In this document: piece by piece, positions 1-42,679 of the stretch | Numbering within the stretch: position 1 is the first letter of the stretch | Layout: every line of letters begins with the position of its first letter | NCBI GenBank assembly: GCA_020249045.1 | Contig: JADCGK010000083.1 | Span: forward strand, 1-42,679 | Length of the DNA: 42,679 bases | Direction: 5' to 3' | Source of the DNA: Azospirillum sp. | GTDB lineage: Bacteria; Pseudomonadota; Alphaproteobacteria; CACIAM-22H2 | The notes under the pieces: model-generated | Databases searched by the model: none | Seen by the model: the letters and a program-made list of their open reading frames with translations, nothing else | Told to the model about the DNA's origin: nothing | Position numbers and translations under genes: made by a program

Positions 1-117
1 AGCAAGAACCGGACCGGATGACCAAATCTTGGCAATGTCCCGCCACATTTCAACCGGCGACAGGGGCCCCGCCTTAAAAATAAGCGGCTATTCTACAATT
101 TCACGCTGGAATGTTCT

Positions 118-972
118 TCATTCGGCGGCGGCATGTGTCGCCAAACCGGGGAACAAAGGGGCGATCTCGCGATTGTACTTGGCCAGGTAGTCCTTAAAGG
201 AAGTTCCGCCGGTCCCATATTCCACGCCGACGATGGACAATTGCCGGACCGCCAAACCCAAATGCGCCTGGTGGAAGGTGGCTTGGCGTGCCTCGTAAAG
301 ACGCAAACGCTCCATCAAAGGTGCGGCTGCGGCGTGCGCGTCGAGCCAGCGCACCCGTTCGGCCCGCGTGCCCGCCGGTGCCCGCGCCAGCAGCGCTTCG
401 AAATAATGCCGCAGCGAATGCGCGCCATAGCGGTCGAACGCGCCGCAAATGTCGGCGCCGTAGCGGCGGTCGAATTCGCTCTCGGCGACGTGCACCTTGC
501 CGCCCGCGTCGGCGGTGCCGCCGTTCCAATAGGCGCCCGCCACGCCCGCCATGATCTCGATCTTGCGGAACTGGAAGGATTGGAAGCCGCTGGTCGGCCC
601 GATCGACGTGCGGAACTCGGCGAAGGCGCGCATGTCGCCGAGGATCGGCATGGTGCGGTTGACCGTGTCCCACAGCTTGATCGGCCGATCGAGGAAATAG
701 ACCGCTTCGTCGAACGCGCCCGCCGGCAAATCGGGGGCGGCGAGCGCGGTCTTCAGCGCGTCGAGCGTGCGGTCGAGATCGACGATGATCTGGTGGAACG
801 CGATTTCGCAGATTTGATGGACGGCGATGAACAGATCCTCGTCCTTGGACGCGGTCAGCGGCTTTTTGCACGCGAGCAGCGCGTCCAGTCCCTGATAGGA
901 CCAATAATGGTTCTTGCTCGCGTCCATGTTCGGGTCCAGCGGCGGCAGGGGCTTGGCGTCGTATTTCTTCAT
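118..972 (-). CDS. kynA: tryptophan 2,3-dioxygenase
   Basis: ORF from ATG (972) to TGA (118); MKKYDAKPLPPLDPNMDASKNHYWSYQGLDALL...FIAVHQICEIAFHQIIVDL...FRTSIGPTSGFQSFQFRKIEI is typical of the TDO family. Confidence 0.93.
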   Translation of the reverse strand: MKKYDAKPLPPLDPNMDASKNHYWSYQGLDALLACKKPLTASKDEDLFIAVHQICEIAFHQIIVDLDRTLDALKTALAAPDLPAGAFDEAVYFLDRPIKLWDTVNRTMPILGDMRAFAEFRTSIGPTSGFQSFQFRKIEIMAGVAGAYWNGGTADAGGKVHVAESEFDRRYGADICGAFDRYGAHSLRHYFEALLARAPAGTRAERVRWLDAHAAAAPLMERLRLYEARQATFHQAHLGLAVRQLSIVGVEYGTGGTSFKDYLAKYNREIAPLFPGLATHAAAE

Positions 973-983
973 CGCGGCCTCGT

Positions 984-1928
984 TCAGCGCGGGTCGGTCC
1001 GGTCCAGCACCCAGCGCGCCACGTCGTCGTGGACCTTCGCGCGGGCCAAGTCGCGGAACAGCATATGGTAGCCGCCGCCGTAGGTTTCCAGCGCGCGTTC
1101 GGCCGGCGGGGCGGGCGGCAGGCGGTCGAGCATCGCGCGCATCGCCGTCCCGGGCACCAGATTGTCGTTGGCCCCGATCAGGAACAACGCCGGCGGATCG
1201 AAGCTGGGCGCCGCCTCGGCGGCCGCATCCATCAGATCGACAAGACCGTAGAGCGCGTCCACGCGCGTGCGTTTGATGACGAGCGGATCGCGGCCGAGCT
1301 CGCGCAGCATCGGGATGTTGTCCGACGGCCGGATCCCCGTGCCTTCGACCGTCGGCGCCCAACCCGGCACGCTGTGCGCCAGCAGCCACAACCAAGCGCG
1401 GCTCCACGGCGACAGCGCGGCGCGGCCGCGCACTGCGGGCGCGCCGAGGATGGCCCCGCGCGCGCGCGTCAGGGCGCCCGCGCGGTGGGCGGCCATGATC
1501 ACGGCCCCACCCATGCTTTCCCCGGCCACGAAAACCGGAATCCGCGGATGGCGCGCGGCGACGAGTTCGAGCGCCTCCCCCAAATCGGCGATCAATGCGG
1601 CCGTGCCGGGCCAAATGCCGGGCGTGGCGGTGCGGCCGAAGCCGCGTTGGTCGTAGGCGTAGGTGGCGATCCCGGCTTTGGCCCAGGATTCGGCGGGCAG
1701 TTCCCACGACCGCGAATGGTCGTTGAACCCGTGCAGCGCCAGCACGATCGCCTTCGGGGCTTGCGATTCGGGGGCCCACTGGCGCACGAACAATCGCGCG
1801 CCGTCGGCCATGACGAAGGCGTCCTGCGTCAGTGCGGGTGCGTGCAGCGCCGGACCGCGCGGGGCGGTCTGCGGCTGGGCGCATGCCGCGAGCATCGCCG
1901 CCAGAACCGCGGCGATCAGCGCCTTCAT
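984..1928 (-). CDS. alpha/beta hydrolase, monoacylglycerol lipase/lysophospholipase-like, probable lipoprotein
   Basis: MKALIAAVLAAMLAACAQ lipobox-like start; ALHGFNDHSRSW and GESMGGA nucleophile elbow; start overlaps the stop of the upstream ABC gene. Confidence 0.85.
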   Translation of the reverse strand: MKALIAAVLAAMLAACAQPQTAPRGPALHAPALTQDAFVMADGARLFVRQWAPESQAPKAIVLALHGFNDHSRSWELPAESWAKAGIATYAYDQRGFGRTATPGIWPGTAALIADLGEALELVAARHPRIPVFVAGESMGGAVIMAAHRAGALTRARGAILGAPAVRGRAALSPWSRAWLWLLAHSVPGWAPTVEGTGIRPSDNIPMLRELGRDPLVIKRTRVDALYGLVDLMDAAAEAAPSFDPPALFLIGANDNLVPGTAMRAMLDRLPPAPPAERALETYGGGYHMLFRDLARAKVHDDVARWVLDRTDPR

Positions 1929-2872
1929 GCGGCCTGTCGCACCAATTGCAGGAACACGTCCTCGAGATCGCTTTCGCGCGTGCTGAGGTCGGCGATCCCC
2001 ACGCCCGCGGCCGCGACGGCCGCGAGGATGTCGGCCGCCTTGGTCCGGCTCGGCCGATAGGGGACCAGCAGCAGGCGCGCGCCTTCGAGCTTGGCGCCGA
2101 AGGCGGCGAGCGCCGCGGGCACGGCCGCTAGATCGCGATCGACGGTCAGGCGCAATTCCTTGGCGTCCAGCCGCGCGAGCAGGGCCGATTTGCTTTCGTC
2201 GGCGACCAGCTTGCCGCGGTTGATGATCGCGATGCGATCGCACAGCTCCTCGGCTTCCTGAAGGTAATGCGTCGTCAAAACGACGGTGGTGCCTTGCGCG
2301 TTCAACGCGCGCACATAGGCCCACAGACCCTGGCGCAGTTCGATGTCCACGCCGGCCGTCGGTTCGTCGAGGACGAGCACCGGCGGCGAGTGGACCAACG
2401 CCTTGGCGACCAGCAGCCGCCGGCGCATGCCCCCCGACAGCGTGCGCGCATAGGCATCGGCCTTGTCGGCGAGCCCCACCGCTTCGAGGATTTCCATCGT
2501 GCGGCGCGCCTTGGCCGGCACGCCGTAAAGCCCGGCCTGCAGATCCAGCAATTCGCGCGGCGTGAAGAACGGGTCGATGTTCAGTTCCTGCGGCACGATG
2601 CCGATCGCGCCGCGCGCGTCGCGCGGATTGGCGTCGATGTCGATATCCCAAATCTTCGCCCGGCCCCCCGTCTTGTTGACCAGCCCCGCCAGGATGTTGA
2701 TCAGCGTCGACTTGCCCGCCCCGTTGGGCCCGAGCAAACCGAACACCATGCCGCGCGGCACGTTGAGCGTGACGCCGTCCAGCGCGCGTTTTCCGCCGGC
2801 GTAGATTTTGGTCAGCCCGGCGATTTCGAGGGCGTTGTCGGGCGGCGGGGCGGGGTTCGGGGACGTTTGCAT
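1925..2872 (-). CDS. ABC transporter ATP-binding protein
   Basis: Walker A GPNGAGKST, signature LSGGM, Walker B VLVLDEPTAG. Confidence 0.93.
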   Translation of the reverse strand: MQTSPNPAPPPDNALEIAGLTKIYAGGKRALDGVTLNVPRGMVFGLLGPNGAGKSTLINILAGLVNKTGGRAKIWDIDIDANPRDARGAIGIVPQELNIDPFFTPRELLDLQAGLYGVPAKARRTMEILEAVGLADKADAYARTLSGGMRRRLLVAKALVHSPPVLVLDEPTAGVDIELRQGLWAYVRALNAQGTTVVLTTHYLQEAEELCDRIAIINRGKLVADESKSALLARLDAKELRLTVDRDLAAVPAALAAFGAKLEGARLLLVPYRPSRTKAADILAAVAAAGVGIADLSTRESDLEDVFLQLVRQAA

Positions 2873-2947
2873 CGGACGGCGGCTTGGGTATCATCCGGAC
2901 CGCACGGGCGCAACGCCCGGCGCACTCAGTATGGAAAGCCGAACCCG

Positions 2948-3148
2948 ATGTCCCGCAGCGCCGCCATTCCCGCTCCGCCCGAAACGATCGAAGTCGACGA
3001 CACGACCGTCGCGTGCGACGGCGGCGGCGGGGCGCTCGGCCACCCGCGCGTGTACCTGACCATGCGCGCCGACGGGACGGTCGAATGCCCCTATTGCGAC
3101 CGGGTCTACGTGCTCAAGGGCGGGCCCGGCGCCGGGCACGGGCATTGA
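2948..3148 (+). CDS. small zinc-finger domain protein (zf-CHCC / NDUFS6-like)
   Basis: 66 aa; VACDGGGGALGHPRVYL...VECPYCDRVYVL has the C-x-H-CxxC layout of the zf-CHCC family. Confidence 0.85.
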   Translation: MSRSAAIPAPPETIEVDDTTVACDGGGGALGHPRVYLTMRADGTVECPYCDRVYVLKGGPGAGHGH

Positions 3149-5982
3149 GCGGCGCCAAGCCGGACGCCGCCTCGCCCCATCGCCTGTGTTTGGTCGACGG
3201 GTCGGGCTTCATCTTCCGCGCCTATCACGCGTTGCCGCCGCTGACCCGGCCGGACGGCACGCCCGTGGGCGCGGTGCAGGGTTTCGTGAACATGCTCGTG
3301 CGGCTGATCGAAAGCCATGCGGGCGACCGGATCGCGGTGATTTTCGATACCTCGCGCAAGAGCTTCCGCAACGATTTCTACCCCGAATACAAAGCCCATC
3401 GGCCCGACCCGCCCGAGGATCTGGTGCCCCAATTCGCGTTGGTCCGCGAGGCGACGCGCGCTTTCGACCTGCCCGCGGTGGAATTGGCCGGGTATGAAGC
3501 CGACGATCTGATCGCGACTTACGCGGCCCTTGCGCTCGCCAAGGGCGAGACCGCGGTGATCGTGTCGTCCGACAAGGATTTGATGCAGCTCGTCCGGCCG
3601 GGCATCGAGATGCTCGACCCGCTCAAGCAGAAGAAAATCGGCGAAGCCGAAGTGGTCGAGAAATTCGGCGTCAAGCCCGCGCGCGTCGTCGACGTGCAGG
3701 CGCTGGCCGGGGATTCGACCGACAACGTGCCCGGCGTGCCCGGCATCGGCGTCAAGACCGCGGCCGAACTCATCAACGCCTACGGCGATCTCGACACGCT
3801 GTTGGCGCGGGCCGGGGAGATCAAGCAACCCAAGCGCCGCGAGACGCTGCTCGCGAACAAGGAGCAGGCGCTGATCTCGCGCCGGCTCGTCCAACTCAAG
3901 GCCGACGTTCAGGTCGAGGTTCCGCTCGAAGCCTTCGAGATCAAAAAGCCCGATCCGGCCAAGCTGCGCGCGTTCCTGGTCGATCAGGGATTCAGGTCGA
4001 CCATCGGCCGGCTCGAAGCGATGGGCTGGCTCGGCGAAGGCCCGATCGCCGCGGCGAAGAAAGCCGCAGTTCCCTTAACCGCCCCGGCCGAAGCGCCCGC
4101 CGCGACGGGCCCCGCGCGCTACGATCTGGTCGACGATCTCGCTGGCCTCGATGCCTGGATCGCGCGCGCGCGCGATCGCGGCCGCGTTTGCGTGGATACC
4201 GAGACGACCTCGCTGGACGCGCGCAACGCCGAACTCGTCGGCGTGTCGCTGGCGGTGGACGCGGGCCACGCATGCTATGTGCCGGTGGGCCATGTCGAGC
4301 CGGGGGCGCCCGGCGAACTCGATTTCGGCGGCGCCAAGCTCAAGCCCGGCCAGTTGGCGCGCAAGGACGTGCTCGATCGGCTCGCCCCGCTGCTGGCCGA
4401 TCCCGCGGTGCTCAAGATCGGCCATAACCTCAAATACGATATCCAGGTCTTCGCCGCCCACGGGATCGCCGAATTCGGGCCGTTCGACGACACGATGTTG
4501 ATGTCCTTCGTGCTCGACGCGGGCCTCAACGGCCACGGCATGGACGAGTTGGCCGAAAAGCATCTCGGCCACGCGACGATCAAATACGACGACGTCACCG
4601 GCACGGGCAAAGCGCGCATCTCCTTCGCCGCCGTGCCGCTCGACAAGGCGCGCGACTACGCCGCCGAGGACGCGGAAGTCACGCTGCGCCTGTGGTCGCG
4701 CCTGCGCCCGCGCCTGATCGACGAAGGATTGCTCGCGTTCTACGAGCGCGTCGAACGGCCTTTGATCCCCGCGATCGTGACGATGGAGCGCAACGGCATC
4801 GCCGTCGATCCCGAGCGCTTGCGCCGGCTGTCGAACGATTTCGCGCTGCGGCTGGCCGAGCTCGAAAAGGCGATCCACGCCGAAGCCGGCCATCCGTTCA
4901 ACGTCGGCAGCCCCGCCCAGCTCGGCAAAGTGCTGTTCGACGAGCTTTCCCTGCAATTGCCCGACGGCAAGGCGCCCGCCAAGACCAAGACCGGCGCCTA
5001 CGCGACGGGAGCGGACGTGCTCGAGGATCTCGCGGCGCTCGGCCACAAACTGCCCCAGCTGGTGCTCGATTGGCGTCAGCTCGCCAAACTCAAATCGACC
5101 TATACCGACGCGCTGGTCGAAGCGATCGACCCCAAGACGAAACGCGTTCACACGTCCTTCGCGATGACCGGCGCGGCCACCGGACGCTTGTCGTCGACCG
5201 ATCCCAATCTCCAGAACATTCCCGTGCGCAACGAGGAGGGCCGCAAGATCCGCGAAGCCTTCGTCGCCGCCGAAGGCACGACGCTGCTGTCGTTCGACTA
5301 TTCGCAGATCGAGTTGCGGCTGCTCGCCCACGTCGCGGGCATCGACACGCTGAAGGACGCTTTCCGGCGCAATCTCGACATCCATGCGGCGACGGCGTCC
5401 GAGATGTTCGGCGTGCCGCTCGACGCGATGGACAAAGAGACGCGCCGGCGCGCCAAGGCGATCAATTTCGGCATCATCTACGGGATTTCGGCCTTCGGTC
5501 TCGCGCGCCAGCTCGGCATCCCCCAAGGCGAGGCGCGCGCGTATATCGACGCCTATTTCAAGCGTTATCCCGGCATCCGCGCCTACATGGACGAGACCAA
5601 GAAGCTCGCCCACAAGCAAGGCTATGTCAGCACGCCCTTCGGCCGGCGCATTTGGCTGTCGGAAATCGGCTCGAAGAATCCGGCGATGCGCGCCTTCGCC
5701 GAGCGCGCGGCGATCAACGCGCCGTTGCAGGGCGGGGCCGCGGACATCATCAAGCGCGCGATGGCGCGGCTGCCCGAAGCGCTGGCCCAGGCCAACCTTT
5801 CGGCGAAGCTTTTGCTCCAGGTGCACGACGAATTGCTGTTCGAAGTGCCGCCGGCCGAAAAAACGGCGGCCATCGGACTGATCCGCGAGGTCATGGAGCA
5901 AGCGCCGTCTCCGGCGGTGAAACTCGACGTTCCGCTGGTGGTGGATTGCGGCGAAGGGCCGAATTGGGCGCGCGCGCATTGA
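3145..5982 (+). CDS. polA: DNA polymerase I
   Basis: 5'-nuclease domain; 3'-5' exo motifs DTETT, NLKYD, YAAED; polymerase motifs DYSQIELRLLAH, RRRAKAINFGIIYG, LQVHDELLFEV. Start inferred as TTG at 3145 (no suitable ATG). Confidence 0.95.
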   Translation: MSGAKPDAASPHRLCLVDGSGFIFRAYHALPPLTRPDGTPVGAVQGFVNMLVRLIESHAGDRIAVIFDTSRKSFRNDFYPEYKAHRPDPPEDLVPQFALVREATRAFDLPAVELAGYEADDLIATYAALALAKGETAVIVSSDKDLMQLVRPGIEMLDPLKQKKIGEAEVVEKFGVKPARVVDVQALAGDSTDNVPGVPGIGVKTAAELINAYGDLDTLLARAGEIKQPKRRETLLANKEQALISRRLVQLKADVQVEVPLEAFEIKKPDPAKLRAFLVDQGFRSTIGRLEAMGWLGEGPIAAAKKAAVPLTAPAEAPAATGPARYDLVDDLAGLDAWIARARDRGRVCVDTETTSLDARNAELVGVSLAVDAGHACYVPVGHVEPGAPGELDFGGAKLKPGQLARKDVLDRLAPLLADPAVLKIGHNLKYDIQVFAAHGIAEFGPFDDTMLMSFVLDAGLNGHGMDELAEKHLGHATIKYDDVTGTGKARISFAAVPLDKARDYAAEDAEVTLRLWSRLRPRLIDEGLLAFYERVERPLIPAIVTMERNGIAVDPERLRRLSNDFALRLAELEKAIHAEAGHPFNVGSPAQLGKVLFDELSLQLPDGKAPAKTKTGAYATGADVLEDLAALGHKLPQLVLDWRQLAKLKSTYTDALVEAIDPKTKRVHTSFAMTGAATGRLSSTDPNLQNIPVRNEEGRKIREAFVAAEGTTLLSFDYSQIELRLLAHVAGIDTLKDAFRRNLDIHAATASEMFGVPLDAMDKETRRRAKAINFGIIYGISAFGLARQLGIPQGEARAYIDAYFKRYPGIRAYMDETKKLAHKQGYVSTPFGRRIWLSEIGSKNPAMRAFAERAAINAPLQGGAADIIKRAMARLPEALAQANLSAKLLLQVHDELLFEVPPAEKTAAIGLIREVMEQAPSPAVKLDVPLVVDCGEGPNWARAH

Positions 5983-6015
5983 AGCGCGCCGCCTGACGCC
6001 CTATACTTGCGCGAT

Positions 6016-6225
6016 ATGGCCGTCACGCTTCCCATGCCGATCTTCACCCCGCAGGACGCGCAGGCCGCGCGTCAGGCCGTCCGCCCCGCGGCGGATGCAA
6101 CGCTCGCCGACGTGGCCGGCCGCGCGGCGGAGATCAAGCGCAATCTGACGATCGCCTCGCCCGCGCCGGTGCCGCCCGCCCCCGCCGATTCCGGCCGGGG
6201 CCAAAGCGTCGATCTCGCCGCCTGA
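6016..6225 (+). CDS. small hypothetical Pro/Ala-rich protein, C-terminal SGRGQSVDLAA
   Basis: ATG ORF of 69 aa in the polA direction; C-terminal tail shared with the next ORF. Confidence 0.65.
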   Translation: MAVTLPMPIFTPQDAQAARQAVRPAADATLADVAGRAAEIKRNLTIASPAPVPPAPADSGRGQSVDLAA

Positions 6226-6238
6226 CCGGACGCGCGCG

Positions 6239-6427
6239 ATGGCCGAACTTTACCCCCCGCCCGATGTGATCAGCCCCGTGGCGCCGCGGACCGCGCCCGC
6301 GCGCGCCGAACGCGCCGCGGATCGTGCACCGGCACCCGCGCAAACCGGCGGGGCCGAGCCCGCCGCGCGCCCGCCCGCGCCGCCGGCGGCCTCCGGCCGC
6401 GGCCGGCAAGTCGATGTCGCCGCCTGA
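6239..6427 (+). CDS. small hypothetical Pro/Ala-rich protein, C-terminal SGRGRQVDVAA
   Basis: ATG ORF of 62 aa, 13 nt after the previous one; tail matches the preceding ORF. Confidence 0.65.
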   Translation: MAELYPPPDVISPVAPRTAPARAERAADRAPAPAQTGGAEPAARPPAPPAASGRGRQVDVAA

Positions 6428-6476
6428 ATTTTTCCGGTAACAAACCGGCAATCCGCGCCGTGCGAGAGTTTGCGTC

Positions 6477-7640
6477 ATGACGACCGAATCGAACATCGCC
6501 GACGCGCGCGGCGCCTTGCAGGCGATCGACAAAAAGCTCGTCGAGCTTTGGCATTTGGGTTCGCGCTTCGTGGCGGGCTGGACGCTGGACGGCGCCACGT
6601 TGATCGTCGCGATGTCGCGGATCGCCGATCTCCCCAAGCTCGCGGCCGACGAACCGGCCCTGCTGCGCGGCGAGAAGCTGGACGTGAAGGAACTCGTGCG
6701 CCTGTGCAACCGGTCGGGTCTGCGCATGGAGGAGATTCCGGCCGGGCCGTGGTGGGCGTCGCCCGCCATGCTCGCGGCGCTCGAAACCGCGATCGGCCGC
6801 TACGCGATCCGGCGCACGGAATTCCATGCGATGGCGCGGATCGAGGTCGAACGCTTCCGCGATTTGCCGACCGCCATGCGGATCGCCCAACTCGCGACGC
6901 TCTCGCATTCGATCAATATCGCCGCCGAGCGGATGGAAGGTTCGGGCTCGGACATCGATCTGGGCCGCGCGCCGACGGGCGAGGGCTACCGGCTGTGGAA
7001 CCGCCGCCAGGGCTGGAAAGCGGACATCGATCTGTTCTGTCTTCTGTCGCTCGCGCTGGCCGAAAACGGGTTGGCGCGCGCGCGCGACGCGGGCACGGCA
7101 CCGGTGGTCAAGGCGGCGTTCGCGGTCGGCGGCGGCTGGGAGTTTTCGCTGCCCCGCGGCGGCGGCAGTCCCGCCATCCACAACGACGTGCTGGGCGAAA
7201 TCGAGGACGAAACCCAGCATCTGCTCGAAGCCGCCTTGCCCGGACAGATCCTCATCGGTGCTTTCCAGCGCCCGATGGCCGACGGGCCGCCGCGCAAGGG
7301 CATGATCTACAAGCTGCTCGACGCGCCGCGCTTCGTCGGTTTGGCCCAGCGCCGGCTCGGCGATTTCGACAACGTGATGCTGGGGGCTGAGAAAGTCGCC
7401 GGAATCAAACTCTATCTGACCGGCGACGAAATCGGGCCGGGCACCTTCGACATCAAGGCCTTCGGTTACCCGATGGCGCAGTCGCGCACGATGGAAGCCT
7501 TCAACGTGAAGCTCAACATCCATCGGCCCGACCGGCCGCCCTTCTTCTTCGGGCTGCAGCACAAGGACCTGCGGGACGTCGCGCCGTGCCGCGCCTACCA
7601 TTTGGATTCGGCGCCGCGCGACTACATGCTGCCGGCGTGA
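6477..7640 (+). CDS. hypothetical protein with degenerate class III nucleotidyl-cyclase-like segments
   Basis: 387-aa ORF; segments ARIEVERFRDLPTAMRI..., RAPTGEGYRLWNR and NDVLGEIEDETQHLLEAALPGQILI resemble cyclase-fold landmarks by eye. Confidence 0.75.
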   Translation: MTTESNIADARGALQAIDKKLVELWHLGSRFVAGWTLDGATLIVAMSRIADLPKLAADEPALLRGEKLDVKELVRLCNRSGLRMEEIPAGPWWASPAMLAALETAIGRYAIRRTEFHAMARIEVERFRDLPTAMRIAQLATLSHSINIAAERMEGSGSDIDLGRAPTGEGYRLWNRRQGWKADIDLFCLLSLALAENGLARARDAGTAPVVKAAFAVGGGWEFSLPRGGGSPAIHNDVLGEIEDETQHLLEAALPGQILIGAFQRPMADGPPRKGMIYKLLDAPRFVGLAQRRLGDFDNVMLGAEKVAGIKLYLTGDEIGPGTFDIKAFGYPMAQSRTMEAFNVKLNIHRPDRPPFFFGLQHKDLRDVAPCRAYHLDSAPRDYMLPA

Positions 7641-7644
7641 GCGT

Positions 7645-7851
7645 TCAGCGCACCATCCGGATCAGATAGGCCGCGTCGTCGTCGCTGAGCTGCGGGAAGG
7701 CCCCGCGCACCGCATCGAGCATCGCGCGGGTGGACTGGGCGTAGGCCGTGCCCGGGCGCAGCTCCGCGCGCACGCGGGCGCACAATTCGGCGACCGCGAC
7801 GAGCCGGACGGGGGGTTGGTCGTCGTGCAACGTCATGTGCAGGGATTGCAT
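7645..7851 (-). CDS. small hypothetical protein (68 aa)
   Basis: ATG ORF MQSLHMTLHDDQPPVRLVAVAELCARVRAELRPG...; convergent with the upstream 387-aa ORF. Confidence 0.55.
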   Translation of the reverse strand: MQSLHMTLHDDQPPVRLVAVAELCARVRAELRPGTAYAQSTRAMLDAVRGAFPQLSDDDAAYLIRMVR

Positions 7852-7911
7852 GGTGCGTTCCTCGGACCCGTCGCCGCATTGTTTTTGGTTTTCGACCCGC
7901 GCTTGCGGCGG

Positions 7912-7951
7912 AAAAAGGGGCGCGGTCGTGTGTTGCGACGCGACCGCGCCC
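7912..7951 (-). terminator. intrinsic-terminator-like hairpin in the leader of the 68-aa ORF
   Basis: Perfect 11-bp inverted repeat GGGCGCGGTCG (7918-7928) / CGACCGCGCCC (7941-7951); read on minus it is followed by CTTTTTC. Confidence 0.6.
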
Positions 7952-8209
7952 GCGAGTCGAGGCTGTTCGGCGACAGGGGAAGGATCGGGGACGCGCCGAA
8001 TGCCGAGTCGTCGAATTGGGTAGGGCCTCGGAATCTTCAAGCCTACCCCAGCGAAAAAATGTGATTCGGTGCGCGATATTGGACAAAGGATACAAAATCC
8101 TTTGGTATCAGGAGGTTCCGCGTAGATCGGTACCGCGAATTCCGCTCCATTTTGAACGGGGTTTCGGCGGCGAAACCGCTTCGCCGCAGTGCGGTAGACT
8201 GCGCGTCCG

Positions 8210-8581
8210 ATGATCGATCGATTGCGTGGTTGGGCGAGGACTTTGAAGCGCGAAGTGGGCGCGTTGTGGATCGCGGCGCGCGAGAAACGCACGCCCGCGC
8301 TCGCCAGAATCGTCGCCCTGGCGACGGCCGCCTACGCGTTGAGCCCGATCGACCTCATCCCGGATTTCGTGCCGGTGCTGGGTTTGCTCGACGATCTGAT
8401 TCTCGTGCCCGCCGGATTGTGGCTTGCGCGGTACCTGATCCCGCCGGACTTGCTGGCCGAGTTCCGCGCCGCGGCGGCTGCGCGCCGGCCGCCGCCGAGC
8501 AAAGCCGCCGCCGCGGCCGTGATTGCGGTGTGGCTGGCCGGCGCCGCCATCGCTTTTTGGGCCGTGGCCTCGGTGCTCTGA
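8210..8581 (+). CDS. DUF1232 / YkvA-family membrane protein
   Basis: [38 protein letters not shown] motif of DUF1232. Confidence 0.92.
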
Positions 8582-8615
8582 AACGAAAAACCCCGGGGTA
8601 CGGGACCCCGGGGTT
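8582..8615 (-). terminator. intrinsic terminator for acnA
   Basis: 11-bp perfect stem AACCCCGGGGT/ACCCCGGGGTT (8589-8599/8605-8615), loop ACGGG; on minus followed by TTTTTCGTTT. Confidence 0.8.
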
Positions 8616-8642
8616 CGGTCGTCGTCCGCTCGGTCCGCGTTC

Positions 8643-11333
<2,691 letters not shown>

Positions 11334-11497
11334 GGTTTTTGGTTCCTCGGTTGCGGGCGGCCGTTGCGGCCCTCCCGGGACACCGTTCACGTAGCACGAA
11401 AACGGACCTTATACGAAGGGTTCGCACGTCAGGCAGGCGTTAACCATTGCCGTTGCATTGTGGGAGGCCGGCAATCCGGACCTGGAGAGCACCCCCC

Positions 11498-14011
<2,514 letters not shown>

Positions 14012-14791
14012 TCAACCCGCGAAGAAGCCGGCGAGTCCCGCGAGCACGGCGTCGCGCGCTTGGATGTGCGGCTGGTGCGCCGCCCCCGGCACCAGCCAGG
14101 TCTCGCAACGCCCGGGAAGCGCGCGGGCGATGCGCGCGAGCTGTTCCGGGCCGCCGTATTCGTCGGCCGCACCCTGCAAGGCGAGGACGCGCGCGGCGCA
14201 CGGCGCGATGTCGCCTTCGATGTTCCAGAACGCGAACGGGCCCGAAAGCCAGATATCCGCCCACGCGAAAAACAACGCCTGCGCGCCCGCGCCGTGGTAG
14301 CGCGCGAGCTTCGCGGGCAGATCGGTCGTGTGCCAGGCCGCGACGGCGGCCTCGATGCCTTCGCGCGTGATCTTCTCGACGAAAACATGCGCCGCCATCG
14401 TGGCGATGCGCGCGTGGCGCGTGGGGTTCATCGCCCCGGCCAACAGCGCGATCGAGCCGCCGTCGGAATGGCCCAGCAGGTCGCACGCCGCGATCCCGGC
14501 GGCGTCCAGCACGTCGCCGAGAAGTCGCGCCTCGCGATGCAGATAATCGACGCGGCGCTTTTCCCGGATCGGGGCCGAGGCGCCGTGGCCGGGGCGTTCG
14601 TAGACAAAGCCGGGCCGGCGTGCGGCCACGCACAGCGCATCGGGGAAATCCCGCCATTGGGCGATCGACCCCAGCCCTTCGTGCAGGAACACCAGCGGCG
14701 TGCCGCGCGCGTCCGCCGGCCACACGCGGCGGAACGCGATTCGCCCGTCCGGCAGATCCAGGAACGCCACATCGTCGGGTTTCTTGACCAA
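14012..14791 (-). CDS. alpha/beta hydrolase
   Basis: LVFLHEGLGS, GHSDGGSIALL nucleophile elbow, C-terminal GAAHQPH. Confidence 0.88.
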   Translation of the reverse strand: MVKKPDDVAFLDLPDGRIAFRRVWPADARGTPLVFLHEGLGSIAQWRDFPDALCVAARRPGFVYERPGHGASAPIREKRRVDYLHREARLLGDVLDAAGIAACDLLGHSDGGSIALLAGAMNPTRHARIATMAAHVFVEKITREGIEAAVAAWHTTDLPAKLARYHGAGAQALFFAWADIWLSGPFAFWNIEGDIAPCAARVLALQGAADEYGGPEQLARIARALPGRCETWLVPGAAHQPHIQARDAVLAGLAGFFAG

Positions 14792-14935
14792 GTTGGCGCT
14801 TCCTGGCTAAGTGGTCGCAAGGCCGAACGGCTTTCGCCGCGCCCGCGCACCCGGTTTACACCGCGGACGCCGGCGGGGAAAAGAAAAGCCGGCGGACCAG
14901 GGACTTCAACGAGGCGACGCCCGCCCCCGCAACCG

Positions 14936-16918
14936 ATGCCCATGTCACCGCCCCCGTCGCGCGACCCCGCGCACGATACCTTCCCGAAGCTGCTGCTGCG
15001 CAACGCCGCCGTGCGCGGCGCGCGCGTCGCCATGCGCGAGAAGGAATTCGGCATCTGGCAAAGCTGGACCTGGGCCGAGATGGCGCGCGAAATCCGGTGC
15101 ATCGCCCAGGGGCTCGCGGAGCTGGGCGTGGCGCGCGGCGACAAAGTGGCGCTGGTCGGCGACAACCGCCCGCAGCTTTATTGGTCGATGTGCGCGGCGC
15201 AATGTCTCGGCGCCGTTCCGGTGCCGGTCTATCAGGACGCGGTCGCCGACGAGATGGCCTACGTCATCGATCACGCGGGCGCCAAACTCGCCGTGGCCGA
15301 GGATCAGGAGCAGGTCGACAAGCTGCTGCAGATCCGCAAGAAGGCGCCCGGTCTCGCGCGCATCGTCTTCGAGGACGCGCGCGGCATGCGCAATTACGAC
15401 GATGCCGCGTTGACGAGCTTCGCGCGCGTGCGCGAAATCGGCGCGGCGCGCGAGGCGAAGGACGCGGCATGGCTCGATGCCGAGATGGCCGCGGGCCGCG
15501 GGGCGGACGCGTCGGTCATGCTCTACACCTCGGGCACGACGGGCCAGCCCAAGGGCGTGCTGTTGAGCTACGACAACGTCATCCGCACGGCCGAAAACGC
15601 GATCGCGTTCGACGGTCTGAACGAAACCGACGAGGTCCTCGCCTATCTGCCGATGGCCTGGGTGGGCGACCACATCTTCTCCTACGCCGAGGCCTACGTC
15701 GCCGGCTTCTGCGTCAGCTGCCCGGAATCCGGCGCCACCGTGATGACCGATCTGAAGGAGATCGGACCGAGCTTCTTCTTCGCGCCGCCGCGGATCTTCG
15801 AGAACATCCTGACGCAGGTTTCGATCCGCATCGAGGACGCGGGCGCCTTCAAGCGCTGGCTCTACCGCTACTTCATGGCGTTGGCCAAGCGCGTGGGCAT
15901 CGCGCTCATGGACAAGAAGCCCGTCGCCGCAGCCGACCGGCTGCTTTACGCGCTGGGCGAATTCCTGGTCTACGGGCCGATCAAGAACGTGCTCGGCCTC
16001 ACGCGCATGCGCCTGGGCTACACGGCGGGCGAAGCGATCGGGCCGGACATCTTCGATTTCTACCGCTCGCTGGGGCTCAATCTCAAACAGCTCTACGGCG
16101 CCACCGAATCGAGCGTGTTCATCTGCATGCAGCCCGACGGCCAGATCAAATCCGACACGGTCGGCGTCGCGGCGCCCGAAGTTGAGATCAAGATCGCCGA
16201 GTCGGGCGAAGTGCTGGTCAAGTCCCCCGGGATTTTCCAGGCCTACTACAAGAACCCCGAGGCGACCGCCGCCGCGAAAACCGACGACGGCTACTACAAG
16301 ACGGGCGACGCGGGTTTCTTCGACAAGGACGGGCATCTCAAGATCATCGACCGCGCCAAGGACGTCGGCCGGCTGCAGGACGGCACGCTGTTCGCGCCGA
16401 AATACGTCGAGAACAAGCTGAAATTCTTCAGCTACGTGAAGGAGGCCGTCGCTTTCGGCCACGGCCGGGATGCGGTCGCCGCCTTCGTCAACATCGATCT
16501 CGAAGCCGTCGGCAATTGGGCCGAACGCCAGGGTCTCGCTTACGCGAGCTATCAGGAACTCGCGGCGAAGCCCGAGGTCTACGATCTGATCGCGGCGTGC
16601 GTGGAAAAGGTGAACCGCGATCTCGCCGAGGATCCGAACGTCGCGGGCTCGCAGGTCCGGCGGTTCCTGATCCTGCACAAGGAACTCGACGCCGACGACG
16701 GCGAACTGACCCGCACGCGCAAAGTGCGCCGCAACTTCATCGCCGACCGCTACGGGCCGCTGGTCGATGCGCTCTATTCGGGTGCCGAGCGCGGGCATAT
16801 CTCGACGGTGGTGACCTTCGAGGACGGGCGGACCGGCCGCATCGAGGCCGATCTTGCGATCCGCGAGGCGCCGCGTTTCGCGCCCGCGCGGCGCGTCGAA
16901 CTCGCGCGGGCGGGTTGA
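14936..16918 (+). CDS. AMP-dependent long-chain acyl-CoA synthetase/ligase
   Basis: MLYTSGTTGQPKGVLLSYDN AMP-binding motif, YGATESSVF, YYKTGDAGFFDKDGHLKIIDRAKD. Confidence 0.93.
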   Translation: MPMSPPPSRDPAHDTFPKLLLRNAAVRGARVAMREKEFGIWQSWTWAEMAREIRCIAQGLAELGVARGDKVALVGDNRPQLYWSMCAAQCLGAVPVPVYQDAVADEMAYVIDHAGAKLAVAEDQEQVDKLLQIRKKAPGLARIVFEDARGMRNYDDAALTSFARVREIGAAREAKDAAWLDAEMAAGRGADASVMLYTSGTTGQPKGVLLSYDNVIRTAENAIAFDGLNETDEVLAYLPMAWVGDHIFSYAEAYVAGFCVSCPESGATVMTDLKEIGPSFFFAPPRIFENILTQVSIRIEDAGAFKRWLYRYFMALAKRVGIALMDKKPVAAADRLLYALGEFLVYGPIKNVLGLTRMRLGYTAGEAIGPDIFDFYRSLGLNLKQLYGATESSVFICMQPDGQIKSDTVGVAAPEVEIKIAESGEVLVKSPGIFQAYYKNPEATAAAKTDDGYYKTGDAGFFDKDGHLKIIDRAKDVGRLQDGTLFAPKYVENKLKFFSYVKEAVAFGHGRDAVAAFVNIDLEAVGNWAERQGLAYASYQELAAKPEVYDLIAACVEKVNRDLAEDPNVAGSQVRRFLILHKELDADDGELTRTRKVRRNFIADRYGPLVDALYSGAERGHISTVVTFEDGRTGRIEADLAIREAPRFAPARRVELARAG

Positions 16919-16920
16919 TC

Positions 16921-17715
16921 ATGGCGAACAAGGGCCGGGTCATCGGGGATACGCTGCTGAAGGTCGAGAACGTCTCGCTGGGCTTCGGCGGCGTGAAGGC
17001 GCTGACCGACGTCTCCTTCGACATCCGCAAGGGCGAGATCCGCGCCATCATCGGCCCGAACGGCGCGGGCAAATCCTCGATGCTCAACTGCATCAACGGC
17101 TTCTATCACCCCAGCGCGGGCCAGATCACCTACAAGGGCCAGGTCCGCAAACAGATGCGCCCGCACGAAACCGCCGCCGGCGGGATCGCGCGCACGTTCC
17201 AGAACATCGCGCTGTTCCGCGGCATGTCCACCCTCGACAACATCATGACCGGCCGTCTTCTGAAGATGAAGCGCGGCTTCTGGTGGCATTGCCTGCATTG
17301 GGGGCCCGCGCTGCGCGAGGAGATCGAGCACCGCGAGCACGTCGAGCGGATCATCGACTTCCTCGAAATCCAGGCGATCCGAAAGACGCCGGTGGGGCGT
17401 TTGCCCTACGGCCTGCAAAAGCGCGTCGAACTCGGCCGCGCGCTGGCCGCCGAACCCGATCTGCTGCTGCTCGACGAGCCGATGGCCGGCATGAACCTCG
17501 AGGAGAAGGAGGACATGTGCCGCTTCATCCTCGACGTGAACGAGGAGTTCGGCACGACGATCGCCCTGATCGAACACGACATGGGCGTGGTCATGGACAT
17601 CTCCGACCGCGTGGTCGTGCTCGAATACGGGCGCAAAATCGCCGACGGCACGCCCGACGAGGTGAAGAGCGACAAGCGCGTGATCGACGCCTATCTCGGC
17701 GTTCCGCACGAATGA
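16921..17715 (+). CDS. livG: branched-chain amino acid-type ABC transporter ATP-binding protein
   Basis: GPNGAGKSSMLNCINGFYHPSAG, GGIARTFQNIALFRGMS, LLLLDEPMAGMNLEE; LivG/BraF-like. Confidence 0.93.
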   Translation: MANKGRVIGDTLLKVENVSLGFGGVKALTDVSFDIRKGEIRAIIGPNGAGKSSMLNCINGFYHPSAGQITYKGQVRKQMRPHETAAGGIARTFQNIALFRGMSTLDNIMTGRLLKMKRGFWWHCLHWGPALREEIEHREHVERIIDFLEIQAIRKTPVGRLPYGLQKRVELGRALAAEPDLLLLDEPMAGMNLEEKEDMCRFILDVNEEFGTTIALIEHDMGVVMDISDRVVVLEYGRKIADGTPDEVKSDKRVIDAYLGVPHE

Positions 17716-17722
17716 GGGCGCG

Positions 17723-18661
17723 ATGACGGGCGACATCCTCGGTTTTCTGTTCGGCCCCCTGAAGGAGATTTGGGAATTCCCGATCTTCTTCGTCGAAGTC
17801 GTCATCGGCGGCCTGCTGACGGGCGTGATGTACAGCCTCGTGGCGCTCGGCTTCGTGCTGATCTTCAAGGCGTCGGGCGTGTTCAATTTCGCCCAAGGTG
17901 CGATGGTGCTTTGCGCGGCGCTGAGCTTCGTCGGGTTCCAGGAATTGGGCGCGCCGATATGGCTCGCGCTGATCCTCACGCTCGCAACGATGCTGCTGAT
18001 GGCGATGGCCATCGAACGGCTGGTCCTGCGCCCGCTCGTCAATCAGCCCGCCATCATCCTGTTCATGGCGACGATCGGGATCACCTTCTTCATCGACGGT
18101 CTGTTCCAGACGATCTGGGGCTCGGACATCAAGCGCATGGACGTCGGCATTCCGAAGGAGCCGATGGAATTCGGCGGCGTGCTGGTCAACACGTTCGACA
18201 TCGTCGCCGCACTCGTCGCGGGCACGCTGGTCGCCACGCTCGCCTTCTTCTTCCAATCCACGCGCATCGGCCGGGCGTTGCGCGCCGTCGCCGACGACCA
18301 TCAGGCCGCGCAATCGGTCGGCATTCCGCTGCGCACGATATGGGTCATCGTCTGGGCGGTGGCGGGGCTGGTGGCGCTCGTCGCGGGCATCATGTGGGGC
18401 TCGAAGCTCGGCGTGCAGTTTTCGCTGGCGCTGATCGCGCTCAAGGCGCTTCCGGTGCTCATCCTGGGCGGGTTCACCTCGATCCCGGGGGCGATCATCG
18501 GCGGGCTCATCATCGGGGTGGGCGAGAAGGTGGCTGAAGTCTACTGGGCGCCGGGGATCGGCGGCGGCATCGAGGATTGGTTCGCCTACATCCTGGCGCT
18601 GGTCTTCCTGATGTTCCGGCCCCAGGGGCTGTTCGGCGAAAAGATCATCGAGCGGGTGTGA
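17723..18661 (+). CDS. livH: branched-chain amino acid-type ABC transporter permease
   Basis: Polytopic; GGLLTGVMYSLVALGFVLIFKASGVFNFAQGAMV typical LivH. Confidence 0.93.
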   Translation: MTGDILGFLFGPLKEIWEFPIFFVEVVIGGLLTGVMYSLVALGFVLIFKASGVFNFAQGAMVLCAALSFVGFQELGAPIWLALILTLATMLLMAMAIERLVLRPLVNQPAIILFMATIGITFFIDGLFQTIWGSDIKRMDVGIPKEPMEFGGVLVNTFDIVAALVAGTLVATLAFFFQSTRIGRALRAVADDHQAAQSVGIPLRTIWVIVWAVAGLVALVAGIMWGSKLGVQFSLALIALKALPVLILGGFTSIPGAIIGGLIIGVGEKVAEVYWAPGIGGGIEDWFAYILALVFLMFRPQGLFGEKIIERV

Positions 18662-18667
18662 CGGCGC

Positions 18668-19744
18668 ATGTTTTACCGCGAATCCGGCCAGTTCAAATCC
18701 GCCTACGCCGCCGATCAGGCGATGTTCCCGATTCTGCAGGACCGCATCGGGATGGCCGTCATCCTGGCCGTGGCGTTCGTCGGCGTGCCGATGGTCGCCA
18801 ACGATTACTTCCTGTCGACGCTGCTGATCCCGTTCCTGATCTTCGCGCTCGCGGCGATCGGGCTCAACATCCTGACCGGCTATTGCGGGCAGTTGTCGTT
18901 GGGCACGGGCGGGTTCATGGCGTGCGGCGCCTTCGCGGCCTACAAGCTCGCGACCGCGCTGCCCGAAATGAACATCGTGGTCGTCTTCCTGTTGTCGGGC
19001 TTCGTGTCGGCGGCGGTGGGCGTGGTGTTCGGCGTGCCGAGCTTGCGCATCAAGGGTTTCTATCTGGCCGTGGCGACGCTCGCCGCGCAGTTCTTCCTGA
19101 TCTGGCTGTTCACCAAGGTGCCGTGGTTCGTCAACTACTCGGCCTCGGGCGTGATCTCGGCGCCGCCGCGCGACGTGTTCGGCTTCTACGTCACCGGGAT
19201 CGAGGCGACGGCGGAGGCGAAATACATTTTCTGCCTGTCTTTCGTCGCGGTCTTGGCGCTGGTCGCCAAAAATCTGGTGCGCGGGCGCGTGGGCCGCGCC
19301 TGGATGGCGATCCGCGACATGGACATCGCGGCCGAAATCATCGGCATCAAGCCCCTGCAGACCAAGCTGCTCGCCTTCGCCGTCTCGTCCTTCTATTGCG
19401 GCGTGGCGGGCGCGTTGTGGGCTTTCATCTACACGAGTTCGGTCGAAGCCCTGGCCTTCGACATCAACCGGTCCTTCCAGATCTTGTTCATGATCATCAT
19501 CGGCGGGTTGGGTTCGATCCTGGGGTCGTTCCTGGGGGCGGCGTTCATCGTGCTGCTGCCAATTTTCCTCAACGTCGTGCCGACGGCCATCGGCGTACCG
19601 CTGTCCACCGCCATGATCGCGCATATGGAGTTCATGATCTTCGGCGCGCTGATCATCTTCTTCCTGATCGTCGAGCCGCACGGGCTGGCGCGGTTGTGGC
19701 AACTGGGTAAGGAAAAGCTGCGCCTGTGGCCCTTTCCGCATTGA
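18668..19744 (+). CDS. livM: branched-chain amino acid-type ABC transporter permease
   Basis: Polytopic; LNILTGYCGQLSLGTGGFMACGAFAAY, RDMDIAAEIIGIKPLQTKLLAFAVSSFYCGVAGAL typical LivM. Confidence 0.93.
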   Translation: MFYRESGQFKSAYAADQAMFPILQDRIGMAVILAVAFVGVPMVANDYFLSTLLIPFLIFALAAIGLNILTGYCGQLSLGTGGFMACGAFAAYKLATALPEMNIVVVFLLSGFVSAAVGVVFGVPSLRIKGFYLAVATLAAQFFLIWLFTKVPWFVNYSASGVISAPPRDVFGFYVTGIEATAEAKYIFCLSFVAVLALVAKNLVRGRVGRAWMAIRDMDIAAEIIGIKPLQTKLLAFAVSSFYCGVAGALWAFIYTSSVEALAFDINRSFQILFMIIIGGLGSILGSFLGAAFIVLLPIFLNVVPTAIGVPLSTAMIAHMEFMIFGALIIFFLIVEPHGLARLWQLGKEKLRLWPFPH

Positions 19745-19852
19745 GGGGCGCGGACTAAATACCTTGTCGTCCCCGTTGCCAAATCGGGATGCGTCGGGTT
19801 ATCTCCCCGCGCGCTCGACGTTCTTCCATCCAGCCCCTCACCGAGGTCGCCG

Positions 19853-20233
19853 ATGAAAAGCCTTCTCGCCGCCGCCGTAATCGCCTTGGGCCTTCCGGTC
19901 CTGACGCCCGCACCCGCGCAAGCCGCCGATGCGGCCGCGGGCGAAGCGGCCGCGCGCCGTCTGTGCGCCGCGTGCCACATCTTCACCGCAGAAGGCCGGC
20001 GCGGTGTGGGCCCCACGCTGTTCGGTCTGGTCGGCCGCAAATCCGGCGCCGTCGAAGGCTTCCGCTATTCGACCGCCAACCAGAACGCGAACGTCGTCTG
20101 GACGCCCGAAGTGCTCGACAAATACCTCATCAACCCGCGCGAATTCATGCCTGGTACGACGATGGCCTTCGCCGGCATCCGCAACGAAGTCGAGCGCGCC
20201 AACGTCATCGCGTATCTGCAGACGCTGAAGTAG
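19853..20233 (+). CDS. class I (c2-type) cytochrome c
   Basis: Signal peptide, CAACH heme motif, GVGPTLFGLVGRKSG, MPGTTMAFAGI axial Met region. Confidence 0.93.
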   Translation: MKSLLAAAVIALGLPVLTPAPAQAADAAAGEAAARRLCAACHIFTAEGRRGVGPTLFGLVGRKSGAVEGFRYSTANQNANVVWTPEVLDKYLINPREFMPGTTMAFAGIRNEVERANVIAYLQTLK

Positions 20234-21533
20234 GCTCGGGCGCGCGGGCGGGGCAACACCCCCCGCTCGCCGCACCGGTTGCCGCCGGCAGTCGGATTTT
20301 GGGTTTCGGTCCGGCGCAAACGCCGGTTTCCGGCAGGACCAGTTCGACTTTGGCGGCAGCTTCAGCGTCGCCGGCGAGCGCTGCGACGATCGAGCGGACT
20401 TGTTCGTAGCCGGTCGCCAGCAGGAACGTCGGCGCACGGCCATAGGCTTTCATTCCGGCCAGATAGAAACCGGCTTCCGGCTGCGCCAATTCCTTGGCTC
20501 CGTGCGGGCGCACCGTGCCGCATGAATGCAGATTGGGATCGATCAGCGGGCCCAGCGCGCGCGGACATTCGAGCGCCGGGTCCAGATCGAGACGGACTTC
20601 GCGCAACATGTCGAGGTCGGGCCGAAAGCCGGTGGCGGCGATCAGGCGATCGGCCTCGATCGCCCGGCCGTCCTCCGCGCGCAAGCGCAGACGCCCGCCC
20701 GCCCGCTCGATCGCCGCGAGGCGGAACTCGGTTTCCGCCGCGATGCGGCCTCGGCGCACCAATCCCGCGATCGTCGTCCCCAGCGCGCCGCGCGCCGCCA
20801 GCTTGTCGGCACCGCCGCCGCCGAACGCTTTCTCCAAATCGGCGCCGCGATAGAGCCAGACGATCCGTCCGGCGATGCCGTCGAGTTCGATCAACGTGCC
20901 GATCGCCGAATGCCCGCCGCCGAGTACGGCGACGGTCTTGCCCGCGTAGGCGTCGCGCGCCGCCCCGGCGATTTCGGGCATCGCGTAGGCGATGCGTTCG
21001 GCGTTCTCCGCCTCGCCCGGCGCCGCGCGTCCGTCCGAGCCGGCGGGGTTGGGTTGGAACCACGTCCCCGACGCATCGATCACGGCGTCGGCCGTCACGC
21101 GATAGGCGCCCGCCGGACCTTCCACGACGAGTTCGAAGGGGCGCGCGCTGCGGCCCGCGTCCTTGACCTTGTCGAGGCCGCGTCGGCCGATCGAGCGGAC
21201 CCGCGCGCTCGTCCGCAAGGCGGCGCGGAGGGCGGGCACCGCGGCCAAAGTCGCGACGTAGTGGGCGAGCAAGTCGCCGCCCGTCGGGTGATCGAGCGGG
21301 TTGGGCGGAGTCCAGCCGGTTTCGCGCAACAGGCGTGCCGCAGCGGCGTCGATGTTCAACGACCAGGTCGAGAACATCCGGACATGCGCCCACTGGCGGA
21401 TCGCGTGGCCCGCCTCGGGGCCGCGCTCGAGCACGATGGGCGTAAGTCCGCGTTCCAGCGCGTGCGCGGCCGCCGCAAGGCCGACGGGTCCCGCGCCGAC
21501 GATCGCGAGAGTTTTCACCTGGGACATCGGCAT
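20205..21533 (-). CDS. FAD/NAD(P)-binding flavoprotein monooxygenase, ars-associated (ArsO-like)
   Basis: AIVGAGPVGLAAAAHALERG FAD motif, AVLGGGHSAIGTLIEL NAD(P) motif, RLIAATGFRPDL; lies directly downstream of arsR. Confidence 0.85.
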   Translation of the reverse strand: MPMSQVKTLAIVGAGPVGLAAAAHALERGLTPIVLERGPEAGHAIRQWAHVRMFSTWSLNIDAAAARLLRETGWTPPNPLDHPTGGDLLAHYVATLAAVPALRAALRTSARVRSIGRRGLDKVKDAGRSARPFELVVEGPAGAYRVTADAVIDASGTWFQPNPAGSDGRAAPGEAENAERIAYAMPEIAGAARDAYAGKTVAVLGGGHSAIGTLIELDGIAGRIVWLYRGADLEKAFGGGGADKLAARGALGTTIAGLVRRGRIAAETEFRLAAIERAGGRLRLRAEDGRAIEADRLIAATGFRPDLDMLREVRLDLDPALECPRALGPLIDPNLHSCGTVRPHGAKELAQPEAGFYLAGMKAYGRAPTFLLATGYEQVRSIVAALAGDAEAAAKVELVLPETGVCAGPKPKIRLPAATGAASGGCCPARAPEPTSASADTR

Positions 21534-21543
21534 TCTCCTGTCA

Positions 21544-21561
21544 TTCCAGAAATTTCGAAAT
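21544..21561. promoter_or_regulatory. candidate ArsR operator, copy 2
   Basis: TTCCAGAAATTTCGAAAT; 15/18 identical to 21942-21959; contains the perfect palindrome ATTTCGAAAT. Confidence 0.6.
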
Positions 21562-21575
21562 AATGGCCAAACCCA

Positions 21576-21899
21576 TCATGCCGCGCGCGTGGCCGCGTCG
21601 GCCGGCGCGCACGCGCTTTCCGCGCAGCACTCGGCGACGAGAAACGCCACGAGGCCGCGCATCAGCTTGAAATCGGCGGTACAGATCAGCGTCGTCCGCT
21701 CGCGCGTTTGGCGCACGAGTCCGGTCGCGCAAAGAGTCTTGAGGTGATGGGAGAGCGTCGAGGCGGGCATATCCAGCCGCTGCTGGATTCGGCCCACCGG
21801 CAGCCCAGCCTCGCCCGCCCGGACCAGAAGCCGGAAAACGGCGAGGCGCGTCGGGTTGCCGAGCGCTTCGAGCTGGGTTGCGGCATCGGTGATCTTCAT
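21576..21899 (-). CDS. arsR: ArsR-family transcriptional repressor
   Basis: LEALGNPTRLAVFRLLVRAGEAGLPVGRIQQRLDMPASTLSHHLKTL winged helix; C-terminal AECCAESAC; divergent from arsC. Confidence 0.92.
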   Translation of the reverse strand: MKITDAATQLEALGNPTRLAVFRLLVRAGEAGLPVGRIQQRLDMPASTLSHHLKTLCATGLVRQTRERTTLICTADFKLMRGLVAFLVAECCAESACAPADAATRAA

Positions 21900-21941
21900 C
21901 CCCGACACTGTGCGCCGGGAAATCCCTTCCGTCAACGATAT

Positions 21942-21959
21942 TTCCAGAAAAATCGAAAC
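21942..21959. promoter_or_regulatory. candidate ArsR operator, copy 1, over a putative arsC promoter
   Basis: TTCCAGAAAAATCGAAAC in the arsR/arsC divergent region; overlaps TTTCCA-N17-CATTAT (21941-21969). Confidence 0.6.
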
Positions 21960-22014
21960 ACGTCATTATTTCGTCATCGAGATCGGGCAGATTTTCCGCG
22001 TGAAAGAGGCCGCC

Positions 22015-22521
22015 ATGACCGATCAGACCAAAAACGTCCTGTTCTTGTGCACGCATAATTCGGCGCGTTCGGTAATGGCCGAAGCGCTGCTGAACCGCTT
22101 GGGCGGTGGCCGCTTCAAGGCCTACAGTGCCGGCTCGTACCCGTCGGGCCGGATCAACCCGTTCGTCGAAACGCTGCTCAAGAAAATGAACTTCGATCTT
22201 GCGGGCTTCCGTTCGAAAAGCTGGAACGAGTTCGCCGTCCCCGGGGCGCCGCAACTGCACTTCGTGTTCACGGTGTGCGATCAGGCGGCGGGGGAAGTCT
22301 GCCCGATCTGGCCGGGCCAGCCGATCAACGCCCATTGGGGTTTCCCCGATCCGTCGAGTGCGACGGGCACCGATGCGGAGAAGGCCGCCTTCACCGCCGA
22401 CGTATTCCGCATGATCGAACGGCGTATCGGCATCTTCGTCAATCTGCCCTTCGCCGCGCTGTCCACGCTGGAGTTGAAGCGCAAACTCGACGACATGGGC
22501 AAAGCGAAGGAGCCGGCGTGA
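22015..22521 (+). CDS. arsC: arsenate reductase (low-molecular-weight phosphotyrosine phosphatase type)
   Basis: VLFLCTHNSARSVMAEALLN (CX5R), VFTVCDQAAGEVCPIWPGQPINAHWGFPDPS. Confidence 0.92.
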   Translation: MTDQTKNVLFLCTHNSARSVMAEALLNRLGGGRFKAYSAGSYPSGRINPFVETLLKKMNFDLAGFRSKSWNEFAVPGAPQLHFVFTVCDQAAGEVCPIWPGQPINAHWGFPDPSSATGTDAEKAAFTADVFRMIERRIGIFVNLPFAALSTLELKRKLDDMGKAKEPA

Positions 22522-23165
22522 CGCGCAGAGACCGGCTGACGGCGGAGTTCGCCGGAACCGCGCTGCTGCTTGCGGCCGTCGTGGGCTCGGGGATCATGGC
22601 CGAGCGGTTGTCGGGCGGGAATGTCGGCCTTGCGCTGCTCGCCAACGCGATCGCCACGGCCGGCGTGCTCTACGCGCTCATCGCCGCTTTGGGGCCGGTT
22701 TCGGGCGCGCATTTCAACCCGATCGTCACGCTCGCCATGGCCGCGCGCGGGGATTTGCCGCGCGCGCTGGTGCCATCCTATCTCGTCGTCCAATTCGCCG
22801 GCGCGATCGTGGGCGTGTGGCTCGCCCATCTGATGTTCGACGTGCCGGTGCTGCAGATCGGCGTCAAAGTACGGACCGGCCCCGGCCAATGGGTGGCCGA
22901 AGCGGTCGCCACGTTCGGCCTGTTGCTGACGATCTGGCACGCCTCGCGCCATGCGCCCGCGCACATCCCGGCGGCGGTCGCCGGATATATCGCGGGCGCC
23001 TACTGGTTCACCGCCTCCACCAGCTTCGCCAATCCGGCCGTGACCGTCGCCCGGGCGCTGACCGACAGCTTCGCGGGCATCCGGCCCTTCGACGTGCCGG
23101 GCTTCGTTGCAGCCCAATTTTTGGGCTTGGGGCTGATCCTGCTGCTGACCCGCCGGTCGCCATAA
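22518..23165 (+). CDS. aqpS: MIP-family channel (aquaglyceroporin, AqpS-like)
   Basis: GTG start overlapping the arsC stop (GTGA); GPVSGAHFNPIVTL and FANPAVTVARALTDSFAGI half-helix motifs. Confidence 0.88.
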   Translation: MTRRDRLTAEFAGTALLLAAVVGSGIMAERLSGGNVGLALLANAIATAGVLYALIAALGPVSGAHFNPIVTLAMAARGDLPRALVPSYLVVQFAGAIVGVWLAHLMFDVPVLQIGVKVRTGPGQWVAEAVATFGLLLTIWHASRHAPAHIPAAVAGYIAGAYWFTASTSFANPAVTVARALTDSFAGIRPFDVPGFVAAQFLGLGLILLLTRRSP

Positions 23166-23313
23166 AGGCTTTTGCGGCCCTCCCGATTCCGGGCTATCGT
23201 TCGTTTCACAAGGCCGGCGACGACCGGCCCCACGCTTCGCATCGCCAATCCGCGGCAAGACGGAAAATCGGGTGCGGGGAGTCGGACGACAAACGCAACA
23301 GGGAGATCGCCCC

Positions 23314-24648
23314 ATGAGGTTCACCCGTCTCGGGTTCGCGTTCGCCGGTGCCGCGATGGTCGCGGCGTCGTTGGCCGCCCCCACGCCCGCGCTCGCGCAG
23401 GCCAACGAGCAGTTCATCCCCGCGCTGGTCTATCGCACCGGCCCGTTCGGACCGAACGGCACGCCCTTCGCCGACGGCTTCGTCGATTATCTGAAGATGA
23501 TCAACGCCCGCGACGGCGGCGTGAACGGCGTTCGCCTGACCTGGGAGGAATGCGAGACCGCCTACAACACCGACCGCGGCGTCGAGTGCTACGAGCGCTT
23601 GAAGGCGCGCGGGCCCACCGGCGCCACCGCGATCGTGCCGCTGTCCACCGGCATCACCTACGCGCTGATCGAGCGCACGGTGCAGGACCGCATTCCGCTG
23701 CTGACCTCGGGCTACGGCCGGTCGGACTCCTCCGACGGGCGCGTCTTCCCCTGGACCTTCACGCTGCCCGCGACCTACTACTCGCAGATGGACGCGATCG
23801 TGCAGTTCATCCGCTCGAAGGAGGGCGGAAATCTGCGCGGCAAGAAGATCAGCTACATCTATCACGACAGCGCCTTCGGCAAGGAGCCGCTGCCCGTGAT
23901 CCAGCGCTTGGCCCGCGAGCAGGGCTTCGAACTCACCGAGTTCCCGGTCCCCAATCCGGGCGTCGAGCAGAAGGCGATCTGGCTGCGCATCGGCCGTCAG
24001 ATCCGTCCGAACTACGTGATCATGTGGGGCTGGGGCATCATGAACCCGACCGCCATCCAGGAAGCGGCGGCCGTGGGCTTCCCGCGCGACCGCTTCATCG
24101 GCGTGTGGTGGGCCGGGTCCGAACAGGACGTGACGCCGCCGGGCGATCTCGCGCGCGGGTATCTCGCCGCGAACTTCCACGGCACGGGCAAGGACTTCAA
24201 GTTCATCCGCGACATCGAAAACCTGGTCCATAAGCCGGGCCAGGCCACGGGCGACGGCAAGCATCTCGGCACCGTGCTCTACAACCGCGGCGCCGTGAAC
24301 GCGGCGATGATCGTGGAAGCCGTGCGCGCGGCCCAGGAACGTCACGGGCGCGGCCGCCCGATGACCGGCGCCCAGGTCCGCGACGGGTTCGAGGCGCTGA
24401 ACCTCGATCCGCAGCGTCTCGCGGCGATGGGCTTCGAGGGCTTCATGCCGCCCTTGCGCCTGTCCTGCGCCGATCACGAAGGCGGCGGCATCGTCCGCAT
24501 CCAGCAATGGGACGGCAGGAAGTGGAACTGGGCGTCCGACTGGATCGAGCCCAACCGCGCGATGATCCGCGAAATGTACGAAGCGACGTCCATGCAGTAC
24601 GCGCGCGAAAAGAACATCACCCCGCGCGATTGCGCGCGGCAAAGCTGA
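23314..24648 (+). CDS. livK: ABC transporter periplasmic substrate-binding protein, Liv/aromatic type
   Basis: Signal peptide MRFTRLGFAFAGAAMVAASLAAPTPALAQ; peripla_BP_6-like GPFGPNGTPFADGFVDYLKMINARDGGVNG. Confidence 0.88.
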   Translation: MRFTRLGFAFAGAAMVAASLAAPTPALAQANEQFIPALVYRTGPFGPNGTPFADGFVDYLKMINARDGGVNGVRLTWEECETAYNTDRGVECYERLKARGPTGATAIVPLSTGITYALIERTVQDRIPLLTSGYGRSDSSDGRVFPWTFTLPATYYSQMDAIVQFIRSKEGGNLRGKKISYIYHDSAFGKEPLPVIQRLAREQGFELTEFPVPNPGVEQKAIWLRIGRQIRPNYVIMWGWGIMNPTAIQEAAAVGFPRDRFIGVWWAGSEQDVTPPGDLARGYLAANFHGTGKDFKFIRDIENLVHKPGQATGDGKHLGTVLYNRGAVNAAMIVEAVRAAQERHGRGRPMTGAQVRDGFEALNLDPQRLAAMGFEGFMPPLRLSCADHEGGGIVRIQQWDGRKWNWASDWIEPNRAMIREMYEATSMQYAREKNITPRDCARQS

Positions 24649-24673
24649 TCGGCAGCGATCGGCGTCTGCGACC

Positions 24674-24706
24674 GGGGCGGATCGGCGACGATCCGCCCCT
24701 CTCTTT
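24674..24706 (+). terminator. intrinsic terminator between livK and livF
   Basis: 10-bp perfect stem GGGGCGGATC/GATCCGCCCC (24674-24683/24690-24699), loop GGCGAC, then TCTCTTT. Confidence 0.75.
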
Positions 24707-24736
24707 GCCGGGACGGGAAATTCAGGGATAGCGACG

Positions 24737-25588
24737 ATGACCACCGCCGCCGCGGAACTCGAACGCAAGATGGCCGCCCCCGCCGCCGCGCCGCTGCTGG
24801 CGGTGCGCAACATCGAAGTCATCTACGACCACGTCATTCTCGTGCTGAAGGGCGTCAGCCTCGAAGTGCCCAAGGGCGGCATCGTCGCCCTGCTCGGCGC
24901 CAACGGCGCGGGCAAATCCACCACGCTCAAATCGATCTCGAACCTGCTGCGCGCCGAACGCGGCGACGTGACCAAGGGCTCGATCGAATACAAGGGCGAG
25001 CGGATCGAAAAGCTCACGCCCAACGACCTCGTCAAGAAGGGCGTCATCCAGGTGATGGAAGGCCGGCATTGCTTCGGCCATCTGACGGTCGAGGAAAACC
25101 TCCTCACCGGCGCCTACACGCGCACCGACGGCCGTGCGGCGATCGCGCGCGATCTCGAGATGGTCTACGGCTATTTCCCGCGCCTCAAGGAACGCCGCAA
25201 ATCCCAGGCCGGCTACACCTCGGGCGGCGAGCAGCAGATGACGGCCATCGGCCGCGCGCTGATGAGCAAGCCCGAGACCATCCTGCTCGACGAGCCCTCG
25301 ATGGGCCTGGCCCCGCAGCTGGTCGAGGAAATCTTCGAGATCGTCGTGAAGCTCAACAAGGAGCAGGGCGTGTCGTTCCTGCTCGCCGAGCAGAACACCT
25401 CGATCGCGCTGCGCCACGCGCATTACGGCTACATCCTGGAAAACGGCCGCGTCGTGCTCGACGGCACGGCCGAGGCGCTGCGCGGCAACGAGGACGTCAA
25501 GGAATTCTATCTCGGCGTTTCCGGGGCGGGCCGCAAATCCTTCCGCGAGGTCAAACACTACAAGCGACGCAAGCGCTGGCTCGCGTAG
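24737..25588 (+). CDS. livF: branched-chain amino acid-type ABC transporter ATP-binding protein
   Basis: GANGAGKSTTLKSISNLL, TSGGEQQM, ILLDEPSMGLAPQLVEEIFEIV typical LivF. Confidence 0.93.
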   Translation: MTTAAAELERKMAAPAAAPLLAVRNIEVIYDHVILVLKGVSLEVPKGGIVALLGANGAGKSTTLKSISNLLRAERGDVTKGSIEYKGERIEKLTPNDLVKKGVIQVMEGRHCFGHLTVEENLLTGAYTRTDGRAAIARDLEMVYGYFPRLKERRKSQAGYTSGGEQQMTAIGRALMSKPETILLDEPSMGLAPQLVEEIFEIVVKLNKEQGVSFLLAEQNTSIALRHAHYGYILENGRVVLDGTAEALRGNEDVKEFYLGVSGAGRKSFREVKHYKRRKRWLA

Positions 25589-25598
25589 ACTCCGCGAC

Positions 25599-26846
25599 AT
25601 GTCCGATTCGCTCCATTTCGACTCCCTCGAAACCCAGGACCCCGGCCAGCGCGAGGACCGGTTGTTCGCCGCCTTGCGCGAACAGGTCGCCCACGCCCAG
25701 GACGAGGCGCCCTATTTCGCCGAAACGCTGAAGGACGTGGACGCGAACGCGCTCGTCGACCGTGCCGCGCTGGCCGCGCTTCCCGTCGTGCGCAAGGGCG
25801 AGCTCATCGAACTCCAGAAAAGACGCTTCGCCGCACGCGATCCCTTCGGCGGGATGACCGCCGTCAAGACCGGAAATCTGGGCCGCATCTTCATGTCGCC
25901 CGGGCCGATCTACGATCCCGAAGCCGCGCGCCCCGATTTCTGGCGCATCGCGCGCGCGCTGTGGGCCGCGGGCTTCCGGCGCGGCCACGTCGCGCACAAT
26001 TCTTTTTCCTACCATCTCACCCCGGCGGGCTCGATGCTGGAGATGGGCGCGCACGCGATCGGTTGCGCGGTCGTGCCCGCGGGCGTCGGCAACACCGAAC
26101 TTCAGGTCCGCGCGCTCGCCGACGTGCGGCCCGACGGCTATATCGGCACGCCCTCGTTCCTCAAGATCCTGCTCGACAAAGCCAAGGAGATGGACGCCGA
26201 CGTTTCCTCGCTGAAACGCGCGATGGTCTCCGGCGAAGCCTTGCCCAAGGCGTTGCGCGCCGAGATGAAGGATCGCGGCCTCGACGTGCTGCAATGCTAC
26301 GCCACGGCCGATTTGGGGCTGATCGGCTACGAGAGCATCGCCGACGAAGGTCTGATCCTCGACGAGTGGGTGATCGTCGAAATCGTCCGGCCCGGCACGG
26401 GCGATCCGTTGCCCGACGGTGCGGTGGGCGAGGTCGTGGTGACGACGCTCAACCCCGATTACCCGCTGATCCGCTTCGGCACCGGGGATTTGTCGGCGTT
26501 CGTGCCCGGCGTTTCGCCGTGCGGGCGGACCGGCAAGCGACTGAAGGGGTGGATGGGCCGCGCCGATCAAACCACCAAGGTCAAAGGCATGTTCGTGCAT
26601 CCCGGACAGGTGGCCGACGTGGCCAAGCGACACGGGATCGCGAAATTCCGCCTGGTCGTATCGCGCGAAGGCGACAACGACGCGATGACGCTGAAGGTCG
26701 AAGCGCCGCACGACGCGGCGTTGGCCGCGAAACTGGCCGAAGCGCTGGTCGCCGTCACGAAGCTGAAGGGGGCGGTCGAATTCGTAGCGCCCGGCGCGTT
26801 GCCCAACGACGGCAAGACGATCGAAGACGCGCGCAAATACGATTGA
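25599..26846 (+). CDS. phenylacetate-CoA ligase family (PaaK-like) AMP-binding protein
   Basis: PVVRKGELIELQK, YATADLGLIGYES, GEVVVTTLNPDYPLIRFGTGDLSAF, GRADQTTKVKGMFVHPGQV. Confidence 0.88.
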   Translation: MSDSLHFDSLETQDPGQREDRLFAALREQVAHAQDEAPYFAETLKDVDANALVDRAALAALPVVRKGELIELQKRRFAARDPFGGMTAVKTGNLGRIFMSPGPIYDPEAARPDFWRIARALWAAGFRRGHVAHNSFSYHLTPAGSMLEMGAHAIGCAVVPAGVGNTELQVRALADVRPDGYIGTPSFLKILLDKAKEMDADVSSLKRAMVSGEALPKALRAEMKDRGLDVLQCYATADLGLIGYESIADEGLILDEWVIVEIVRPGTGDPLPDGAVGEVVVTTLNPDYPLIRFGTGDLSAFVPGVSPCGRTGKRLKGWMGRADQTTKVKGMFVHPGQVADVAKRHGIAKFRLVVSREGDNDAMTLKVEAPHDAALAAKLAEALVAVTKLKGAVEFVAPGALPNDGKTIEDARKYD

Positions 26847-26892
26847 CCGTCCAGCGGGCCTCGCCGACGGCGGTGGCCGACGGGGCCGGCGC

Positions 26893-27021
26893 TTAGCGCC
26901 CGGCGGCGGCCGTCATCAGCGAAGGGTCGGTCGCGATCAGCGATTCCGAAACGCGGCCTTGCGCCCAGGCGAGCGCCACGAGACCCACGATCAACGAAAT
27001 CAACGACACGGCGGCCAACAT
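26893..27021 (-). CDS. 42-aa single-TM small protein
   Basis: MLAAVSLISLIVGLVALAWAQGRVSESLIATDPSLMTAAAGR; GAAGGAGCAGAAAATG supplies a strong Shine-Dalgarno. Confidence 0.6.
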   Translation of the reverse strand: MLAAVSLISLIVGLVALAWAQGRVSESLIATDPSLMTAAAGR

Positions 27022-27332
27022 TTTCTGCTCCTTCGATGGGCGCGGCGGTGAAAGAACCCCGCGCGATGGGTCTGAACATGCGCCACAACTGGGGATTTTG
27101 CGTGCGGTAAGCCTGCGCTCAAGATATGCGTTAAACACATGTATCGAGACATAAGGGTCGTGAAAAACGCATGACAAAGACATGAAAGATCAAATTTCCG
27201 TATCTAAATCAATGATCTATCAAAAATCATGATTTGGCCACAAACCGGCCCGAATAGCGCCCGATCCGCCTCGTTATATGAGCATCGACGGAACATCGGC
27301 GATCGCGCACGCAACGTTCCGCCGACCTCTCG

Positions 27333-27368
27333 CCCGAGAGGGACTCCCCGGACTCCAGTCCCCTCGGG
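27333..27368 (+). promoter_or_regulatory. stable hairpin in the ccmA leader
   Basis: CCCGAG-a-GGGACT / AGTCCC-CTCGGG, 12 bp with one bulged A, 11-nt loop. Confidence 0.55.
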
Positions 27369-27380
27369 AACTTGCGCGAA

Positions 27381-27425
27381 GGCGGGGAAGGGCGCGGATG
27401 TACCGCCCTTTCCCGCCCTTCTTTT
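27381..27425 (+). terminator. intrinsic-terminator-like hairpin in the ccmA leader
   Basis: 14-bp stem GGCGGGGAAGGGCG/CGCCCTTTCCCGCC (one G.U), 9-nt loop, tail CTTCTTTT. Confidence 0.55.
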
Positions 27426-27471
27426 CCCGCCTGGTTTTTCCTTCCCGCCGGTTTCCCGATAGATTGCCGCC

Positions 27472-28104
27472 ATGGGGATCGCGTCGCGTTTCGAAGGCCG
27501 CGAGCTCGCCTGCGTGCGCGGCGGGCGAATCGTGTTCGCGCGCCTTGCGTTCGACGTGACGGGCGGCGGCTTGCTGATCCTGCGCGGGCCCAACGGGGCG
27601 GGCAAATCCAGTCTGCTGCGCGTGATGGCGGGCTTGATCGCGCCCGCCCATGGCGCCTTGATCTGGAACGGCGAGGACGCCGACGCCGATCCCGTCGCCC
27701 ATCGCGCGCGCGCGGCCTATGCCGGGCACGACGACGCATTGAAGCCGGGCCTGACGGTGCGCGAACATCTCGCCTTCCACGCCGCTTTGCGCGGGGCGGA
27801 CGCGAGGCACCTCGATGCGGCGCTCGAGGCGTTCGGGCTGACGGCGCTCGCGACGACGCCCGCGCGCTTGCTCAGCGCGGGTCAGCGCAAGCGCGCCGCG
27901 TTGGCCCGTTTGATCGCCGCGCCCGCGCCGATCTGGCTGCTCGACGAACCGACCAACGGGCTCGATGCGGGGGCCGTCGCGAAGCTCGAAACGGCGATCG
28001 CCGCCCATCGCGGGGCCGGCGGCATCGTCGTCGCCGCCACGCATCTGGACTTCGCCGGCGCCGGGGCGGCGACGCTCGACCTCGCCGCGATGCGCGCCGC
28101 ATGA
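27472..28104 (+). CDS. ccmA: heme exporter ATP-binding protein CcmA
   Basis: GPNGAGKSSLLRVMAGL, LSAGQRKRAALARL, WLLDEPTNGLD; first gene of the ccm cluster. Confidence 0.93.
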   Translation: MGIASRFEGRELACVRGGRIVFARLAFDVTGGGLLILRGPNGAGKSSLLRVMAGLIAPAHGALIWNGEDADADPVAHRARAAYAGHDDALKPGLTVREHLAFHAALRGADARHLDAALEAFGLTALATTPARLLSAGQRKRAALARLIAAPAPIWLLDEPTNGLDAGAVAKLETAIAAHRGAGGIVVAATHLDFAGAGAATLDLAAMRAA

Positions 28105-28766
28105 ACGCCGCGCTCGCCCTGATCGCGCGCGACGTTCGCCTTGCGTGGCGTCATCCGCACGAGATCGTCACGATCCTCGCCTTCTTCGTCGTGGCCGCAT
28201 CGCTGTTTCCCTTCGGCATCGGCCCCGAACCGCAGATTCTGGCGCGCGTGGCGGTCGGCATCGTCTGGGTGGTCGCGCTGCTCGCGGCGCTTATGTCCCT
28301 CGAGCGGCTGTTCCAGGCCGAGGCCGACGACGGTTCGCTCGATCTGCTTGTCGGTGCGTCCGCGCCGCTCGAATTGCTGGCCCTCGCCAAAATCGTCGCG
28401 CAATGGCTGACGACGGCGGTGCCGCTGATCGCCGCCGCCCCGGTGGTCGCCACGATGCTGAACCTGCCGCCCGAAGGCTTCGGCGTGCTGATGCTGACCT
28501 TGATCCTGGGCACGCCGGGCCTGTCGCTGTTCGGCGGGATCGGGGCGGCGTTGTCGGTGGGGGCGCGGCGCGGCGGGGCGTTGCTGGCGTTGATCGTGCT
28601 GCCGTTGGTCGTGCCGATCCTGATTTTCGCCGTCGCCGCTGTGGATGCCGCCATCGCGGGGTTGAGCCCGCGGCCCCATCTTTTCCTGCTCGCCGGGCTG
28701 TCGGTCTTCGCGCTGACCTTGGCCCCGTTCGCGATGGCCGCCGCCTTGCGCCAAGCGACGGAATGA
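28101..28766 (+). CDS. ccmB: heme exporter protein CcmB
   Basis: Polytopic; RDVRLAWRHPHEIVTILAFFVVAASLFPFGIGPEP; ATGA overlap with ccmA. Confidence 0.95.
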   Translation: MNAALALIARDVRLAWRHPHEIVTILAFFVVAASLFPFGIGPEPQILARVAVGIVWVVALLAALMSLERLFQAEADDGSLDLLVGASAPLELLALAKIVAQWLTTAVPLIAAAPVVATMLNLPPEGFGVLMLTLILGTPGLSLFGGIGAALSVGARRGGALLALIVLPLVVPILIFAVAAVDAAIAGLSPRPHLFLLAGLSVFALTLAPFAMAAALRQATE

Positions 28767-28860
28767 CGCGCCTTAATTCGGCCCAGATGAGGTTGGATTT
28801 TCGGGGTCGTCCGCGCCATAGTCCTTGGCACCAGGGAAGCCGAAAATCGCAGGTCGTTCC

Positions 28861-29598
28861 GTGAATTGGCATCGCTACGCCAGCCCCGCCGCGTTCAAGC
28901 GTTTCGCCGTGCGCGTCCAGCCTTGGACGGCCGGGGGCGCGCTCGCTTGCCTGGGCGCCGGGCTCTACATGGCGTTGTTCGCTTCGCCCGCCGATTACCA
29001 GCAGGGCGAAAGCGTGCGCATCATGTACGTGCACGTGCCCGCGGCGTGGATGGCGATGTTCGTCTACGCCAATCTCGCCCTCGCCGCCGCCGCAAGCCTC
29101 GTCTGGCGCCATCCCTTGGCCGACGCCGCGGGCCGGGCGATCGCCCCCATCGGAGCGGCCTTCACGCTGCTGTGCCTGGCCACCGGTTCGCTGTGGGGCA
29201 AGCCGATGTGGGGCACGTGGTGGGTGTGGGATGCGCGGCTCACGTCCGTGCTGATCCTGTTCTTCGTCTATCTCGCCTACATGGCGCTCAACGCGGCATT
29301 CGACGATCCGACGCGCGGCAGCCGCGCCTCGGCCGTGCTGGCGCTCGTCGGCGCCGTCAACCTGCCGATCGTCAAGTTCTCGGTCGATTGGTGGAACACG
29401 CTGCATCAGCCCGCTTCGCTCACGCGGCTCGACGCGCCGGCGATCCATTCCTCGATGCTGTGGCCGCTGCTCGCCATGGCGCTCGGCTACACGCTGCTGT
29501 TCGCCTATCTCGCGCTGATCCGTATTCGCGCCGAATTGATCGAACGCCGTCTCGCCGTGCTGACGCATGCCAAATTCGCCGCGGAGCCGGCGCGATGA
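28861..29598 (+). CDS. ccmC: heme exporter protein CcmC
   Basis: GTG start; [32 protein letters not shown]-type motif. Confidence 0.95.
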
Positions 29599-29753
29599 GC
29601 GAATTCCTCGCGATGGGCGGCTATGCGGCCTATGTTTGGGCCAGCTACGCGTTGAGCGCCGCGGTGATCGGCGGGTTGGCGCTGGCGAGTTTCCGCCGCT
29701 TGAAGGCGCTCGAATCGGCGTTGGCCGAACTCGAAACGGGGGACGAACGATGA
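29595..29753 (+). CDS. ccmD: heme exporter protein CcmD
   Basis: 52 aa, [40 protein letters not shown]; position between ccmC and ccmE. Confidence 0.92.
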
Positions 29754-30241
29754 AGCTCCCCAAAGCGCGCGCCGCCAAGCGCCGGCGTCTGGCCGTTTTG
29801 CTGCTCGCCCTGTTGGGGCTCGGCACGGCGACCGCGCTGACGCTGACCGCGTTCGACGATCATCTGGTGTTCTTCCACACGCCCAGCGACGTCGCCGAAA
29901 AGAAGGCGCCGGTCGACCGGCAGATGCGCATCGGCGGCCTCGTCGAGATGGGCTCGCTCGAACGCACGCAAGGCGCGCCGGAGGTGCGTTTCCGCGTGAC
30001 CGATCTGGAGAACGCGATCCCGGTCGTCTATCGCGGCGTGCTGCCCGATCTTTTCCGCGAAGGGCAGGGCGTGGTCGCGAACGGCAAACTCGCCGCCGAC
30101 GGCGTGTTCCGCGCCAGCGAAGTGCTCGCGCGCCACGACGAAAACTACATGCCGCCCGAAGTCGCCGAAGCGCTCAAGCGCTCGGGCCGTTGGCAGGACG
30201 TCGTCGGGCCCGGTACGGCGCCGCCGCCCGCGAGGAACTGA
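29750..30241 (+). CDS. ccmE: cytochrome c maturation heme chaperone CcmE
   Basis: [36 protein letters not shown] (heme-binding HxxxY). Confidence 0.96.
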
Positions 30242-30242
30242 C

Positions 30243-32282
30243 ATGATCGCCGAACTCGGACATTACGCGTTGGTCTTGGCGCTGTGCGTGGCGCTGGCGC
30301 AATCGATCGTGCCGCTCGCCGGCGCGCAGAAGGGCGATCCCGCCCTGATGGCCACGGCCAAGCCCGCCGCCTACGCCCAATTCCTGCTCGTGGCGCTCGC
30401 GTTCGGCTGCCTGATCCATGCTTTCGTCGTTTCCGACTTCACGGTCGAGAACGTCGTGCGCAACTCGCATTCGCAGAAGCCGATGCTCTACAAGGTCAGC
30501 GGCGCCTGGGGCAATCACGAGGGCTCGATGGTCCTGTGGTCGCTGATTCTGGCGTTGTTCGGCGCTTCGGTCGCGGCGTTCGGGCGCAATCTGCCGCCGG
30601 GCTTGAAGGCGCGCACGCTTTCGATCCAGGCGATGATCGGCGTGGCGTTCCTCGCCTTCATCGTGTTCACGTCCAACCCGTTCGAGCGCGTGCTGCCGCC
30701 GCCGCCCGACGGCCAGGATCTCAATCCCCTGCTGCAGGATCCCGGTCTCGCCTTCCATCCGCCGCTGCTTTACGTCGGTTATGTCGGCTTTTCGATCGTC
30801 TTCGCCTTCGCGATGGCCGCCCTGATCGAAGGCCGCGTGGACGCGGCGTGGGCGCGTTGGGTGCGCCCGTGGACGCTGGCGGCCTGGGCCTCGCTGACCG
30901 CGGGCATCGCCTTGGGGTCGTGGTGGGCCTACTACGAACTCGGCTGGGGCGGCTGGTGGTTCTGGGATCCGGTCGAAAACGCCAGCTTCATGCCCTGGCT
31001 GGTCGGTGCGGCCTTGCTGCATTCGGCGATCGTCGCGGAGAAGCGCGACGCCCTGAAGACGTGGACGATCCTGCTCGCGATCCTCGCATTCGCCCTGTCG
31101 TTGATCGGCACCTTCCTGGTGCGCTCGGGCATCCTCACCTCCGTGCACGCTTTCGCGGTCGATCCCCAGCGCGGCGTCTTCATCCTCGCGATCATCGTGG
31201 TCGCGATCGGCGGTTCGCTTGCGCTCTACGCGTGGCGCGCACCCATGCTCAAGGGCGGCGGCTTGTTCCAGCCGATCAGCCGCGAAGGCGCGCTCGTGCT
31301 CAACAATCTGCTGCTCGCGACGGCGACGGCGACGGTCTTCATCGGAACGCTCTATCCCCTGTTCCTCGAAGCTTTGGGCGGCGCCAAGGTCTCGGTGGGG
31401 CCGCCCTTCTTCAACGCGACCTTCGTGCCGCTGATGGTGCCGCTGCTGCTGGCCGTGTCGTTCGGCCCGCTGCTCGGCTGGAAGCGCGCGGATCTCGCCG
31501 GCGCGCTCCAGCGCTTGCGCGCGGCGCTCGTGCTGTCGGTGGCGGCGATCGTGGTCACGCTGTGGATGGATCACGGGCGCAATCTGATCGCCGCCGCGGC
31601 CATCGGCCTTGCGGCGTGGCTGTTCTTCGGCGCCTGGGTCGAATGGGCCGAGCGCGTGAAGCTCTTCCGCGCGCCCTGGGCGACGGTGTGGGAGCGCGCG
31701 GTCAATCTGCCGCGCGCGGCCTGGGGCATGACCATCGCGCATGCCGGGGTCGGCCTGATGGTCCTCGGCATCACCGGGTCGACCGCGTGGCAAAGCGAAT
31801 CGATCAAGATGATGCGCCCGGGCGAACGCTTCGATCTCGCCGGCTACACTTTCGTGTTCAAGGGGACCGAGCGGCGCGAAGGCCCCAATTTCTTCGCCAC
31901 GCGCGGCGTGTTCGAGGTCTACAAGGGCGAACGGCTTTACGCGACGATGACGCCGGAGAAGCGCCTGTTCCCGGTCGCGGGTACGACGACGACCGAAGCC
32001 TCGATCCGCACCAACATCCTCGCCGATCTTTATCTGACGATCGGCGATCCCGAGGGCGGCGGCCAGCCCGGCTCGCCCGGTGCGCCTGCCTTCATCGTGA
32101 TGGCGGGTTCGGACACGCCGTGGACCGTGCGCGCCTATCACAATCCGCTCGTACCGTGGATTTGGCTCGGCTCGCTCGTGATGGTGCTCGGTGCGGGCGT
32201 CTCGCTGACCGACCGGCGCCATCGCGTCGGCGCGCCGCGCCGCATGGCCGCGCCGGGCGCCATGCCCGCGGCGGCCGAATGA
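30243..32282 (+). CDS. ccmF: heme lyase CcmF
   Basis: AWGNHEGSMVLW, GGWWFWDPVENASFMPWL, SGILTSVHAFA. Confidence 0.97.
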   Translation: MIAELGHYALVLALCVALAQSIVPLAGAQKGDPALMATAKPAAYAQFLLVALAFGCLIHAFVVSDFTVENVVRNSHSQKPMLYKVSGAWGNHEGSMVLWSLILALFGASVAAFGRNLPPGLKARTLSIQAMIGVAFLAFIVFTSNPFERVLPPPPDGQDLNPLLQDPGLAFHPPLLYVGYVGFSIVFAFAMAALIEGRVDAAWARWVRPWTLAAWASLTAGIALGSWWAYYELGWGGWWFWDPVENASFMPWLVGAALLHSAIVAEKRDALKTWTILLAILAFALSLIGTFLVRSGILTSVHAFAVDPQRGVFILAIIVVAIGGSLALYAWRAPMLKGGGLFQPISREGALVLNNLLLATATATVFIGTLYPLFLEALGGAKVSVGPPFFNATFVPLMVPLLLAVSFGPLLGWKRADLAGALQRLRAALVLSVAAIVVTLWMDHGRNLIAAAAIGLAAWLFFGAWVEWAERVKLFRAPWATVWERAVNLPRAAWGMTIAHAGVGLMVLGITGSTAWQSESIKMMRPGERFDLAGYTFVFKGTERREGPNFFATRGVFEVYKGERLYATMTPEKRLFPVAGTTTTEASIRTNILADLYLTIGDPEGGGQPGSPGAPAFIVMAGSDTPWTVRAYHNPLVPWIWLGSLVMVLGAGVSLTDRRHRVGAPRRMAAPGAMPAAAE

Positions 32283-32818
32283 AGCGCGCGCTCTATTTCC
32301 TTCCGCTCGCGGCGTTCTTCGCGCTCGCCGGCTATTTCGGCTGGGGGCTGACGCGCGATCCGTCGAAGATCCCGTCGGCGTTGATCGACCGGCCGATCCC
32401 CGAGTTCGCGCTGCCCGAACTCGCCGGTGCGGGGCGGCCGGCGTTGTCGACGGCCGCGATCAAGGGCGAGGTCGCGTTGGTCAACGTCTTCGCGTCGTGG
32501 TGCCTGCCCTGCAAGGTGGAACATCCCATCTTCATGCGTCTGGCGCGCGAACGCGTCGTGCCGATCCACGGCATCTCCTACAAGGACAAGGCGGAGGATT
32601 CGCGCCGCTGGCTCGCCGATCTCGGCAATCCCTACACGGCCATCGGGTGGGATTTCGACGGCCGCGTGGCGATCGATTGGGGCGTCTACGGCGTGCCCGA
32701 AACCTTCGTCGTCGATCGTACGGGCACGATCCGCTTCAAGCATGTGGGGCCGATCACGCCCGAAATTCTCGACCGCCAGATCCTGCCGCTGGTCGAACGG
32801 TTGAGGCGCGCGTCGTGA
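32279..32818 (+). CDS. ccmG: thiol:disulfide interchange protein CcmG/DsbE
   Basis: NVFASWCLPCKVEHP thioredoxin motif, GVYGVPETFVVDRTG. Confidence 0.95.
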   Translation: MKRALYFLPLAAFFALAGYFGWGLTRDPSKIPSALIDRPIPEFALPELAGAGRPALSTAAIKGEVALVNVFASWCLPCKVEHPIFMRLARERVVPIHGISYKDKAEDSRRWLADLGNPYTAIGWDFDGRVAIDWGVYGVPETFVVDRTGTIRFKHVGPITPEILDRQILPLVERLRRAS

Positions 32819-33288
32819 CGCTGCGCCGCATCGGGTTTGCGCTTCTGTTCGCGGCGTTCGGCGCGGCGCCGGCTTGGGCCGTGCTGCCCCACGAACGTCT
32901 GGCCGATCCGGCGTTGGAGGCGCGTGCGCGCGCGCTGAGCCTCGAACTGCGCTGCCAGGTTTGCCAGAACCAGTCGATCGACGACTCCAACGCGCCGCTC
33001 GCCGCCGATCTGCGCCGGATCGTGCGCGAACGGCTGAGTGCGGGCGACAGCGACCCGGCCGTGCTCGATTTCGTCGTGCGCCGCTATGGCGATTACGTGC
33101 TGCTGCGCCCGCCGGTGCGCGAGGATACCTACGCCCTGTGGTACGGGCCTTTCGCCGTGCTGATCCTGGGCGCCGTCGGGGCGGCGGTCTATCTGCGCCG
33201 GCGCCGGCCCGACGCGCAAGCGGCCGCGCCGGCCTTGTCCGAGGCCGAGGAGAAGCGCCTGCGTGCGCTGTTGGAGCGGCGCGAATGA
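32815..33288 (+). CDS. ccmH: cytochrome c-type biogenesis protein CcmH
   Basis: GTG start overlapping ccmG; LRCQVCQNQSIDDSNAPLAADLR. Confidence 0.96.
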   Translation: MTLRRIGFALLFAAFGAAPAWAVLPHERLADPALEARARALSLELRCQVCQNQSIDDSNAPLAADLRRIVRERLSAGDSDPAVLDFVVRRYGDYVLLRPPVREDTYALWYGPFAVLILGAVGAAVYLRRRRPDAQAAAPALSEAEEKRLRALLERRE

Positions 33289-34682
33289 TCTGGGTGGCGG
33301 TGGTTTTGCTGACGGCGGCGACGGCGGCCGCGTTGCTGTGGCCGATACTGCGCCCGAAGGCGGAGGCGCGCGCGCGCGCCGATTACGACGCCGAAATCTA
33401 TCGCGACCAATTGGCCGAGTTGGAGCGCGACGTGGCGCGCGGCCAGATCGGCGAGGCCGAGGCCAAAGCCGCACGCGCGGAAATCGGCCGGCGCTTGCTC
33501 GCGGCGGTCGATGCGGCACGCGAAGTCGGAACGCCCGCGCCCGCATGGCGCAAGGCGTCGCTGGTGCTGGGTGTCGTCCTGCCCTTGGCGGGACTTGCGG
33601 TCTACGCCGATCGCGGCACGCCCGACGCGCCCGGCCAGCCTTTGGCCGAGCGCCAGCTGCAAGGTCCCGACGACACCGAGGGCGAGATCCGGCGCGTGGC
33701 CGATTTCGCGCGCGCGATGCGCGAGCGCGCCACGCGCGACCCCAACGATCTGGAAGCGTGGGTGCGGCTTGCGCAAGCCAGCCAGGCGCTGAACCTGCCG
33801 GCCGAAGCGCTCGCCGCGTGGCGCAAGGCCGACGAATTGTCCGGCGGGCCGCCGGAGATCGCGGGGCCCCTCGGCGAAGCGGCCGTGGCCGCAGCCAACG
33901 GCACCGTGACGCCCGAGGCCGAGCGCGCCTTCGCGCGCGTGCTGGCGGCCAGCCCCGGCGATCCGCGCGCGCGTTTCTATACGGCGCTCGCCAAGCAGCA
34001 GGCGGGCCGCGCGCGCGAGGCCGTGCAAGCGTGGTTCGATCTGCTGGCCGCCTCGCCCGCTGATGCGCCCTGGGTCGGGCCGGTCCGCGCGCGCATGGAG
34101 GAAGCCGCGCGCGAAGCGCGCATCGACCTGCGCGCGTTGCGGGCCTCGGCCGGCACCCCGCGCGCCGAAGTGACGCTCGGCGCCCCCTCGGTCGTGCCGC
34201 CCGGGGGCGAAGCCATCGCGGCGCTGCCCGATGCCGAACGCACCCGTGCGATCCGCACGATGGTGGAAAGCTTGGCCGCGCGTCTCGAAGCCCAGCCCGA
34301 CGATCTGGACGGTTGGCGGCGCCTCGCGCGCGCTTGGCGCGTGCTCGGCGAGGGTGAGAAGGCGCTCGCCGCCTATGCCCGCACCGCCGCGATCGTGCCC
34401 GACCGTCCCGACGTGCTCGCCGATTACGCCGACGCGTTGCTCGACCTCGTGCCCGAAAACGCGCGTCTGCCCGAAGCCGGGCGCGCGGCGGTTTCGCGGC
34501 TGCTCGATCTCGAGCCCGCGAACGCGACCGCGTTGTGGCTCGCCGGCCAGGACGAAGCGAACGCCGGCAACCGGCTGGCGGCGAGCGCGCTTTGGCAGCG
34601 CTTGCTCGCGACGATCCCGGCGGATTCGCCCGCGCGCGCGGATCTCGCGCGGCGGATCGACGCGCTCAAGCGCGGGGAGTAG
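33285..34682 (+). CDS. ccmI: cytochrome c maturation protein CcmI (TPR)
   Basis: YDAEIYRDQLAELERDVARGQI then TPR-like repeats; ATGA overlap with ccmH. Confidence 0.93.
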   Translation: MIWVAVVLLTAATAAALLWPILRPKAEARARADYDAEIYRDQLAELERDVARGQIGEAEAKAARAEIGRRLLAAVDAAREVGTPAPAWRKASLVLGVVLPLAGLAVYADRGTPDAPGQPLAERQLQGPDDTEGEIRRVADFARAMRERATRDPNDLEAWVRLAQASQALNLPAEALAAWRKADELSGGPPEIAGPLGEAAVAAANGTVTPEAERAFARVLAASPGDPRARFYTALAKQQAGRAREAVQAWFDLLAASPADAPWVGPVRARMEEAAREARIDLRALRASAGTPRAEVTLGAPSVVPPGGEAIAALPDAERTRAIRTMVESLAARLEAQPDDLDGWRRLARAWRVLGEGEKALAAYARTAAIVPDRPDVLADYADALLDLVPENARLPEAGRAAVSRLLDLEPANATALWLAGQDEANAGNRLAASALWQRLLATIPADSPARADLARRIDALKRGE

Positions 34683-35673
34683 TCGCCACCGCGACCGCGT
34701 GGACGCGCAGCCGCGCGGCTTTTCCCGCCAGCGCGATGTCCCCGATATCGGTCAGCCGCGCGCGCAACGCGCGGTCGACGATCCGTTCGGCGAGGACGTC
34801 CGATACGATCAGGCGTTTGCCCAGATCGCGCGCGGCGGTTTCCAGCCGCTTGGCGACGTTGACCGTGTCGCCCAGGAACACGATCTCACGCCGCGCGTCG
34901 CCGATCTCGCCGGCCGCGACGACGCCCGCTTGCAGGCCCCCGCGCCAGCGCGGCGCCACCCCGAACTTCGCCCGCAGGCGCGGCGCGGCGGCGTCGAGCG
35001 CTTCGAGCGTGGCGATGGCGCCCGCCAAGGCGGCCTCGGCGCGCGCGCCGGGCCACGTCACGACGATCTCGTCGCCGACATAGCGGTGGATTTCCCCGCG
35101 CGCGTCGAGCAGCGGCGGCGTCGCCTCGAGAACCGTGGCGGCGAGCAGGTCGAGGAAGCGCACCGCGCCCAAAGTTTCGGCCGCCCGCGTCGAGCCTTCC
35201 ATGTCGAGGAACAGGAAGACGCGGTCCTCCTCGCGCGGCCGGTGATAGCGCCCGGCGAGCAGCCGCAGCAGATTGCCCCGGCCCAGCAGGCGGTCGATCG
35301 CAAGATACGAAATCGCCACGCCGATCAGCGCGAAGGCGAACGCGGTATCGGCCAGGAATCCGTCGGGATTGCGCGCTTCGGGGTAGGGCAGCAGCCAGCG
35401 CATGAACGAAAGCCCCGCGACGATCGCCGCCGACCAAGCGAGGAACCGTACGAAGACCGCCGCGGCGAAGGGCAGGACGCGCAGCGCCCGCCCGCCTTTG
35501 CCATCGACCACGTAGGCTTCGAACGCGCCGATAGCGAGGCTGATCGGAAACCCGGCCGCGATCCCGTTGAGCGCGCCGCGCGGATCGCCTTGCGACACGA
35601 AAAATCCGTAGACCGCGCTCGCCGCCGTCGCGAGAGCGACGAGGATGGCGAGCGTTTTGGCCCGCCCGTTCAC
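34666..35673 (-). CDS. membrane-anchored class III adenylate/guanylate cyclase
   Basis: N-terminal TM segments; FLFLDMEGSTRAAE and HRYVGDEIVVTW metal Asp motifs, LGDTVNVAKRLETAA; GTG start. Confidence 0.92.
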   Translation of the reverse strand: MNGRAKTLAILVALATAASAVYGFFVSQGDPRGALNGIAAGFPISLAIGAFEAYVVDGKGGRALRVLPFAAAVFVRFLAWSAAIVAGLSFMRWLLPYPEARNPDGFLADTAFAFALIGVAISYLAIDRLLGRGNLLRLLAGRYHRPREEDRVFLFLDMEGSTRAAETLGAVRFLDLLAATVLEATPPLLDARGEIHRYVGDEIVVTWPGARAEAALAGAIATLEALDAAAPRLRAKFGVAPRWRGGLQAGVVAAGEIGDARREIVFLGDTVNVAKRLETAARDLGKRLIVSDVLAERIVDRALRARLTDIGDIALAGKAARLRVHAVAVATTPRA

Positions 35674-36134
35674 GCCTTCGCACCCCGATCGACCCGATAG
35701 GCCGCGGCCAGGATGAAGCGCACGTCGCCCTTCGGCCCGCCCAGCGGCAAGGACAATCGTTCCCAGGTTTGCGGTTCGTCGTTCTTGCCGAACCACGCGG
35801 CATAGACGCGCCAATAGGGGCGCTGGGTGCGGCGGATCAGGCGGTACTCGGCGCGGAGCAGCGAGGCCTGCTCGGCGGGCAGTTGGTCGATTTCCGCACC
35901 GGTCATGTCCACGCCGAACGCCTTGCGGAACGACGTGCCGTAGAATCCGTAGCGGAAATTCTGGCCCGCGCGTACCTCGATCACGACGAGGTTGCGCGCC
36001 CATTCGGCCAAACCTTCGATGCCGAATTGCTTGGCGTTGGGTATGCCGCCCGACGCCGGAGAGTGGCGCAGCCAGTATCGGTAAAGGCCGCGCAAACCCG
36101 AATGTTCGATGGAGGCGAGGAGTTCGGCGCTCAT
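35670..36134 (-). CDS. PAS_5-family protein
   Basis: LYRYWLRHSPASGGIPNAKQF...NLVVIEVRAGQNFRYGFYGTSFRKAFGVDMTG layout of alphaproteobacterial PAS_5 proteins. Confidence 0.85.
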   Translation of the reverse strand: MSAELLASIEHSGLRGLYRYWLRHSPASGGIPNAKQFGIEGLAEWARNLVVIEVRAGQNFRYGFYGTSFRKAFGVDMTGAEIDQLPAEQASLLRAEYRLIRRTQRPYWRVYAAWFGKNDEPQTWERLSLPLGGPKGDVRFILAAAYRVDRGAKA

Positions 36135-36168
36135 GGTCGCCGGACGGTAGCGCGATTCGGGGGCCGGA

Positions 36169-36244
36169 TGGTGGAGCCGATCGGGATCGAACCGACGACC
36201 TCCTCATTGCGAACGAGGCGCTCTCCCAGCTGAGCTACGGCCCC
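36169..36244 (-). tRNA. tRNA-Ala (anticodon CGC), CCA encoded
   Basis: GGGGCCGTAGCTCAGCTGGGAGAGCGCCTCGTTCGCAATGAGGAGGTCGTCGGTTCGATCCCGATCGGCTCCACCA; cloverleaf folds by eye; loop TTCGCAA gives CGC; G3:U70 alanine identity pair. Confidence 0.97.
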
Positions 36245-36264
36245 GGCCGCCCGAATGGCGCGCG

Positions 36265-36293
36265 ATAATGTCGGCACCCCCCGTCCAAGTCAA
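36265..36293 (-). promoter_or_regulatory. sigma70-type promoter for tRNA-Ala
   Basis: Minus strand TTGACT - 17 nt - CATTAT, GC-rich discriminator, about 20 nt before the tRNA. Confidence 0.7.
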
Positions 36294-36377
36294 GCGACGG
36301 ATTCGCCTGGACTTGCATGGGTTTGGCCGGTTGGGTACGGTTCCCATCGTCGCCCGCCGGCGAAAAAAGGGGAAGCG

Positions 36378-36656
36378 ATGCAGTCTTTGGGAATCCTGAT
36401 CGCCAGCGCGATCTCGATCTTTATCTGGGTGCTGATCGCCTCGGCGATCTTCTCCTGGCTGATCGCCTTCAACGTGCTCAATGCGCGCAATTCGGTCGTC
36501 GATCGCATCGGGGAAATCCTCTATCGCGTGACCGAGCCCGCCTTGCGGCCGATCCGCCGTTTCGTGCCCTATATCGGCGGCATCGACATTTCCCCGGTCG
36601 TGCTGATCCTGCTGCTGATCTTCGCGCGCAACCTCATCTACGAATACTGGCTGTGA
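36378..36656 (+). CDS. YggT family membrane protein
   Basis: 92 aa; [45 protein letters not shown]. Confidence 0.95.
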
Positions 36657-37531
36657 GCGCGCGCCTCATCGACGGCAAAAAGATCGCCGCCGATCTGCGC
36701 GCGGCGGTGGCCCTCGACGTGGACGAGTTGGCGGAAACGCGCAAGATCACGCCGGGCCTCGCGGTGGTTCTGGTGGGCGAGGATCCGGCGAGTCAGGTCT
36801 ATGTGCGCTCGAAGGGCAAGGCCACGCTCGAAGCGGGCATGAAAAGCTTCGAGCATCGCCTGCCCGCGGGCGCCACCCAGGCCGAACTTCTCGATCTCGT
36901 GCAACGCATGAACGCCGACGATGCGGTCGACGGCATTCTGGTGCAATTGCCGCTGCCCGCGCATATCGACGCGAATGCGGTGCTCGACGCGATCCGCCCG
37001 GACAAGGACGTCGACGGTTTCCATCCGATCAACGCGGGAAAGCTCGCCGTCGGCCGGCCGGCTTTGGTGCCGTGCACGCCGTGGGGATCGATGCGTCTGA
37101 TCCGCGCGGTCGAACCCAAGCTCGCGGGCAAGCGCGCGGTCGTGCTCGGCCGTTCGAACATCGTGGGCAAGCCGATGGCCCAGCTGCTCCTGGCGGCCGA
37201 TTGCACGGTGACGGTCGCGCATTCGAAGACCAACGATCTGGCCGCGGTGGCGCGCGAGGCCGACATTCTGGTGGCGGCCGTCGGTCGGCCGGCGATGGTC
37301 GGTCGCGACTGGATCAAGCCCGGCGCCATCGTGATCGACGTCGGCATCAATCGGGTCCCCACGCCCGACGGCAAGGGCCGCCTGGTCGGCGATGTCGATT
37401 TCGCCGCCGCGTCGGACGTTGCCGGGGCGATCACGCCCGTGCCCGGCGGCGTCGGCCCGATGACGATCGCCTGCCTGCTGGAAAACACCGTGCGCGCCGC
37501 CAAGCTGCGGCGCGGCCTCGCCCTTACGTGA
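36653..37531 (+). CDS. folD: methylenetetrahydrofolate dehydrogenase/cyclohydrolase FolD
   Basis: GTG start overlapping ygg[60 protein letters not shown]. Confidence 0.97.
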
Positions 37532-38735
37532 CCGCCTGGCGCACCGCGTAGCGCGGTTCTTCGTAGGCGCGCGACTCCACCGTGTCGATCAAATGGGCGG
37601 CCGCGTCCCACGCGTCGACGTAGCGCAGATAAAGCGGCGCGAATCCGAACCGCATGATGTCCGGCGCGCGGAAATCGCCGGTCACGCCGCGCGCGATCAG
37701 GGCCTGGACGATCTCGTAGGCTTTGGGATGCCGGAAGGAGACCTGGCTGCCGCGCGCCTCGGGGGCGGCGGGGGAGGCGCATTCGATGCCGAACGCGCCC
37801 CCGCGCGACATCACCAGCGTGCGGAAGATCTCGGTCAGCGCTTCGGATTTGGCGCGCACGGCGCCCATGTCCTGGCGCAGGAAGATGTCCACGCCGACTT
37901 CCAGCGCCGCCATCGCGATCACCGGCGGCGACCCGACGATCGCCGCGGCGATCCCGGGGGCGGGGCGGTAACTGGGCTCGAAGGCGAAAGGCTGGGCGTG
38001 GCCGAGCCAGCCTTGCAAGGGCTGGCGGAAGTCCGCGTGATGGCGTTCGGCGACGTAAAGGAAGGCGGGCGCGCCGGGGCCGCCGTTCAAGTATTTGTAC
38101 CCGCAGCCGACCGCGTAATCGGCGCGCGCGGCCGTCAGGTCCAGCGGAACCGCGCCCGCCGAATGGGCCAAGTCCCAAACGATCCGTGCGCCCGCGGCAT
38201 GCGCGCGCGCGGTCGTCGCGGCCATGTCGTGCAGGGCCCCGGTCTTGTAGTCGACATGCGTCAGCATCACGACGGCGGTATCCGCGTCGATGGCGCCGGC
38301 GATTTGCGCCGGCGTGTCGACGATCTTCAGGCGATGCCCCTTGTCCAGCAACGCCGCCAGGCCCTCGGCCATGTAAAGATCGGTCGGGAAATTGCCGCGT
38401 TCGGACAGGATCGTCGTGCGGCCCGGCGCTGCGGCCAACGCCGCGGCCAGCGCCTTGAACAGATTGATCGATGTCGAATCGCCGACGACGACGGTCCCCG
38501 GCGCGGCACCGATCAACCGCGCGATCTTGTCGCCCAGGCGGGCCGACATCGCCATCCAGCCGTGCTTGTTCCAGCCCGCGATCAGATCGCGGCCCCATTC
38601 CTCGCGCAGCAACGCGGCCACGCGCTCGGGCGTGGCGCGCGGCAAGGCGCCCAGCGAGTTGCCGTCGAGATAGATCGCACCGGGCGGCAACGCGAAGGCG
38701 GCACGCGCATCTGCCAAGGGATCGACCGCGTCCAT
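37524..38735 (-). CDS. kynU: kynureninase
   Basis: [63 protein letters not shown]. An upstream in-frame ATG at 38810 is possible. Confidence 0.95.
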
Positions 38736-38842
38736 CGCTTTGGCGTCGTTGCGGGTGGGACAGTGGGCCGGAAAGGGCGCGGCCGCGTCGCCGGGTCGTG
38801 CGGGGGGCATGACGCCAAGGTGGCGTCGCACCCCCCGGCAAG

Positions 38843-40720
38843 TCAACCCGAGAAACCCTCCGCCAGCGCGCGCGCCAACCGCCGGGCGAAGGCCGACGGA
38901 TCGTCGAGCTTGTCCCCTTCGACGATCCGCGCCTGATCGTAAAGCAGCAGCGCCGCCTCGGACAGCCGCGCCTGAACGGCCGTATCGTCGCCGCCTTTGG
39001 CCAGCGCCGCGATCAGCGCCTTGATCGTCGCATGCGCGGGATTGATTTCGAGGATGCGTCTGGACATGCCCGCGAATTGCTTGTGCTGACGCAGCATGCG
39101 TTCGAGATGGATGTCGAGATCGCTGTCGTCGGCCACGAGGCAGACGGCGCTTTCGGCGAGGCGCTGGGAAGCGCGCACGTCCTTGACTTGGTCGCCCAAC
39201 GCCAAACGGAACAGGGCGATCAGTGCGCCCGCATCGGCTGCCGGATCGGCAGCCTCGGCCGGGGCTTCGTCCGCCCGCGTCTCCCCCGCGATCTTGTCCA
39301 GATCGGCGCCGCCGCGCGTGACGCTTTTGAACTTCTTGCCTTCGAATTCGTCGGTTTGGGCAATCCAGAATTCGTCGACGGGATCGGACAGCAGCAGCAC
39401 CTCGACGCCCTTCTTCACGAAGCCTTCGAGATGCGGGGATTTGGCGATCGTCTTCGGGTCGTCGCCGGCGATGTAGTGGATCGCCTCTTGCCCCGGCTTC
39501 ATGCGCGAAACGTAATCGGCGAGCGACACCCAGCCGTCCGGATGCGCGGTCGAGCGGAAACGCGCGAGGCCGAGCACGCGCTTGCCGTTGGCCGCGTCCT
39601 CGAAGATCCCTTCCTTCATCGCCTCGCCGAAATTCTCCCAGAACTTGGCGTAATCGGCGGGGTCCTTCGCCTTCTTCTCCAGCTCCGAGAGCACGCGCGC
39701 GGTCACGCCCTGGCGGATGAGCGTCAGCACCGGGTTGTTCTGCAGCATTTCGCGGCTGACGTTGAGCGGCAGATCCTCGGAATCGACCACGCCGCGCAGG
39801 AACCGCAGATAGCGCGGCAGCAGGCCGTCCGGCGCGTCGTTGACGAACACCCGGCGCACATAAAGCTTGGTGCCGTGCTTGCGGTCCGGGTGGAACAGAT
39901 CGTGGGTGCGCGTGCCCGGCACGTAAAGCAGCGCCGAATACTCGATCTTGCCTTCCGCGCGCCAATGGATGGCGGTCCACGGTTCGTCGAACGCATGCGC
40001 GACGTGGCGGTAGAATTCCTTGTGCTGCTCGTCGGTGACGTCGGCCTTGGCGCGCGTCCACGGCGCCGAGGCGCGGTTGAGCGTGCGCCCCGCCAGCCGG
40101 ATCGGCAGCGCGATATGGTCGGCGTAGCGCTTGACGATGTCCTCGAGCGTGGCCTCTTCGAGGAACTCCTTGGCGTCGGCCTTCAAATGCAGCGCGATGT
40201 CGGTTCCGCGCGTCGCGCGCGCGGCGGGTGCGACTTCGTATTTGCCTTTGCCGTCGGACTCCCAGCGCCACGCGGCGTCCGCGCCGGCCTTGCGGCTCGT
40301 GACCGTCACCTTGTCGGCGACCATGAAGGCCGAATAGAAGCCCACGCCGAACTGGCCGATGGCCGACATGTCCTTGCGCTTGCTCTCCTCGATCGCCTTG
40401 ACGAAGGCGGCCGTGCCCGAGCGCGCGATCGTGCCCAGATGGGAGATCAGATCCTTCCGATCCATGCCGATGCCGTTGTCGGAGATCGTCAGCGTGCCCG
40501 CGTCCTTGTCGACGGCGAGATCGACGGCGAAATCCGCGCCGCCGGCGGCAAGCTTTTCGTCTTGGGCCGCGAGGAAGCGCAGCTTGTCGCAGGCGTCCGA
40601 CGCGTTGGAGACCAGTTCGCGCAGGAAGACGCGCCGCTCCGAATAGAGCGAGTGCGCGACGATTTCGAGCAAGCGGCCGACTTCGGCCTGGAATTCGTGG
40701 GTTTCGGCTTCTTGGATCAT
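38843..40720 (-). CDS. htpG: molecular chaperone HtpG (Hsp90)
   Basis: FQAEVGRLLEIVAHSLYSERRVFLRELVSNASDACDKLRF; SDNGIGMDRKDLISHLGTIARSGT; LPLNVSREMLQNN. Confidence 0.98.
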   Translation of the reverse strand: MIQEAETHEFQAEVGRLLEIVAHSLYSERRVFLRELVSNASDACDKLRFLAAQDEKLAAGGADFAVDLAVDKDAGTLTISDNGIGMDRKDLISHLGTIARSGTAAFVKAIEESKRKDMSAIGQFGVGFYSAFMVADKVTVTSRKAGADAAWRWESDGKGKYEVAPAARATRGTDIALHLKADAKEFLEEATLEDIVKRYADHIALPIRLAGRTLNRASAPWTRAKADVTDEQHKEFYRHVAHAFDEPWTAIHWRAEGKIEYSALLYVPGTRTHDLFHPDRKHGTKLYVRRVFVNDAPDGLLPRYLRFLRGVVDSEDLPLNVSREMLQNNPVLTLIRQGVTARVLSELEKKAKDPADYAKFWENFGEAMKEGIFEDAANGKRVLGLARFRSTAHPDGWVSLADYVSRMKPGQEAIHYIAGDDPKTIAKSPHLEGFVKKGVEVLLLSDPVDEFWIAQTDEFEGKKFKSVTRGGADLDKIAGETRADEAPAEAADPAADAGALIALFRLALGDQVKDVRASQRLAESAVCLVADDSDLDIHLERMLRQHKQFAGMSRRILEINPAHATIKALIAALAKGGDDTAVQARLSEAALLLYDQARIVEGDKLDDPSAFARRLARALAEGFSG

Positions 40721-40769
40721 GGCTGTTTCCCGGTTGACGGCGGGGATATAGGCGCGCGGCTTGGAACGC

Positions 40770-41591
40770 TCAAGAGCCCGCCAGCGCCGTCCCGTCGCGC
40801 CATGCGTAGGGTCCTTCGAACGGCGCGTGGGTGGCGAGATGCGCGACCAGCCCGGCGCCTTCGCGCCACAGGAAAAGCCGGTGGCCCGGCGGTTCCAGCG
40901 TGAAGCCGAAGGGTGCTCCTTCGCCCAACCCGAGCGCCACTTGATGCGCCGTCGCCGGCGCGCACGAGGCGATCGTGCCCGCGAACCGCGTTTCGATGGC
41001 GCGGTGCAGATGGCCTGCGGCGACGTGCTCGACGTTCGGATGGCGGGCGACGATGGCGGCGAGTTTTTCGGGCGCGGCCAGCCCCATCGCGTCCATCGCC
41101 GCAATCCCCGTCGCGAAAGGCGGGTGATGCAGGAAGATCAGCGTCGGCTTGTCCCCGCCGCGCGCGAGGACGTCTTCGAGCCAGGCGAGCCGCCTGTCGC
41201 ACAACACGCCGCCGGGTTTGCCCTCGTCGAGCGTGTCGAGCGCCACCAGACGCACCGGAAATTCGTCGACGACGTACTGCACGAACGGAAAATCCCCCAC
41301 GCGCCGCGCGATGTCGGGAAACGCGGCCAGAAAGGGGCCGCGCGCGTCGTGGTTGCCGGGGATCGGGAAGACCGGCACGTCGAGCGGGGCGAGAACGCGG
41401 CGCAAATTCGCGTATTCCTCGGCCGCACCAGCGTCCACGCAATCGCCGGTCAGCAACACGCAATCCGGCCGGGGCCGCCGCGCGCGCAAGGCGGCGACCG
41501 CGCGCGCGAGCCCGGCCGCGGTGTCCACGCGCCCGCGATAGTTCCGGCCTTCGGCCAGGATGTGGGGATCGGTGAGCTGGGCGATCAGCAT
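40770..41591 (-). CDS. metallophosphoesterase, CpdA-like 3',5'-cyclic nucleotide phosphodiesterase
   Basis: LIAQLTDPHI, LLTGDCVDAG, IPGNHDARGPF, FLHHPPF, AGHLHRAI. Confidence 0.88.
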   Translation of the reverse strand: MLIAQLTDPHILAEGRNYRGRVDTAAGLARAVAALRARRPRPDCVLLTGDCVDAGAAEEYANLRRVLAPLDVPVFPIPGNHDARGPFLAAFPDIARRVGDFPFVQYVVDEFPVRLVALDTLDEGKPGGVLCDRRLAWLEDVLARGGDKPTLIFLHHPPFATGIAAMDAMGLAAPEKLAAIVARHPNVEHVAAGHLHRAIETRFAGTIASCAPATAHQVALGLGEGAPFGFTLEPPGHRLFLWREGAGLVAHLATHAPFEGPYAWRDGTALAGS

Positions 41592-41674
41592 GGGGCGCAT
41601 CCTCGCCGGGCGCCGCGCGAAGTCAAGCGCCGGGCTTGAACCGCGCGGCGCGCGGCCCGACACTGGGCCTTGCG

Positions 41675-42679
41675 ATGGCGAGTCCCAAGATCACCGCGGT
41701 GCTCGGGCCCACCAATACCGGCAAGACGCATCTGGCCGTGACCCGCATGCTCGGCCATTCGTCGGGGATGATCGGCTTCCCCTTGCGCTTGCTCGCGCGC
41801 GAGAATTACGAGCGCATCGCCGCCATCAAGGGCCGCAATGCGGTGGCGTTGGTGACGGGCGAGGAGCGCATCGTTCCGCCTTACGCGCGCTGGTTCGTGT
41901 GCACGGTCGAAGCCATGCCGATGGACCGCGATGTGGCGTTCCTGGCGGTTGACGAAATCCAGATGGTCGCCGACCGCGAGCGCGGCCACGTTTTCACCGA
42001 CCGCCTGCTGCACGCGCGCGGCCGCGACGAGACGATGTTCATGGGGGCGTCGTCGGCCAAGCGCCTGATCCGCGCGCTCGTACCCGGGGTGGAGTTCGTC
42101 GAGCGGCCGCGGCTGTCGACGCTGCGCCATACCGGTCCGCGCAAGATCACGCGCCTGCCGCGCCGGTCGGCGGCGGTCGCGTTTTCGGCGGCCGAAGTCT
42201 ATTCGATCGCCGAACTCGTGCGCCGGCAGCGCGGCGGCTGCGCATTGGTGTTCGGCGCCCTGTCCCCGCGCACGCGCAACGCGCAAGTCGCGCTCTACCA
42301 ATCGGGCGACGTCGACTATCTGGTCGCGACCGACGCGATCGGCATGGGCCTGAACATGGACGTCGATCACGTCGCCTTCGCCCAGCTCGCGAAATTCGAC
42401 GGACGCGCGTCGCGGCGGTTGAGCGACGCCGAACTCGGGCAAATCGCCGGCCGCGCGGGCCGGCACATGAACGACGGCACGTTCGGCACGACCGCCGACA
42501 TGGGGGCTCTCGATCCCGACACCGTGCGCGCGATCGAAGAACACGAATACCCGCGTCTGGAACACGCCTATTGGCGCAATTCGGATCTGGATTTCCGCAC
42601 CCTCGACGGGCTGCTCGCCACACTCGACGCGCGGGCCCCGCGCGGCGAATTGATCAAGATCCGCGACGCCGACGATCAC
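41675..42679 (+). CDS. Suv3-like ATP-dependent RNA helicase, N-terminal part (runs off the window)
   Basis: My translation from ATG 41675: MASPKITAVLGPTNTGKTHLAVTRMLGHSSGMIGFPLRLLARENYERI...AVDEIQM...VATDAIGMGLNMDVDHVAF...QIAGRAGRH; open to 42679; not in the ORF track. Confidence 0.9.
   Translation, partial: MASPKITAVLGPTNTGKTHLAVTRMLGHSSGMIGFPLRLLARENYERIAAIKGRNAVALVTGEERIVPPYARWFVCTVEAMPMDRDVAFLAVDEIQMVADRERGHVFTDRLLHARGRDETMFMGASSAKRLIRALVPGVEFVERPRLSTLRHTGPRKITRLPRRSAAVAFSAAEVYSIAELVRRQRGGCALVFGALSPRTRNAQVALYQSGDVDYLVATDAIGMGLNMDVDHVAFAQLAKFDGRASRRLSDAELGQIAGRAGRHMNDGTFGTTADMGALDPDTVRAIEEHEYPRLEHAYWRNSDLDFRTLDGLLATLDARAPRGELIKIRDADDH

Follow-up and report, generated by a model that had tools for sequence, protein, structure and literature searches.

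Two closely similar sites flank an arsR gene in the 42,679-nucleotide stretch of Azospirillum sp. DNA analysed here (contig JADCGK010000083.1, referred to throughout as the window), and both are in all likelihood operators of the ArsR repressor encoded between them, which would repress arsR, the divergent arsC-aqpS arm and a neighbouring flavoprotein gene until a trivalent arsenical binds. Judged from their distribution across genomes, the two sites are not a product of chance: both are conserved and both are paired with one repressor type, here called ArsR-A. Regulation of the flavoprotein gene by ArsR is strongly supported by this comparison of sequences, and ArsR very probably controls both itself and this neighbour. 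The initial annotation had assigned both arms of the locus to one ArsR; the tie to the flavoprotein gene is borne out by the conserved sites, whereas the tie to arsC-aqpS is indirect, given a weak arsC promoter and the presence of a dedicated arsR in relatives.

In the mechanism that we propose, an ArsR dimer would occupy operator 1 as long as no inducer is present and shut off two promoters, the leaderless one of arsR (autoregulation) and the divergent one of arsC-aqpS. Operator 2 would hold a further dimer, which would block a promoter lying in the arsR/flavoprotein gap and would also impede read-through from arsR, so that the flavoprotein gene stays tightly off. Binding of a trivalent arsenical to the C-terminal cysteines would free ArsR from both sites, and three transcripts would be induced.

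Sequence and uniqueness of the two sites

Operator 1 is positioned in the arsR/arsC divergent region (21939..21960, − strand) and operator 2 between arsR and the flavoprotein gene (21541..21562, − strand); read on the − strand, the corresponding 22-mers are TGTTTCGATTTTTCTGGAAATA and TATTTCGAAATTTCTGGAATGA. Two 18-mers had been noted initially at 21544-21561 and 21942-21959. Their coordinates are right, they are identical at 15 of 18 positions and differ at three, and they form the inner part of the full 22-bp sites, which on the − strand run from 21562 to 21541 and from 21960 to 21939, respectively. The motif is an imperfect inverted repeat of 22 bp, TATTTCGA-N6-TAGAAATA (consensus TATTTCGAATATTCTAGAAATA), with the dyad centred at 11.5 in the 22-mer and the outer six pairs 72-99% complementary across 68 distinct upstream sites. 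It differs from the ATCAA-N6-TTGAT core reported for other ArsR sites (PMC9137774). In the window, the left half of operator 2 is intact and the right half, running toward the Shine-Dalgarno sequence, is weak and degenerate (TGGAATGA); given this degenerate half, binding to operator 2 may be weak. A dyad centred on TTCTAGAA and read as a 12-2-12 repeat is seen in part, and perfect 30-bp versions of it exist; it was rejected because, upstream of arsR, conservation is stronger for the outer TATTTC...GAAATA dyad.

The two sites are the only matches in the window to their joint degenerate consensus with three or fewer mismatches (shuffled mean 0.12), and they alone match it exactly in the 3.87 Mb genome, where no third exact site pointing to a wider regulon was found. 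The conserved alphaproteobacterial core TTTCSANNNTTCYRGAA likewise has exact genome matches at operators 1 and 2 only. Scored with a weight matrix from orthologues that excluded the window, operator 1 reached 31.5 bits and operator 2 27.2 bits; in simulated genomes of equal size (n = 3) no score exceeded 17.7, and within the window the best-scoring unrelated place fell far below the operators.

Conservation of the sites in other genomes

Scanning of relatives of the flavoprotein gave 80 loci, and in most of the alphaproteobacterial ones the flavoprotein gene follows an arsR of the ArsR-A type. The 22-bp weight matrix was trained on 38 distinct sites, each upstream of an orthologous arsR-A gene; neither the window nor any site in the arsR/flavoprotein gap was used. 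Of 69 loci, 66 had a gap site scoring above the 99% shuffle level, although the loci are related and most come from Bradyrhizobium, so that such counts overstate independence; the three loci with no significant gap match were L033, L067 and L036. Gap sites share one orientation throughout and for the most part stand 12-14 nt ahead of the flavoprotein start. In held-out genomes sampled later, the gap site was present in nine of ten clear ArsR-A loci. The conservation scan upstream of orthologues, suggested initially as a check, thus found both sites kept in position, orientation and sequence, making the motif a testable, phylogenetically supported site for the whole ArsR clade.

A genome pattern search also located the same operator ahead of arsR-arsP pairs in which arsR is of the ArsR-A type; in two of these cases it forms a perfect palindrome of 30 bp. 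Perfect palindromes, TATTTCGAT...ATCGAAATA, stand before the arsR-arsP pairs of L193 (2778-2803) and L194 (3290-3315). L172 and L173 are likewise listed with a perfect palindrome; the two genomes with such a site upstream of an ArsR-A-type gene were located by pattern alone.

Autoregulated ars operons of the ArsR/SmtB family, including those of E. coli R773 and K-12 ArsR and of P. putida ArsR1 and ArsR2, share with the window an imperfect inverted-repeat operator at the repressor's own promoter and a cysteine inducer site. Here, in contrast, two operators flank arsR, the second right before the next gene, and this arrangement is conserved across families. As judged by this comparison, the two-operator layout is a conserved variant, across alphaproteobacteria, of a known kind of regulation.

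Promoters around the two sites

At the arsR-side site, the promoter that is conserved belongs to arsR itself rather than to arsC. It reads TTGACG-N17-CACAGT (21907..21935, − strand), and its -10 ends 7 nt before the arsR ATG, so a leaderless arsR transcript is predicted. In 57 of 57 non-Rhodobacterales loci, a TTGAC follows the operator directly and begins 34-38 nt upstream of the arsR ATG. In Rhodobacterales, the arsR promoter has the form TTGNNN-N16-17-TAGAAA, and its spacer and -10 lie under the operator. Footprinted ArsR operators of P. putida overlap the -10 box (PMC7994332).

Operator 2 overlaps a promoter-like element of the flavoprotein gene, TTGGCC-N16-TGGAAT (21543..21570, − strand). 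In 38 of 62 distinct gaps (shuffled mean 7.2, maximum 14), a TTG precedes a -10-like hexamer by 16-18 nt, and this is the same geometry as that of the arsR promoter in Rhodobacterales; from these two observations, operator 2 probably covers a candidate promoter of the flavoprotein gene. Alternatively, operator 2 could act solely as a roadblock or insulator at which bound ArsR stops leaky read-through from arsR, with the flavoprotein gene having no promoter of its own. The natural gene order is identical to that of an engineered arsR-ABS-egfp biosensor (Stocker et al. 2003), in which, as described in PMC3918153, a second ArsR site between arsR and the output gene lowers uninduced expression, and the gap promoter is weak in consensus in Tagaea and Nitrobacteraceae. 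Against this reading stand the 38 gaps with promoter spacing, where 7.2 are expected, and the use of identical geometry as the arsR promoter in Rhodobacterales. We regard an exclusive roadblock as possible but doubtful. The two functions can coexist, and operator 2, in addition to covering a promoter, may also block read-through by analogy with the biosensor. The window layout differs from the engineered one in being natural, conserved and apparently joined with an internal promoter. It would represent a natural counterpart of the biosensor device of a second operator after arsR, and a defined pair of operator and repressor would be useful for arsenic biosensor design.

The arsC-aqpS arm

The arsC gene (22015..22521, + strand) encodes an arsenate reductase of the LMW-phosphatase type (Pfam LMWPc; the arsC_pI258 model is below its cut-off), and its stop is overlapped by 4 nt by the gene for an aqpS-like MIP channel (22518..23165, + strand; Pfam MIP). 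An arsC promoter, TTTCCA-N17-CATTAT (21941..21969, + strand), overlapped by operator 1, had been proposed in the initial annotation. Its hexamers are present when read directly, but they match the consensus at just 8 of 12 positions and a promoter scan returned none at 9 or more, and relatives carry a second arsR gene, arsR-B, at that place.

Synteny at the locus extends to two genomes of the same genus, among them that of Tagaea sp. CACIAM 22H2, and the flanking transporter proteins are 88-90% identical. Both relatives have arsR-B between arsR-A and arsC. It is missing from the window genome, and no remnant was found between arsC and arsR; the assembly comprises 255 contigs and is 98.3% complete, so that arsR-B could sit in a gap elsewhere, while the locus itself is continuous. 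Without arsR-B, arsC and arsR-A stand divergently here, separated by operator 1. In close relatives with ArsR-A beside an arsC-aqpS arm, the arm has its own arsR. Control of arsC-aqpS by ArsR-A is plausible and looks specific to this genome, because the AfArsR-type arsR that precedes arsC in relatives is missing. With synteny otherwise kept, the loss of a single repressor here amounts to a small natural experiment in regulatory rewiring.

ArsR could instead govern arsR and the flavoprotein gene only, leaving arsC-aqpS constitutive or under another regulator. This would be in keeping with the disappearance of the dedicated arsR-B, the weak arsC promoter and the lack of precedent among relatives for ArsR-A governing arsC. 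Operator 1, however, is positioned 55-76 nt before the arsC ATG, over the proposed -35 and spacer, and a dimer on it would very likely impede polymerase. We consider separate control of arsC-aqpS unlikely, and prefer joint repression of both arms by ArsR-A.

The ars and cytochrome c genes of the window (17723-25588) are set among the genes of a branched-chain-type ABC transporter, with livH/livM-like genes on one side and substrate-binding/livF-like genes on the other. Two same-genus genomes (L190 and L191) have this layout as well.

Pairing of the site with the ArsR-A repressor

The arsR-A gene (21576..21899, − strand) encodes a protein of 107 aa containing Cys73, Cys91, Cys92 and Cys97, which scores above the cut-off of NCBIfam HTH_metalloreg and has as its nearest solved relative AfArsR from Acidithiobacillus ferrooxidans (PDB 6j05). 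Cys73, Cys91 and Cys92 are invariant, and a further C-terminal Cys is usual (third Cys in 84%). AfArsR shares with ArsR-A the vicinal C-terminal Cys-Cys plus a further Cys, with the Cys91-Cys92-Cys97 spacing one shorter than that of the AfArsR-like Cys95-Cys96-Cys102 triad; ArsR-A differs from AfArsR in the additional invariant Cys73 and in its separate tree group. ArsR-A is set apart from ArsR-B and AfArsR by a split with support of 99/99, in a tree in which the AfArsR branch is long. In this tree AfArsR groups with the arsC-linked ArsR-B proteins and not with ArsR-A. ArsR-B is about 36% identical to ArsR-A, and in many loci its gene is divergent from arsR-A and precedes arsC and/or the gene for an aqpS-like channel.

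Presence of the gap site follows the repressor type. In loci in which the other (ArsR-B) type precedes the same flavoprotein gene, the gap site was found in none of ten, nor in any of about six held-out loci (0 of ~16 together), and the association between site and ArsR type gave a Fisher p of ~1e-14 with kinship of the loci ignored. This pairing bears on the possibility that the gap motif is kept by a promoter or translation-initiation constraint rather than by repressor binding. The motif does overlap the -10-like hexamer and abut the Shine-Dalgarno sequence, and its right half is the less conserved one. Yet the matrix, which comes mostly from sites in another context, upstream of a -35, still fits the gap, the ArsR-B-type loci with the same flavoprotein are without the motif, and the gap has no match to an Rfam family that would indicate an RNA element. 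Such a constraint is an improbable explanation, and we infer that ArsR-A binds the gap motif. That the likeness of the two sites reflects chance or a recent duplication without function, from which 15/18 identity of two nearby sites could come, is highly implausible, given that each site is independently conserved at the same place in orthologues and that their scores exceed the simulated-genome maxima.

Six other ArsR-A-type genes with a nearby operator precede a gene for a permease-like protein, and all five tested belong to the ArsP_1 family. Since ArsP is an organoarsenical exporter (PMC6205960), the pairing of the ArsR-A clade with arsP suggests organoarsenicals as candidate inducers. The SpArsR type is described in PMC13236881 and PMC11868830 as methylarsenite-selective (Chen et al. 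2017). Compared by description rather than by sequence, the ArsR-A clade resembles it in its pairing with ArsP-family permease genes and in the Cys-Cys-only site of several ArsP-linked members (L194, L195, L196 and L198 are without the third C-terminal Cys), whereas a third Cys lies nearby in the window ArsR and in most members linked to the flavoprotein. The window ArsR departs from a two-Cys site of the SpArsR type in that Cys97 is present as a possible third ligand. A tentative extension is that the ArsR-A clade might consist of organoarsenical-biased repressors that control arsP in some alphaproteobacteria and, through the two-operator layout, an ArsV-like oxidase in others, and that loss of the AfArsR-type repressor handed arsC-aqpS to ArsR-A here; if true, two arsenic responses kept apart in relatives would have become joined in the window genome.

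Several ArsR-B-type genes (L185, L186, L181 and L182) carry sites that start with TTTCCAT or TTTCGAT and are related to, but distinct from, the ArsR-A motif, which suggests related specificities of the two repressor types. On plasmid 2 of Nitrobacter hamburgensis (L129), an arsR-B that is not in the gene table lies at 5095-5549, with its own operator-like site beside that of arsR-A; a reading of this plasmid as a single-ArsR locus was rejected on account of this unannotated gene.

The flavoprotein gene

The flavoprotein gene (20205..21527, − strand) encodes a protein of 440 aa with FAD/NAD(P) binding (Pfam Pyr_redox_3) and a predicted fold like those of YpdA/TrxR and bacterial FMO. The initial annotation had placed operator 2 10 nt upstream of an ATG at 21533; the distance is correct, but the ATG at 21527 is the better start, with AGGAG (21535..21539, − strand, read directly) 7 nt upstream and in alignment with the start of orthologues.

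ArsO of the Streptomyces FR-008 arsRBOCT cluster is likewise flavin-dependent and ars-linked. Identity with ArsO was rejected: the ArsO model (NF040505) gives 41.6 bits against a cut-off of 425, and on the FR-008 plasmid ArsO and a relative of the window flavoprotein are separate genes. ArsV is a flavin monooxygenase reported with ArsW/ArsK (Zhang et al. 2022; Chen et al. 2021; as cited in PMC11719878 and PMC10080717). Compared by context rather than by sequence, the window protein shares with it an FAD/NAD(P)-binding fold with its motifs and linkage to arsR. In several relatives an MFS gene comes next, forming arsR-flavoprotein-MFS clusters, and in Ensifer adhaerens this gene is annotated arsK; linkage to an MFS exporter is found in relatives only, and in contrast to the ArsV context no MFS gene follows the flavoprotein gene in the window genome. 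By its predicted fold and the context described in reviews, the flavoprotein is ArsV-like rather than an ArsO. This analogy suggests a role in organoarsenical or antimonite detoxification; in the window genome no ArsP was found and no ArsH above cut-off. A widespread flavoprotein family, so far generically annotated, is in this way tied to the ArsR-A repressor.

In-frame stops in some relatives of the flavoprotein were considered as recoding and rejected, as they were C-terminal ends or were not reproduced. One same-genus genome (L118/L192, G006 contig 13) holds another arsR-A/flavoprotein copy, which has diverged to about 60% identity. In the window, the 3' end of the flavoprotein gene runs 29 nt into that of a convergent cytochrome c gene (20205-20233), and a similar overlap is present in L012.
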